This document shows positions 1 through 54,856 of a stretch of DNA of 54,856 bases, in pieces. The number at the start of each line of letters is the position of its first letter. Position 1 is the stretch's first letter. Source of the DNA: Deltaproteobacteria bacterium. Its GTDB lineage: Bacteria > Desulfobacterota > Syntrophobacteria > BM002. The notes under the pieces are model-generated. The model made no database searches, had not been told where the DNA came from, and was given only the letters and a program-made list of their open reading frames with translations. The DNA is taken from positions 1 to 54,856 of the forward strand of contig JAJDNB010000181.1 in NCBI GenBank assembly GCA_022340905.1, in the 5' to 3' direction. The position numbers were made by a program, and so were the translations under genes.

Positions 1-1
1 C

Positions 2-223
2 AGGGGAAAAGGCAAGCTTGAGGCCGTCGTCGTAGTTCGAGTTCGAAGAGATGGCACCGTATTCGATATTCAATTTGAGCAGAAGTCCGGGGATTCTTAC
101 TTTGATGACTCGGTGCTGAAGGCTGTTCTGAAATCTAAGCCTTTTCCGCCTTTTCCGGACATCTACAGCCCCAAAGAAGAAGAGATTGTCATCCGATTTG
201 CACCTGAAAACGTGAGTTCTTAA
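2..223 (+). CDS. tolA: TolA/TonB C-terminal domain protein, 3' end only
   Basis: Open from the left edge in frame 2 to TAA at 221-223, 73 codons. The translation contains FDDSVLKAVLKSKPFPPFP followed by EEIVIRFAPENVSS, the beta-alpha-beta pattern of the TolA/TonB C-terminal domain. In the Tol-Pal system TolA spans the periplasm and contacts TolB and Pal. The stop lies four bases before the ATG of tolB, so the genes are almost certainly co-transcribed. The N-terminal membrane anchor and long helical region are outside the window. It could be named TonB, but the tolB-pal-ybgF context favours TolA. Confidence 0.8.
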   Translation, partial: RGKGKLEAVVVVRVRRDGTVFDIQFEQKSGDSYFDDSVLKAVLKSKPFPPFPDIYSPKEEEIVIRFAPENVSS

Positions 224-227
224 AACT

Positions 228-1577
228 ATGAAAGTATGTTTTCTCCGAAACCGATCATTCAGTGTTCTTTGTGTGTTGATCCTTGTGCTTGTCGTCTTCC
301 AGGTCAAACCAGCTGGAGGCCGGATTTACATCGATGTCAACTCGCCACTGCAAGCAAAGATTCCTATAGCTGTCCCAGCTTTTCGCAATGAAAGTGGTGG
401 TGTGGCAAACCAACCTCTGGCAAAGAATATGGCGGATATATTGAGCAATGCTCTCTCTTTCAGTGGTTATTTTCAGATACTAAATCCGGCAGTTTTTCTT
501 CAAGATCCTAACAAGATGGGAGTAGAAAAAGAGGCAATCAAGTTCTCCGAATGGAGATTTCTTGGTGCAGACCTGTTGGTGCGGGGAAGTTACCGTGTTC
601 AAGGGGACCGGTTTGAGCTGTTGATTAATCTCTTTGACGTGATTAACCAGAAGCTCCTGCTCAGTAGGACCTACAATAATCCTCTCGGGTCTGTCAGGGA
701 TATCATTTTGAGGTTCGCAGACGAGTTGATGCTGGAGCTAACGGGCGAACTCGGGATTTTTCATACGCAACTAGCCTTTGTGGGTGACGCAACGGGTCAA
801 AAAGAAATCTATTTGGCTGATTTTGATGGCTCAAATATTCGCCAGCTCACCAACAACCGGAGTATGAATCTTTCTCCTAACTGGTCAGCTGACGGAAAGC
901 GAATATCTTTTGTGGGCTACAAGCGGGGAAATCCGGATATTTATACAATCGACCTAGTAAGCAAGAGCATAGAGCGCATTAGTATGCGTCCGGGTTTGAA
1001 TATCGCGCCTGCTCACCATCCTCTTGGAGGCAAGCTGGCTGCCACCCTGAGCTTTACTGGGAATCCGGAACTCTATCTTTTGGATGTCCGAGGTCAAATA
1101 CTGAAGCAATTGACCCTTAGTTGGGCCATTGATGTCTCATCGTCCTGGTCCCCTGATGGCAGCAAGCTCGCCTATGTATCCAATCGAGCCGGGAAACCCC
1201 AAATTTATGTGTTGGATGTTAACAAGGAAACTACGACTAGGCTGACTTTTGAGGGGGACTACAACACTTCACCGGCTTGGTCCCCAAGGGGTGATAGGAT
1301 ACTATACACTGGCCTACATGATGGAAACTTTGATATTTTTATGATAAGTCCTGATGGCAGAGATCTGAGGCAACTCACCGGGGGTGAAGGCAACAACGAA
1401 GAACCATGCTGGTCCCCTGATGGAAGGTTGATTCTTTTTCAGTCCGATCGCCAGGGTGCCCGGACTCTCTGGGTTATGCAGGCGAACGGTACGGACCAGA
1501 GAAGAGTGCGTCTCGCCCTCGGCGGGACCCAATCAGAGCCGGACTGGTCTCCGCGATTGACGAAAGCGGCTCCTTAG
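228..1577 (+). CDS. tolB: Tol-Pal system beta-propeller protein TolB
   Basis: 449 residues, close to the usual TolB length of about 430. A hydrophobic signal segment (about residues 9-27) is followed by the TolB N-terminal alpha/beta domain (about 35-165, with IPIAVPAFRN) and then a six-bladed PD40-type propeller (about 190-440), seen as repeats of the type SPNWSADGKRISF, SSSWSPDGSKLAYVS and PCWSPDGRLILFQS. TolB is periplasmic; it binds Pal and the TolA C-terminus and helps couple inner-membrane energy to outer-membrane constriction at division. It starts four bases after the tolA stop and is followed by pal after 123 bp. Family and position agree, so the call is firm. Confidence 0.96.
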   Translation: MKVCFLRNRSFSVLCVLILVLVVFQVKPAGGRIYIDVNSPLQAKIPIAVPAFRNESGGVANQPLAKNMADILSNALSFSGYFQILNPAVFLQDPNKMGVEKEAIKFSEWRFLGADLLVRGSYRVQGDRFELLINLFDVINQKLLLSRTYNNPLGSVRDIILRFADELMLELTGELGIFHTQLAFVGDATGQKEIYLADFDGSNIRQLTNNRSMNLSPNWSADGKRISFVGYKRGNPDIYTIDLVSKSIERISMRPGLNIAPAHHPLGGKLAATLSFTGNPELYLLDVRGQILKQLTLSWAIDVSSSWSPDGSKLAYVSNRAGKPQIYVLDVNKETTTRLTFEGDYNTSPAWSPRGDRILYTGLHDGNFDIFMISPDGRDLRQLTGGEGNNEEPCWSPDGRLILFQSDRQGARTLWVMQANGTDQRRVRLALGGTQSEPDWSPRLTKAAP

Positions 1578-1700
1578 TAGTATAAAGGGACCCGACGAAA
1601 GAAGTGATGGCAAATAGCTAGTGGATTTTTTGGTTGAATTTGGCTAGGCTATTGCATTGGGCATTGAAAACCGTTGACAAGGAGAGGAGGTTAGGGAGGC

Positions 1701-2285
1701 ATGCAAAAGAGCAGAGCGTGGATTTTTGGAGCATTAATGTTGGCGATGCTCTTGGTGCTTAGTGTTTCATGCGCCAAGAAAAAGGTGACAATGGAAGCCG
1801 AACCTACGCAGGAGATGACTGCAGAGCAGATGGAGGCACAGCAGGCCGCTCAGGAAGCGGCGGCTGCCAGAGAAGCACAAATGGCCCAGAAGGGTGAGGC
1901 AGAGCAGCAGCGTGAAGAGGCAGCCATGATGGCTGAAGAAGCCAGGAAGCGTGCCTTTGTGGAGGAAAACATCCACTTTGACTTCGATAAATACGATCTC
2001 AAGCCGAAAGCCATGATGATTCTGGATGAGAAGGCGGCATACTTGCGCGAGCATCCTGAAGTGCGCGTGCTTGTCGAGGGACACTGCGACGATCGCGGCA
2101 CCAACGAGTACAACCTGGCTTTGGGTGACCGACGGGCCAACAGTGCAAAGAATTATTTAGTCAGGTCAGGGGTGGCAGAGAGTCGAATCACCACTATTTC
2201 CTACGGTGAAGAGCAACCCCTGTGTATGGAACAGACAGAGTCCTGTTGGTGGAGGAACCGACGGGACCAGTTCCAGATTCGATAA
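1701..2285 (+). CDS. pal: Peptidoglycan-associated lipoprotein Pal
   Basis: 194 residues. A signal peptide ends in LSVSC, a slightly irregular lipobox with Cys24 as the lipidation site. Residues about 35-85 are an Ala/Glu/Gln-rich helical linker. The OmpA-like domain (about 90-194) has HFDFDKYDLK, the peptidoglycan-binding signature VEGHCDDRGTNEYN, and the Pal-typical ending GEEQPLCMEQTESCW. Pal anchors the outer membrane to peptidoglycan and interacts with TolB. The start is supported by a purine-rich stretch (GGAGAGGAGGTTAGGGAGGC) directly upstream. The gene follows tolB by 123 bp and precedes a hairpin-rich spacer. Confidence 0.96.
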   Translation: MQKSRAWIFGALMLAMLLVLSVSCAKKKVTMEAEPTQEMTAEQMEAQQAAQEAAAAREAQMAQKGEAEQQREEAAMMAEEARKRAFVEENIHFDFDKYDLKPKAMMILDEKAAYLREHPEVRVLVEGHCDDRGTNEYNLALGDRRANSAKNYLVRSGVAESRITTISYGEEQPLCMEQTESCWWRNRRDQFQIR

Positions 2286-2334
2286 ATACCTGATCAGACC
2301 TGTCGTCTTGTTTTGCCAGAGGAAGATAGACATT

Positions 2335-2381
2335 GGGGGTCAGCCTTGGTTCGATGAAAACGAGGCCAAGGCTGACCCCCC
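2335..2381. repeat. Perfect 15-bp hairpin, first of a tandem pair
   Basis: GGGGGTCAGCCTTGG (2335-2349) is exactly complementary to CCAAGGCTGACCCCC (2367-2381), with a 17-nt loop. There is no T run after it, so it is not a typical terminator. Hairpins opening with a GGGGTCAG-like sequence resemble those found near REP-associated tyrosine transposases; that resemblance is from memory. No transposase was seen here. Confidence 0.8.
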
Positions 2382-2383
2382 TA

Positions 2384-2434
2384 GTTTGGTAAAATCAGAA
2401 TGGTTGCACACAGATAAACTGATTTTACCAAACT
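2384..2434. repeat. Perfect 16-bp hairpin, second of a tandem pair
   Basis: AGTTTGGTAAAATCAG (2384-2399) pairs exactly with CTGATTTTACCAAACT (2419-2434), with a 19-nt loop. It begins three bases after the preceding hairpin but has a different, AT-richer sequence, so the two are separate palindromes and not copies of each other. The pair may be the remains of a small mobile element or an mRNA-processing site between pal and ybgF. Confidence 0.8.
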
Positions 2435-2698
2435 GAACCGGGCGAGCAGGTCATCGCCCTGGCAGAGATAATAGGTCTGAAATTGCTTTCGGTCTTCCAA
2501 GGGATCGGGCTTGGGCAATACTTGCTTATGCGAAGAAGTGTGCAGAAATGCACACAACGAGGGACATACTTGCCTGCCCTGCGGGCAATTGCCTATATCA
2601 GAGAATGAACTCTCCAGGAATCCATTCCTCACTATCTGCCATCTCGCATCTTTGACACCATCCCGGCGCTCCAGAGAATGGCTGAGATCATACTGTAG
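2423..2698 (+). pseudogene. Possible decayed coding remnant, unknown family
   Basis: Frame 2 is open from 2423 to a TGA at 2606-2608 and again to TAG at 2696-2698. The translation reads like a soluble helical protein: stretches such as ALAEIIGLKLLSVFQGIG and, after the TGA, SIPHYLPSRIFDTIPALQ. There is no start codon with a ribosome-binding site, and the frame begins inside the second hairpin. I do not recognise the family. It may be the tail of an old gene interrupted by the hairpin element, or chance. Confidence 0.2.
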
Positions 2699-2788
2699 TT
2701 ACTTCTCCTTTTCACTATCAGTTGATGGCAGAAATGTCTTGGTCGAAACATATTAGGAGTGTATTGACGGGAACGAGGAGGATAACCC

Positions 2789-3724
2789 ATGAACAGGACT
2801 GCATCCACTGATATCGGAAAAGGGCTTTTGGGTCTTGGCTTGCTCGAACTGCTGTTGGTGTGTTTTTTCCTCGGAGGATGCGCTACCCAGAAGGATGTAT
2901 CCCTGCTCCAAAGGCAGATCTGGACTGCCCGCCGCGACCTGGACAAGAGCAAGGCCCAGATGGCTGAAATGGAAAAAAAGTTGGATGAGAAATTGGCAGC
3001 CCTGGACTCCGACCGGCAGCCACTTCGCAAAAATCAAGCAGAGTTAGGAGCGCAGCTGGACCGCATAGAATTAGAACTTGGACGGTTGGGCGGTCAAATG
3101 GAAGAAGCCTCTGCCATGTACACCCGAAACGGGGAACGTATTAGTGAGATTCAGCAGAACCAGATGGAGTCGATGATGGAGATTCGCAAGAATGTTGAGG
3201 ATCTCCAGCGGGCTCTCAACATGATGGCCGGTGCTCTTGGAATGCAGGAACTGGCAGTTGACTACAAGCCCAGCAACCAAACAGAAAAGCAGGCTCCCCA
3301 AGCTAAGTCATCTTCTGACACCAAACAAACTGCCAGGCAACAACCAGCTGCGAACGCTGAAGAGCACTACGACAACGCTCTTCAGCTATTCCGCAATGGG
3401 CAGTACGATGCGGCAAGGGATGGATTCGAGAGCTATCTGCAAAAATATCCAAAGTCCAATCTCACCGACAACGCCCAATTCTGGCTAGGCGAATGCTATT
3501 ATGCACAGAAGAGGTATGGAGAAGCCATATCTGCCTATGAAAAGACAATTAAAGAATATCCCAAGAGTGATAAGGTGAGCAGCGCTATGCTCAAGCAGGG
3601 CATGGCCTTTTTGGAACTCGGGGATAGCACTGCGGGAAAAATTCTTTTGAAGAAGGTCGTCAAGGAATATCCGAATAGCAATCAGGCAAAAATCGCCAGG
3701 AGCAAGCTGGCTAGGGTGAAGTAA
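2789..3724 (+). CDS. ybgF: Tol-Pal system protein YbgF/CpoB (TPR lipoprotein)
   Basis: 311 residues. The start is fixed by GAGGAGGATAACCC just upstream. A signal peptide ends with FLGGC, making Cys31 a probable lipidation site; E. coli CpoB is a soluble periplasmic protein. Residues about 35-150 form a coiled coil. The C-terminal part (about 190-311) holds three TPR-type repeats, including AEEHYDNALQLFRNGQYDAA and AQFWLGECYYAQKRYGEAIS, as in CpoB proteins, which coordinate peptidoglycan synthesis with outer-membrane constriction. It closes the tolA-tolB-pal group after a 503-bp spacer. Confidence 0.93.
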   Translation: MNRTASTDIGKGLLGLGLLELLLVCFFLGGCATQKDVSLLQRQIWTARRDLDKSKAQMAEMEKKLDEKLAALDSDRQPLRKNQAELGAQLDRIELELGRLGGQMEEASAMYTRNGERISEIQQNQMESMMEIRKNVEDLQRALNMMAGALGMQELAVDYKPSNQTEKQAPQAKSSSDTKQTARQQPAANAEEHYDNALQLFRNGQYDAARDGFESYLQKYPKSNLTDNAQFWLGECYYAQKRYGEAISAYEKTIKEYPKSDKVSSAMLKQGMAFLELGDSTAGKILLKKVVKEYPNSNQAKIARSKLARVK

Positions 3725-3784
3725 GACTGAGCCTCTCGCCTACCATCTACCCAAAGCGCTTATTTCACCTCTGGCACTAAGTCT

Positions 3785-3966
3785 CAAGGTTTCAGGTGTC
3801 AGGTTTCAGGAAGAATAAACAGACATGCTAAACTTGCACCCTGAATAGTTATACCTGAACACTGAAACCCGAAACCTTAGTCCTTGCTCTATGCCCCATG
3901 CCCCCTCAAATCTGCAATCTACAATCAACAATCTCAAATTAAAATTCTTTGTGACCTTTGTGGTTC
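3785..3966. repeat. Composite dispersed repeat (TTTCAGG and ATGCCC words)
   Basis: The spacer after ybgF (3725-4398) carries a dispersed repeat: direct words of TTTCAGGTGTCAGG type at 3789-3810, a spacer, then the complementary words CCTGAACACTGAAACC near 3854-3875, forming a long imperfect hairpin. It continues with TGCTCTATGCCCCATGCCCC and ends with CTTTGTGACCTTTGTGGTTC. The same words recur at about 19.85, 27.1, 30.0, 38.7 and 53.2 kb. The rest of the spacer (3967-4398) shows no convincing gene. Confidence 0.75.
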
Positions 3967-4398
3967 ATCTTCCCCCCTTGCCACTAAGTGCAGAATCTTT
4001 TACCTGCCGAGTATAAATATTGATACTGTCGATTGGATGCTCTCTCTATACATTTAGACAGTTGATATCTCACCGACTGCTGAAGTTTCCCTGGATACGC
4101 AACTAATGAGCTCCATATCAAATAAATGACAGATCCTTCCTGTTAACCATCCTCCCGCAGATAGTCTGAAGTATGGGTCTGGGCTAGCTGTAGAACAGAT
4201 GGGCTAATTCCCGCCCAATTGCTTGGCATGGATCATGCTAAATCTTTCAAGCTGAAGTCAGGGATTCACTTTTAATGGATTCACCCAAGCGGCAGATCCC
4301 CCCTGAAGTCTAATGAGAGGGGGAAAGAGCTGCAAACCCGCGCGAGAAGTAAGAACATTGTCATAAATTTTGTCCAACTGCCAGAAGAGGAAAAGATC

Positions 4399-4920
4399 AT
4401 GAAAAAATACATCTATCTGGGATTATTCATACCAATAATCCTTGTTTCAGGGTGCCTCGAACTCCCAATGATCAAGAGTTCCCCGAAAAAGACAGAACAG
4501 GGATTATATACCAAAGTTCCAAAGGCAATGCAGGCCGGTGTGCGAGAAGCGGAGTACGACCTCAAAAAGGCAAAAGCGCAGGTGGACTTGGCTTCAGAGA
4601 AAGTGAAGCTTGCCGAGATGCGAAAGGAAATGGCCATTCTCGAGAAAAATTATGCAGACCGTGAGATGCAAATGGCAGAAACCCTGGTCAAAGAGGTGGA
4701 GTTGAAGCTGGAAAGGAAAAAGCTCGAAGCAGTAGATAACTCCAATCTGGGCGATAAGGAAAATAATATAAAGCGCATAGCAGACTTGAAGAAGCAGGAA
4801 CTCAGCGTGGAGTCCGAAGAGATTCAGATTAAGTCTGAGTTGGACATTTTGGACATGAAGATAAAAAAGTTGGCAAAAGAAATAACCCAAAGAAAAACTC
4901 AACTGGCGAAAAAGAAGTAA
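4399..4920 (+). CDS. Coiled-coil lipoprotein, function unknown
   Basis: 173 residues with AGAGGAAAAGATC before the ATG. The signal peptide ends in LVSGC (Cys19), a clear lipobox, so an envelope lipoprotein is expected. From about residue 45 to the end the protein is a nearly continuous charged heptad-like helix, rich in Lys, Glu and Ala. No enzymatic motif is visible. It is the first of five consecutive exported proteins between the tol-pal genes and an Opp-type transporter. A spacer or tether role is only inference. A probable terminator follows at about 4981-5014, so it may be transcribed apart from the next gene. Confidence 0.75.
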   Translation: MKKYIYLGLFIPIILVSGCLELPMIKSSPKKTEQGLYTKVPKAMQAGVREAEYDLKKAKAQVDLASEKVKLAEMRKEMAILEKNYADREMQMAETLVKEVELKLERKKLEAVDNSNLGDKENNIKRIADLKKQELSVESEEIQIKSELDILDMKIKKLAKEITQRKTQLAKKK

Positions 4921-4980
4921 CCGCGGCAAAAGAAATTGATCATCCCTTAACGTTTGATTCGCCAAGGACTAATTGCAGCA

Positions 4981-5014
4981 GAAGGGGGTGTCATATGATG
5001 CACCCTCTTTTCTA
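4981..5014 (+). terminator. Probable intrinsic terminator
   Basis: GAAGGGGGTGT pairs, with two G-U wobbles, to GCACCCTCTTTTC around a short loop (CATATGAT). The 3' arm runs into a T-rich tail. It lies 60 bp after the coiled-coil lipoprotein gene and more than 120 bp before the next one. Confidence 0.5.
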
Positions 5015-5137
5015 GCTCTTGCTAGTTGCCAGAGAACAATTGAGACAGACCAACAAGCTGTTCATGAAAATATCTTCCTATGATGAAACTTGAGTGCACG
5101 TGAGTTTTTCCAATTTTAGCCAAGAAGGAGAGGACAC

Positions 5138-5587
5138 ATGAGTTACCGTAAAGCTCAAATGTTTTTGATCGGTTTGGCGCTGTTGTCCCTTGTCGCCTGC
5201 TCCGCCAAAATCTACGGCACAGTGCAGCTCGTGGATGAGGACATGAAGCCAATCCCCGACGACAATCCGAAAGGTACCGTGGTAAACATGATCAATACCT
5301 CCGTAAGTGTGGAGAATGCGTCTCATGCAGTAGTAGCAGATGAGAAGGGTAAATTTGAGTCTGAGGAAGACACAATAACTCCAGGCGTCTACAAAGTTGA
5401 GGCCAGCAGGATTGGTTATGTGACGGAAACGGAGACTGTGGAGATAGGGGGTAGCACAAGCAAGAAGCTGAAATTCGCCCTCAAGAAAATTCCTGAAGGC
5501 AAACGTAGGTCTATCGCTGGTGCTAGCTCCGATGCTGACAAAATTATTAACCCTGGAGAAGTCAACATTCAGCCGCCTGGGATCTAA
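5138..5587 (+). CDS. Carboxypeptidase-regulatory-like lipoprotein, function unknown
   Basis: 149 residues. AGAAGGAGAGGACAC precedes the ATG. The signal peptide ends in SLVAC (Cys21), so it is a likely lipoprotein. The rest is one beta-sandwich of the carboxypeptidase regulatory-like (CarboxypepD_reg) type: KIYGTVQLVDEDMKPI, ADEKGKFESEED, GVYKVEASRIGY and a final KKLKFALKK strand. Such domains are usually structural or protein-binding parts of surface proteins. The next gene begins 88 bp on and carries several copies of a similar domain, suggesting a shared assembly. The enzymatic role, if any, is unknown. Confidence 0.75.
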   Translation: MSYRKAQMFLIGLALLSLVACSAKIYGTVQLVDEDMKPIPDDNPKGTVVNMINTSVSVENASHAVVADEKGKFESEEDTITPGVYKVEASRIGYVTETETVEIGGSTSKKLKFALKKIPEGKRRSIAGASSDADKIINPGEVNIQPPGI

Positions 5588-5675
5588 TGTCAAGGAGTCT
5601 GAAACTAAGGAGCACGTTTCAGATTACGGGGGTGGTGTCAGCTGAGCCCCATCAATTGGCTGGGAGGTATATCCA

Positions 5676-8360
5676 ATGGTCAAACAAACGCTAGAAATGT
5701 TTTTTTTCCTTTGTTTGTCGATTGTCATTTGCAGTTGCGGTGTCGGCAAGAAGGCTGAGCTAGAGGTGAAGGTGCAGGCTACGCTGGATGGTGAGCCGGC
5801 GTCCCAAGCCAGGGTGCTCCTAGATGGGGCGGAGGTCGGTCTAACCGACGGCAAAGGAAATCTAACCGAGAGGATATGGAGACAACCTGGGGCAGAGGTT
5901 GCAGTAGAGATTCGAATGGAGGCTCCCGGATATGAGGTCGAGCCTTGGAAGGATTCCTTCGTGGTGAAGTTGCCCAAGGATGGGAGTGCAGAGAGCTATG
6001 TCATCGATGCTTCCCTGAAAGCCAGCAAGTATTTTACCCTGGCTGTTTCAGACGACGGGGAGCCCCTGGAGGATGCCTCTGTCATTATCAATGGGAAAAA
6101 GCGGGGCAAGACAGACGAGGCAGGAGAGTATGTCCATACCTATGAGACCATGCCCAAGAGAGGTATGAGCTTCAAAGTTTCAAAGAAGGGATACGCTACC
6201 TGGCAAAAGAAAGTGAGAGTGAAGCCGGGTCAGACCATCGTTGCTTCTCTTGTCAAAAAGAGTGAAATGGCAAAGGCCGAAGGTCGTTCGTCCTCTGAGG
6301 AGGAGGCATCAGTCAGTCAAAGCCGGGCAACCAAAAAAGCACAAAAGGGACGGAAAGGAAAAATCGCCAGAGTTTATGTCTCAGCATTGACTGAAACCTA
6401 TGGAGTCACGGAAGGGATTCCAAACGTGGTGGTGAGTGTCAATGATAAGCGGGTGGGCAAAACCAGTAGAGAAGGGAAGTTCACCTATGTTTCTCGGGGC
6501 GAATCGGGCCGGGAGGTGGAACTGAAGCTCACTGCTCCAGATCATATTCCGGCGGAGTGGAGGACGACGGTCAAGCTGCAAGGCAAGCAACGCATCGAGA
6601 GAATTTTCTATCCCCTTAAACCAAAACCGATCAGAGTCGGTCTTTACGGCTATGTCAACAATACGCCCGAGGAAGACTTAGCTGATGTAGTGTCCACGAT
6701 CGAAAAGGCCATAGGAGATAATCTCTTCATTTACGGCAGTTTTGTCGAAGTACCAAAGGAAAAACTCCGGCAAGCCATGATGAATGCTTCCCTTGATTTG
6801 GAGACCATGTCAACAAAGGGGTGGCGACAGACGAAACTGATCAATACGGTGGATATGATTATCTCAGGAAGCGTCACCAAGAATGATCAAGGAATGACCC
6901 TAGAAAGCACGGTCAACTTCTCTGATGGAAGCACCCTCCTGAGTCAAATAAACAAAGTCATGAAGAAAAAGCAGGTAGAGGACACCATCAATTTAGTGGT
7001 CAACAACATCATAGAGCAGTTTCCTTTCGAGGGTACCGTTATCGCCGCTGAACAAGATCGCTATCAAATTAATTTGGGAAGACTCGACTATAAAATAAGA
7101 CGCGGCAACGAGTTCAAGTACATGACGGTTGAGCCATACGCTCCAGGCAGAACCGGACGTGATTACCACGAAGCCGGGTTGCTTGTCGTCAATGACAATG
7201 ATGAAAATTCATCCTGGGCCGACCTGGTGAACTTGGGCGAGAATGAGCAAATACATGTGGGAGCTAAGGTTGTCAGACGTGTATATCTAGAGGATATTGC
7301 AAGGGATTCCTTTATCTTGGCAGCCAGGGCTGGATCCTCGACTAATTCCCGACCACTTTGGGGAGTGAACGTGTATCTAGATAATACCTGGGTGGGAACC
7401 ACCGGCTCGGACGGTACTGCGGTTGTACCCGTACGTCTGCACAGTGAGCACGATCTCCTCCTATCTCGATATGGGTACGAACCTCTCCAAGACAAGCTCA
7501 AGGTTGAGGCAAGCAATGAGGTTAAAGAGTTTTCCCTGAACGTGGCCAATGCCTTGTTCAAGGTAGATTCTGTACCTTCCGGGGCGACTGTTTTTGTTGA
7601 TGGTGTTGAGGTGGGTAAAACCCCGCTTCTCGAGGGCACGTTGGTAAACTTCGGATTCCGCAAAGTGAAGCTCTCGGCGGGCGGTGAATATCGCGACTGG
7701 GAAGAAGTTCTGGAATTCAATGAATCGACAGTTGATCGTGCGGGGACGGACAGGATTATTCTGGTCAAAGATTATCTGAAGATTGGCAGGATGGCAGAGC
7801 AGAATGGAAACATCGATGCGGCCATTGCGGCATACGCCAGCACCGAAAGGGGCCACCCGGACTATTCAGATGCTCACCATCGACTCGCCCAGCTCTACCT
7901 GGATGAAAAAAATGACTACGATGCGGCCATTCGTGAGTTCGAAAACGTTCTATCTCTCCCTGAAAACAAGCAAATAATCTACAAGCAATTTGCCGTAACC
8001 TACACCAATTTGGGGCATGCTTACTACGAGAAAGCAAATCAACTTATCCACACGGATAAACAAGCTGCCGCGTCGAACTTCGCCAAGGCAATTGAAAACC
8101 TGAAAATAGCAAAGCAAAACACTCGCTTTTTCCCAAATAAATATTACCAAGAGGCGGTGCATGACACCTATTACTACCGGGCCATCTCATATCATAAGCT
8201 CTACTTAGTTACCCAGAAAAAGGCGATTCTCGATAAAGCCGATCTGGCCTGGAAAGAGTACTTCGACTTTTTCCCCAAGGAGCTTGAGGGAAAAAGTGAA
8301 TTCACCAAGATTCGTCAATCGTCGAGAAAATACTGGGCCCAGCTAAAAGACCTGAAGTAG
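5676..8360 (+). CDS. Multidomain envelope lipoprotein (beta-sandwich, FlgT/TolB-N-like, PEGA, TPR)
   Basis: 894 residues. The signal peptide ends ICSC (Cys21; irregular lipobox with Cys at -2). Domain reading: three carboxypeptidase-regulatory-like sandwiches (about 28-115, 116-195, 230-312); an alpha/beta module (about 314-450, starting PIRVGLYGYVN, with DMIISGSVTKNDQG) resembling the TolB-N/CsgG/FlgT fold; a small barrel (about 450-540, GTVIAAEQDRYQINLG) like the module that follows it in FlgT; another sandwich (about 545-620); a PEGA domain (about 623-690, VPSGATVFVDGVEVGKTPL); and C-terminal TPRs (about 697-890). All domains are binding or scaffold types. The gene ends 15 bp before the next. 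Domain limits are by eye; the function is unknown. Confidence 0.75.
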   Translation: MVKQTLEMFFFLCLSIVICSCGVGKKAELEVKVQATLDGEPASQARVLLDGAEVGLTDGKGNLTERIWRQPGAEVAVEIRMEAPGYEVEPWKDSFVVKLPKDGSAESYVIDASLKASKYFTLAVSDDGEPLEDASVIINGKKRGKTDEAGEYVHTYETMPKRGMSFKVSKKGYATWQKKVRVKPGQTIVASLVKKSEMAKAEGRSSSEEEASVSQSRATKKAQKGRKGKIARVYVSALTETYGVTEGIPNVVVSVNDKRVGKTSREGKFTYVSRGESGREVELKLTAPDHIPAEWRTTVKLQGKQRIERIFYPLKPKPIRVGLYGYVNNTPEEDLADVVSTIEKAIGDNLFIYGSFVEVPKEKLRQAMMNASLDLETMSTKGWRQTKLINTVDMIISGSVTKNDQGMTLESTVNFSDGSTLLSQINKVMKKKQVEDTINLVVNNIIEQFPFEGTVIAAEQDRYQINLGRLDYKIRRGNEFKYMTVEPYAPGRTGRDYHEAGLLVVNDNDENSSWADLVNLGENEQIHVGAKVVRRVYLEDIARDSFILAARAGSSTNSRPLWGVNVYLDNTWVGTTGSDGTAVVPVRLHSEHDLLLSRYGYEPLQDKLKVEASNEVKEFSLNVANALFKVDSVPSGATVFVDGVEVGKTPLLEGTLVNFGFRKVKLSAGGEYRDWEEVLEFNESTVDRAGTDRIILVKDYLKIGRMAEQNGNIDAAIAAYASTERGHPDYSDAHHRLAQLYLDEKNDYDAAIREFENVLSLPENKQIIYKQFAVTYTNLGHAYYEKANQLIHTDKQAAASNFAKAIENLKIAKQNTRFFPNKYYQEAVHDTYYYRAISYHKLYLVTQKKAILDKADLAWKEYFDFFPKELEGKSEFTKIRQSSRKYWAQLKDLK

Positions 8361-8375
8361 AAGGAGAGGACTCGT

Positions 8376-9956
8376 TTGCAAACAAAGGTAATCCGCTGTC
8401 TGGGCCTCATATTTATGATGTTTGCCCTGGCTATTACCGGGGTTCGGGCTGATGATACTCCTCAATCTAATGCTGCCGCTGAGATAAGTGCTAAAGAGGC
8501 AGAGGTTATGGAGCCGTCACCGCCGCCTGCTGCAAAAAAGGTGGGACAAACTGAACTGGATAGAGGCGAAAATGAAAACAGTGAAATGGATTCCGGGGAG
8601 GAGGATGAGGCCAGCCGGAGAGAAGATGCTTTCTCTCCGGCAGATCCGGAAGGAGGAGAACAACCGGAACAGGTAGCTGAAACTCCCGGTGTAGACGGAG
8701 AATCCGCAGAACTATGGACAGAAGAACATACCAGTGGACAGGCAAACCTATCAGAAGACTCCGAGGTGAAGGAGGTTCCTGAAGAGGAGGAACCCGAAAG
8801 AGATCAGACTGAAGAGGTTGTTGCAAAAACCCATACTAAAGAAGAGCCGGTGGAAGAGAATCTTTTCCAGCCGGAAGTGAAAGAAATGAAACCCGCCGGA
8901 ATCGAACCGTTGCGGGTCCAAGCGCTTACTGCCATGGAGTTTGGTGCCAATGACTCGAATCCTTCATGGTCCCCTTCAGGAGAACTGCTGGCTTTTGAAC
9001 GGAGCACGAATGACAGAAGGGAGATTATTGTCTGCCGAAAGGACGGCACGGTCATTCAAAGAATCTATTTCCGCCCGGGCTCGGAAGCCGAAGAGATGAA
9101 TGTTTTATTCCCCGGCGTCTTTGACGAGGTGAGCTATAACGCCGGCATCACCTGGTCGCCCGATGAAAAGAGTTTGGTGTTCATGAGCAATGGAGGTCGG
9201 GGAAACTATGACCTCTACCTCATTCCCGAACTTGGAAAGGGGACTACCATAAGACTGACTGAGAACAGTGAGAAAGACAGTCACCCCCACTGGTCACCCG
9301 TTGCCAGTGAGCTGGTGTTCGTCTCCGGTCGCACGGGTAAGGCTGATCTATTTCTCCTGAAGCTCGAAACTGGGGAGACCATAAAATTGACGCGAGGGAT
9401 GAAATCATACCTTTATCCCCAGTGGTCTCCAGACGGTAAGAAAATCGTAATGATCTATGGAAGCAATGATAATCATGACGTCTTCCTCATGGAAGACGTC
9501 AGCAGACCAATGGAGACCTTGAGGCCCCTCACGAGCTGGGCCTATGATGACCTGCGCCCCATCTGGTCACCAGACGGTAAGAAAATAGCCTTTTACACCA
9601 ACTACAACAGAGAGGACGACCCCAAAGTGTGGTCCATTGGTGTGATTAGCGTAGACGAATCAGGCCAAGGAGATTTCGACAATTTGGCTGACAAGATTGT
9701 GGCCACTAACGTGGTCCCAGATATCGAGAGGGGGCCAACTTGGATGCCTGATAGCAAGAGAATCATCTATGTAAGAAAGGATGAACACGCATTTGACCCC
9801 ATCTACATAGCTGACATCGAGGCCAAGACTAACTTGGCCATTAACACTGGGACCAAGATGAACCACGATGTGGTGTGCTCATTACACGGCATCCTGGCAT
9901 ATCGGGCCCAGGTTGAGCAGTGGGACCGTATTTATGTTGCTGAGTTGAAAGAATAA
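8376..9956 (+). CDS. TolB-like PD40 beta-propeller protein with acidic N-terminal region
   Basis: 526 residues from a TTG start preceded by AAGGAGAGGA at ideal distance. A signal peptide (cleavage probably after GVRA, residue 25) is followed by about 140 residues of Glu/Asp/Pro-rich low-complexity sequence. Residues about 175-525 form a propeller with repeats of the TolB kind: NPSWSPSGELLAFE, GITWSPDEKSLVFMS, HPHWSPVASELVFVS, YPQWSPDGKKIVM, RPIWSPDGKKIAFY and GPTWMPDSKRIIYV. It lacks the TolB N-terminal domain and so is not a second complete TolB. It sits 15 bp after the multidomain lipoprotein and abuts the TPR gene, so the three are very likely one operon. Confidence 0.8.
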   Translation: MQTKVIRCLGLIFMMFALAITGVRADDTPQSNAAAEISAKEAEVMEPSPPPAAKKVGQTELDRGENENSEMDSGEEDEASRREDAFSPADPEGGEQPEQVAETPGVDGESAELWTEEHTSGQANLSEDSEVKEVPEEEEPERDQTEEVVAKTHTKEEPVEENLFQPEVKEMKPAGIEPLRVQALTAMEFGANDSNPSWSPSGELLAFERSTNDRREIIVCRKDGTVIQRIYFRPGSEAEEMNVLFPGVFDEVSYNAGITWSPDEKSLVFMSNGGRGNYDLYLIPELGKGTTIRLTENSEKDSHPHWSPVASELVFVSGRTGKADLFLLKLETGETIKLTRGMKSYLYPQWSPDGKKIVMIYGSNDNHDVFLMEDVSRPMETLRPLTSWAYDDLRPIWSPDGKKIAFYTNYNREDDPKVWSIGVISVDESGQGDFDNLADKIVATNVVPDIERGPTWMPDSKRIIYVRKDEHAFDPIYIADIEAKTNLAINTGTKMNHDVVCSLHGILAYRAQVEQWDRIYVAELKE

Positions 9957-11456
9957 ATGATGGGTAAGAACCTAAAAAAGGGATTGTTTATCTGTTGCCT
10001 CATGGCGTTGGTGCTAGAGGCCTCATTGTCCGAGGCAGCCGACCCTCTAAGGCAGGGTATGCAGTCCTACAAAAGCCACCACTATGAAGACGCTGCCGCC
10101 ACCCTTTTGGCCCACCTGAGAAGCGCCAATCCCGGCCAGCAGGGGAAGCTCTATCTTGGTCTCGGAATGACCTTTTTAGCCTGCGCTCAAGTTTATCAAG
10201 AGCTTCACCAGACGGCACTCTCAGTGCAGGTGGACTATCTCAGCAAGCTCCTGGCCTCCCACAAGGAAGACGGCAGCCACTATGCCAAGCTGTATCTGGG
10301 TCTATCCCTCCTAGATTCGGGGAACCCGGCTGAAGCAGCAGTTTTATTGCGGACATGCATACGAGACAAAAAAATCGAGCCCAGAGATAAATCACTGGCG
10401 AAAATCGCTCTGGCAAGGGCCTACTACCTACAGGGCAAAAACAAGAGTGCCGATGAACTCTGGAGCAGTGTGGATACAAGTGATCCGGAAGTGGTTTCAG
10501 AACTTGCGGCCACCTACAGCAGGCTCGGACTTGCAGAGAGAAAACCCTTGGCAATGGAAGATCAAATCAGGCAAATGATGCAGCAAAGCCAAAAGGGTGA
10601 TTCAATTCGCCTGACAAACAACCTTATCACCGTATATGCCAGGGAAGGACAAATCGACAAAGGATTAAGCGTGCTCAAAGGCTCAGACCTGAGTGACTTT
10701 TTTTATGAAGAGACCATGGGGAAGAATAAGGTTGTCCGGTTTTACGATTCATCTTTGCTGGAAAATCTAGCGGTTCTCTATGGTAGAGCAAGTCTGAAAT
10801 TTCTGGGAAAAGCAGCTACAGATGAAAAAGTAAAAGGATTAGCACAGTATTACCTGGCAGAGGCTGAGGCCCAGTTTGGCCATATAGACCAATCCATCAA
10901 GATCCTCGATGATGCTCTGGCATCGGGCCTCCTACCTTCACCCTACAGAGAAAAGGCGGAGCTTCTCCAAGGGGTTGCTCGCTCTTGGCAGAGTGGCGGT
11001 GGGCAGTCGCAGATGGTTTTGGAAAATTCGATCTGGCAGCAAAATGAGCCTCATGTTCTGGCAGATACCTTACTTGTATGCAACAGACTCAATCTCGAGT
11101 GCGCAGAGATCGCCAGAAAGGCAACCACTCTGGTTGAGGCCATCGATGGAAAGAAATTGGAAACGTTGCCTTATGCTCTCGGCAGGTATTATCTGCGGGC
11201 ACACGAATATGACCAGGCTATAGCATGTATGGAAACGGTAAGGGACAAGAGTAACAAAAACAAAATCGAATATAATGATCCGCTTATGCTGATCAATTTG
11301 GCGGAGGCATACTATCGGTCCAAGAGATTCTCCGAGGCATTGGAGATCTATTTCGGCATGCGTAATCAGTTTCCGGCAGTACGGCAAATACAAATTTCCA
11401 TGCAGGGCGTTTATGCCATGGAACAGAAAAGTGCCGGGGATGCCAAACTTTTTTAG
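9957..11456 (+). CDS. Exported TPR-repeat protein
   Basis: 499 residues starting directly after the TAA of the propeller gene; a second ATG three bases on is an alternative. A signal peptide (about residues 8-26, ending SEAAD) is followed by helical TPR-like repeats over the whole length: GMQSYKSHHYEDAAATLLAH, LYLGLSLLDSGNPAEAAVLL and LINLAEAYYRSKRFSEALEI. No catalytic motif is visible. It is the last of the exported-protein block and is followed after 112 bp by the transporter's binding protein. A scaffold role for the neighbouring propeller and PEGA proteins is inferred from operon structure only. Confidence 0.75.
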   Translation: MMGKNLKKGLFICCLMALVLEASLSEAADPLRQGMQSYKSHHYEDAAATLLAHLRSANPGQQGKLYLGLGMTFLACAQVYQELHQTALSVQVDYLSKLLASHKEDGSHYAKLYLGLSLLDSGNPAEAAVLLRTCIRDKKIEPRDKSLAKIALARAYYLQGKNKSADELWSSVDTSDPEVVSELAATYSRLGLAERKPLAMEDQIRQMMQQSQKGDSIRLTNNLITVYAREGQIDKGLSVLKGSDLSDFFYEETMGKNKVVRFYDSSLLENLAVLYGRASLKFLGKAATDEKVKGLAQYYLAEAEAQFGHIDQSIKILDDALASGLLPSPYREKAELLQGVARSWQSGGGQSQMVLENSIWQQNEPHVLADTLLVCNRLNLECAEIARKATTLVEAIDGKKLETLPYALGRYYLRAHEYDQAIACMETVRDKSNKNKIEYNDPLMLINLAEAYYRSKRFSEALEIYFGMRNQFPAVRQIQISMQGVYAMEQKSAGDAKLF

Positions 11457-11568
11457 CTCAGATTATGCTGGCTATCACCGTTATGGTCGGGCCGATGAGA
11501 AAGATATCAACAAGAGCAACATTTACTCGAGAACGAGACAAGGAAGCTTATCGCTTGAGGAGGCGATC

Positions 11569-13188
11569 ATGAGAAGGTTAGTGACTACTTTTTTTATTGT
11601 TTCTTTGGCTGTGTTTGTCTTGCTCCTGCCCCCGGCAAAGGCGGCTCCCAAAAACGACGGCTTCCCTCAGGGAGGCTCTCTGAACTATGGTGAGTATGGC
11701 AGGCCGGCAACATTGGATCCTATAACCAGTAATGATATGATTTCATTGCGAATCAGCGAACTCATATTCAATGGCCTGGTGGGCATTGATGAAAAGCAGG
11801 AGATCGTCCCGGATTTGGCTGAGCGCTGGGATATTTCCCCTGACAACCTGACTTATACTTTCTACCTACGCCACGACGTGACCTGGCATCCAAAGGAAGG
11901 GGAAGAGCCGCGACCTTTCACCGCTGACGATGTCATTTTTACCTACAATATCATGAAGCACCCTCAGACCATCACCCCACTTAAGGTCCGCTATGAGTTT
12001 ATCGACAGCGTCGTCAAGCTTGATGACTACACGGTGCAGTTTAATTTGAAACGACCAATCTTAAATGGACTTGCCAAATTCACTTTCAAGATAATTCCCC
12101 AACATGGACCCGAAAACAAGGAATTTCTCACCCGGGAAGATCCTTTTGTCCACCACCCCATCGGCACCGGTCCTTATATGCTCAAAAATGTCACCGCCGA
12201 CGGAGAAGTCATACTGGTGGCAAATGAGAACTACTACCGTGGTCGCCCCCACCTTGACAAATTCGTGGCCCGACCTTTCGCCGACCAGAATATCATGAGC
12301 CAGGCCCTGATGTTCAATGCCATCGACATGATTGTCTTGGTGAACCCACGAGATATACCTCAAATACAAGGCGACAAACGTTTGGTCCTGCAGCCGTACA
12401 ACGCCTTGTCTTATTCTTTTTTTGGCTATAACGTGCGCAATCCCCTCCTGGCCGATAAGCGGGTTAGGCAGGCAATAACCTATGCGGTGAACCGGCAGGA
12501 AATGCTCGACTCATTTTTCAATGGCCAGGGCACCATCATATCCGGTCCCTTTGCTCCAGGTAGCTGGGCCTATAACCTTGATGTCGAGCCTCTGCCTTTC
12601 GACCCGCAAAAGGCGGTAAGCCTGTTGGAGGAAGCAGGATTCAGCAAAGGTGACGACGGGATAATGCAGAAAGATGGGAAGAAACTGTCACTCATTCTGA
12701 AAGTTCCCATAGAGAAAGAGAGCGAAGGAGTAAAGAGAGTTGTCCTGGGATTCCAGAATTATCTCAACAAGATCGGGGTAGAGATAAAGGGAGAGTTCAA
12801 GGAATGGCAGGCCTGGAAAGAGGACGTTTTTCTCAAACACGACTTCGATGTGGTGTTTGCCTCCTGGGTGTTTGATGACTCCGCCGACATTACCTCTTTG
12901 TTTCATTCGTCCGAGATCGGCCCCTGGAGGAACAATTTCGGTGGCTATTCAAATCCAGAAATAGACAGTCTTATCGTGGAAAGTAAGCTGACACTCGACC
13001 ATGAGAAACGGAGAACCATTTACCGCAAACTCCACGCTCTGTTAGCGGAAGAATGCCCATACACTTTCCTGTGGACGCTGACGAACTATGCCGCCTATCA
13101 CCATAAACTTCGCCACGTGGCCATCCATCCCTATAAGTTCTTCTCTTTTTCCGACAGATGGTACATACCGGAGCAGGAACAACGCTAG
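11569..13188 (+). CDS. Peptide/nickel-type ABC transporter substrate-binding protein (family 5)
   Basis: 539 residues. I chose ATG 11569 because GAGGAGGCGATC precedes it and a clean signal peptide follows (RRLVTTFFIVSLAVFVLLL, cleavage after AKA); the frame stays open upstream to 11413, but that would overlap the TPR gene. SBP family 5 features include GGSLNYGEYGRPATLDPI, LAERWDISPDNLTYTFYLR, ADDVIFTYNI, the GTGPYML motif and the RVRQAITYAVNRQEM helix. It captures peptides or a similar ligand in the periplasm for the downstream permeases. The ligand cannot be told from sequence. A strong GC hairpin separates it from the permease genes. Confidence 0.9.
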   Translation: MRRLVTTFFIVSLAVFVLLLPPAKAAPKNDGFPQGGSLNYGEYGRPATLDPITSNDMISLRISELIFNGLVGIDEKQEIVPDLAERWDISPDNLTYTFYLRHDVTWHPKEGEEPRPFTADDVIFTYNIMKHPQTITPLKVRYEFIDSVVKLDDYTVQFNLKRPILNGLAKFTFKIIPQHGPENKEFLTREDPFVHHPIGTGPYMLKNVTADGEVILVANENYYRGRPHLDKFVARPFADQNIMSQALMFNAIDMIVLVNPRDIPQIQGDKRLVLQPYNALSYSFFGYNVRNPLLADKRVRQAITYAVNRQEMLDSFFNGQGTIISGPFAPGSWAYNLDVEPLPFDPQKAVSLLEEAGFSKGDDGIMQKDGKKLSLILKVPIEKESEGVKRVVLGFQNYLNKIGVEIKGEFKEWQAWKEDVFLKHDFDVVFASWVFDDSADITSLFHSSEIGPWRNNFGGYSNPEIDSLIVESKLTLDHEKRRTIYRKLHALLAEECPYTFLWTLTNYAAYHHKLRHVAIHPYKFFSFSDRWYIPEQEQR

Positions 13189-13212
13189 TCCTTGCTGTGG
13201 CATGTCCTTAGT

Positions 13213-13238
13213 ACAGGGCCCTCCCTGGAGGGCCCTGT
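13213..13238 (+). promoter_or_regulatory. GC-rich hairpin between binding-protein and permease genes
   Basis: ACAGGGCCCTCC (13213-13224) is exactly complementary to GGAGGGCCCTGT (13227-13238), separated by two bases, so in practice an 11-bp stem with a 4-base loop. No T tract follows, so it is not a classical terminator. Such hairpins after binding-protein genes commonly protect the 3' end of the upstream message and give excess binding protein over permease. Confidence 0.7.
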
Positions 13239-13250
13239 TCAATCTAAACC

Positions 13251-14222
13251 ATGAGACTATCCTTCGTCAGACCGGTCGCTCAGCAGCTTTTCAGGGAGCT
13301 TGCTCTCACGGCACTGCTCCTTCTGGGCGTGAGTTTCGTAGTCTTCCTCGTCCTTTATTTCTCCCCCGGAGATCCATTCAGCCTGCTGTTGGAAGGACAG
13401 ATGGTCACGGCTGAGACTCAGCAACAGCTTCGTATGGCTCTGGGAGTGCCTGAGCACTGGTACTCCCAGTATCTTTTTTGGCTGGGAAACATGGTACAGG
13501 GAAATTTCGGTACCTCCATCCGCAGCGGGCTTCCGGTTCTGCCGGAGATTATCCGGGTGGGGATTAATACCCTCTATCTGACCGTAGGCTCTATGGTGGT
13601 GACACTTCTCATTGCGGTTCCCATTGCCCTGTCGCCGGCACAGAGGGGAGAAACCCCGCTCAATTGGCCCTTCACCATGTTCGCCTATCTGGTTTCAGCT
13701 CTGCCGGTTTTCTGGCTGGGGTATGTGTTTATCTACATATTTATCCACCAATTTAAGCTATTTCCCATCCTTTATGGTTATTCCAGCGAGCGAGAGTTGA
13801 CCCCACTTTTTTTCCTCCTGCCCATCCTGGTACTGGGAGTCGGTAACGGCACCATCAGTGAGGTGGTTCGGCACCTCCGGGATGAAATGAGCAGGGTTTT
13901 GCAAGAAGACTACGTCCGCACCGCTCGTGCCAAGGGAGCCTCTGCCTGGCGCCATGCATTCAAAGAAGGATTTCTCATCCCCATAACTGAAATCGTTGCC
14001 GCCAAAATTCCTTTTATTCTCGGTGGTGCAGTGGTGGTGGAGCAGGTGTTCAACTGGCCCGGGATGGGGAGACTGGCTTGGCAGGCCGCCCTGGACAGGG
14101 ACTATCCGGTCATCATGGGGATTGCCGTAGTTGCAGCACTCTTCGTTCGATTCGGCACCCTGACACAGAGAGTAGTTTACGTCATGGTCAATCCGAGGGC
14201 ATCTCAAGAGAGGGAAAGGTGA
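13251..14222 (+). CDS. ABC transporter permease, DppB/OppB type
   Basis: 323 residues. It shows the BPD_transp_1 layout: an N-terminal membrane helix (about 20-45), a periplasmic segment with the typical LGVPEHWYSQYLFWLGNMVQGNFGTS pattern, then five further helices. The cytoplasmic coupling loop reads EDYVRTARAKGASAW (about 220-235), the EAA motif that contacts the ATPases. It forms the inner-membrane channel with the next gene product. It begins 12 bp after the GC hairpin and its TGA overlaps the ATG of the second permease. The start has no strong Shine-Dalgarno. Confidence 0.92.
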   Translation: MRLSFVRPVAQQLFRELALTALLLLGVSFVVFLVLYFSPGDPFSLLLEGQMVTAETQQQLRMALGVPEHWYSQYLFWLGNMVQGNFGTSIRSGLPVLPEIIRVGINTLYLTVGSMVVTLLIAVPIALSPAQRGETPLNWPFTMFAYLVSALPVFWLGYVFIYIFIHQFKLFPILYGYSSERELTPLFFLLPILVLGVGNGTISEVVRHLRDEMSRVLQEDYVRTARAKGASAWRHAFKEGFLIPITEIVAAKIPFILGGAVVVEQVFNWPGMGRLAWQAALDRDYPVIMGIAVVAALFVRFGTLTQRVVYVMVNPRASQERER

Positions 14223-15124
14223 TGACGGGGATGAAGCAATATGCGCAGGCCTCACTTATGGTGACTGATCCGTCAAGCCGGTCCATGTGGAAACAAGCCG
14301 CTGCCATAGATCTCCTGTATGTAGGATACGGTCTGTTTATCGTAAGCCTGGTGGTGCTGTCCTACATCCTGGGCTCACTCAACTTTCTTCCTCATAACCC
14401 TCAGGAGATGGATCTGTCGCTGCTCATGGCTCCACCGGGAGTTGCGGGCCACCTTCTCGGTACGGACTTCATGGGGCGGGATATTCTTTCCAGGCTCATC
14501 GTCGGCATTCAGGCTTATTTTGTGCCCGGATTGCTCGCTATCGCCATCGCCATCACCCTAGGCACTGTTTTCGGGGTGCTGGCCGGCTATCGCGGTGGTG
14601 GTGTCGAGACGGCCGTCCTCTACCTTGGCAATCTCGTTGACTCCTTTCCCCGACTTGTTCTGATCCTCCTGGTGATTGCCGCCTTCAAACCTGACATCTA
14701 CTACATTATGATCATCGTCGGTTTGACCAATGTCCCCAATGTGCTCTCTCAGGTGAAAGGCAAAATCAATTTTCTCAAGCAGAAGAATTTCATCGAGGCA
14801 GCTGTCGCCCTGGGTCTCAAGAATAGGGTAATTATTTTCAAGCACATTCTCTGGTACAATTGCCGCTCTCTTTTCATCATTCAGGCGACCCTGGGGATGG
14901 CTGAGGTCATCCTCATCGAAACCAGCCTCAGTTATCTCGGCTTCGGCGTGCAGGAGCCGATACCCTCCTGGGGAAACATGGTGCAATCCGGGGCCAATTA
15001 TCTTCTCCAGGGCAAATTTTGGCTCTCGACCACACCGGCCCTCGCCATCCTGTTCACCATTTTGGGCTTCCATCTCCTGGGAGACGGGCTCAACAACATA
15101 CTCGAGGGGCGCAGGAGCACATGA
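14222..15124 (+). CDS. ABC transporter permease, DppC/OppC type
   Basis: 300 residues from the ATG that overlaps the previous TGA (ATGA); the frame is open further upstream, but the overlap and AGAGGGAAAGG before it support this start. Six predicted membrane helices are present. HLLGTDFMGRDILSRLIVGIQ is the usual DppC/OppC motif in the first periplasmic segment (about residues 78-98). The coupling loop KNFIEAAVALGLKNR and the end SLSYLGFGVQEPIPSWGNM are also characteristic. It pairs with the preceding permease. Its TGA overlaps the ATG of the next gene, so all four membrane and ATPase genes are translationally linked. Confidence 0.92.
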   Translation: MTGMKQYAQASLMVTDPSSRSMWKQAAAIDLLYVGYGLFIVSLVVLSYILGSLNFLPHNPQEMDLSLLMAPPGVAGHLLGTDFMGRDILSRLIVGIQAYFVPGLLAIAIAITLGTVFGVLAGYRGGGVETAVLYLGNLVDSFPRLVLILLVIAAFKPDIYYIMIIVGLTNVPNVLSQVKGKINFLKQKNFIEAAVALGLKNRVIIFKHILWYNCRSLFIIQATLGMAEVILIETSLSYLGFGVQEPIPSWGNMVQSGANYLLQGKFWLSTTPALAILFTILGFHLLGDGLNNILEGRRST

Positions 15125-16224
15125 GCGAGACGATCATATTGAGGATAGAAAACCTGCATACCTTCTTCTATGCCCGGAGCAAACAGGCCTTTGTGCGGGC
15201 GGTTGAAGGCGTGGATCTCGAGATAATGCAAGGAGAAACCCTTGGTGTGCTAGGTGAAAGCGGCAGCGGTAAAACGATCACCGCTCTATCGGTTATGGGG
15301 CTTGTGAGCACAGAACCGGGGGTTATTTCCGGGAAGATAGAATTCAGCTCTAAGGGACTTCAACAAAACCTACTCCAGGACTTGGATCAGTATGTTCAGC
15401 ATCAAAGAAAAAATGGCCGAATAATGGCGGTACAAAAGGACTGCGGTGGCTGGCAAAGAAAAACAGAACGACTCATGGGAGACATCCGCGGCAAAGAGAT
15501 TGCCATGATCTTTCAGAATCCCCAGTCATCGCTCAATCCATTTGTCACTGTGGGAAAACAGATAACCGAAGCGGTCCAGCTCAATACTGAAATCAAGAAC
15601 AGTCGTGAAGCCCAACAAAGGGCTTTGCACTGGCTCGAGAGGGTCAAGATAGATTCCCCCCGGTTGCGATACCATAACCACCCCTATGGACTGTCGGGCG
15701 GTATGTGCCAGCGGGTGATGATCGCCATGGCCTTGGCGGCGGAGCCTTCGCTATTGATCGCCGATGAGCCAACAACGGGGCTTGACGCCACCATACAAGC
15801 CAAGGTGGTGGAACTGCTCATGGAACTCAAGGCAGTATTGAACACCACCACCATGCTCATAAGCCACGATATGGAGGTGATCGGCAGGCTCTCGGACCGA
15901 GTGGCGGTGATGTATGGCGGTAGGGTGATGGAATCGGGCTCAGTCCAGGAGATCCTCCGCAGCAAAGACGGCTCCAACCACCCCTACACCACAGCACTCC
16001 TCGGTTGCATCCCTGAGGAGAAACATATCAAAGACAAAATCACTTTGCAGGCCATTGAGGGTGACGTAATCGACACCATGAATATCCCCGGGGGGTGCAG
16101 GTTCTATCCCCGCTGCAATCAGAAGAACGATAGGATTAATCAAAGCTGCAAAGAACATGAGCCAGCCTTGAAGGAAATCTCTCCCGGCCATTGGGTAAGA
16201 TGCTGGCTCTATTACGACGAATGA
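15121..16224 (+). CDS. ABC transporter ATP-binding protein, DppD/OppD type, with insertion
   Basis: 367 residues from the ATG overlapping the permease stop; GCAGGAGCAC precedes it. Walker A is GESGSGKT (45-52), the Q-loop glutamine is Q132, the signature is LSGGMCQRV, Walker B LLIADEPTTGLD, and the H-loop ISHD. The C-terminal oligopeptide-transporter extension with clustered cysteines (GGCRFYPRCNQ) is present. Between Walker A and the Q-loop there are about 35 extra residues (about 76-120, including LLQDLDQYVQHQRKNG) compared with the usual spacing. The insertion keeps the frame and all catalytic motifs are intact, so the protein should be active. Confidence 0.92.
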   Translation: MSETIILRIENLHTFFYARSKQAFVRAVEGVDLEIMQGETLGVLGESGSGKTITALSVMGLVSTEPGVISGKIEFSSKGLQQNLLQDLDQYVQHQRKNGRIMAVQKDCGGWQRKTERLMGDIRGKEIAMIFQNPQSSLNPFVTVGKQITEAVQLNTEIKNSREAQQRALHWLERVKIDSPRLRYHNHPYGLSGGMCQRVMIAMALAAEPSLLIADEPTTGLDATIQAKVVELLMELKAVLNTTTMLISHDMEVIGRLSDRVAVMYGGRVMESGSVQEILRSKDGSNHPYTTALLGCIPEEKHIKDKITLQAIEGDVIDTMNIPGGCRFYPRCNQKNDRINQSCKEHEPALKEISPGHWVRCWLYYDE

Positions 16225-17240
16225 AGATGAAAAAAACAATTCTCGAAGTAGTAAATCTGAAAAAATACTACCATCAGGGAAGAGGTCCCTTTTCCTTGGG
16301 ACGAGGCAGGCAAAGGACCATTCCTGCGGTGGACGATGTGAGCTTCTACCTCAAGGAAAATGAAACCCTTGGACTGGTGGGTGAGTCAGGATCTGGCAAG
16401 ACCACGGTGGGTAAGACAATTCTCCGGCTTATCCCAGCCACTTCAGGCGAAATCTTCTTTGACGGTAAAGAGATCCTTTCGCTCTCCGCCGGCGAATTCC
16501 ATCCTCTGAGGAAAGATATGCAGATGGTGTTTCAGGATCTAGATGCCGGGCTCAACCCCAAGATGAGAGTCCAGGCAATTTTGAAAGAGGCAGTCCGAGT
16601 CCATCACCAGATGAGTAGTCCCGAGGTCGACGACAGGATCAGAACACTGTTGGAGCAGGTAAACCTCAAGGAGAGCAAACTGGGCAACTTTCCCCATGAG
16701 CTTTCCGGAGGGGAGAAAAGGCGGGTGGGGATTGCCCGCGCCCTGGCAGTTGGGGCTCGATTTCTGGTTGCCGACGAGCCTACCAGCGGTTTGGACGTGT
16801 CTATTCAGGCGCAAGTGGTTAATTTACTGAAGGATCTGCAGGACAGGCTTGGCTTGTCGTACCTTTTCATTTCCCACGATCTGCGCATGGTTGAGCTTGT
16901 GAGCCACAAGGTGGCGGTCATGTATTTAGGCAGGATCGTTGAATTGGGATTGGCCGGCCACATAGCCCATGCCCCTCGTCATCCCTACACCCGCAGCCTC
17001 TGGTCTTCCCTGGTTACCAAAGAGAGCCGCGAAGTTTCGGCTCCAACCTCACCAGGATCGTCTGGTGACTGGGGGGTGTTTGATTTCGAGCGCTCTTTCA
17101 GCGGCTGTCGTTTTGCTCCACGCTGTCCGGTGTATCAGGAGCAGGCTAGACCCGATATATGCACCGACCCAGTCAGCGAACCGCAGCTCTATGATGTCGG
17201 CCGAGCCCACAAAGTGGCATGTCATTTCCCCCTCTCTTAA
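16221..17240 (+). CDS. ABC transporter ATP-binding protein, DppF/OppF type
   Basis: 339 residues from the ATG (16221) that overlaps the previous TGA; a second ATG at 16227 is possible. Walker A GESGSGKT (54-61), Q-loop MVFQD, signature LSGGEKRRVGIARAL, Walker B LVADEPTSGLDV, H-loop FISHDLRMV. The C-terminal oligopeptide extension includes GCRFAPRCPVYQ. It is the second ATPase of the heterodimer energising the importer. The stop is 44 bp from the converging stop of comEC, with no clear terminator between them. Confidence 0.92.
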   Translation: MKMKKTILEVVNLKKYYHQGRGPFSLGRGRQRTIPAVDDVSFYLKENETLGLVGESGSGKTTVGKTILRLIPATSGEIFFDGKEILSLSAGEFHPLRKDMQMVFQDLDAGLNPKMRVQAILKEAVRVHHQMSSPEVDDRIRTLLEQVNLKESKLGNFPHELSGGEKRRVGIARALAVGARFLVADEPTSGLDVSIQAQVVNLLKDLQDRLGLSYLFISHDLRMVELVSHKVAVMYLGRIVELGLAGHIAHAPRHPYTRSLWSSLVTKESREVSAPTSPGSSGDWGVFDFERSFSGCRFAPRCPVYQEQARPDICTDPVSEPQLYDVGRAHKVACHFPLS

Positions 17241-17284
17241 CTCTTCAAAGCTGCCAGCCTTTTTCCCTCGCATCAAAATCACAG

Positions 17285-19732
17285 TCACTTGTCAATGGAG
17301 AGAAAGGTTTCCACCTCTAGTTTGTTTCCGTCGGTGCTGATGGTAATAGCACCGTCTACATCGGTCCTATACGTCTGAATGCCTAGAGCGTCATAGCGCC
17401 GACGAATGCTATATGCAGGCAAATGAAAGCGGTTGTCATATCCAACAGAAAAAATTGCTATCTTTGGTTTGAGTCGCTGCAAGAAAGGTAGTGAACTCGA
17501 GGAGCGACTGCCGTGGTGGGGTACCAGGAGAACGTCCACAGGCTGGAGATGCGCTCGTCTCACCAATTGATCTTCAGTTTCTTCCTCGATATCCCCGGGG
17601 AAAAGAAGGGAAACATCTTTGTATCTGAGACGAACTACCAGAGAGAGGTTGTTGAGTTCCTTATTTGTGAGATTTGTTGCACTGCCTAAGAAATCAGTTG
17701 GTGGATGCAGCACCTGGACTTCCACTCCGTTTATGTTCTGGTTAGATGAGAGTTCTTTTGGGCTCAAGAAGAGCACTTTTTTCTCAGCCAGCGTTTTGAG
17801 CAGACTGCGGAAATCAGGATCCCACCTGGACACAGTGCTATACCAAAATTGCTCAACGGGAAAATGGGCGGCAATGAAACGCAAGCCCTGATAGTGATCG
17901 GGATGGGGATGGCTGAGCACCATGGCGTCCAAGCGAGTTATCCGACGGTGCCAAAGGTAGGGCGCCAGGACATATCTCCCCAGATCAAAGGAATTATCGT
18001 GAAAGCCACCGCCATCAATCAGCATGGCGCTCTGCCCAGGGAACTCGACCACGGCTGAGTTGCCTTGACTCACGTCCAAGAAAGTGACCCGGAGCAAAGA
18101 TCTAGCCGCGAGGAAATGGTTGGGAACCATCCAGGAACCGAGAAGGACCAGGGAACAGAGGGCCATTAAGCCAAAGCACCACCGACGCTTCGTAATTGCC
18201 AATGGGAGCAATAATATGAGGTAAGCAACAGCCACTTGCCAGACTCTAGGACTTCCAGGCCAGAAAGTGGCCCAAGCGAAATTACCCAGCCTGCCCGAAA
18301 GAGCGACAACCAGGTTGAGACCCAAACTACCCGCAGTCAATAGGAAACCAGCCAGCGAAACGGACAAAGGGAGTAACAAGACAGCCAATAAGCCAGCGGG
18401 CAAAACAAGAAAACCGACAACCGGAACGGCTATTAGATTTGCCGGAATACCGAGGGGAGTGAATCGGTGAAAATGATAGAGGGCCACAGGAGTGGTATAG
18501 AGAAATATTATCAAGGAGCCGCAGATAAACTGATAGAGGCGGCGGCCCAGACGAGAAAACCTTTGTTTTTTGTCATCCTGGGGCAGAAGCAGGCGAGGTA
18601 CGGGCAGAAGTGGGAATATACAAATTAGGGCAGCTACACCAATAAAGGAGAGCTGAAAAGATGCAGTAAAGAGCGCTTCTGGATACATACTCAAGATAAG
18701 GAAGGCCGCAAGCAAGAGGGAGTTAACAAGATCCTTTTCCCGCTGGACCACCAAGGACAGGGTAAAAACGGCGAGCATAAGGGTGGCGCGCAAAGCGGGT
18801 AATGCCATGCCGGTGAGCATACCGTAACCGAGGGCGGCAGGAAATGCGGCGAGAGCAGCCACAGGCCGAGACCCCCACCTGCCGGTTACAGAGGGAATGC
18901 GCACCAAGATAAAGTGACATGTCAAGAAAGCGAAGCCCGCCACCAGTCCAAGATGGAGGCCGGAAATGGCAAGCAAGTGTCCAATCCCTGCATTGTACAG
19001 GAGTTCTCGGAGGTCAACACTCAGAGAATAGCGTTCTCCCAACAAGAGAGATCGATAGAGACCAGAAAGATCGGAGGGAAGCCAAGCATCAATGAAAGCC
19101 CGTATTTTAGTGCGGCAGGCATGGAGGAAGAAATTCCAGTTTTGCTCAGGTTTTCCCAGGGGTACCAGATCCAAATCGCTGCGCACATAGCCCCTAAGCC
19201 AGATTTTTTGATTGGCAAGATGCTGTCTGTAATCGAATGATCCTGGGTTGTTGAAGTTCCGTACGGGTCTGATCCGAACTCGGCCAGCTAACCGTTGTCC
19301 CACTGGCCAATGTTTTTGACAATCTCGAATGGTGAGGAATAGGTTGCCTGAAACAGTCTGCCAGGTTTCACTTTCTTTGTAGGATGCCAAATTCAAGATA
19401 AGCCTGCTGCTGCTTGGGCCTTGTTCAAGGGAATCAATAACTGTGCCCGTGAGGACTACATGCTTTCTGTGCAAGAGCTTTTGAATGGTATGGGGAAGCC
19501 GATCGGGATCAGGAATCCTGCTAGAAGCGACTATGCCGATGAGGATGAAAATAATCACGGGCAGGAGCCATGATTTCCCGCCTTGCACCACAAAGAAGAA
19601 AAAGAGGGCACAGAGGAAAACTGTCAAGATAAAAAGGAAGGTGACCAGCTCCGGCGAGAGGTAGCGACCTATAACAATGCCACTACCGAAGCTGAATAAA
19701 AGGTGAAAAAGAGGACGGTGTGGAAGCCCCAC
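17285..19732 (-). CDS. comEC: ComEC/Rec2 family DNA-uptake channel and hydrolase
   Basis: 815 residues from a GTG start (19732) with only weak Shine-Dalgarno support. N-terminal helices, an OB-like domain (about 90-180), the Competence membrane domain (about 220-500, with LLGERYSLSVDLRELLYNAG and HLLAISGLHLGLVAG), and a C-terminal metallo-beta-lactamase domain (about 545-800) with MVLSHPHPDHYQGL and LVPHHGSRSSSS metal-site motifs. ComEC carries single-stranded DNA across the inner membrane in natural transformation; the hydrolase part is proposed to degrade the other strand. It is alone on this strand between the transporter and murA; no pilus or comEA gene is next to it. Confidence 0.93.
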   Translation of the reverse strand: MGLPHRPLFHLLFSFGSGIVIGRYLSPELVTFLFILTVFLCALFFFFVVQGGKSWLLPVIIFILIGIVASSRIPDPDRLPHTIQKLLHRKHVVLTGTVIDSLEQGPSSSRLILNLASYKESETWQTVSGNLFLTIRDCQKHWPVGQRLAGRVRIRPVRNFNNPGSFDYRQHLANQKIWLRGYVRSDLDLVPLGKPEQNWNFFLHACRTKIRAFIDAWLPSDLSGLYRSLLLGERYSLSVDLRELLYNAGIGHLLAISGLHLGLVAGFAFLTCHFILVRIPSVTGRWGSRPVAALAAFPAALGYGMLTGMALPALRATLMLAVFTLSLVVQREKDLVNSLLLAAFLILSMYPEALFTASFQLSFIGVAALICIFPLLPVPRLLLPQDDKKQRFSRLGRRLYQFICGSLIIFLYTTPVALYHFHRFTPLGIPANLIAVPVVGFLVLPAGLLAVLLLPLSVSLAGFLLTAGSLGLNLVVALSGRLGNFAWATFWPGSPRVWQVAVAYLILLLPLAITKRRWCFGLMALCSLVLLGSWMVPNHFLAARSLLRVTFLDVSQGNSAVVEFPGQSAMLIDGGGFHDNSFDLGRYVLAPYLWHRRITRLDAMVLSHPHPDHYQGLRFIAAHFPVEQFWYSTVSRWDPDFRSLLKTLAEKKVLFLSPKELSSNQNINGVEVQVLHPPTDFLGSATNLTNKELNNLSLVVRLRYKDVSLLFPGDIEEETEDQLVRRAHLQPVDVLLVPHHGSRSSSSLPFLQRLKPKIAIFSVGYDNRFHLPAYSIRRRYDALGIQTYRTDVDGAITISTDGNKLEVETFLSIDK

Positions 19733-19840
19733 GGTGTGTGCGCCTTTTTCGTGAAATGTATTTGTGCCCTACTATAAATCAACGTAACAAGCAGCGTGCA
19801 GCCCTGTCAACTAGGCACGAGGAACTGAGCACTGGGCACC

Positions 19841-19962
19841 AATTCTCAAGGTGCCAGGTGTCAGGTTTCAGGTGTCAGGGAGGAAAAACAAAAAAGCTAA
19901 AACCTGAACACTGAAACCTCAGTCCTTGCCCTATGCCCCATGCTCTATGCCCCAAGCCTTAT
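19841..19962. repeat. Composite dispersed repeat (TTTCAGG hairpin and ATGCCC words)
   Basis: Fills much of the murA-comEC spacer and touches the murA stop codon. Words CCAGGTGTCAGG and TTTCAGGTGTCAGG (about 19853-19879) face ACCTGAACACTGAAACC (about 19902-19918) across an A-rich loop (AAAAACAAAAAAGC). They are followed by CCTATGCCCCATGCTCTATG. Nearly the same order of parts as at 3.8 kb. Confidence 0.75.
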
Positions 19963-21209
19963 TCCTTGACTCGCTCTATCCTTGCCCCTACTCCTCTCAG
20001 TTTTTCTTCCAGACCCTCGTAGCCTCTATCCAAGTGGTATACTCGGGATACCTCGGTAGTGCCTTCGGCAGCCAAGCCGGCCAGGACCAGAGATGCGCTT
20101 GCCCGCAAATCCGTGGCCATCACTGGAGCACCTTGCAGTGTTGGCCGCCCCCGCACAACGGCGGTGTTACCTTCGATGCTGATGTCGGCGCCCATGCGTT
20201 TCAGCTCGCTTACGTGCATGAAACGGTTTTCAAATATTTTTTCGGTGATTATGCTTTGACCTTCGGCCAGACACATCATGGCCATAATCTGGGCTTGCAT
20301 GTCGGTAGGGAAGCCGGGGTATGGGTTTGTTTTGATGTCTATGCTTCGAATCACTTCTCCCCCAACGGACTTGATCGAACCCTCACTGATTTCGAATTTC
20401 ATCCCCGCTTGTTCCAACTTGTGAATGACCGCCTCCAGATGGTCGGAAATACAGGGTGTAATGGTGATTTCTCCACGGGTAATACCTGCTGCAGTCAAAT
20501 AGGTTGCAGCCTCGATCCGATCAGGCATGACGAAGTGATCCATGGGCTGCAATTTGGACACCCCTTCAATGGTAATTATTGAACTGCCAACACCTGAAAT
20601 ACAAGCGCCCATGTTATTTAAACAGTGGGCCAAGTCGACCACTTCTGGTTCCCGGGCAGCGTTCTCTATGACCGTCTGACCCTCAGCTAGGACCGCGGCC
20701 ATCATCAGGTTGGCAGTGCCAGTGACAGTGGGGATGTCAAAGTAGATGTGATTTCCTGTCAACCTTTTGGCGGAAGCTTCCACGTAGCCGTGCTTTAGGT
20801 CAATACGTACCCCTAACCGTTCCAGGCCGCTCAGGTGAAGGTTGATGGGCCGGGCTCCGATGGCGCAGCCTCCCGGCAGAGACACCCTGGCTCTCTTGAA
20901 GCGTGCCACCAGAGGGCCGAGTACCAGTACCGAGGCCCGCATTGTTTTTACCAGATCGTAAGGGGCTTCATGGCCGTCCACGGTGTCGGTGTGAACACAG
21001 AGGGGATCACCCTCTTCAAAGGTGGCACCAAGGTGGTAGAGGAGCGTTTTGGCAGTACGAATGTCTCTCAAAGGTGGAACATTGTGTAGCCGATGAACAC
21101 CACCGGTAAGCAGGGTAGCGGCTAGAATGGGAAGAGCGGCATTTTTTGCTCCGCTGATCTGCACCGTGCCATTAAGAGGACGACCACCTTCGATGATTAT
21201 TTTATCCAT
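19959..21209 (-). CDS. murA: UDP-N-acetylglucosamine 1-carboxyvinyltransferase MurA
   Basis: 416 residues, the standard MurA length, when started at ATG 21209 ([14 protein letters not shown]), which has GGAGG 11 nt upstream; the frame is open to 21299, but that would add 30 unconserved residues. MurA transfers enolpyruvate from PEP to UDP-GlcNAc, the first committed step of peptidoglycan synthesis, in the cytoplasm. The substrate motif [13 protein letters not shown] is at the N-terminus and the active-site loop [11 protein letters not shown] has Cys115 at the same number as E. coli MurA, so fosfomycin sensitivity is expected. It is the last gene of the prfA-prmC-murA group. Confidence 0.96.
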
Positions 21210-21251
21210 CTCTTGTACTGCCTCCAAAATCGGGGTTCCACATAAACATAG

Positions 21252-21352
21252 TCGTTCACTTCGTGATGTGAGATCTGGGATGCGGGATTGAACAGACATT
21301 CTTTCTTTATCTCACATCGCATATCACACATCACACATCAAGCACAAGCATG
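21252..21352. repeat. Imperfect inverted repeat of CACATC/GATGTG words
   Basis: TTCGTGATGTGAGATCTGGGATGCGGG on the left is imperfectly complementary to ATCTCACATCGCATATCACACATCACA on the right (two pieces of the same arm), with about 30 nt between. It lies between murA and prmC. A close relative is at 41.45-41.55 kb and fragments are at 44.66 kb. Confidence 0.65.
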
Positions 21353-21383
21353 CATTGCGAGCTTCACCGGTGGAGTTTCAGAT

Positions 21384-22256
21384 TTACTTCTTGACTGCCA
21401 GGAGGATTCGATCTAAGCCACTGTAATCTTTAATTATCCGATAGCTTTCATAAAGCTGACTATCTCTTGCGAGTTGAAGGACACTTTCAGCCTGATCAGC
21501 TCCCATTTCCATGATGAGACCACCTTTATGAGACAGAACGGCAGGGGCCTCCTTGATGATGCGCCTTATAACTGCTAAACCGTCAGGGCCTCCGTCCAGA
21601 GCGTTGCGGGGTTCATAATCACGAATCTCCGGCGAAAGGTTAGAAAATTCAGCGTGGCTTACATAGGGGGGATTGGTTGCCACCACGGCAAATTTTGCTG
21701 AAGAACTGGAAAAGGCACTGAACATGTCAGCGCAGACAAAATGGATTTTGCTATCTATCTGATTCAAGCGGGCATTCTCCCGGGCCAGCTTAACGGCAGC
21801 CATTGACCAGTCGGTTGCCACTATCTTGATTACACCCAATTCTCGGGCCAAAGCAACAGCAATTGCTCCCGAGCCAGTCCCCAAGTCCAAAATTCTAACC
21901 TCAGGGTCGGGAGAACCGAGAAACTCCAGCACGGTCTCCAATAACACTTCAGTTTCCGGTCTAGGAATGAGAACATCAGGACTCACTCTAAAAGGAAGTG
22001 ACCAGAATTCCTGCATTCCCGTGATATATTGGTTGGGTTCGCCCTCCAGACGACGCTTGACAAGGCTCCGAAATTCGGCAAGCTCCTCCTTTACCATTGG
22101 CCGGTCGTAATTCAGATAGAGAAAGAGGCGGTCTTTAGAAAGCAAATGAGCCAGAAGGACCTCAGCAGAAGGGCGAGGTTCTGCCACCTTGTTTTTTTTG
22201 AAATAATCGGTGGTCCAATTCAGGAGTTTTAGGATGGTCCAGGGTTCTTCAGGCAT
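21384..22256 (-). CDS. prmC: Peptide chain release factor N5-glutamine methyltransferase PrmC
   Basis: 290 residues, the family's usual size. It methylates the glutamine of the GGQ motif of release factors RF1/RF2 using S-adenosylmethionine. An N-terminal helical bundle (about 1-85) precedes a Rossmann methyltransferase fold with SAM motif [16 protein letters not shown] and the catalytic NPPY in [10 protein letters not shown]. Its ATG overlaps the last 8 bases of prfA, its substrate's gene, so the two are translationally coupled. The C-terminal end [12 protein letters not shown] is also typical. Confidence 0.95.
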
Positions 22257-23319
22257 GATTTGACTGCATGATTGACTCGGCTTTGAAGTGGGTAGTGAGT
22301 GAATCGATGATGGAGTTAATATCCCCTTGGAGAATTTCCTCTAGTTTATAAAGAGTAAGGTTGATTCGGTGATCAGTAACTCGATTTTGAGGAAAATTGT
22401 ACGTGCGTATGCGTTCACTGCGGTCGCCACTACCCACTTGGCTCTTCCGGTCTTCAGCGGTTTTCTCTCTTTGCTCTTGCTGCATTGCGTCCAGAAGCCT
22501 GGCGCGAAGCACCTTTAGTGCCTTGGCTTTGTTCTTGTGCTGAGATTTTTCGTCTTGGCAGGTAACTACAAGCCCAGTTGGCAAATGAGTTATGCGAACA
22601 GCCGAGTCAGTGGTATTGACACTCTGACCGCCCGGGCCGGAAGAGCGAAAGACATCTATGCGAAGGTCGCTGGGCTCAATATCAACTTCCACCTCTTCAG
22701 CTTCAGGCAGCACAGCTACCGTTACGGCGGAAGTATGAATCCGGCCCTGCGCCTCGGTGGTGGGAACTCGCTGTACTCTGTGCACCCCGCTCTCGTATTT
22801 TAGACGGCTGTAGGCACGGTGGCCTGAAATAGAGAAAATGATTTCCTTGAATCCGCCGATGCCCGTGTCGTGGCTACTCAACACATCCGTCTTCCAATTC
22901 ATCAGTTCGGCATGCCGAGTGTACATCCTGAAAAGATCGGCAGCAAAAAGGGCTGCCTCCTCACCGCCGGTCCCGGCCCGAATCTCGAGAATCACGTTTT
23001 TTTCGTCATTGGGATCTTTGGGGGTGAGAAGTTCTTTGAGTTCCTCTTCTAATTCATCAAGGCGCCTCTGCAACTCATTGCTGTCTTCTCTCGCCAACTG
23101 TCTTATTTCGGGGTCAGAGTCATCAAGAAGTTCGCGGTTGTCCTCCAGTCGATGACTCAGCTTCTTGTGCTGTCTCCACGCCTGCACGCACGGTGTGAGA
23201 TCGGCATGTTCTTTGGCAAGTCTTTGGTATTCTCGATGATTGGCAATGATTGCCGGATCACTGAGAGCGTTCTCTAGTTCAAGGTAGCGGGCCTCTATGC
23301 TCTCCAACTTATCGAACAT
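22249..23319 (-). CDS. prfA: Peptide chain release factor 1
   Basis: 356 residues. RF1 recognises UAA and UAG at the ribosome A site. The tripeptide anticodon region reads [12 protein letters not shown], the P-x-T type of RF1, and the catalytic loop is [17 protein letters not shown] with GGQ near residue 230. The N-terminal part is the usual helical domain. Gene order rpmE-prfA-prmC-murA on one strand with an 8-nt prfA/prmC overlap supports co-expression. Confidence 0.96.
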
Positions 23320-23342
23320 CTTGATTCACCAGGCCGAGGAAA

Positions 23343-23600
23343 TTATTCCGCAGCCTCCTCTTGCTTTTCCTCTTCCTGGTCCTTTTGTTTATTCTGATCC
23401 AAGTAATCTCCGTATTTTCTCCGAAAGCGTTCAATACGACCCGCCGAATCTACTAACTTCTGTTTTCCGGTGTAGAAGGGGTGACACTGGGAGCAGATCT
23501 CCACGCTAATACCTTCTTTGGTAGAGCCAGCCTGAAACTCGTGGCCACAGTGACAGCGAATTGTTGTCACTTTATATTCAGGGTGGATATCCTTTTTCAT
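23343..23600 (-). CDS. rpmE: 50S ribosomal protein L31, zinc-binding type
   Basis: 85 residues from ATG 23600 ([11 protein letters not shown]), preceded by AGGAAAG; the frame opens 16 codons further up but without conservation. Zinc-ribbon cysteines are present as CHC and CSQC, so this is the zinc-containing form. PFYTGKQK and [11 protein letters not shown] are the L31 signatures. The last 18 residues are a Lys/Glu/Gln-rich extension beyond the usual end at about 66-70 residues. It lies between rho and prfA, a common order in Proteobacteria. Confidence 0.95.
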
Positions 23601-23799
23601 AACTTTCCTTTCCTCTTCATCCCAATTTGATTTTCGCTGCCATGGCACTAATGTAGGCAGACTGACACCTTCAAAAAAGTGATCAAGTCATAAACCTTTC
23701 TATAATAGTATCATAGGAGTTATTTGGCAAGAATTCTTTTTCACCCTGATAACCACATTAGGCGGTGGATTTGGGTGGATGGAAGGATAGCCATCTCCA

Positions 23800-25047
23800 T
23801 CATTGATTCATGGAGTCCAAAAATTCTGCGTTAGTCTTAGTTCCGGACAGCTTGTCCAATAAGAATTCCATAGCGTCGACCGTGTTTAAGGGAGAGAGAA
23901 GCTTGCGGAGGATCCACACGCGGTTCAAATCTTCCTGGGGTAGCAAGAGTTCCTCTTTTCGAGTGCCTGAGCGGTTGATATCAATGGATGGGAATATCCG
24001 GCGATCAGCCAGTTTCCGATCCAGGTGAATTTCCATATTCCCTGTACCTTTGAACTCTTCAAAGATAACTTCATCCATGCGGCTACCAGTGTCTATAAGT
24101 GCGGTAGCGATAATGGTGAGACTTCCTCCTCCCTCTATGTTTCGGGCTGCACCGAAAAACCGTTTAGGTCTATGCAGGGCATTGGAATCAACTCCGCCTG
24201 AAAGAATCTTGCCACTGGGGGGCACAACTGTATTATAGGCTCGCGCTAACCGGGTGATGCTATCCAAGAGTATGACTACGTCTCGTTTGTGTTCTACTAA
24301 CCGTTTGGCCTTTTCGATCACCATTTCAGCGACCTGAACATGTCGCTGGGCCGGTTCGTCAAAAGTGGAACTCACCACTTCCGCCTGCACCGACCGCTCC
24401 ATATCGGTAACCTCTTCCGGGCGTTCATCGATGAGCAGGACAATCATGTAAATGTTCTTGTGATTAGCCGTAATGCTATTCGCAATAGCCTGAAGCAGCA
24501 TGGTCTTTCCGGTTCGAGGCGAAGCCACGATGAGCCCTCTTTGGCCTTTTCCGAGTGGAGTAAGCATATCCATGACTCGAGTGGAATAGTTGTCAGGGTC
24601 TGATTCAAGGATCACTCTCTCATCGGGGTAGAGGGGAACAAGATTGTCAAATAGAATCTTGTCCTTGGTGTCTTCAGGATCCTCATAATTGACCGCTTCA
24701 ACTTTAAGGAGTGCAAAATAGCGCTCACCTTCCTTTGGCGGACGGATCTGTCCTGAGACTGTATCCCCCGTTCGCAGGCCAAACCTTCTTATCTGAGACG
24801 GGGAGACATAAATATCATCTGGACCAGGAAGGTAATTGTAGCTTTGCGCTCTCAGAAAGCCGAATCCGTCTGGCAGGGTTTCCAAGACACCCTCACCGTA
24901 AATCAGACCGTCCTGCTCGGCTTGTGCCTGGAGTAGGGCGAAAATCAACTCCTGTTTGCGCATACTGCTAAAACCCTCAATACCATACTCCTTGGCCATC
25001 TGTATCAAACCCTTAATATTCTGTTCTTTTAGTTGTACAAGATCCAT
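23800..25047 (-). CDS. rho: Transcription termination factor Rho
   Basis: 415 residues. Rho is a hexameric RNA-dependent ATPase that ends transcription of untranslated RNA. The N-terminal helix bundle (about 1-45) leads to the RNA-binding cold-shock-like domain ([14 protein letters not shown], about 55-125), then the ATPase domain with P-loop ASPRTGKT, Walker [17 protein letters not shown] and the Q-loop/R-loop segment [18 protein letters not shown]. The end [15 protein letters not shown] is conserved. No long insertion is present in the RNA-binding domain. A 560-bp stretch upstream carries a likely promoter far from the start. Confidence 0.97.
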
Positions 25048-25515
25048 ATCTTGTTGCCCATCTACTTAGAAGGGCGTTCCTCCTTTCCCTAGGCGATTAG
25101 AAAGTTATTTTGTTGTCTATTTTCCCGTTCGTTTATTCCACTTATTAGTAGGTCAAAGTGAACAATCCCTGATTTGACCAAGACGAACGTTGAACTCAGC
25201 AGGGATCTGTTCGGTAAGGTTTTGAATGAAAGGCTCGAAAGAGTGGGAGACAATTTATATCGGCGCCGAAATATCAAATAATGTATTCTTCCCCATTTTT
25301 GCTTTCATTAAAATCCAATGTCACATTGCCAGCAGTAGAAAATTGTAACGAATGTCATTCGGAAGTTTATTTCCGCTGGGCAATTAGTTACTTGGAATCA
25401 GAGACCTCTTTGGGAGTTCTGCTGGCGGCTCAAAGGCCAGAATTCGAACTAGTTAGTTTAGGAAATCTCCTCAGGCAGGAAATTTTGCAACTTGCTGGCT
25501 TTTAAATGTACAAAT
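25048..25515 (-). promoter_or_regulatory. Long AT-rich leader upstream of rho
   Basis: Between the rho ATG and its best promoter match lie about 460 nt with no convincing gene. The stretch is AT-rich. In many bacteria the rho leader mediates autoregulation by Rho-dependent attenuation. Here that is inference from length and position only. Confidence 0.4.
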
Positions 25516-25544
25516 AATCTAAAACACAGCCCAAACAGTGTCAA
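25516..25544 (-). promoter_or_regulatory. Candidate sigma70-type promoter for rho
   Basis: On the minus strand TTGACA (25544-25539, 6/6 to consensus) is followed after exactly 17 nt by TAGATT (25521-25516, 4/6). The transcription start would fall near 25509, giving a leader of about 460 nt before rho. Confidence 0.5.
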
Positions 25545-25610
25545 GTCTTTTTTACCCTATTTTGATCTTCATTACCTTATTTAAAGAGGAAAAAGCAAGA
25601 AGTTGATATA

Positions 25611-26315
25611 TCAGTTGTTGTCGTCAGCCTCGTCGCCAATGATGTTCGACAGTTTTGCTCTGCAAGCCACTATGAGTTTCTCTACTTCTCTTTGAGTCTT
25701 GGGGGGCAATACATCCACGTAGTTCGTTAGAACACCCTCGAAGCGACCCAATGCCGCGCTATAGTGTTTCGATTTATAGTAAAACCGTCCCACATATAAA
25801 TCGTGCTCAGCTAGGAGCTTACGGCAATCATTAATCTTTTTGGTTGCCTCATTGGCGTAAGCTGAATCGGCATGCTCTCTTAGGAGCCTTTCAAAGGAGA
25901 GAATGGCCAAGCGAGTCGGCGTCTGGTCGCGATCCAGACTTAGCCTTTGTTCAAAATAGCAAAGACCAATCTGATACTTTACGTAAGGGATAGCCTCGTT
26001 TTTCGGATGAAGCTGAACGAAGTCTTCATAGGCAGTTATGGCTTCTGGGAACTCTTTACGGTAAAAATGGGCATCAGCAACCTTGAGTTCGGCGAGGATG
26101 GCGTACCGGCTGTAGGGATAACGCTCTTTCAGAGTATTGAAGGCCTTGAGGGCATCTTTATAATCTTCATCCTCGAAGGACTCCATTCCCTTTTCAGCCA
26201 GTTCCTCGGCGCTCTCAACCTGCTTGCTCCCGGTGAACCAGGCACAGCCAGCAACTTCCACCAGCAGCCAGAGAAAAATGAGTACACTGGCAAGCTTCCG
26301 GTGCCCCCTTACCAT
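25611..26315 (-). CDS. bamD: Outer-membrane assembly lipoprotein BamD
   Basis: 234 residues from ATG 26315; a GTG at 26342 would lengthen the signal peptide unnaturally, and neither start has a clear Shine-Dalgarno. The signal peptide ends EVAGC (Cys24). Five TPR-like repeats follow, including MESFEDEDYKDALKAFNTL and AHFYRKEFPEAITAYEDF, matching the YfiO/ComL family. BamD is the essential lipoprotein partner of BamA in inserting outer-membrane beta-barrel proteins. It lies between trxA and rho on the same strand, separated from rho by the long leader. Confidence 0.92.
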   Translation of the reverse strand: MVRGHRKLASVLIFLWLLVEVAGCAWFTGSKQVESAEELAEKGMESFEDEDYKDALKAFNTLKERYPYSRYAILAELKVADAHFYRKEFPEAITAYEDFVQLHPKNEAIPYVKYQIGLCYFEQRLSLDRDQTPTRLAILSFERLLREHADSAYANEATKKINDCRKLLAEHDLYVGRFYYKSKHYSAALGRFEGVLTNYVDVLPPKTQREVEKLIVACRAKLSNIIGDEADDNN

Positions 26316-26486
26316 TTGTTCATAGTGTCTAATGCAACCCACGGCTTTATTTCAAGGGAAAATGACTTATCCACCCAAACTTCACTTTGGGGCTTGGCCT
26401 CATTGCGATCAATTGAATTAAGCTTTTTTACTAGGACAAGTTTCAACCTGACTGAGAGCGCGCATGATAGAATAATCTGCAGTGGA

Positions 26487-26816
26487 CTAAATGACTTTCT
26501 TGATGGCGGCATCGATCTGAGACTTGGAGACCGCACCTGTTATCTGCTCAGAAACTTTACCTTCTTTAAAGATGATCAAGGTGGGAATGGCCCTAATGCC
26601 ATATTGAGATGGAGTCTTCGGGCTTTCATCCACGTTACATTTGCCGACTTTAAGGCTTCCTTCATACTCATTTGCTAGTTCGGCAACTACGGGAGCAATG
26701 GCTCTGCATGGCCCGCACCATGGGGCCCAGAAATCCACTAAAACTGGAGTGTCTGACTGCAGTACCTCTGTTTCAAAGGTGTCATCGCTAACTTCAATAA
26801 TATTTTTCTCCGCCAT
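26487..26816 (-). CDS. trxA: Thioredoxin
   Basis: 109 residues from the second of two adjacent ATGs (26816), which has GGAAGGAG seven bases upstream; the first ATG at 26819 would add one residue. The fold motif PVLVDFWAPWCGPCRAIAPV places the redox cysteines at 34 and 37. The cis-proline loop RAIPTLIIFK is present. It reduces protein disulfides in the cytoplasm. There is no thioredoxin reductase gene in the window. Confidence 0.95.
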   Translation of the reverse strand: MAEKNIIEVSDDTFETEVLQSDTPVLVDFWAPWCGPCRAIAPVVAELANEYEGSLKVGKCNVDESPKTPSQYGIRAIPTLIIFKEGKVSEQITGAVSKSQIDAAIKKVI

Positions 26817-27046
26817 CATCGGACTCCTTCCTAATTGAAATAGGAACTGGCCTGCTCAAAGCCGATTACCTTGTGATGGTAGCCTTTGTTTATTCTAAAA
26901 AGCCCGAGCTAGATGAGACCAGCCAGCATATTCTTTATCACCCAAAGGGAATATACATTTTCCGTTAACTTTGTCGTTCGAGATGAGGCTCAAAAAAAGC
27001 AGTCATAATCCACGTTTTAAAGCTCCAGGGCAGCTGAAGTCTCGAA

Positions 27047-27074
27047 TTTAAACATAGAGATAATTGTTTGTCAA
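27047..27074 (-). promoter_or_regulatory. Candidate sigma70-type promoter for trxA
   Basis: On the minus strand TTGACA (27074-27069, 6/6) and TTTAAA (27052-27047, 4/6) are 16 nt apart. The start point would be about 220 nt before trxA. The sequence between promoter and gene shows nothing recognisable. Confidence 0.35.
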
Positions 27075-27330
27075 CGGGAACTTGGGCACAGGGCATAGGG
27101 CATGGGGCATAGGGCATAGAGCATGGAGCAAGGAACATAGGGAAATCCAGCTGACAGCAGACAGTGGGCAACCGGCAGAGATCAGGGGTCGGAGATCAGA
27201 GTTCAGATGTCAGATGACAGGGTCAATAGGCAGTGAGCACTAGGCATCAGGTTCCAAGGCGTCAGGTTTTCCGCCGCAGGCGGATCAGGGAGAAGAAACA
27301 AAGAGGCTGAAACCTCAGTGCTAGTACTCT
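27075..27330. repeat. Mosaic of dispersed repeat words in the trxA-radA spacer
   Basis: This noncoding stretch between two divergent genes is built of GGGCATAGGGCATGGGGCAT words (27092-27130), AGATCAG/CAGATGTCAG words (27180-27220), then GGCGTCAGGTTTT, a TCCGCC-GCA-GGCGGA mini-hairpin and GCTGAAACCTCAGTGC. These are parts of the TTTCAGG and ATGCCC families seen elsewhere, here in the opposite orientation to the 3.8-kb copy for the ATGCCC words. Confidence 0.65.
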
Positions 27331-27336
27331 GTAGCT

Positions 27337-27364
27337 TTGACAACTGATTTTCTTACACAATAAC
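27337..27364 (+). promoter_or_regulatory. Candidate sigma70-type promoter for radA
   Basis: TTGACA (27337-27342, 6/6) and AATAAC (27359-27364, 4/6) are separated by 16 nt. The start point would be about 55 nt before the radA ATG. Confidence 0.35.
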
Positions 27365-27426
27365 TTGACAAGGCAGAGTGTTCCGGCCAAACTTGATCGC
27401 ACACTTTATTGATAGGCAGTCAGCAT

Positions 27427-28788
27427 ATGGCAAGGGAAAGTAAAACAAAAAATCAGCACATTTGCCAGCAGTGTGGGTTTCAGAACCCTAAATGGTTAGG
27501 AAGATGTCCTGGGTGTGGGCAGTGGAACACCTTGGTGGAAGAGACCACTTGGACTCCAAGGGGTAAGGAACTGCCGTCACCAGCCAGACCGCAACCTATC
27601 GATAGGGTGGAATTAGAGGAAAGCCGAAGAATCTCCTCTAGGATTGTCGAACTGGACCGCGTTCTCGGAGGTGGAGTGGTGCCTGGTTCTGCTGTTCTTA
27701 TAGGCGGCGACCCTGGCATAGGTAAGTCTACCATCTTACTTCAAACCCTCTACGGGCTTACTACCTCCGAGCGCCCTATTCTCTATATATCTGGAGAAGA
27801 GTCCCCTGTGCAGATAAAAATGCGGTCACAGCGGTTAGGTTTGACTTCGTCAGATCTGTATGTGGTGGCCGAATCAGCTCTGGAAAATATCTTACGTCTC
27901 AGTGATGAGCTCAGCCCGGCGGCCTTAGCAGTTGATTCCATCCAAACAGTGTACACCTCTGAACTCGAGTCAGCCCCGGGCAGTGTCAGTCAGGTGAGGC
28001 ACTGTGCTGACCGTCTCATACAGGAAGGAAAAAGAAAAGGGCGGCCGACCTTTCTCGTTGGACATGTTACCAAAGAGGGTGCTATTGCAGGGCCTAAAGT
28101 TCTGGAACACATGGTGGATACAGTGCTCTACTTTGAGGGGGATCGCGGCCATGCCTTCCGTATTCTCCGAGCCACAAAAAACAGATATGGTTCCACCAAC
28201 GAAATCGGGGTCTTTGAGATGAAGGATAACGGCCTTCAGGAAGTAGCCAATCCTTCAGAACTTCTCCTAGCCGAACGGCCTCTTGACACACCAGGATCTA
28301 CAGTAACGGCGGCAATTGAGGGTACTAGAACCATTCTAGTCGAAGTGCAGGCGCTGACGAGCCCATCCAGCCTGGCAGTACCGAGAAGGGCCTCGATGGG
28401 TATAGATCACAATCGCTTGGCTTTGCTGGTGGCGGTCTTGGAAAAGAAAGTTGGGCTCTCCATGCTCCATCAGGACATATTTGTCAATGCGGTGGGGGGT
28501 GTCCGGATTGATGAACCCGCTGTGGATTTGGCCATAGCCACTGCGGTAGCTTCTAGCTTCTTGGATAAACCTGTGGATCCTTATACGATTCTTTTGGGGG
28601 AGGTTGGCCTGACAGGCGAGGTAAGGGCGGTTAGCCGGACCGACATTCGGGTTAAGGAGGCGGCAAAACTCGGGTTCCGTCGCTGTTTACTGCCTCAGAG
28701 CAACGCACAACGACTGGCGACAATTACCTCCATAGAGATCCTGGGAGTGCGATCACTTCAAGATGTCCTCAATGTGCTCTTCAAATAA
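27427..28788 (+). CDS. radA: DNA repair protein RadA
   Basis: 453 residues from ATG 27427; an in-frame TTG at 27409 is less likely. The N-terminal C4 zinc finger uses Cys13, 16, 27 and 30 (CQQCG, CPGCG). The RecA-like ATPase has Walker A GGDPGIGKST (about 93-102). The RadA-specific motif, usually KNRFG, reads KNRYG at about residue 251. The C-terminal Lon-like domain (about 300-453) includes GVRIDEPAVDLAIA. RadA is a DnaB-type helicase that drives branch migration in recombination. The gene is monocistronic by position. Confidence 0.95.
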   Translation: MARESKTKNQHICQQCGFQNPKWLGRCPGCGQWNTLVEETTWTPRGKELPSPARPQPIDRVELEESRRISSRIVELDRVLGGGVVPGSAVLIGGDPGIGKSTILLQTLYGLTTSERPILYISGEESPVQIKMRSQRLGLTSSDLYVVAESALENILRLSDELSPAALAVDSIQTVYTSELESAPGSVSQVRHCADRLIQEGKRKGRPTFLVGHVTKEGAIAGPKVLEHMVDTVLYFEGDRGHAFRILRATKNRYGSTNEIGVFEMKDNGLQEVANPSELLLAERPLDTPGSTVTAAIEGTRTILVEVQALTSPSSLAVPRRASMGIDHNRLALLVAVLEKKVGLSMLHQDIFVNAVGGVRIDEPAVDLAIATAVASSFLDKPVDPYTILLGEVGLTGEVRAVSRTDIRVKEAAKLGFRRCLLPQSNAQRLATITSIEILGVRSLQDVLNVLFK

Positions 28789-28852
28789 ATCGAAGTGTGC
28801 TTTTATCAGGTTCCGGTAAACCTGGTCCTTCCCCGCAAAACAAGCTGAGTAG

Positions 28853-28965
28853 AAATTACAAATCACAAACTTCAAATATCAAACAAATAACAATTACCAA
28901 AATTCCAAACTTGTTTCGGTCATTTGGTATTGGAATTTCAGATTTGTTTGTAGTTTGATACTTGG
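28853..28965. repeat. Inverted repeat of AAATTCCAAA/TTTGGAATTT words
   Basis: AAATTACAAATCACAAACTT, CAAATATCAAACAAAT and CCAAAATTCCAAAC on the left are imperfectly complementary to TTTGGTATTGGAATTTCAGA and TTTGTTTGTAGTTTGATA on the right, making a long AT-rich hairpin. The spacer 28789-29230 otherwise contains a small CAGGTT-CCGGTA-AACCTG hairpin (28808-28825, no T tract) and the sigma54-like site. Confidence 0.7.
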
Positions 28966-29167
28966 CCATACTTCCCCGCAAAGTAAGATCTTCGACAGGT
29001 CTGGATTCTCTACTTCCAACTACATTTGGCTCTAAGGCAAAAAGTTGGCCATATAGCAAAGAAGCTGTTGGTTATTTGGCTAAATCTATTTTAGACCAAA
29101 AGCCCTTGAAAGATATAACATGTTGATAAAATTTAATTTATCTGTTCCAACCATTGGTACCCTTCCC

Positions 29168-29183
29168 TGGTATTGCTTTTGCA
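29168..29183 (+). promoter_or_regulatory. Candidate sigma54 (RpoN) promoter for the PilZ gene
   Basis: TGGTATTGCTTTTGCA matches the -24/-12 pattern TGGCAC-N5-TTGCA: the GG and GC doublets have exactly 10 nt between them and the full TTGCA element is present. It lies 48 bp before the ATG. No cognate enhancer-binding protein gene is nearby. Confidence 0.4.
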
Positions 29184-29230
29184 ATCAGGTAAATCGCCTT
29201 TTTGGTCTGAAATTAAGGGGCACGTGAGCT

Positions 29231-29713
29231 ATGTATTTATTCGATGCAGAACGGAGTAAGCGAACAGGACTTCGAATTCCAGTGGATTTCGACGTTAGGT
29301 GCGAGTTGGTGGGCTATCCAACCGTCATGGCAAAAGCCGTCAATATGAGCACCGGTGGCATCTTTATTACCACAACAGAGCCCATTGGCGTGCAGGTAAG
29401 AATGAACTTGGAATTCTTGATGCCCGACACTCTGAACTCGATTCAGGTTCAAGGCGAATCAGTTTGGAGCCGTCCCCTAGAAGCTCAACAAGACCTTTGG
29501 CAGGGAACGGGCATCAAGTTTGTCGGTCTCCCTGAGCCCTATCTTAACCTTATCAGAGATTACTCTTTGAGCAGACTCTACGATGACGAATTCGTGCGCA
29601 GGGAGGGAATAATTCACATACTGAGCGACATTCGCAACCTTCCTCCCCTGGACCGCTTAAAGGCTTATCACATTCTGATCAGAAAAGAGGGTAAGCTTAA
29701 CGTATTGCACTAG
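29231..29713 (+). CDS. PilZ domain protein
   Basis: 160 residues. PilZ domains bind cyclic di-GMP. The binding motifs are visible: RTGLR (R-x3-R) near residue 11 and NMSTGG (the N-x-S-x-x-G form) near 40, followed by beta-barrel strands up to about 110. The C-terminal 50 residues are helical, with LPPLDRLKAYHIL, and do not match another domain I know. It stands alone with its own candidate sigma54 promoter, so a motility or surface role is possible but not shown. Confidence 0.85.
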   Translation: MYLFDAERSKRTGLRIPVDFDVRCELVGYPTVMAKAVNMSTGGIFITTTEPIGVQVRMNLEFLMPDTLNSIQVQGESVWSRPLEAQQDLWQGTGIKFVGLPEPYLNLIRDYSLSRLYDDEFVRREGIIHILSDIRNLPPLDRLKAYHILIRKEGKLNVLH

Positions 29714-29887
29714 TCCGAGAGTTCACCCACCCAGTTACTACGCACCAAGTCCGCCTAGCGCATAGCGTGATATTGCAGTAGTCAGTAGCCAGTAGTTTAA
29801 GGGAAGGAAATCTTAGTCGCACTTCTCTTGAATGCTGGATTTTGACTACCGTTTCCTTGCTTTTAAATCCGCAATCTAATGGCCATC

Positions 29888-29951
29888 TACCTCGCACAAC
29901 AAATGACAGCGCAGCGTAGTGACCTAATGACGGCGAAGCCTAGTGACCAAA
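29888..29951. repeat. Half-size GTCATT/AATGAC mini-palindrome array
   Basis: Units of AATGAC/TAGTGAC joined by short GC-rich inserts: ACAAATGACAGCGCAGCG, TAGTGACC, TAATGACGGCGAAGCC, TAGTGACC. It is the reverse complement of the array at 44.72 kb, with two mismatches over about 50 nt. Confidence 0.8.
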
Positions 29952-30045
29952 ATCTCCATGCCCTATGCCCCATGCAAATCTCTCCTGACACCTGAAACCA
30001 CAGTCCTAGCTCCATGCTGTGCTCCATGCTCTCTGTCATCTGACT
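29952..30045. repeat. ATGCCC words and partial TTTCAGG element
   Basis: TCCATGCCCTATGCCCCATG, then TCTCCTGACACCTGAAACC, then AGCTCCATGCTGTGCTCCAT. This is the same set and order as at 53.22-53.28 kb. It ends directly at the stop codon of the kinase gene. Confidence 0.7.
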
Positions 30046-30046
30046 C

Positions 30047-32263
30047 TCATTCCCAGATCGAACCATCTTCCAGGAGGCTTTTGAGCACCGAGAGCACTTC
30101 GGCACCGCTCTGGAAACGGTCTTTCGGATCTTTGGTCAGAAGCCTCGAAATCACGGCTTCCAGCTTCGGATGGATTTGTGGGTTTATCTCGTGCAAAGGG
30201 GGCGGATCTTCGGTGGTGATCTTTTTGAGAATGGCAGTGATGTTGGCCCCTGTAAAAGGGCGTTGCCCGCATAGAAGTTCATAAAACATGACACCTACTG
30301 AAAACAGATCGGAGCGTCCGTCCACCTTCTCCAGATCGATTTGCTCCGGCGACATATAGCTTGGAGTACCAATCAGGGCTGCCGTTTGGGTGGCATCAGA
30401 AGTGACCATCTTGGTAATGCCAAAGTCCATTATTTTGGGGCGACCGTCTTTGGGCAGCATTATGTTACTGGGTTTGATGTCTCGGTGGACGACGCCTGCC
30501 TTGTGGGCATAATCAAGGGCATGGCAAATATGCCCGATTATGGTCGTTGCCTGCCTGGGCTTGAGCAGGGTCTGTTCTGTGCAGAAGTGAGTGAGTTCCT
30601 GCCCCTCAATAAATTCCATGGCTATGTAGAGGTGGCCTCCTTTTTCAACCACATCGTATATGGTAACAATGCCAGGATGAGACAGTTGGCCGGCGATCTG
30701 AGCCTCTCTCAACGACCTTTCTTTCAAATCCGCGAGCTGCTTGGCTCCGAGAGTCTGGTCCAGTCTAATTGTCTTGATGGCTACGGACCTGCCGATTTTG
30801 GGATCCACGGCTTTGTAGACCACTCCCATGGCGCCATGAGCCAATTCTGATTCGATGTGATATCGGCCGACAGTTTCCCCTTCAGTGGGGACTTCGGAAG
30901 TGTCTGCAGCAATAGTCTCCACCGGCTGAAGAAGGGTTTCCTTCACTGTTTCAGGTGCAGCCGAAGGCGAGGCCACTCTCACCACCTGGAGCACGAGGCT
31001 GAGAGAAAGAATGAGAAGAGCCGGGAAGAGGGGTTTGAACCAGAGATTGTGAGCGCTAAGACCCCAATAAGATCCTGCCACCAATAATCCCAGGAGAAGA
31101 AAGCAGCTCAACCAGAGCAGCCAGGAGCGGCGACTACCTGCGGCTGCAAACAGGGCTATGGCACAAAGGAGCATGAACGCCACCTCTCCGATACCAGTTA
31201 GATCCGACCGGACAATAAAGCGATCACCCAAAATATTGGCCACCACTGTGGCATGCTTTTCCACCCCGGGGTATCCTGGGCCGAAGGGTGTGGGCCACAG
31301 ATCATGCAGTCCCGCTGCAACCACTCCCACCAGAACGATTTTGTCTCTCAGTAAATCAGGCTCAATCTTTCCTTCCATAAGATCGCTGTAAGAGAAATAA
31401 GGGTAACTCTCTCTGCCGCCACTGTAATTGAGACCAACGAAACCACGATCGTCAATGGGAACCACATGGTTGCCGAGTACTATGCTTTCACCGCTGTTAA
31501 CTTTTACCTCTGCCCAGCTGAGACCCAGATATAAGCGGGCCAGCTGTATGCCAAGGGAGGGAAAGTATTGGTCTCGGAAAGCGATAATGACTGGGTCGTT
31601 CCGCAGAACTCCGTCTCTGTCCAAATAGGCATTGACGAACCCCATTGCCGATGCGGCTTTTGCCAAAACCGCGGTTGGGGTGAAGACGGTGCTCCCTCGC
31701 AGTAACGGTAGTGAAGGTAATCTGCCAGGATCATCAAACAAAAGGTAGGCTGAGTGAGACAGAGACTCAGGCATTGTGAAGGTTCCTTCCCGATCGGAAC
31801 CTTTGAACTCAAAATAAAAGGGAAGAACCACATTGCCCGCTTTCTTTATGGCCAGGGCCAGGAGCTGGTCATTAGAGTATAGAGACTGCTGGCTCCTGTC
31901 GAGATCTAGCCATTCCAGAAGGGAGATGAGTTCTTCGTCATGAGCTACGGGTTTTGCCTGCGACTGGGAGGGCAGGAAAGATATATCTATACCGATGGTT
32001 CTTGAGCCGGCCTCAGTGATTCTGTGGATCAAACCACCAATCCATGCACGTGGCCAGGGCCACCGCCCGTAATGGGCAATGCTCTGGTCGTCGATGGCGA
32101 CTATGGCAATTTGGGAATTGGTTGGAGCGGGACCCCGAAGGCGAAGAAAGAGGTCGCGGATTTTTAGATGAGTGTTTTCGAGAGGACCCAATGAAGCAAC
32201 ATGAAAGATGGCGAAAAAAAGGAAGACCCCAATGGTGGTTAGTAGTGCTTTTCTATAATTCAT
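30047..32263 (-). CDS. CHASE2-domain membrane Ser/Thr protein kinase
   Basis: 738 residues. One N-terminal membrane helix (about 7-27), an extracytoplasmic CHASE2 sensor (about 30-345, with DRSQQSLYSNDQLLALAIKK and a GFVGLNYSGGRESYPYFSY strand pair), then about three helices (350-425). The cytoplasmic Hanks-type kinase spans about 465-735: glycine loop ELAHGAMGVVYKA, VAIK lysine, catalytic HRDIKPSN (about 591), DFGITKM, and activation-segment GTPSYMSPEQ. All catalytic residues are present. The ATG overlaps the TGA of the LysM-FecR gene, so kinase and FecR protein are made together and may form a sensing pair. Ligand and targets are unknown. Confidence 0.92.
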   Translation of the reverse strand: MNYRKALLTTIGVFLFFAIFHVASLGPLENTHLKIRDLFLRLRGPAPTNSQIAIVAIDDQSIAHYGRWPWPRAWIGGLIHRITEAGSRTIGIDISFLPSQSQAKPVAHDEELISLLEWLDLDRSQQSLYSNDQLLALAIKKAGNVVLPFYFEFKGSDREGTFTMPESLSHSAYLLFDDPGRLPSLPLLRGSTVFTPTAVLAKAASAMGFVNAYLDRDGVLRNDPVIIAFRDQYFPSLGIQLARLYLGLSWAEVKVNSGESIVLGNHVVPIDDRGFVGLNYSGGRESYPYFSYSDLMEGKIEPDLLRDKIVLVGVVAAGLHDLWPTPFGPGYPGVEKHATVVANILGDRFIVRSDLTGIGEVAFMLLCAIALFAAAGSRRSWLLWLSCFLLLGLLVAGSYWGLSAHNLWFKPLFPALLILSLSLVLQVVRVASPSAAPETVKETLLQPVETIAADTSEVPTEGETVGRYHIESELAHGAMGVVYKAVDPKIGRSVAIKTIRLDQTLGAKQLADLKERSLREAQIAGQLSHPGIVTIYDVVEKGGHLYIAMEFIEGQELTHFCTEQTLLKPRQATTIIGHICHALDYAHKAGVVHRDIKPSNIMLPKDGRPKIMDFGITKMVTSDATQTAALIGTPSYMSPEQIDLEKVDGRSDLFSVGVMFYELLCGQRPFTGANITAILKKITTEDPPPLHEINPQIHPKLEAVISRLLTKDPKDRFQSGAEVLSVLKSLLEDGSIWE

Positions 32264-33249
32264 AGCTCGCCATAGAAGTCTTTGTCACGGGCTTCATTCC
32301 AGCGAACCCACGCCTCCATTCTTGCCTTGTCAAGATCGAAAGCGGAGATTGTACTTCTTCCTTCCCGTCCGAGGGTCACCTGCTGGTACTGCCGGAGTAG
32401 CAATTGTTCCCAGGCCTCGCGGGACATCCTGGTCGGCCCAGGAACACGGGTAGGCTCTTGGAGCTTTGGGACCTTTTCTCCCGGGGCTAAATCGCCTGCA
32501 AAAGGGTTGTAGACCTGGACAGTGCCGGAATGAACACGAACCTGCGTTTGTTGGTTGGAATCGACCTGTAGATCGTAGACTGTGCCCTGCACGGCGGTAA
32601 TAGCAGTGGGGGTGTCCACTTGGTATTTGGAGCCGAAGCCCAGTAATCGAGTAACTCGTGTCCACAGTTTGCCGAGAGAAAGGGCAAAACGGTAGGTCTC
32701 TTTTTCGGGCTTCCTTTCGACTTCTTTTAGCTCCAAAGTGCTATTGGATGCAACTCGGAGAACACTACGGTTGTCCAAGACCAGCTCAAGCCGTCCGTTT
32801 TCGAGGACCCGGACTTTGTCTCCCCCTCTGAGGATCGCATTGGAACTGAGTTTTCTCCAGGTGTTGTCTCCCCCTGCCATCACCTGCACCTCGCCCTCCA
32901 CCAAGGTGGCCACTGCGCGGGAAGCTGCAGCGGCCATCCTCTTGCTTTCGACTAGCGGTGCAGGAGCAGTAGACTCCGCTGGTTTTTCTGAGGGTTTAGG
33001 GAGGTACACCACTTGACCCACTGTTATGCGGTTAAGATCTCTGATTTCGGGGTTAAGCTTCTCGATTTGCTCTAATATGTCCTGGTTATAGGAATGAAGG
33101 TGTTTAAGAGCAAGGTAGCTGATAGTGTCGCCTGGTCTCACCTTAACGGTTATGAGCGAAACGGATTCGGCTTGCACAAAAGTGGCAGCCAGCAGGAGAA
33201 GTAGAACTGCAATTCGGCGTGGCCCAACCAAACTGAATAAGTTCGTCAT
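32260..33249 (-). CDS. LysM-FecR domain exported protein
   Basis: 329 residues from ATG 33249, chosen for the clean signal peptide (RRIAVLLLLLAATFVQA); a GTG at 33282 with GAGGCGAGA before it is a real alternative. The LysM domain (about 32-80: VRPGDTISYLALKHL, INRI-like LNRITVGQVVYLP) should bind peptidoglycan. The FecR-like domain (about 110-245) shows GGDKVRVLENGRLELVLDN and TPTAITAVQGTVYDLQVD. The C-terminal 70 residues are charged. FecR domains here are not next to a sigma factor; instead the gene overlaps a CHASE2 kinase by 4 bases. Confidence 0.85.
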   Translation of the reverse strand: MTNLFSLVGPRRIAVLLLLLAATFVQAESVSLITVKVRPGDTISYLALKHLHSYNQDILEQIEKLNPEIRDLNRITVGQVVYLPKPSEKPAESTAPAPLVESKRMAAAASRAVATLVEGEVQVMAGGDNTWRKLSSNAILRGGDKVRVLENGRLELVLDNRSVLRVASNSTLELKEVERKPEKETYRFALSLGKLWTRVTRLLGFGSKYQVDTPTAITAVQGTVYDLQVDSNQQTQVRVHSGTVQVYNPFAGDLAPGEKVPKLQEPTRVPGPTRMSREAWEQLLLRQYQQVTLGREGRSTISAFDLDKARMEAWVRWNEARDKDFYGEL

Positions 33250-33397
33250 GCGCTTGAATATCCTCAAATTAAGAAGCTGCACTCTCGCCTCAAACCTTGA
33301 ATCTTTTTAGCAAAAGTCATGCTAGGTTGCAACCGGAGAAATCCACAGTGCAAGCAAAGCTTGAGGTGAGAGTAAGAATAATAGGGTAAAGTAAAAC

Positions 33398-33426
33398 TTG
33401 ATTTAAGCCTTTTAACTAAATACAGT
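33398..33426 (+). promoter_or_regulatory. Candidate sigma70-type promoter for cbiA
   Basis: TTGATT (33398-33403, 4/6) and TACAGT (33421-33426, 4/6) with 17-nt spacing, about 50 bp before the cbiA ATG. The spacer between the divergent fecR-like and cbiA genes (33250-33476) has no repeat element and no cobalamin riboswitch. Confidence 0.3.
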
Positions 33427-33476
33427 GTAATTTTTGGGAGATGTCAGACAGGAAAACTCTTTTTGCGGAATAGACA

Positions 33477-34883
33477 ATGGTTGGACTCGGCAAAGACTCT
33501 AAAGCTAGGCCGGATCCCAGGTGCTTGGTGATTGCCGGAAGTCACTCCGGAGTGGGCAAAACCACCATCTCCCTGGGCTTAATGGCGGCATTCAAAAATA
33601 GAGGACTAAAGGTACAGGGATTCAAGGTTGGGCCAGATTTTATTGATCCAGGTCACCACAGCAGATTGCTGGGCACGCCGAGTCGCAACCTAGACGGTTG
33701 GATGCTATCCAAGGCATATAACTTGGATACCTTTTGCCAGTCGATGTGCGATAAAGATTTGGCTATAGTGGAAGGGGTAATGGGTTTATTTGATGGTTAT
33801 GATGGGCGCTCCGAAGAAGGATCCACCGCCCAGATGGCCAAATGGCTCGACTGCCCGGTAATCCTGGTTGTGGACGCGAGTAGCATGGCGAGGAGTATTG
33901 CTGCCTTGGTTCATGGATTCCACACCTTCGACCCAGACTTACGACTGGTGGGGGTGATAGCCAACAGAGTGGCAAGCCAGAGCCACGCTCGATTTCTAGC
34001 TGAGGCAATGGAGTCGATTCGTACTATTGCCTTCCTCGGAGGGTTGCCCCGTAGTAAAGAAATAACCATACCTGAGCGGCATCTTGGCTTGATAACTTCA
34101 GATGAAGACCCATATTCTAGTGATCTATTTGACACATTGGCTACGCTGATGGAAAAACACCTCGACCTAGACAGGCTAAACGAACTGCCCGCTTGTCGGA
34201 TGAAGAGGAAAAATACCGCTCTCTCCAAGGCCGGTCAGTCCAGCCTGCGACTGGGGGTAGCACGGGATGAGGCTTTCTGTTTCTATTACCAGGATAATTT
34301 GGACCTCCTGACTCATTTCGGTGCGGATCTTTGCTTTTTTTCGCCGGTTCGTGATTCGCACCTACCGCCTGATCTGTCGGGTCTGTACCTGGGAGGAGGC
34401 TACCCTGAGCTTTTTGCCAGGCAGCTCGGGGAGAATCATCATCTCAAGGGCGAAATCCTGGCGGCAGCGCGAGGGGGAATGCCGGTATTCGCAGAGTGTG
34501 GCGGTTTTATGTACCTCACCCGCTCAATTGAGGTGGAGCAAAGAGATTATCCCATGGTTGGCCTGTACCCATTCAAAACCCGGATGCTCTCTCGCCGAAA
34601 GGCTCTTGGTTATCGTGAAGTGGTTCTCAAAAAGGGTACCTTGCTGGGACCGGAGGGGCTTAAAGCCAGAGGCCATGAATTTCATTACTCTGAACTGATC
34701 AGTGAAACAGAGGAGATTGCTGACCTTTACCACATAAGTAACCGCAATGGCATGACAGTGGGGATAGATGGCTTTAAGGTTTACAATACCGTGGCGGGCT
34801 ACATTCATTTTCATTTCGGCAGTAACCCGGAAATGGCAGCCAATTTTGTTGCTAGCTGCAGAGAGTACAAAAATCAAAGTTAG
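33477..34883 (+). CDS. cbiA: Cobyrinate a,c-diamide synthase CbiA
   Basis: 468 residues. It amidates the a and c carboxylates of cobyrinate using glutamine and ATP. The N-terminal P-loop domain begins with VIAGSHSGVGKTT (P-loop 21-30) and contains KVGPDFIDPGHHS and VEGVMGLFDG, the CbiA signatures. The C-terminal class I amidotransferase domain has GLYLGGGYPELFARQL, nucleophile Cys341 in FAECGGFMYL, and the final GYIHFHFGSNPE. The start lacks a strong Shine-Dalgarno. It is the first gene of the cobalamin region; the spacer to cbiC is filled by repeats. Confidence 0.95.
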   Translation: MVGLGKDSKARPDPRCLVIAGSHSGVGKTTISLGLMAAFKNRGLKVQGFKVGPDFIDPGHHSRLLGTPSRNLDGWMLSKAYNLDTFCQSMCDKDLAIVEGVMGLFDGYDGRSEEGSTAQMAKWLDCPVILVVDASSMARSIAALVHGFHTFDPDLRLVGVIANRVASQSHARFLAEAMESIRTIAFLGGLPRSKEITIPERHLGLITSDEDPYSSDLFDTLATLMEKHLDLDRLNELPACRMKRKNTALSKAGQSSLRLGVARDEAFCFYYQDNLDLLTHFGADLCFFSPVRDSHLPPDLSGLYLGGGYPELFARQLGENHHLKGEILAAARGGMPVFAECGGFMYLTRSIEVEQRDYPMVGLYPFKTRMLSRRKALGYREVVLKKGTLLGPEGLKARGHEFHYSELISETEEIADLYHISNRNGMTVGIDGFKVYNTVAGYIHFHFGSNPEMAANFVASCREYKNQS

Positions 34884-34919
34884 GTGAAAGTGCGAGGGAT
34901 TGTAAGAGCAAGGAGCTGA

Positions 34920-35003
34920 GTTATTGCGGATTTCGGATTTCGGATTGCGAATTTCGAAATTTAAACCCTATGCTCTATGCTCTTTGCCCCATGCTTCTTT
35001 ATC
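34920..35003. repeat. Dispersed words (GGATTTCGGATT and ATGCTC/ATGCCC)
   Basis: The cbiA-cbiC spacer carries TTGCGGATTTCGGATTTCGG, GCGAATTTCGAAATTT, and CCCTATGCTCTATGCTC with TTGCCCCATGC. The TTTCGGATT words return at 37.35 kb. Confidence 0.6.
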
Positions 35004-35047
35004 AACGGACGACGGACTCATGAATTTACCGAGTGTGAGGGGAGATA

Positions 35048-35683
35048 ATGGTTGAGATTACCAAGGTGGACCCGGCTGAAATAGAATCATTGAGCTTCAA
35101 AATAATCCAGGAAGAGGCGGGTGAGCACGGTTTCGAACCTGAAAAATGGGCAGTTGTCCGCAGACTCATACACACCACGGCAGACTTTGATTTCATAAGA
35201 CAGACCCGCTTCCACCAACAGGCAATTGATGCTGGGATTTCCGCAATAAAGACTGGAGCAGCCATTGTCACCGATACGCATATGGCCCGGGCCGGAATCA
35301 CCGAGACCCATTTGGCTCCATTTGGTTGTGAGGTGCACTGCTTTATCAACGATGACGAGGTAATCGCTGCTGCCAAGGCTGACAACATTACCCGCGCCGC
35401 TGCGGCGGTGGCGCAAGGGCGCGATCTTCTGAATGGCGGCATAGCAGTCATCGGCAATGCGCCAACCGCCCTGATCGAATTGGTTAGACTCTTCCAACAG
35501 GGGGAGGTTCGACCGGCACTGGTTGTAGGGATGGTGGTGGGTTTTGTCAATGCGGCGGAGGCCAAAGAGTTATTGATGGAATCAGGGCTTATCTACATCA
35601 CAGTTGCGGGCAGGAAGGGAGGGAGTGCTGTTGCCGCCGCTACTGTCAATGCTCTTGCTGACCTGGCCGCAAAGAAAGAGTGA
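35048..35683 (+). CDS. cbiC: Cobalt-precorrin-8 methylmutase CbiC
   Basis: 211 residues with GTGAGGGGAGATA before the ATG. It moves the C11 methyl group to C12, giving cobyrinate. Family motifs: FIRQTRFHQQAIDAGISAI near residue 60, AAIVTDTHMARAGI (about 73-87), AVIGNAPTALIELVRL (about 135-150), and GFVNAAEAKELL with a C-terminal GRKGGSAVAAATVNAL. The catalytic His is expected in the N-terminal half (VRRLIHTTADFDF). Its 3' spacer holds the large GTCATT array. Confidence 0.95.
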   Translation: MVEITKVDPAEIESLSFKIIQEEAGEHGFEPEKWAVVRRLIHTTADFDFIRQTRFHQQAIDAGISAIKTGAAIVTDTHMARAGITETHLAPFGCEVHCFINDDEVIAAAKADNITRAAAAVAQGRDLLNGGIAVIGNAPTALIELVRLFQQGEVRPALVVGMVVGFVNAAEAKELLMESGLIYITVAGRKGGSAVAAATVNALADLAAKKE

Positions 35684-35746
35684 AAGCTGGAGAACTTTCT
35701 AAAAAGTTCACAAACTCAGGGGTCATTATGCTCCCCTTTCACTCTT

Positions 35747-35988
35747 AGTCATTTGGCCACTGAAAGTGGCCGTCATTACGCTACGCTGTCATTATGCCTT
35801 CGGCGTCATTTATGGTCATTAAGTCATTACGCTTCGTTGGCGTTAGGTGGTCATTTATTGTTTAGACATAATGACTAAATCACGGGCGTCAGCCCAAATG
35901 ACAGGCGCAAGTCTTAATGACGGCCGCAAGGCCTAGTGACGGGCGCAGCCCAAGTGACAACGTAGCGCGTATGCGCGAAGTGTAGTGA
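35747..35988. repeat. Large GTCATT-linked mini-palindrome array, copy A
   Basis: About 240 nt built of GTCATT spacers and short GC-rich palindromes on the left (GGCCAC-TGAAA-GTGGCC, GCC-TTC-GGC), a near-palindromic centre around 35850-35876 (GTCATTTATTGTTTAGACAT), and AATGAC/TAGTGAC spacers with further palindromes on the right (GGGC-GTCA-GCCC, GGCC-GCAA-GGCC, GGGC-GCA-GCCC). It fills the cbiC-cbiD spacer, and a copy in reverse orientation fills the cbiL-Gate spacer. Irregular unit length and lack of cas genes exclude CRISPR. Confidence 0.9.
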
Positions 35989-36061
35989 CTAAGATGAAGA
36001 TAGACGCCATGCGCTCTGCGCTTGGCGCTCTGCGATTTTACATGAGTGGGCATGGACTGCA

Positions 36062-37183
36062 ATGCCAGCTAAACGAACTCGGACAAAAGGTAAACGCAGA
36101 GGAAAACTGCGGGAAGGCTTTACCACCGGAACCGCTGCAGCTGCAGCGACAAAAGGTGCCCTCCGGCTCCTGCTCACCGGCTCTATTCTAACTCCAGTTT
36201 CCGTGACCCTTCCGGGTGACAAGACATTAGAAGTTCCCTTGCACCGGCACAGTGAGGACGCCACTCGTTCCCTATGTTCAGTAGTCAAAGATGGAGGAGA
36301 CGATCCTGATGTGACCCACCGGGCGGAAATTGGAGCTAGGGTGAGAATTTTGGGGGTCACAAAGGGTGACACTGAAATCGTTTTCAAAGGCGGGGAAGGT
36401 GTTGGTCGCGTTACCAAGCCCGGACTTCCGATTAAAGTGGGTGAACCTGCCATAAATCCGGTACCTCGTCAAATGATACAATGGGCAGTGGAAGAAGTCC
36501 TTGTTTCCCTTGGGGCTGACAAGGGTCAACGAATTGAAGTTGAGATTTTTGTTACCCACGGAGAAGCTCTGGCTAAAAAGACTCTTAATCCGCGCCTGGG
36601 TATTGTCGGTGGACTCTCTATCCTTGGCACTACCGGAATCGTGCGGCCTCTCTCGCACCGAGCTTACAAGGAGACCATAGAGTCGGCGCTATCCGTGGCT
36701 CGTGCTGCTGGTGCTGAATTGGTTTTAAGCACTGGGGGAAAAAGCGAAAGCTTTGCTAGACGGCTCCTCACCAATCTACCCGAGGAGAGCTTTGTCCAGA
36801 TTGCCGATTTCTACGGTTTCAGTCTAAGGGCGGCAGCAAAATCCGGCTTCAGCAAAGTTACCCACGCTGTTTTTATAGGAAAATTAATAAAAATGGCCAT
36901 GGGCCTGGATTATACTCACGCCAGCAGCAGGAACATGGACCTTACAGTCCTGGGAGAAATAGCCCGTGAGGCTACAGAGCCCGAAAACTTGTGTGAGAGG
37001 CTGGTCAAGGCAAACACTGCCAGACACTGTTTGGAGATCATGCAAGAGACCAATACAACCAGTAAGATTATTCCAAAGCTTGCAGGGAAAGCTCTTGAGG
37101 TGAGTAAGACTCATTCACAAGGTAAACTGGACATTAATCTGCTTTTGTTCGATTATAGTGGACAGTTAATTTATCAGTCGTAG
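36062..37183 (+). CDS. cbiD: Cobalt-precorrin-5B C1-methyltransferase CbiD
   Basis: 373 residues, the usual CbiD size. It methylates C1 of cobalt-precorrin-5B in the anaerobic pathway. The N-terminal signature LREGFTTGTAAAAATKGAL is complete, after about 16 basic residues. GDDPDVTHRAEIGARV, FVTHGEALAKKTLNPRLGI and GLSILGTTGIVRPLSH are CbiD blocks; HAVFIGKLIKMAMG and YTHASSRNMDL follow. The ATG has no good Shine-Dalgarno and lies about 75 bp after the large repeat array, so its translation start is the weakest point of the call. Confidence 0.95.
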   Translation: MPAKRTRTKGKRRGKLREGFTTGTAAAAATKGALRLLLTGSILTPVSVTLPGDKTLEVPLHRHSEDATRSLCSVVKDGGDDPDVTHRAEIGARVRILGVTKGDTEIVFKGGEGVGRVTKPGLPIKVGEPAINPVPRQMIQWAVEEVLVSLGADKGQRIEVEIFVTHGEALAKKTLNPRLGIVGGLSILGTTGIVRPLSHRAYKETIESALSVARAAGAELVLSTGGKSESFARRLLTNLPEESFVQIADFYGFSLRAAAKSGFSKVTHAVFIGKLIKMAMGLDYTHASSRNMDLTVLGEIAREATEPENLCERLVKANTARHCLEIMQETNTTSKIIPKLAGKALEVSKTHSQGKLDINLLLFDYSGQLIYQS

Positions 37184-37195
37184 GATGGGCGATGC

Positions 37196-37372
37196 CCATT
37201 TTACTCAAATCCGAAATTCTAAATCCGAAGCACGAAACAAATTCAAAGCACGAATGTTCCAATGTTCAAAACATTTTGACCTCGAGATCCGTTTTATGTT
37301 TTGCTGATTTGAATTTGGAGAATTGGAAAATTGTTTAGGATTTCGAAATTCGGATTTCGGATTTCCAAACCA
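37196..37372. repeat. Long AT-rich inverted repeat of TTCGAAAT/CAAATTC words
   Basis: CAAATCCGAAATTCTAAATC and AAACAAATTCAAAGCACG on the left are imperfectly complementary to ATTTGAATTTGGAGAATTGG and GGATTTCGAAATTCGGATTT on the right, around a centre near 37280. It fills the cbiD-cbiE spacer. Confidence 0.7.
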
Positions 37373-37389
37373 AAAGCAACGAGCTAGCT

Positions 37390-38631
37390 ATGAGTAAAAA
37401 AGACGCCAGATTCAAGGGTGCTGTGACCGTCGTAGGTTTGGGTGTTGGTCCAGAAGATCTTCCCGAATCTCATCGTCTGGCGATTAAGGAAGCAGAAGTG
37501 CTGGTGGGAGGCAAGAGACAGCTTGCCATGTTTGCTGGACAGGCCGAGGCCACCTGGTCTCTAGGTGCCAACCCGAGAGCTACTCTGGAAGAGGTTAAAA
37601 AGGAGGCGGCAGGGAGAAAGGTGGTTATCCTGGCATCTGGAGATCCCCTATTTTTCGGCATAGGCCAGGGAGCACTGGAAGTATTTGGTTCTGAGAATGT
37701 AGCCTTCTTGCCAAATGTAACAGCACTGCAGAAGGCTTTTGCCAGGCTTAAACTGCCGTGGAACCAGTCTAGGAGTGTGAGTGTCCACGGTAGGAAGGTT
37801 ACGGAATTCTTCGAAGAAATTGGACACGCTGGGGCCGTTGCCATCTATACAGATCCAGAAAATACACCGAACCTACTGGCGAAGATTCTTTGCGAATACG
37901 GCATGGCCAATCGCAAAGTGGCAGTGGTGGAAGATATTGGCTCAGAGCAAGAACGGTGTCTTGAGACTGATCTTGCCCAAGCTGAAAAAATGCGTTTTTC
38001 GCCTCTCAATGTGATGGTTCTCTACCCAGAGGCAGAGCCGCGGCCAGTTGTGAGGCTCGGCCTCGAAGATGATCTCTTTAGCAAAGAAAAGTCTCTGATC
38101 ACCAAGCGAGATTCAAGAGTGCTCATTCTTGCCGAGTTACAGATAGAACCGCGAGGGGTCATGTGGGACGTGGGTGCAGGATCTGGTTCTGTGGGGATAG
38201 AGGCTGTAAGGATAGCTCCCGGTTTAAGGGTATACGCTGTTGAACAAGATCAATCCAGGTTAGAGATGATCCAGGATAACGTAAAGAGACTGGGTGGCTT
38301 CGGGGTCAAGGCGGTCTTGGGGGAAGCATCTGCCGTACTCGGCGATTTGCCTGATCCGGATCGGGTGTTTGTTGGTGGCAGCGGAGGTAAGCTGGCCGAT
38401 ATTTTGAGGATAGTGGAGAAGCGACTTCGCCCGGGGGGAAGGGCGGTAGTGAGCGTGGTCACCCCAGAGAGTCTGGGACGGGCCCAGAACTTTGTCGATA
38501 AAACGCATTTGGCCCACGAATGGTTGCTGTTACAAGTGGGCCGTACAGTTCCCATAGAGTCGGAAAAGGATGTCAGGCTGAGCCGGTTTCAATCACAAAT
38601 ACCACTCTTCCTTCTCAGCCTCAGGCGTTAG
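37390..38631 (+). CDS. cbiET: CbiE-CbiT fusion, precorrin-6B C5,15-methyltransferase (decarboxylating)
   Basis: 413 residues. The N-terminal half (about 12-205) is a CbiE tetrapyrrole methylase: VVGLGVGPEDLP, VLVGGKRQL, and the SAM loop ILASGDPLFFGIG. The C-terminal half (about 225-413) is CbiT, a class I methyltransferase with WDVGAGSGSVGIEAVR (near 260), which also decarboxylates the C12 acetate. The same fusion is known as CobL in aerobic pathways, but the anaerobic neighbours indicate use on cobalt-precorrins. The start has only a weak ribosome-binding site. Confidence 0.94.
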   Translation: MSKKDARFKGAVTVVGLGVGPEDLPESHRLAIKEAEVLVGGKRQLAMFAGQAEATWSLGANPRATLEEVKKEAAGRKVVILASGDPLFFGIGQGALEVFGSENVAFLPNVTALQKAFARLKLPWNQSRSVSVHGRKVTEFFEEIGHAGAVAIYTDPENTPNLLAKILCEYGMANRKVAVVEDIGSEQERCLETDLAQAEKMRFSPLNVMVLYPEAEPRPVVRLGLEDDLFSKEKSLITKRDSRVLILAELQIEPRGVMWDVGAGSGSVGIEAVRIAPGLRVYAVEQDQSRLEMIQDNVKRLGGFGVKAVLGEASAVLGDLPDPDRVFVGGSGGKLADILRIVEKRLRPGGRAVVSVVTPESLGRAQNFVDKTHLAHEWLLLQVGRTVPIESEKDVRLSRFQSQIPLFLLSLRR

Positions 38632-38659
38632 GAGAGACGGGAGCATAGGAATAACCACG

Positions 38660-38746
38660 TGCGAGGTTTCAGGTTTCAGTGTTCAGGTTTCAGCTTTTGT
38701 CTTTTTCTTCCCTGACACCTGAAACCCGACACCTGAAACCCTAGTT
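38660..38746. repeat. TTTCAGG/CCTGAAA dispersed hairpin element
   Basis: GAGGTTTCAGGTTTCAGTGTTCAGGTTTCAG on the left (shown in overlapping words) is imperfectly complementary to CCTGACACCTGAAACCCGAC and ACCTGAAACC on the right, around the loop CTTTTGTCTTTTTCTTC. It is the cleanest copy of this family in the window and fills the cbiET-cbiFG spacer. Confidence 0.8.
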
Positions 38747-38789
38747 ATTGTGCTTCGTGGTTCATATCCATCCTTACGAATAGGTTCGT

Positions 38790-40646
38790 GTGGAGGATCG
38801 AAAGCTGAAAGCAATAGAGCAGGGGAAAGTCTATTTCATTGGCGCCGGCCCAGGAGACCCGGAGCTGATAACAGTGCGCGGGGCCAGGATTATCGAGGCA
38901 GCCGATCTGATAGTTTATGCCGGCTCCCTGGTACCGCAACTACTGTTGAGCCAGGCCAAAAAGGACTCCGAAATTCACGACAGTGCCAGGCTGAGTCTGG
39001 AGGAGACCCATGCCCTCCTGTGCGCAGGGGTAAGAAAGGACATGGTTGTGGCACGGGTTCACACGGGTGATCCTGCGTTGTACGGTGCCACTCAAGAGCA
39101 AATTCAGCTTCTGGAAAAAGAGGGAATATCTTACGAGGTCATACCCGGGGTGACCGTGGCCTTTGCTGCGGCAGCGGTTCTAGGGCGGCAGTTTAGCCAA
39201 CCGGGTGCAAGCCAGACACTCATCCTCACCAGATTGGCCGGGCGAACACCGGTACCTGAGAGTGAAAATCTTGCCGGCCTCTCTCAGCACCAGGCAAGCA
39301 TGGTCATCTATCTTAGCGTGTCTAAGATTCGCGAGGTGGTGGCTGAACTCAAGCAGGGTTACCCTGAAGACACCCCGGTGGTGGTTGCCTACAGGGTAGG
39401 GTGGCCGGATGAGAGGTTCATTGCAGGTAAGCTTACAGACATTGCCGATAAGGTGGAGAAGAGTGAAATCAGGAGACAAGCGGTGATCCTGGTGGGTCAG
39501 GCTATGAGTGGAAAACTGCAGGACCGCAGCAAACTTTATGATCCCACCTTCGCCCACGGTTTTAGACAGCCTCAGCAAAAGGGAGGAGCTGCGCGGCAGG
39601 GGGTTGCTGTTTTGGCTCTGACTCCCGAAGGAAGCAAGCTTGCGGCTCAGATTGCCGCTGAACTTGAGGAGAGCAGCCTCTACCTTCCCAACGAGCAAGC
39701 CAGCACCATTGGTGGGGCCTATCCCTTTACTGATTTTAAGGAAACCTTTACCAAATGTATTAGCAAACACAAAGGGCTGGTGTGTGTAATGGCCACCGGC
39801 ATTGTGGTGAGATCTCTTGCCCCTTTGTTGAAATCAAAGGAAGAAGATCCCGCCGTGGTAGTCCTGGACGAGATGGGGAAAAATGTCATAAGTCTCCTAT
39901 CCGGGCACCTTGGCGGTGCCAACCGACTGGCCCGGGAGATCGCTGCTATTACGGGAGGTCGAGAAATAATCACCACAGCCACCGATGTGCAAGGGAAAAT
40001 AAGTTTTGATGATCTGGCAGCGCACGCCGGACTGGTCATAGAAAATTTGGACAGAGTGAAAACCATGAACATGGCTCTGTTGAAAGAGGAACAAATTGGA
40101 CTCTATGATCCCGGAAAATGGCTGCAACCTCACCTACCTGACACGGCGGGGCTGAAAATATTGCAGCTCCCTGAGGAGGCTGGTAAGGTGGGACTATCTG
40201 GCTGGATATTCGTGAGCGATACACTCGGTTCTTTTGAACCTCCTCCGTGCTTGATTCTGAGACCGAAGAGTCTCGTTGTAGGAGTCGGGTGCAAACGGGG
40301 CACGGAGGCTGTTGAGATTGCCGCAGCTTTGAAGAGGGTCTTTACAGAGTACAATCTCAGTCTTTTGGCGGTCCGCAATCTAGCCACTGTTGAACTCAAA
40401 AGAGATGAAGAGGGTTTGAACGAGTTGGTGAAGATGTACCATTGGCCTGCTGCCTACTACTCTGTATCCGACCTTCAAGCTCCGGTGGAAGTGCCAAGTC
40501 CTTCAGATAAAGTGATGAAACATCTAGGAGTAGAAAGTGTATGCGAGAAAGCGGCAGTACTAAGCGCCGGCGCCGAGGAACTGTTAGTGCCGAAGCAAAT
40601 TCTGGGGAAGGTGACCGTGGCAGTGGCCCGGGTTGCCTCCTGGTAG
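38790..40646 (+). CDS. cbiFG: CbiF-CbiG fusion: cobalt-precorrin-4 C11-methyltransferase and cobalt-precorrin-5A hydrolase
   Basis: 618 residues from a GTG start with weak ribosome-binding support. Residues about 14-262 are CbiF: VYFIGAGPGDPELITVRGAR, VYAGSLVP, HTGDPALYGA, IPGVTVAFAAAA. Residues about 270-618 are CbiG: a variable N-terminal part, GIVVRSLAPLL, the core SGHLGGANRLAREIA (about 370-384), and the C-terminal CbiG domain starting VVGVGCKRGTEAVEIA (about 496). CbiF methylates C11; CbiG opens the delta-lactone and removes the C20 fragment as acetaldehyde, the next step. The fusion joins consecutive enzymes. Its last 106 nt overlap cbiH in another frame. Confidence 0.94.
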   Translation: MEDRKLKAIEQGKVYFIGAGPGDPELITVRGARIIEAADLIVYAGSLVPQLLLSQAKKDSEIHDSARLSLEETHALLCAGVRKDMVVARVHTGDPALYGATQEQIQLLEKEGISYEVIPGVTVAFAAAAVLGRQFSQPGASQTLILTRLAGRTPVPESENLAGLSQHQASMVIYLSVSKIREVVAELKQGYPEDTPVVVAYRVGWPDERFIAGKLTDIADKVEKSEIRRQAVILVGQAMSGKLQDRSKLYDPTFAHGFRQPQQKGGAARQGVAVLALTPEGSKLAAQIAAELEESSLYLPNEQASTIGGAYPFTDFKETFTKCISKHKGLVCVMATGIVVRSLAPLLKSKEEDPAVVVLDEMGKNVISLLSGHLGGANRLAREIAAITGGREIITTATDVQGKISFDDLAAHAGLVIENLDRVKTMNMALLKEEQIGLYDPGKWLQPHLPDTAGLKILQLPEEAGKVGLSGWIFVSDTLGSFEPPPCLILRPKSLVVGVGCKRGTEAVEIAAALKRVFTEYNLSLLAVRNLATVELKRDEEGLNELVKMYHWPAAYYSVSDLQAPVEVPSPSDKVMKHLGVESVCEKAAVLSAGAEELLVPKQILGKVTVAVARVASW

Positions 40647-41404
40647 TGAGCCTGGGACCAGGAGACAGAGACCACCTGAGCCCGGTGGCAGAAAAGGCCC
40701 TGATGGCCTGTGACCTGGTAGTGGGCTATCGGACCTATGTGGAACTCATCCGACCCATTCTCGGTGATAAAGAGACCGTGGCCACAGGCATGCGCCAGGA
40801 ACTCGAAAGGGTAAATCTGGCCCTCAATGAAGCACTTAATGGCAAGAGTGTTTGTCTGGTCTCAAGCGGTGATGCAGGAATCTATGGTATGGCAGGTCTG
40901 GTATTAGAGGTTTGCCGCAACAAGGAGATTCCTCTGGCACCGGAACCCAAAGGTCTGCGGCTAACTTTCATTCCCGGCGTTCCCGCCTTTGCCGCAGCCG
41001 GCTCTCTTTTGGGTGCGCCCCTGATGCACGACTTTGCTGTCGTATCACTCAGTGATCTCTTGACTCCCTGGGAAACAATTGAGAAGCGGCTCAGGATGGT
41101 TGGAGAAGCAGACCTTGTTGTGGCAATTTACAACCCCAGGAGCAAAAAGAGGGACTGGCAGATCAACCGAGCTCGAGAGATATTGTTGGAATTTCGACCA
41201 GGCAGCACCCCAGTGGGTATCGTCAGTAGGGCCACCCGAGAGGGAGAAGAAGTTACCCTTACCGATCTGGAACATATGCACTCCTCCCCAATAGACATGC
41301 AAACTGTGATTATCGTGGGCAACTCCCGGACCTTTACCTATCAGTCCTTCATGGTTACTCCCCGAGGCTACCTAGACAAGTACGATGTCACTGAGGGTGA
41401 GTAG
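40541..41404 (+). CDS. cbiH: Cobalt-precorrin-3 C17-methyltransferase CbiH
   Basis: 287 residues from ATG 40541, which has TAGGAG ten bases upstream. The conserved fold starts at LLVVSLGPGDRDHL (about residue 33), so the first 32 residues are an Arg/Gly-rich extension encoded inside cbiFG. There is no later start that keeps the first beta strand: GTG 40646 would cut it. Further motifs are VVGYRTYVELI, VSSGDAGIYGMAG, FIPGVPAFAAAGSLLGAPL, AIYNPRSKKR and VIIVGNSRTF. It methylates C17 and contracts the ring in the anaerobic pathway. The overlap with cbiFG implies translational coupling. Confidence 0.92.
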   Translation: MRESGSTKRRRRGTVSAEANSGEGDRGSGPGCLLVVSLGPGDRDHLSPVAEKALMACDLVVGYRTYVELIRPILGDKETVATGMRQELERVNLALNEALNGKSVCLVSSGDAGIYGMAGLVLEVCRNKEIPLAPEPKGLRLTFIPGVPAFAAAGSLLGAPLMHDFAVVSLSDLLTPWETIEKRLRMVGEADLVVAIYNPRSKKRDWQINRAREILLEFRPGSTPVGIVSRATREGEEVTLTDLEHMHSSPIDMQTVIIVGNSRTFTYQSFMVTPRGYLDKYDVTEGE

Positions 41405-41447
41405 CCAGAATCTAGTAAGCATAGCGCATGGTGCTAGGTGATACATC

Positions 41448-41545
41448 CAAAATGAAGCTAAGCTGGATGTGAGATGTGAGATTTGGGATACCAAATCCCG
41501 AGAGAAATGCTAAATCTCACATCACATATCACACATCCCACAGCT
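41448..41545. repeat. Inverted repeat of GATGTGAGAT/ATCTCACATC words
   Basis: GGATGTGAGATGTGAGATTT and GGGATACC on the left are imperfectly complementary to AAATCTCACATCACATATCA and CACATCCC on the right. It is the best copy of this family; relatives are at 21.3 and 44.66 kb. The rest of the spacer 41405-41846 shows TTTGAAATTCGGAATTTTAAA words and a purine-rich stretch near 41650-41690, but no supported gene. Confidence 0.75.
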
Positions 41546-41846
41546 GCTGCGCAAAACATCGCATTTTGAAATTCGGAATTTTAAAGTGCCTCGTGCTTCG
41601 TCTCCCGATGCCAAACTGAAAGAGATGGACCGATGTAATCAACGAGATGGAAAAAGGAGGAAAAGGGAAACAGAGAGAAGGCGGGAAATATGATCAGGGA
41701 GCTAGGCAAGGGTCTTGATAAGATTCTAGGAAAGTAGTAAGCTCTCTTATTTAAAGAAAGGCAAAGTTTTAAAAATAGTTTCGCAAAAAGGCACGAAAGT
41801 TGCTGCTCCCTAGCCCATGCCCTTATTGGTATTGCAAAGCTTTCTT

Positions 41847-42134
41847 ATGACATCGCTGAGATCAAAAAAGCTCACGGTATCGAAAAACCTTTTACCCTTC
41901 ATCGTAGCGGTGATCTTAGTCGGCTGTGGGGCCACATCACCTCAAATGGACAAAGCCTCATGTCCGCCGCATAAGGATTGTTTGGCCCAATGTCAGGAAG
42001 AATATTCCTCATGTAGCTTCAACTGTCAGGAGGTTCATCGGGAAGGATCGGGCTTGGATTTTTGCTTGCAGCAATGTGACGAACAGTTGACTGAATGTGA
42101 AGGGAAGTGCACTCGCCAGGGTGAAAGGCAATAG
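41847..42134 (+). CDS. Small cysteine-rich lipoprotein with tandem C-x3-C-x6-C-x3-C motifs
   Basis: 95 residues from ATG 41847; an in-frame ATG at 41817 is possible, and neither has a good Shine-Dalgarno. The signal peptide ends ILVGC (Cys27), a strong lipobox. The mature part has nine more cysteines: Cys39, then two identical spacings, C45-x3-C49-x6-C56-x3-C60 (CLAQCQEEYSSCSFNC) and C73-x3-C77-x6-C84-x3-C88 (CLQQCDEQLTECEGKC). Both look like disulfide-stapled or metal-binding helices. It lies within the cobalamin region, but a link to cobalt or corrinoid binding is only speculation. I do not recognise a family. Confidence 0.7.
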   Translation: MTSLRSKKLTVSKNLLPFIVAVILVGCGATSPQMDKASCPPHKDCLAQCQEEYSSCSFNCQEVHREGSGLDFCLQQCDEQLTECEGKCTRQGERQ

Positions 42135-42210
42135 ATGGTGTTGACTGATTGAGACTGTGTGTCTATCTTTGTTGTCATAATAGCAATTGGCTGCTTAGAC
42201 AAGAGGGAAT

Positions 42211-42954
42211 ATGCGATTTCTTTTATACAATATCCGCTACGCTGCAGGGGTAGGTAAACGTTTTCACCTCCCAGTCCCTTACAGCGGCTATCTCAAGCGC
42301 ACCAACGGAAACCTGACTCAGATTATTGATTTCGTAAGAGAGGTCAACCCGGATATCATAGGCCTGCTAGAGGTGGACAGTGGATCATACCGGGCCGAAA
42401 AGAGCAACCAGGCTGAAGCCATCGCCAATGGAATAAAACAGTATCACGTCTACCAGTCAAAATATCCCAGTGATTCCTTGGCGCAGAAAGTGCCGGTGGT
42501 CAACAAGCAAGGCAATGCCATACTGACCAGCCAGAGGATTGTCTCCCACAGGTTCCATTACTTCAATAACGGCATAAAACGGTTGGTGATTGAGCTAGAG
42601 TTGAAAAATTTTAATATTTTTCTCGTGCACCTCTCCCTGAAATTCCGCCATCGCCAGTATCAGCTTCAAGAACTTCATCAAATGATCAAAAATTTAGATA
42701 AGCCGGTGCTGGTTGCCGGCGACTTCAATGTCCTCTGGGGCGATCAGGAGCTGCAGTTGTTTCTTGCCGCCACTGGTCTTAGCAGTGCAAATGGTGAAGG
42801 GCGACCCTCGCACCCGAGCAGAGCTCCGAGGAGACAGCTAGACTTTATTTTTCACAGTCCCGGAATAAAGGTTACTAGTTTTTGCATACCTCAGGTAAAA
42901 CTATCCGATCATGCCCCGCTCATCTGTGATTTTGAAATCCGCCCAACACTCTAG
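42211..42954 (+). CDS. Endonuclease/exonuclease/phosphatase (EEP) family protein
   Basis: 247 residues with AGAGGGAAT before the ATG. The EEP fold is shown by FLLYNIRYAAG (first Asn motif), PDIIGLLEVDSGS (metal-binding Glu), QGNAILTS, FLVHLSLKFRHRQYQ, the catalytic LVAGDFNVLWG, and the ending LSDHAPLICDFEI with the catalytic His. All the active-site positions are present. There is no signal peptide. The substrate may be nucleic acid, a phospholipid or an inositol phosphate and cannot be decided. It sits between the Cys-rich lipoprotein and the cobalamin riboswitch and is probably not a pathway enzyme. Confidence 0.85.
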   Translation: MRFLLYNIRYAAGVGKRFHLPVPYSGYLKRTNGNLTQIIDFVREVNPDIIGLLEVDSGSYRAEKSNQAEAIANGIKQYHVYQSKYPSDSLAQKVPVVNKQGNAILTSQRIVSHRFHYFNNGIKRLVIELELKNFNIFLVHLSLKFRHRQYQLQELHQMIKNLDKPVLVAGDFNVLWGDQELQLFLAATGLSSANGEGRPSHPSRAPRRQLDFIFHSPGIKVTSFCIPQVKLSDHAPLICDFEIRPTL

Positions 42955-43009
42955 CCTCCATATTGCGTGAATCACCTGCAACAAATGCGGATATGGCGAA
43001 CCCGCAAAA

Positions 43010-43140
43010 ACGTTATACGTTATAAGCTATAGGTTATACGGAAAATAATGTACTGAATATCTCGAAGGTTCTATCCAATCTAACCATTACTCAAAAGATA
43101 CTGATAAACTAATAACATATAACTAATAACGTATAACTTC
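43010..43140. repeat. Inverted repeat of GTTATACGTTATAA words
   Basis: ACGTTATACGTTATAAGCTA and TAGGTTATACGG on the left face ATAACATATAACTAATAACG and TATAAC on the right. It is an AT-rich imperfect hairpin after the EEP gene. The following 43140-43230 has AGCTGCCAGCTG and CTATGCTCCATGCCC words and then the riboswitch promoter. Confidence 0.65.
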
Positions 43141-43232
43141 CTCGGCTTGCCGTTGCTCCGCCTCTCCGCGTTGTCCTGCTGCTAGCTGCCAGCTGTATTT
43201 TCCTATGCTCCATGCCCACAACAAATGAATGC

Positions 43233-43262
43233 TTGACTGCTTTTTGTTGCCGCTGGTATGAT
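43233..43262 (+). promoter_or_regulatory. Sigma70-type promoter for the riboswitch-cbiK transcript
   Basis: TTGACT (43233-43238, 5/6) and TATGAT (43257-43262, 5/6) with an 18-nt spacer. The start point near 43269 falls immediately before the conserved part of the cobalamin riboswitch. This is the best-placed promoter match in the window. Confidence 0.6.
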
Positions 43263-43264
43263 AC

Positions 43265-43530
43265 AAGGTCAATAAAGGACGGTACCGAAAGGATTAAAAG
43301 GGAATCCCGTGCGAATCGGGAGCGGTCCCGCCGCTGTAATCCCGACCTCAGTGGAGGTGAGGTGTCGTTCTTCGGTATACCCCGGATGGGAAACAGGTTT
43401 GGAAAGTGCTGCGGAGAGCCCTCCCCGGGGTTAAAGTCACTGTCTCGTGAGTCCCTCTAGATAAATGGGGACCGAGCGGGATGGGAAGGCGAGCCGGAGA
43501 TCGGGAGAGCCAGAAGACCTGCCGTTTTTG
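43265..43530 (+). promoter_or_regulatory. Cobalamin riboswitch (B12 element)
   Basis: Characteristic segments in order: ACCGAAAGGATTAAAAGGGA (43284-43303), GTGCGAATCGGGAGCGGTCC and CGCCGCTGTAATCCCGAC (junction region, 43309-43347), AGTCACTG (about 43435), and the B12 box AGCCAGAAGACCTGCC (43508-43523). Binding of adenosylcobalamin or a related corrinoid folds the RNA and lowers expression downstream. It controls cbiK and presumably btuCDF, i.e. cobalt insertion and corrinoid uptake, but not cbiA-cbiH, which lie upstream. The 3' boundary is approximate. Confidence 0.95.
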
Positions 43531-43585
43531 CTAAATCGGTGATGATGGTAAAATTACCGGTTTGCGGTACGAGGATACCGAAACC

Positions 43586-43649
43586 CTCAAGGTCAAAGTA
43601 AACTGGGTGCAAGCCTTGAGCCCCATAAAGGGTTCAAGGCTTTTTATTT
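43586..43649 (+). terminator. Riboswitch expression platform: terminator with possible antiterminator
   Basis: AAGCCTTGAGCCC (43611-43623) pairs with GGGTTCAAGGCTT (43630-43642), one wobble, loop CATAAA, followed by TTTTTATTT: a strong intrinsic terminator 115 bp before cbiK. CTCAAGG at 43586-43592 is exactly complementary to CCTTGAG at 43614-43620, which is part of the terminator stem, so pairing there would prevent termination. A hairpin at 43559-43585 (GGTTT/AAACC and CGGTA/TACCG) would hide most of the CTCAAGG neighbourhood. Confidence 0.8.
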
Positions 43650-43764
43650 GGGGGATGGTTTCCTTCTCGGGATTCAGACAAGTCGGAATCGGCGGGACCA
43701 GATATGTTTTCTTTAGCGCTGGCTTTTGACGTTCTTTTCTTGAACAATCAAAAAGGAGAAAGAG

Positions 43765-44652
43765 ATGAAAATTCAAGATTTCATCAAAGCCATGGTCTTG
43801 CTCATTCCAATTTCATTGCTTATGCCCACGTCGCTGATCTACGGACACGGTGAGAAAAGACCTATGAAGAAAGGAATCCTTCTGGTGGCCTTTGGTAGCA
43901 CTATTCCCGAGGCCCAAGTATCGTTTGAAAACATCGAAAACTCTGTTAGGAAGACCTTTCCCGGGGTACCCGTCTACTGGGCGTATTCCTCACACATAAT
44001 CATTAACAAGATGGCCAAGGAGGGAAAGCATTTGGCTACTCCGGAGGAGGCTCTGGCGAAGATGATGCGGGAGGACTTCACCCATGTGGCTGTGCAATCT
44101 CTCCATACCATTCCAGGAGAAGAGTTCCATGGCCTGGTGGAAAATGTCCACAAGTTTGCTGGTATGAATAAGGGTATCAAAAGGGTGCTGGTAGGTCATC
44201 CTATGCTGGCTACGAGTGGTGATGTACAAAAAGTGGCTGAGACAATAGTAAAAATAATCCCTAAGGAACGTAAGAAGAAAGAGGCGGTGGTGTTGATGGG
44301 CCATGGCACCCACCATCCTGCTGATGTGTACTACGCGGCTCTGAACTATCATTTACAAAAATTGGACCCTTATGTTTTTGTGGGCACGGTTGAGGGGTGG
44401 CCCGAGATCGACGATGTCATAGAAGATCTCAAAAAAGGAGGTCTCAAGAAGGCCTACTTGATGCCCTTTATGTCTGTGGCTGGGGACCATGCCAGAAACG
44501 ATATGGCAGGGTCGGAAGAGGATTCTTGGAAATCTATCCTGGAAAAGGAAGGAATCCAGTGCGTGCCTGTGCTCAAAGGCACGGCTGAGTATCAGGAGTT
44601 CGTGGACATTTGGGTGGATCATTTGAAGACTGCCTTCAGTCATTTTCCGTGA
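43765..44652 (+). CDS. cbiK: Periplasmic sirohydrochlorin cobaltochelatase CbiK
   Basis: 295 residues with AAAAAGGAGAAAGAG before the ATG. It inserts cobalt into sirohydrochlorin. A signal peptide (about 1-28, MVLLIPISLLM with ending YGHG) makes it the exported form, as described for Desulfovibrio CbiK(P). Catalytic/metal histidines: His180 in LMGHGTHHPADVYY and His242 in SVAGDHARNDM. His122 (EEFHGL) falls at the place equivalent to the haem-ligand His of the Desulfovibrio protein, by a constant 26-residue offset from memory. It is the first gene behind the B12 riboswitch, followed by a btuCDF-type transporter. Confidence 0.93.
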   Translation: MKIQDFIKAMVLLIPISLLMPTSLIYGHGEKRPMKKGILLVAFGSTIPEAQVSFENIENSVRKTFPGVPVYWAYSSHIIINKMAKEGKHLATPEEALAKMMREDFTHVAVQSLHTIPGEEFHGLVENVHKFAGMNKGIKRVLVGHPMLATSGDVQKVAETIVKIIPKERKKKEAVVLMGHGTHHPADVYYAALNYHLQKLDPYVFVGTVEGWPEIDDVIEDLKKGGLKKAYLMPFMSVAGDHARNDMAGSEEDSWKSILEKEGIQCVPVLKGTAEYQEFVDIWVDHLKTAFSHFP

Positions 44653-44659
44653 GAGTGGA

Positions 44660-44880
44660 TATAAGATATGAGATGTGTGATGTGGTATGGGGCATGGAGC
44701 ATGGAGGTTTAGCTTGCGCTACACGTCACTAGCCTTCGGCGTCATTAGGTCACTACGCTGCGCTGTCATTTGTTGTTAGAGGTAAGGAGTTAGGAGTAAG
44801 AATTCAGGTTTAAGGTTTTGTGTTTCTTTTCCCTGACACCTTGAAATTTTGTAATGGTGATATGGGATATGAGATGAGAG
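44660..44880. repeat. Mosaic spacer with half-size GTCATT array
   Basis: Parts in order: GATATGAGATGTGTGATGTG (GATGTG family), GGGGCATGGAGCATGG (ATGCCC family), the half-size array 44725-44778 (GTCACTAGCCTTCGGCGTCA, TTAGGTCACTACGCTGCGCT, GTCATTTGTTG; reverse complement of 29.89 kb), then a partial TTTCAGG element (CAGGTTTAAGG, CCCTGACACC). It fills the cbiK-btuC spacer. Confidence 0.8.
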
Positions 44881-44899
44881 TTTTTTAAGGAGACCCTGC

Positions 44900-46000
44900 T
44901 TGCCTGAAGAAGCAACCAAGTCCTCGTTGAACCTAAAAGCGCTGCGCAGTCAGCTGGCTGCATCGAGGAGGGTCTTTGCCTTTGGGCTCTTGGCCTTGAT
45001 CTTGGCGTCTTTACTGTCGATTGTAGCGGCCACGGGGGTTGGCCGCTTACACTTCTCCTGGAGGACGGTGATCAAGGCCATTGGTGAAGGATTGGGGTTG
45101 TTGCAGTCTGATACGGTTGAACGCACGCCCCTTCTGGTTGTCTTTGACATCCGCTTGAGTCGGGTGTGTTTATCTTTTTTGGTTGGTTCTGTACTGGGTG
45201 TGGCAGGTTCTGTTTTCCAGGGCATTTTGCGAAATCCTTTGGCTGACCCCTTTACTATTGGGGTGGCAAGTGGAGCGGCCTTTGGAGCAGCCCTTGCTCT
45301 CGCCTTCGGCATAGGCGGGACTTCCTATTTGGGCCTTGGCACTATTCCGCTGCTGGCTCTCTTGGGCGCCCTGGGTGCCCTATTCTTGGTATTGATGCTC
45401 GGCCGGGTTCAAGGAAGAGTAAGGAGAGACACTCTGGTATTGGCCGGAATTGTGGTAGCTACCTTTCTGTCAGCCCTCATAGCTCTAATCAAGGCACTGG
45501 ACGAGGAGGCGGTGTCAGCTATCGTCTTTTGGGTCATGGGCAGTTTCCAAGGCAGGGGCTGGATTCACGTTGGCTTCTCGCTGCCATACATGCTTTTGGG
45601 TTTGTATTTGGTACTAAGACAATCTAGGGAATTGGACATTCTGACTTTAGGTGAAGTGCAGGCCCGTCAATTAGGAGTAGACGTAGAAAAGGTGCGGAGC
45701 CGTCTTTTAATAGGAGGAAGCCTACTGACAGCTGCAGCTGTATCAGTTGCGGGTGTGATTGGGTTCGTGGGGTTGGTAATTCCACATTTGGTAAGAATGT
45801 GCCTGGGAGCTACACACCAGCGTCTCATGATTTTTAGTGCTCTTCTTGGTGGCTTGGCTTTGCTTTGGTCTGACGTGGCTGCACGTACCCTCTTGCCTGG
45901 TGGTGAGGAGCTGCCGGTTGGTGTGGTCACCGCTCTGGTCGGGGGACCCTTCTTTTGCCTACTACTCAAGCGAAGGAAAGGAGGGGTGATCCTTGATTAG
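44900..46000 (+). CDS. btuC: FecCD-family corrinoid/metal-chelate ABC permease (BtuC type)
   Basis: 366 residues from a TTG start with AAGGAG seven bases upstream. A FecCD-type permease with about ten membrane helices; signatures include VCLSFLVGSVLGVAGSVFQG, LRNPLADPFTIGVASGAAFG, and the coupling region ILTLGEVQARQLGVDVEKVR, followed by GVIGFVGLVIPHLVR and the typical end ELPVGVVTALVGGPFF. Location behind the cobalamin riboswitch favours vitamin B12 or another corrinoid; an iron-chelate, haem or cobalt-chelate role cannot be excluded. Its last 8 bases overlap the ATPase gene. Confidence 0.9.
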   Translation: MPEEATKSSLNLKALRSQLAASRRVFAFGLLALILASLLSIVAATGVGRLHFSWRTVIKAIGEGLGLLQSDTVERTPLLVVFDIRLSRVCLSFLVGSVLGVAGSVFQGILRNPLADPFTIGVASGAAFGAALALAFGIGGTSYLGLGTIPLLALLGALGALFLVLMLGRVQGRVRRDTLVLAGIVVATFLSALIALIKALDEEAVSAIVFWVMGSFQGRGWIHVGFSLPYMLLGLYLVLRQSRELDILTLGEVQARQLGVDVEKVRSRLLIGGSLLTAAAVSVAGVIGFVGLVIPHLVRMCLGATHQRLMIFSALLGGLALLWSDVAARTLLPGGEELPVGVVTALVGGPFFCLLLKRRKGGVILD

Positions 46001-46829
46001 GGTTGAAAGTTTAAGCGCCAGGTATGGTGATACAATAGTGCTCCAAGATCTGAACTTTCATATTGTTCAAGGTGAACTTATCGGTTTGTTGGGTCCCAAT
46101 GGAAGCGGCAAGACCACCTTGCTCCATTGTCTGAGTAGAGTTGTACCCTTGCATGCCGGTAAAATTGTCATATCCGGCCGTGATCTTGCTGGATATTCAG
46201 CCAGGGAATTGGCCCGGGTTGAAGCTTCTGTGCCACAACGTCTGGAAATATCTTTCCCCTTCAAATGCATTGAAGTGGTGCTCATGGGCCGCTATCCGTA
46301 CCAACGGGACTTCGGTACCAACAGTGAAGATGATCTGAGCAAGGCGATGGAGGCAATGGGGCTCACCGACACCGTGGATCTGGCACAACGGCGAATCAAC
46401 GAGGTCTCCGGTGGAGAGACACAGCGGGTGATTATTGCCAGGGCTTTGGCCCAAGAAGCTGCAATTATGCTGCTGGATGAAGCCACAGCCAACCTTGACG
46501 TGGCCCACAAAATTCAGATGTTTGACCTCTTTTCACGAATGAATCAGCGAGGAGGTACGTTTATCTGTGCCTTGCACGACTTGAATTTGGCTGCCCTCTA
46601 CTGCCAGAGGCTGATTTTTCTAAAAGAAGGACAAATTTGCATTGATGGTCCAACCTTGGAGACCTTTACTGCGGAGAATCTTTCCAACATTTACCAAACC
46701 GAGGTCAAGGTCATAGAACACCCAGACACCGGGGCCCCGCAGGCGATGTTTGTCCCAAGCAAAGGGAGCGGGCAACGGGCAGCGGGCAGCGGGCAGGTTT
46801 TTACCACGAAGGACACGAAGATGCATTAA
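45993..46829 (+). CDS. btuD: Corrinoid/metal-chelate ABC ATPase (BtuD type) with repeat-derived tail
   Basis: 278 residues from a TTG start with AAAGGAGGGG eight bases upstream, overlapping btuC by 8 nt. Walker A GPNGSGKT (34-41), signature VSGGETQRVIIARAL, Walker B IMLLDEATANLD, H-loop CALHD. The family core ends around residue 254 (VKVIEHPDTGAPQAMFVPSK). The remaining 24 residues (GSGQRAAGSGQV, FTTKDTKMH) are encoded by tandem GCGGGCA words and by ACCACGAAGGACACGAAG, both repeat words, so the original stop appears to have been replaced by repeat sequence. Confidence 0.9.
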   Translation: MIRVESLSARYGDTIVLQDLNFHIVQGELIGLLGPNGSGKTTLLHCLSRVVPLHAGKIVISGRDLAGYSARELARVEASVPQRLEISFPFKCIEVVLMGRYPYQRDFGTNSEDDLSKAMEAMGLTDTVDLAQRRINEVSGGETQRVIIARALAQEAAIMLLDEATANLDVAHKIQMFDLFSRMNQRGGTFICALHDLNLAALYCQRLIFLKEGQICIDGPTLETFTAENLSNIYQTEVKVIEHPDTGAPQAMFVPSKGSGQRAAGSGQVFTTKDTKMH

Positions 46830-46855
46830 GATAAATAGCATTTCTTTGTGCGAGC

Positions 46856-46871
46856 GGCTTTCCAGCCGCGA
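46856..46871. repeat. GCGGCTTTCCAGCCGC mini-hairpin
   Basis: GCGGCT-TTCC-AGCCGC forms a perfect 6-bp stem with a TTCC loop in the 69-bp btuD-btuF spacer. There is no T tract, so it is probably another dispersed word and not a terminator. Confidence 0.5.
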
Positions 46872-46898
46872 TGAGACCGGTACTTTAGAGCTATTGCT

Positions 46899-47801
46899 AT
46901 GTCAAATAGAAATCACCATCTAATTGTCCTACTGCTGGTTTGCGTCAGCCTGGTGACCACAGCAGCCGTTGGTGCGGCTGAGATAAGGGTTACCGATGAT
47001 CTTGGGCAGGTAATAGTCTTAAAGGAGCCAGCACAGAGAATCATTTCCCTCTACGGCGCATACAGTGAAATTCTTTTTGCCATAGGTGCAGGTGACAAAT
47101 TGGTGGCAAGGACCATGGGGGACAGATTTCCACCCCCCATCTTGGACAAACCCAGCGTAGGAACGCACCTTAGGCCAAACATGGAACTGGTTTTGGGACT
47201 CCAACCCGATCTAATTATACATGCTCAAGGAAGGAAGCATGGGCAGGAGGTGATCAGACAGATACAACAGAAAGGTCTCACTGTAGCCGTGTTCCAACCG
47301 AGGAATTTCTCTGAACTTTTTTCAGTGATTGAGAGGCTGGGAATTCTCACTGGCAAGGTGGCTAATGCGCAAGCCTTAGTGAACGAGCAAAGGAGCCGCC
47401 TTCGGCAAATAGATTCGAGGCTGGCTAAGAGCAAAGATCGGCCCAAGGTGTTTTTCGAGGTGCGCTATCCAAACCTTTTGGGCGCAGGGCGGGCATCTAT
47501 AGTCAACGACGTGATTCTGAAAGCAGGCGGTGTTAACTGTTTACCCAATGATAAGAAACTTGTGAGGATCAATATTGAAACCCTTGTTGACTATGACCCA
47601 GATGTTTACCTAGTTCAGAGGGGACCCATGAACCGTAGTCCGGGGAGACCTGAATCTCGGCCCAATTTCCAGGTCCTCAAGGCTGTGCAACAAGGGCGAG
47701 TATTTTTCGTTGACGAGTATATTTTTTCCCGACCAGGGCCCAGAGCAGTTGAAGCTGTGGAGAAACTTGCTGCCTATCTCCATCCGGATGAGGTTAAGTG
47801 A
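46899..47801 (+). CDS. btuF: Periplasmic corrinoid/metal-chelate-binding protein (BtuF type)
   Basis: 300 residues. Signal peptide about 1-27 (LIVLLLVCVSLVTTAAVGAA), no lipobox cysteine at its end, so a soluble periplasmic protein. Helical-backbone binding-protein motifs: RVTDDLGQVIVLKEPAQRII, LYGAYSEILFAIGAGDKLVA, the hinge region PNMELVLGLQPDLIIHAQGR, LGILTGKVANAQALV and the C-terminal VDEYIFSRPGPRAVEAVEKL. It delivers ligand to the btuC-btuD transporter. A corrinoid ligand is inferred from the riboswitch, not from binding residues. Confidence 0.9.
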   Translation: MSNRNHHLIVLLLVCVSLVTTAAVGAAEIRVTDDLGQVIVLKEPAQRIISLYGAYSEILFAIGAGDKLVARTMGDRFPPPILDKPSVGTHLRPNMELVLGLQPDLIIHAQGRKHGQEVIRQIQQKGLTVAVFQPRNFSELFSVIERLGILTGKVANAQALVNEQRSRLRQIDSRLAKSKDRPKVFFEVRYPNLLGAGRASIVNDVILKAGGVNCLPNDKKLVRINIETLVDYDPDVYLVQRGPMNRSPGRPESRPNFQVLKAVQQGRVFFVDEYIFSRPGPRAVEAVEKLAAYLHPDEVK

Positions 47802-47814
47802 GAGAAGGATAAGG

Positions 47815-47930
47815 AGTTTATCCGCGAAGAACGCGAAGAAAAGATAGGAAATGCGAGAAACCTTTGCAGATATCCAATTCAATTTAAACTTCGTGTGTAT
47901 TCGCGCCCTTAGCGGATTAAAAACTAAAAC
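47815..47930. repeat. Short inverted words (CGCGAAGAACGCGAAG / CTTCGTGTGTATTCGCG)
   Basis: Between btuF and cbiL, GAGTTTATCCGCGAAGAACG and CGAAGAAAAG face ACTTCGTGTGTATTCGCGCC and TTAGCGGATTAAAAACTAAA. These are imperfectly complementary, again with a dispersed-repeat character. Confidence 0.5.
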
Positions 47931-47965
47931 GCAGTATCTAAAAGCAAGTGCAAGGAAGAATGATC

Positions 47966-48682
47966 ATGAAACCTGGAACTTTATACGGAGTGGGCGTAGG
48001 ACCTGGTGATCCGGAACTTATCACCATTAAGGCGGTGAAAGTGCTCAACCAAGTGGAGGTTATTTTTGCTGCGTCCTCGAGCAAGAACGAATACTCTTTG
48101 GCACTTGAGAATGCCAAATCTCACATGCTGAACGGTGCAGAGGTAGTCAGGCTCAGTTTCCCCATGACCCGCGAGCAGGAGATGCTAGAAAAAGCTTGGG
48201 AGGAAAACGCCCGTCGTATTCTGGCCTTCATCCAACAAGGAAAAGACGTGGCGTTTATCACCATTGGCGACCCCCTGACCTATTCAACCTTCGGGTACGT
48301 CATGGAAACCATCCAGGAAATGGCTCCGGAAGTACCAGTCTCTGTAATCCCCGGTGTTACTTCTTATCAAGCTGCTACTGCGGCTGCCCGAGAAATAATG
48401 GCCGCTCAGGAGCAGACTTTCTGTGTGATTTCAGGTTCGGAAGGAGGAGAGCAACTCAAGGAGGTGATCAATAAGGTAGACTGCGTAATAATGCTAAAGG
48501 TCTACAAGCATTTGGACAAAATATTGGACACACTCGAAGAACTGGGAATAAAAGGGGGAGCCACCCTCGTGTCTCGATGCGGCATGGAGGATCAGATAGT
48601 CTGCAAAAATCCGGAGAAACTTCGGGGCAAGAAGGTTCCCTACCTCTCGTTGATGATAGTGAAGAAGGAGAAGGGAAAGTAA
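47966..48682 (+). CDS. cbiL: Cobalt-precorrin-2 C20-methyltransferase CbiL
   Basis: 238 residues from ATG 47966, placed nine bases after AAGGA; ATG 47960 and GTG 47948 are in the same frame and add only 2 and 6 residues. Tetrapyrrole methylase fold: LYGVGVGPGDPELITIKAVK, the SAM loop FITIGDPLTYSTFGY, IPGVTSYQAATAAA, and a C-terminal domain with VIMLKVYKHLDKIL and LVSRCGMEDQ. It methylates C20 of cobalt-precorrin-2, the step directly after CbiK. It follows btuF by 164 bp of repeat-containing sequence. Confidence 0.93.
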   Translation: MKPGTLYGVGVGPGDPELITIKAVKVLNQVEVIFAASSSKNEYSLALENAKSHMLNGAEVVRLSFPMTREQEMLEKAWEENARRILAFIQQGKDVAFITIGDPLTYSTFGYVMETIQEMAPEVPVSVIPGVTSYQAATAAAREIMAAQEQTFCVISGSEGGEQLKEVINKVDCVIMLKVYKHLDKILDTLEELGIKGGATLVSRCGMEDQIVCKNPEKLRGKKVPYLSLMIVKKEKGK

Positions 48683-48724
48683 CTGATCAGCTGGCAGCGG
48701 GAAGCCATTTCAGCTACAAACGGT

Positions 48725-48901
48725 CGGGTCATTTGCTTCGCGTCACTTGGCTGCGTCGTCATGAGGCCTTACGGCCGTCATTTAGGCTTGCGCCTGTCAT
48801 TTGGGCTGACGCCCGTCATTTAGTCATTATGTCTTAACAATAAATGACCACCTAATGACTGCGGAGCGAAGTGACGGCCACTTTCAGTGGCCAAATGACT
48901 A
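48725..48901. repeat. Large GTCATT-linked mini-palindrome array, copy B (inverse of copy A)
   Basis: About 175 nt. Read on the minus strand it starts AGTCATTTGGCCACTGAAAG and continues as in copy A: a GTGGCC arm, the centre TAGGTGGTCATTTATTGTT, ACATAATGACTAAAT, then GGGCGTCAGCCC, AGGCGCAAGCCT and GGCCGTAAGGCC, each set between AATGAC-type spacers. Copy A has about four more GTCATT spacers on its left side. Within units, differences often keep pairing (AGTCTT in A, AGCCTA in B). It fills the cbiL-Gate spacer. Confidence 0.9.
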
Positions 48902-48941
48902 TGGACTAAAGCCGAGCGCACCTACTCCGAAGATATGACGA

Positions 48942-50018
48942 ATGAAAAGTGGCAATTCGATAGCAAAGAAAAGGACTTCCCCCTGGCTGCTCTACGCTAT
49001 TCTTGCCGTTCTTTTGTTACTGGCATTTCTGGTTTTCTATTTTGCCAGTCCCACCATATCCTCGTCCTTTAGAAATCCATCCTTTTGGTGGAAACGGTTG
49101 GGCAAGCCGCTTCTGAGAATGACTATCTTCATTTCCCTGGGACTTTTCGTGGGACAGCTTATTGAAGCGACAGGTTGGACCGGTCGCCTTTCAACCCTCG
49201 TTCGTCCGCTAATGCGCTGGGGTCACCTCTCGGATTCCTCTGGGGCTTCTTTCACCACCGCCTTCGTCTCCGGGACCGCTGCCCAGGCTATGTTGGTTAC
49301 CTTCGAAGAGGAAGGCAAGCTGAGCAGGAGGGAAGTGGTTCTCACCAGCCTGCTGAATAGTTTGCCGGCATATTTTCTCCATCTACCCACGACGTTCTTT
49401 ATCATTCTTCCCTTAGCAGGCGTGGCCGGGCTTCTATACCTCATTTTGACCTTGGCTGCCGCACTGCTACGGACGGTTGGCCTCGTTACTTACTCTAGGT
49501 TGACACTCTCCCCTCGCAGTCTGGAAATGGCTGGAGAGAAGAGAGAGATGCAACCCTGGAAGAGTATTTTGCAGGACACTTGGCAGAAGTTCCTGAGAAG
49601 ATTGCAAAGGATTATGTTGCTGGTAGTTCCGGTTTATCTGGTGGTTATGATAGTCAGCCAGTTAGGTTTCTTTTCCTGGTTGCGCTTGAAGCTTGCAGGG
49701 GGCATTACCTCCGCTGTGGTGCCCCTGGAGTCAATGAGCGTAGTAATCTTCAGCTTGGTGGCAGAGTTTACCTCCGGTTTCGCTGCAGCAGGGGCCCTTC
49801 TGGACGCGGGTACTTTATCCATTAGAGAAACGGTCATTGCCCTGCTCCTGGGAAATGTTGTGGCAACGCCGGTGAGAGCATTGAGACATCAACTTCCTTA
49901 TTATATGGGAATATTTAGACCGAAACTCGGCATTCAGCTCATCGCCTTGGGGCAAACTTTGCGAGTAATTACTGTGATCATTGTCGGTGCAGCATATATC
50001 ATTTTGACTGCCCTTTAG
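48942..50018 (+). CDS. Gate-domain (nucleoside-recognition-like) membrane protein
   Basis: 358 residues. A polytopic inner-membrane protein with about eight helices; an N-terminal helix (17-37), then a first Gate-like segment (LRMTIFISLGLFVGQLIEA, with SSGASFTTAFVSGTAAQAML) and a second (VAEFTSGFAAAGALLDAG, then NVVATPVRALRHQLPYYMG). This repeated arrangement is typical of the nucleoside-recognition/Gate family, whose substrates are mostly unknown. Here it lies between cbiL and cbiP. A role in moving cobalt, a corrinoid precursor or another pathway compound is a guess based on the neighbours. The ATG has no clear Shine-Dalgarno. Confidence 0.8.
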   Translation: MKSGNSIAKKRTSPWLLYAILAVLLLLAFLVFYFASPTISSSFRNPSFWWKRLGKPLLRMTIFISLGLFVGQLIEATGWTGRLSTLVRPLMRWGHLSDSSGASFTTAFVSGTAAQAMLVTFEEEGKLSRREVVLTSLLNSLPAYFLHLPTTFFIILPLAGVAGLLYLILTLAAALLRTVGLVTYSRLTLSPRSLEMAGEKREMQPWKSILQDTWQKFLRRLQRIMLLVVPVYLVVMIVSQLGFFSWLRLKLAGGITSAVVPLESMSVVIFSLVAEFTSGFAAAGALLDAGTLSIRETVIALLLGNVVATPVRALRHQLPYYMGIFRPKLGIQLIALGQTLRVITVIIVGAAYIILTAL

Positions 50019-50134
50019 AGGCTCTCGCCCGCTCACCCCTTCCCTTGGTAGGCGCAGGGTTCGCTCGAGTGCTCAGAGCTCTCTGAGTCTCTGTGAGCTC
50101 TGTGAGAGATTGAAAAGTCCGGAGAACGGAGATA

Positions 50135-51664
50135 ATGGCTAAAGCTAAGAATTTGATGATCCTCGGGACCGGGTCGGATGTAGGCAAGTCAATCCTGGTG
50201 GCCGGGCTCTGCCGCATCCTGCAGCAGGATGGCTACAGGGTGGCACCGTTTAAAGCTCAGAACATGGCGCTCAACTCCTTCATCACCCCGGAAGGCGGTG
50301 AAATGGGCCGGGCTCAAGTAGTGCAGGCGGAGGCCGCAGGGATTGAACCCCATATTGACATGAACCCGATCCTATTAAAGCCCACCTCGAACGTGGGTTC
50401 CCAGGTCATACTCCAGGGTAAGGTGTTGGGTAATTTTACCGCTGAAGAGTACTACGGAAAGAAACTTGATCTGGTGGCGCAGGTCATGGAAAGCTATGGC
50501 AGGTTGGGGGATAAATACGAAGTCCTGATAATGGAGGGGGCAGGAAGTGCTGCCGAGATAAACCTCAGGGAAAAAGATCTGGTCAATTTTTCAATGGCTG
50601 AGCGGGTGTCGGCTCCAGTAATTTTGGTGGCTGATATAGATCGAGGAGGAGTCTTTGCCAGTATAGTTGGACACATGGAGCTTTTTACTCCTGCAGAACG
50701 TGACCTAGTGAAGGGTTTCATCGTAAACAAATTTCGAGGCGATCCCTCCCTGTTGCGCTCAGGGCTGGAATTTATAGAGGCTCGCACCGAAAGGCCGGTT
50801 TTGGGTTTGGTGCACTATTTTACCGATATCCATATTCCCGAAGAAGACAGTGTTGCCCTGGATCAAAAGGTGCGGGCGGCAAAAGATAAATCTCAGCAAC
50901 AAGTCCGCATCGGTGTTATTAGGCTGCCCCACATTTCCAACTACACAGACTTTGACAGCTTAGAGCAGGAACCATCCGTTAGCTTGACCTACTTCGATGC
51001 TCCTGAGCAGGTATTTGAGATGGATCTGATTATTTTGCCCGGGAGCAAAAATACTCTCACCGATTTGCTCTACTTGCACAACCAAGGGCTGGCCGAGGCT
51101 ATAAAGGCATTTTACATCCGGGGGGGTACAGTGGTGGGCATCTGTGGGGGGTATCAAATGCTGGGCCACAAGGTTCTGGATCCCGCGGGCGTGGAAAGCG
51201 ACCTGCAAGAAGTTGCCGGCTTAGGATTGCTGGACATGGAGACAGAGCTCTTGGGAGAAAAAGTAACCGCCCAGGTTAAAGCAAGATTGCTCTGGCAAGA
51301 ACTGGCTGAGCCCGGCGAGGAGATACGTGGTTATGAGATACACATGGGCCAGAGCAGGGCTCTCGGTTCCATTACTCCACTTCTGGAAATTTCTGAACGG
51401 AGCGGTAGACCGGTCCGAATCCAGGATGGTTTGGTTTCACAGGATGGTCGTATCTGGGGGAGTTACCTCCACGGCTTGTTTGATAACGATGGGCTGAGGC
51501 ACCGTCTCATCAGTAGGTTCATGCGGGACGACGCTCTGGTGCCTGCAAAGGAGAGGCTAAAATCTTTCCACCTTTGGAAGGAAGAACAGTACGACAAACT
51601 CGCCTCCCATCTCCGTGATCACCTCGATGTGGCCAGGATCTATAAGATAATCGGGCTCGTCTAA
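50135..51664 (+). CDS. cbiP: Cobyric acid synthase CbiP
   Basis: 509 residues with CCGGAGAACGGAGATA before the ATG. It amidates the b, d, e and g side chains using glutamine and ATP. The N-terminal domain has ILGTGSDVGKS (P-loop 11-19), FKAQNMALNSFITPEGGEMG and MNPILLKPTSNVGSQVIL, all diagnostic for CobQ/CbiP. The class I amidotransferase domain has nucleophile Cys337 in GICGGYQMLG, GYEIHMGQS and SYLHGLFDN with its catalytic His. It is the last pathway gene in the window. Confidence 0.96.
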   Translation: MAKAKNLMILGTGSDVGKSILVAGLCRILQQDGYRVAPFKAQNMALNSFITPEGGEMGRAQVVQAEAAGIEPHIDMNPILLKPTSNVGSQVILQGKVLGNFTAEEYYGKKLDLVAQVMESYGRLGDKYEVLIMEGAGSAAEINLREKDLVNFSMAERVSAPVILVADIDRGGVFASIVGHMELFTPAERDLVKGFIVNKFRGDPSLLRSGLEFIEARTERPVLGLVHYFTDIHIPEEDSVALDQKVRAAKDKSQQQVRIGVIRLPHISNYTDFDSLEQEPSVSLTYFDAPEQVFEMDLIILPGSKNTLTDLLYLHNQGLAEAIKAFYIRGGTVVGICGGYQMLGHKVLDPAGVESDLQEVAGLGLLDMETELLGEKVTAQVKARLLWQELAEPGEEIRGYEIHMGQSRALGSITPLLEISERSGRPVRIQDGLVSQDGRIWGSYLHGLFDNDGLRHRLISRFMRDDALVPAKERLKSFHLWKEEQYDKLASHLRDHLDVARIYKIIGLV

Positions 51665-51699
51665 GAGGGATAGGTCCAGGTGAGTGCCAGGAGACAAAT

Positions 51700-52179
51700 A
51701 TGGAGGGAAAAACAGTTAAGGAAAGCAGCGTCACTCTCTCACACGTTATGATGCCTCAAGATGCTAATCCGGCAGGAAATATTCACGGAGGCGTCATCAT
51801 GAAACACATTGACGAGGCAGCCGGCGTGGTTGCTTTTCGTCATACCCGTAGCAACGTTGTCACCGTTGCCATCGAGAGACTTGAATTTCATCACCCTGCT
51901 TTTGTCGGCAACCTCCTTACTCTCAAGGCAAGCATCCATGCGGTCGGCAACACTTCAATGGAGATCGGGGTCCGAGCTGAAACGGAAGATCTTTTCACTG
52001 GTGAAGTCCGCCACACGGTCTCGGCCTATTTGACCTACGTGGCTTTAGATGAAAATGGACGGCCCAAACAAGTGCCACCTCTCATACTAGAGTCTGAAGA
52101 TGATATAAGGCGTAACCGCGAAAGTATTATGAGGAGAGAGGCACGACTTGCACAAAGGCAAGAAAAAGCGGAGGATTGA
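51700..52179 (+). CDS. Acyl-CoA thioesterase, hotdog fold (YciA/BACH type)
   Basis: 159 residues with CAGGAGACAAAT before the ATG. It hydrolyses acyl-CoA to free acid and CoA. A single hotdog domain: HVMMPQDANPAGNIHGGVIM with Asp38 in MKHIDEAAGVVA as the likely catalytic acid, VAIERLEFHHPAFVGNLLTL, and the GEVRHTVSAYLTYVALDENG strand pair. The C-terminal 30 residues are charged and helical. It follows cbiP by 35 bp and may be co-transcribed, but there is no functional link. Chain-length preference cannot be read from sequence. Confidence 0.92.
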   Translation: MEGKTVKESSVTLSHVMMPQDANPAGNIHGGVIMKHIDEAAGVVAFRHTRSNVVTVAIERLEFHHPAFVGNLLTLKASIHAVGNTSMEIGVRAETEDLFTGEVRHTVSAYLTYVALDENGRPKQVPPLILESEDDIRRNRESIMRREARLAQRQEKAED

Positions 52180-52340
52180 GAAGCGACAAACTCCCTCGTC
52201 TTTGTAGTTTAAATCTTTTGACCTGCCAAAATATTCTGTGTTAAGGTTGGCACGAGATGTGCTTTTGCTGGGTAGCGCATTAGGTTGCCAAGGACATTCT
52301 TGTTTTCTCATCTTAGTTCAACTCAACGAGGAGAGGGCCT

Positions 52341-53009
52341 ATGTTGAAGAGAAGAAGATTCTTTTTATTGTTGGCATTCTTTGCAGCTTTTCTTTTTGTC
52401 CTGAGTTGCGCCGGATCAGGGAAAGAAACCAACGGGGCTGATGAAACGAAGCCTAGGACTCTCCCGGCGTACAACTACTCTGGAAAGAAAATTGTAGTTG
52501 TAGTTATGGACTTTGAAACCAAGGTTCCTGGCCAGGGTTGGCAGGTCGGGCACGGGGCTTCCGACATGCTTATCACTGCCCTGGTCAAAAGCAAAAAGTA
52601 CGACGTCTACGAGCGCGATAAGCTAAATGCCATAATGAGAGAGCAGAAACTGCAAATGAGCGGCGCTGTTGACATGTCTACCGCGGTCCAGATGGGCAAG
52701 CTTGTAGGGGCCAAGTATATAATCACCGGTGCGGTGACCGAGTATGGCATGGCAACATCGGGTGCCCATGGTGGCGGTTGGTTCGATGTTGGGAAAAAGC
52801 GCTATAGGGCTACGGTGGACGTGCGTGCGGTGAATGTGCAGACAGGCAGGATAGCTTTTGCCGATTCTGGATCCGGCGAACTGAAAAGCACTGCTGTTAG
52901 CGTTTTGGGCTTCGGTGGTGGAGAAAATTTCGACGCAAAGAAGGCCTCTGAGTCCATGCGCATGGCCATTGACGATGTCATGTCAAGGATCTATATAGAA
53001 CTAAACTAG
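52341..53009 (+). CDS. CsgG-like lipoprotein
   Basis: 222 residues with GAGGAGAGGGCCT before the ATG. The signal peptide ends FVLSC (Cys23), a good lipobox. Residues about 50-222 match the CsgG/HfaB family: KIVVVVMDFETK, a helix and strand pair with LVKSKKYDVYERDKLNAIMR, AVQMGKLVGAKYIITGAVTEYG, and VDVRAVNVQTGRIAFADSGS. CsgG itself is an outer-membrane secretion pore for curli; many CsgG-like lipoproteins without other csg genes have unknown roles. No csg genes are near. It ends with a clear terminator. Confidence 0.85.
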   Translation: MLKRRRFFLLLAFFAAFLFVLSCAGSGKETNGADETKPRTLPAYNYSGKKIVVVVMDFETKVPGQGWQVGHGASDMLITALVKSKKYDVYERDKLNAIMREQKLQMSGAVDMSTAVQMGKLVGAKYIITGAVTEYGMATSGAHGGGWFDVGKKRYRATVDVRAVNVQTGRIAFADSGSGELKSTAVSVLGFGGGENFDAKKASESMRMAIDDVMSRIYIELN

Positions 53010-53039
53010 TTATCTTCCACGAAAGACAGATAATGAAGT

Positions 53040-53079
53040 GCCGCACGAGGGTAACAGCCCAAGTGCGGCTTTTTTATCT
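53040..53079 (+). terminator. Intrinsic terminator of the CsgG-like gene
   Basis: GCCGCAC (53040-53046) pairs with GTGCGGC (53063-53069), with an inner GGG/CCC pairing in the loop, followed by TTTTTTAT. Standard stem plus T-run. Confidence 0.85.
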
Positions 53080-53117
53080 TTCTACAATATGTCAAACTAT
53101 TACATTGATAAAAAATA

Positions 53118-53280
53118 AGGTTTCAGGTTTCGGATTTCAGTGTTTCCCGCTGCCGCTTCGCTTCAGATGGGATTTCTGCTTCGCTCCAACAGGTTTCAGC
53201 ATTGACAATTTCGAAATTTATGTATTCCATGCTCCATGCCCTATGCCCCATGTTAATCTCTCCTGACACCTGAAACCTAA
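53118..53280. repeat. Composite dispersed repeat (TTTCAGG hairpin and ATGCCC words)
   Basis: AAGGTTTCAGGTTTCGGATTTCAG on the left (overlapping words) faces CTCCTGACACCTGAAACCTA on the right, with TTCCATGCTCCATGCCCTAT and GCCCCATG inside. It lies between the terminator and aceK. Confidence 0.75.
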
Positions 53281-53339
53281 ATCTATCAATTTTGCGAAAT
53301 AGTTTTTCTGGTGCGAACCTTTCAAGTAGGTAAACTTTG

Positions 53340-54856
53340 ATGACCGGTGCTAACGAAAACCTGGCTGAACTGGCTACCAAAGCCATCCTCCATGCCTTTG
53401 ATCACTACCAAAGCCAATTTGATTCCATTACTCAGAGGGCCAAGGTCCGTTTCGAAGGCAGAGACTGGCCTGGCATTCAGGATGATGCAGGAGAAAGGCT
53501 GGACCTGTACAAAAAAGTGGTGGATGAAACTGTGGTCGAGATCAATCGGCTGCTTGGTGCAAGAGTCAATGATCCCCAGTTATGGATGAGGGCGAAGGTT
53601 CTCTACGCTGAACTGGTGACTAGACTGAATCCTTGGGAGCTTGCAGAAACCTTTTTCAATTCTATCACCCGGAGAGTCTTTGCCACGGTTGGGGTCAATC
53701 CTCAAATCGAATTTATCGACACCTGCTCCAGAATCCAACCTGTCCAGATCAGTCAACCAGTCTATAGCTCTTACATGAGCCCGCAGACAACTTCTGCTTT
53801 GATCAAGACCGTACTCAATGATTACGATTTTGCTGTTCCTTATGAAGACCTTAGACGAGATACTCAGTTGGCGGCCACCAGAATAGAAGAGCACCTCAGT
53901 AAGGTTGGGAGTTCCAGCTCCATCCAGAAAGCTGATCTGTTAACCTCAGTTCTTTTTCGAGGTAAAGGAGCTTACCTGGTTGGCAGAATCTTTACCCCTT
54001 CGCATACTTTTCCCCTGGTGATTGCATTACTCAACGCTCCCGAAGGTTTGCTAATCGATGCCGTGCTCTTGGATGAGAACGAAGTCAGCATTTTGTTCAG
54101 TTTTACTCGGTCCTATTTTCACGTTAATGTAAAAAGACCTGCAGAATTAGTCAGTTTTCTCAAGTCTATTATGCCTCGAAAACGAATTGCAGAGCTCTAC
54201 ATCTCCATAGGCTACAATAAACACGGCAAATCCGAATTGTACTGCGACTTGCTGAGACATCTGGAGTCTTCCAAAGAGAAGTTCGAAATCGCAGCGGGCG
54301 AAAGAGGCATGGTAATGGAAGTATTCACCATGCCCGATTACGATTTGGTTTTCAAGGTGATCAAAGACCGCTTTCCACCCAACAAGAACACAAGTCGGGA
54401 AGAAGTGATTGCCAAGTATTATCTGGTGTTCAAACATGATCGTGCCGGCCGACTGGTGGATGCGCAAGAATTTGAACATCTGCAGTTTGACCGCAGTCGC
54501 TTTTCCGAAGATCTGCTAGAACAACTCCGAAGTGAGGCTGGAGGAACTGTGGAGGTAGATGACAATCACGTGGTGGTCAAGCATGTTTATGTAGAGAGGC
54601 GAGTAACGCCTCTAAACATATATCTGCGCGAGAATGACAAGCACGAAGCCCGTGCAGCCATTTTAGATTACGGTCAAGCGATCAAAGATCTGGCAGCTAC
54701 GAATATTTTCCCGGGAGACATGCTGCTGAAAAATTTCGGAGTTACTCGTCATGGGAGGATCGTATTCTACGATTACGATGAGCTTTCTTTCTTGTCTGAT
54801 TGTAACTTCCGAATTATGCCTCCCGCGAGAAGTTACGAGGAGGAATTATCTGACCA
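53340..54856 (+). CDS. aceK: Isocitrate dehydrogenase kinase/phosphatase AceK, 3' end missing
   Basis: 505 complete codons from ATG 53340, running off the window; E. coli AceK is 578 residues, so about 70 are missing. AceK phosphorylates and dephosphorylates isocitrate dehydrogenase, directing carbon into the glyoxylate bypass. Recognisable blocks: LATKAILHAFDHYQSQFDSI at the N-terminus, VRFEGRDWPGIQDDAGERLD, FRGKGAYLVGRI, the phosphatase-kinase region ISIGYNKHGKSELYCDLLRH, GMVMEVFTMPDYDLVFKVIK, and the kinase-core segment GDMLLKNFGVTRHGRIVFYD with YDELSFL. The ribosome-binding site is weak. No aceA/aceB is visible in the window. Confidence 0.94.
   Translation, partial: MTGANENLAELATKAILHAFDHYQSQFDSITQRAKVRFEGRDWPGIQDDAGERLDLYKKVVDETVVEINRLLGARVNDPQLWMRAKVLYAELVTRLNPWELAETFFNSITRRVFATVGVNPQIEFIDTCSRIQPVQISQPVYSSYMSPQTTSALIKTVLNDYDFAVPYEDLRRDTQLAATRIEEHLSKVGSSSSIQKADLLTSVLFRGKGAYLVGRIFTPSHTFPLVIALLNAPEGLLIDAVLLDENEVSILFSFTRSYFHVNVKRPAELVSFLKSIMPRKRIAELYISIGYNKHGKSELYCDLLRHLESSKEKFEIAAGERGMVMEVFTMPDYDLVFKVIKDRFPPNKNTSREEVIAKYYLVFKHDRAGRLVDAQEFEHLQFDRSRFSEDLLEQLRSEAGGTVEVDDNHVVVKHVYVERRVTPLNIYLRENDKHEARAAILDYGQAIKDLAATNIFPGDMLLKNFGVTRHGRIVFYDYDELSFLSDCNFRIMPPARSYEEELSD

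Follow-up and report, generated by a model that had tools for sequence, protein, structure and literature searches.

What kind of element is an array of short palindromes, tagged by GTCATT, in a spacer of a Deltaproteobacteria bacterium (GTDB BM002)? The window analyzed here, the whole stretch of 54,856 nt, holds such an array at about 35747-35988, and a first-pass annotation had seen in it, and in an inverse-oriented partner within the same cobalamin region, a hint of selection on RNA or DNA structure, with a simple inverted duplication as the alternative. The array itself is real, 13 heads being parsed from it (copy A, Table 1), and its anatomy is as that annotation described, with heads alternating with short palindromes around a short core. 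A 14th GTCATT, at 35722, probably lies outside copy A, the insert after it being non-palindromic. The inverse partner, copy B, is complementary to copy A over 119 nt at 88% and over 65 nt at 83%. Both copies stand as annotated, while the set to which they belong is larger than had been stated, with two half-arrays in the window and many further places in the genome. The two copies are located between protein genes. The window contains 47 GTCATT hexamers against 27.35 +/- 5.0 in shuffled sequence (0 of 100 shuffles as high), and the folding potential of copy A exceeds that of shuffles (z -4.3). The sole Rfam family matched in the window was a cobalamin riboswitch (RF00174, 64.3 bits; 43263-43540, + strand), upstream of transport genes. 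The position of the copies in the cobalamin region looks incidental and implies no function for the cobalamin genes.

Table 1. GTCATT arrays and their parts in the 54,856-nt window
Feature	Position	Strand	Basis
Copy A, gene-less GTCATT element with 13 inward-facing heads	35748..35989	.	Sequence parse and orthologous-site comparison
Copy A left arm, seven GTCATT heads; hairpin modules TGGCCACTGAAAGTGGCC, ACGCTACGCT, ATGCCTTCGGC; spacers TATG, AA	35748..35855	+	
Copy A core TATTGTTTAGACAT, 14 nt, one mismatch to the TTGTTAA motif	35856..35869	.	
Copy A right arm, six AATGAC/AGTGAC heads; hairpin modules GGGCGTCAGCCC, AGGCGCAAGTCT, GGCCGCAAGGCC, GGGCGCAGCCC and one 25-nt module	35870..35989	-	
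Copy B, gene-less GTCATT element, inverse orientation	48728..48899	.	
One-sided GTCATT half-array, leftward	29902..29947	-	
One-sided GTCATT half-array, rightward, 93% complementary to the leftward half-array	44725..44770	+	

To characterize the architecture, 338 kb of array-rich sequence from the organism's own genome and 299 kb from the congener G007 were parsed, yielding 86 arrays of at least three heads (43 from each genome) compared with 0-1 each in Markov shuffles. All but one of the 86 are intergenic, as against 26% of random points, and few lie between divergent genes (2/72, compared with 41/385 among all neighbours). In mixed arrays the rightward heads precede the leftward heads, the exceptions being two runs with one stray head each. 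Between the heads are spacer inserts of 2 nt (CT, CC, TT), 4 nt (CACA, CATG, TATA) or 5 nt (CACCT), and hairpin inserts of the forms AGCGNAGCGT, GCC-GNA-GGC, GGC-GNA-GCC, GGGC-GNNA-GCCC, GGCC-GNNA-GGCC and GGCCAC...GTGGCC; owing to these inserted hairpins, the GTCATT arms advance mostly in steps of 8, 10, 16 and 19 nt. The suggestion that differences between the copies keep the base pairing was borne out at the level of modules: in the 13-nt inserts 96.4% of cells are paired compared with 81.2% in shuffles, and covariation is 0.365 compared with 0.116 (0/500), with pairing and covariation of the 10-nt inserts shifted in the same direction. Stems are thus exchanged as pairs.

The loops follow a rule of their own. 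When the hairpin inserts are read on the AATGAC strand, GNA or GNNA loops are present in 58 of the 101 distinct ones (5.4 in letter shuffles), and on the opposite strand in just four. A C-G pair closes 80 of 99 inserts, all four bases are represented at the N of the GNA loops, and the third place of the GNNA loops is a purine in 10 of 17. The sequences d(cGNAg) and d(cGNNAg) form exceptionally stable DNA mini-loops, while RNA favours GNRA. Because the loops are GNA and GNNA and not the RNA-type GNRA, this rule, with any base at N and on one strand, would fit folded single-stranded DNA better than a conserved RNA. Nearest-neighbour parameters, which are not known to reward d(GNA) loops fully, gave no strand preference in DNA folding energies, and it is therefore the loop statistics alone that speak for a single-stranded DNA form.

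The first-pass annotation had allowed that the two copies might be the only ones in the genome, which would leave a simple inverted duplication. Many more were found in this 4.1-Mb draft, which is 94% complete: 34 BLAST places of the array, and 171 GTCATT-N(2-26)-GTCATT pairs compared with 12 for the reversed control pattern, these genome-wide counts being drawn from searches and sampled stretches. All 10 genomes of the genus contain the pattern GTCAYTACGCTNCGCTGTCAYT, as does one further genus of its family; the rest of the 60 relatives are without it. Further afield, a genome scan recovered it, among the matches listed, in Bacteroidota (Mucilaginibacter, Spirosoma, Fibrella, Flavobacterium), Ignavibacteriales, Cloacimonadota, KSB1, Nitrospinia, Calditrichaceae and other Desulfobacterota, so that arrays occur in at least six phyla among those matches, and the array-bearing genomes outside the genus have the same spacers and hairpins. 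Two IMG/VR viral contigs (L189, L190) carry GTCATT arrays with AATT spacers between genes. A phage origin was considered and rejected: arrays are found in these two viral contigs, but relatives of S23, the protein introduced below, were found neither in phage records nor in viral contigs.

An all-against-all BLASTP of genes recurring next to arrays returned just ordinary neighbours and spurious ORFs, and the S23 protein was taken up next as a hypothesis. S23 (PF05635/TIGR02436) is the 23S rRNA intervening-sequence protein, a four-helix bundle of about 120 amino acids; it is a sequence relative of the solved protein XCC0516, and an S23 relative forms a ring-shaped homopentamer. Every one of the 10 genus genomes encodes it, as do 17 of the 18 array-bearing genomes from the genome scan (among the 18, one belongs to the same family and one apparently to the same genus), with copy numbers reaching 29; the 14 control genomes had none. 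The organism's own genome has three S23 genes against dozens of arrays, and one of the three (C121:12695-13009) sits exactly in the core of a GTCATT element. In total, 12 loci in Desulfobacterota, Nitrospinia and Bacteroidota have an S23 gene between inward-facing GTCATT arrays, contributed by the own genome, the congeners G007 and G004, Nitrospinia, Mucilaginibacter, other Bacteroidota and one Desulfobacterales genome. In Mucilaginibacter terrigena 17JY9-4, GTCATT arms accompany at least two of 15 S23 matches. The S23p reading frame is thus found in 12 gene-bearing GTCATT elements and not in copies A and B.

Other S23 genes lie between inward-facing arrays of other, mostly 7-nt units (GGGCATA, AGACGAC, GGAGTAR, CGAACAT, AAGGTTA, AAGGTGA, TTGGCTA and others). 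With arms defined by an inverted-flank score of at least 15, 98 of 113 S23 genes are bracketed; the corresponding figure is 6.0% for 1204 control genes and 6% for mismatched S23 flanks. The other 15 S23 genes have no arms at this cut-off. The direct-orientation flank score is near background (median 11, versus 23 inverted). Mean autocorrelation of the arms is 0.55 at period 7, 0.38 at period 8 and about 0.26 elsewhere, and when the arms are read inward G exceeds C in 84 of the 96 that differ. The S23 genes themselves are under purifying selection, with dN/dS mostly 0.06-0.16. Near-identical copies on two plasmids of Calothrix brevissima NIES-22 (L455, L456) have S23 between inverted GGGTGTA arrays, and this independent case may connect the cyanobacterial heptamer repeats to S23; the cassette adjoins a phage-integrase gene. 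An S23 gene on a Pseudanabaena plasmid had no bracketing arms.

Arms and protein are inherited together. When orthologous loci are excluded, the more alike two S23 proteins are, the more similar their arms tend to be (Mantel r=0.35, p=0.001), and pairs sharing arms make up 22% of those above 60% S23 identity and 0-1.4% of those below. In a tree of 113 S23 proteins, built on few columns and with 36 of 110 inner branches starred, including the branch above the GTCATT clade, all 12 GTCATT-armed proteins fall into one 19-row clade (SH-aLRT 100) that spans three phyla; the genus contributes four of the 12, three of them at a single orthologous locus. The seven other members of the clade have other arms or a one-sided GTCATT arm. 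Arm changes on this tree number 4, compared with 11.6 in shuffles (0/500).

Comparison of orthologous sites showed some of them filled and others empty. The site of copy A is short and array-free in the relatives examined. That of copy B holds other modules in G004 and G007, is array-free in G002 and G005, and contains another palindrome in G006. Orthologous elements of G007 and BM002 have kept their outer modules, while whole inner modules differ. The cassette of arms and S23 at one locus of G004 (locus X) is about 95% identical to one that G007, a second species, carries elsewhere, at locus Y. Outside this cassette the G004 sequence matches locus X of G007, the change in identity falling at the arms or next to them, and dS for the S23 gene is 0.10 versus 0.67. 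This cassette exchange is either transposition or arm-to-arm recombination. These comparisons revealed neither a transposition event nor a circle or a target-site duplication, the orthologous flanks being too diverged for exact target sites. What seems to be the same intergenic site in G004 (L328) and G006 (L344) carries an S23 element with GGGTCAT-type arms in the one and GCGCATA arms in the other, which suggests a hot spot or replacement of one element by another.

The gene-bearing elements also provide a link to copies A and B. In those of the genus, the stretch from the arm to the S23 start codon contains a TTGTTAA motif, and the same motif is found subterminally in 11 of 22 gene-less cores, compared with 0.6 in shuffles. 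Ends are thus common to gene-less and S23 elements (heads, hairpins and the TTGTTAA edge), and presence and absence at orthologous sites were seen, as for MITEs. No S23 remnant was found in copies A and B. The two copies nevertheless retain the heads, the hairpins and a version of TTGTTAA. We consider it probable that the arrays belong to a family of selfish elements built around an S23 gene, and that copies A and B are gene-less, MITE-like derivatives of it. The picture of a stand-alone structure or local duplication peculiar to the cobalamin region accordingly gives way to one of end repeats of a dispersed S23-gene element family.

How such elements might move can be sketched, although we hold the biochemical steps themselves only tentatively, at somewhat less than even confidence. 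A complete element consists of an inward-facing GTCATT arm, the S23 gene and an inverse GTCATT arm, its ends marked by the arms and not by a transposase. S23 may bind its cognate arms in their single-stranded form, when these are folded as mini-hairpins, and may pair both ends of the element, after which host replication or recombination, by whatever strand transfer, would bring the unit to other intergenic sites by copying or exchange. Once it had lost the gene, a copy would keep its arms and be acted on in trans, and modules would be gained and lost between its heads.

Other explanations have to be weighed against the S23-element reading. REP/BIME repeats with RAYT (PMC3733652) share with the arrays tagged short palindromes, inverse pairs, intergenic location, rarity between divergent genes and high copy number, and movement in trans by a Y1 (IS200-like/RAYT) transposase would explain these features. 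The own genome does encode a single Y1 protein, which scores 73.7 bits against the RAYT model, below the cut-off of 80. No arrays flank it, however, and arrays lay within 1.5 kb of none of 50 Y1 loci and within 3 kb of 1 of 20 RAYT-type loci; G007 has no Y1 match despite 60 pattern matches, and many Y1-bearing relatives are without arrays. Many of the RAYT genes examined are bracketed by different palindromes of their own, and the method is therefore able to detect such a link; those of four RAYT-type genes from Mucilaginibacter and Flavobacterium (L308, L311, L314, L315) are unrelated to GTCATT. The tag also differs, being GTCATT/GTCACT in all parsed arrays (partly by definition of the parse) and not GTAG or CGTC, and the GTCATT hairpin sequence varies between modules. 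Since no bracketing arrays were found at Y1/RAYT loci, the RAYT/IS200 association was rejected, and we regard such a transposase as a very unlikely driver. The arms could instead be regulatory or RNA-processing sites, for example a stem cut by RNase III or a control of S23 translation, with S23 binding its own transcript and nothing moving. The folding potential of copy A agrees with this, as do the cutting by RNase III of IVS RNAs with S23p at their paired borders (PMC4990558) and the proposal that TAACTGA heptamers are translational sites (PMC4679880). Regulation of this kind is nevertheless unlikely, given that gene-less copies far outnumber S23 genes, that the family is spread over unrelated intergenic sites and phyla, and that sites are empty in relatives and one cassette has changed locus.

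Unselected local growth of repeats as polymerases slip and switch templates at hairpins, with S23 nearby by chance, would account for the whole modules gained or lost between heads at orthologous sites, and slippage of heptamers was proposed earlier, according to a citation in PMC4679880. It does not account for a single gene family being bracketed by inverted arms, for one unit recurring with S23 relatives from different phyla, or for the cassette swap; already disfavoured by the co-inheritance of arm and protein, it is in our judgment highly improbable. Finally, S23 is structurally related to Avd, a protein of diversity-generating retroelements, and 8 of 15 tested genomes have a reverse transcriptase, so that S23 might partner such an enzyme in a retroelement-like spread. 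RVT_1 is present in G007 but absent from 6 of 7 genus genomes tested (the own genome and five congeners, including three single-contig assemblies). A requirement for reverse transcriptase was rejected on this ground, and we give retroelement-like spread scarcely any credence.

The S23-element reading can be set beside systems already described. The annotation knew of no named repeat family with this design, and we likewise found none; Rfam had no match at the arrays. Neisserial intergenic mosaic elements and dRS3 are mosaics built from short inverted units; as generally described they are set apart from the GTCATT arrays by a different unit, and we know of no link between them and S23. Two places on contig C85 of the own genome (L042, L047) have GTCATT half-arrays within longer duplicated mosaics that hold a GTCAT-ACCCGC...GCGGG...AATGAC palindrome, which we take to resemble the neisserial dRS3-type repeats. 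MITEs are likewise short and gene-less, with polymorphic sites and inverted ends common to a gene-bearing relative; here, however, that relative carries S23 and no transposase, and the ends are arrays and not fixed inverted repeats. The nearest described system is the 23S rRNA IVS of Coxiella and Leptospira, selfish elements with an S23p frame and complementary borders that are sporadic and horizontally spread (PMC4990558). They share with the GTCATT elements an S23p gene bordered by complementary sequences but are located within rRNA genes and excised from the rRNA, whereas the GTCATT elements are intergenic, have borders made of arrays of a repeated short unit and abound in gene-less copies. 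We therefore file the element with selfish elements of the S23/IVS kind, although it may form a separate class.

For the heptamer repeats known from Beggiatoaceae, cyanobacteria and Bacteroidetes, possible horizontal spread has been reported, by no evident mechanism (PMC4679880). The TAACTGA repeats of that report and the cyanobacterial STRR are, like the GTCATT arrays, degenerate short-unit tandem repeats in intergenic regions of Bacteroidetes, cyanobacteria and others; the GTCATT arms differ in their step lengths, and the term S23 is absent from PMC4679880. No paper linking S23 genes with such arms was found in the open-access literature. The window has other degenerate short-unit intergenic repeats (GGTTTCA, GGGCATR, GGATTTC, GATGTGA) at 3773-3905, 19835-19968, 27081-27148, 34921-34993, 37207-37368, 38650-38749, 41466-41545, 44664-44705 and 53104-53277. 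Because several of their units match S23 arms in the genus, where GGGCATA, GGATTGC and GATGTGG are arms of other S23 genes, these repeats may be further gene-less remnants of S23 elements.

It is tempting to generalize, and we see the case as evenly balanced, that intergenic S23 genes drive a distinct, unrecognised class of mobile elements without transposase or reverse transcriptase, in which each lineage recognises its own short-unit inverted arms, in at least seven phyla; the cyanobacterial STRR, the TAACTGA repeats and the GTCATT arrays would then be such arms and their gene-less offspring. S23/IVP proteins are annotated as 'four helix bundle protein' in many genomes and have no known function, and the pairing of one lineage with one unit across phyla suggests that there is one. 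If S23 binds and moves its own arms, this would be a class of mobile elements driven by a protein of about 120 residues, and it would also account for the degenerate repeats found between genes in this genome and its genus. The pairing of S23 with its arms offers a testable origin for published, unexplained intergenic repeats of bacteria.
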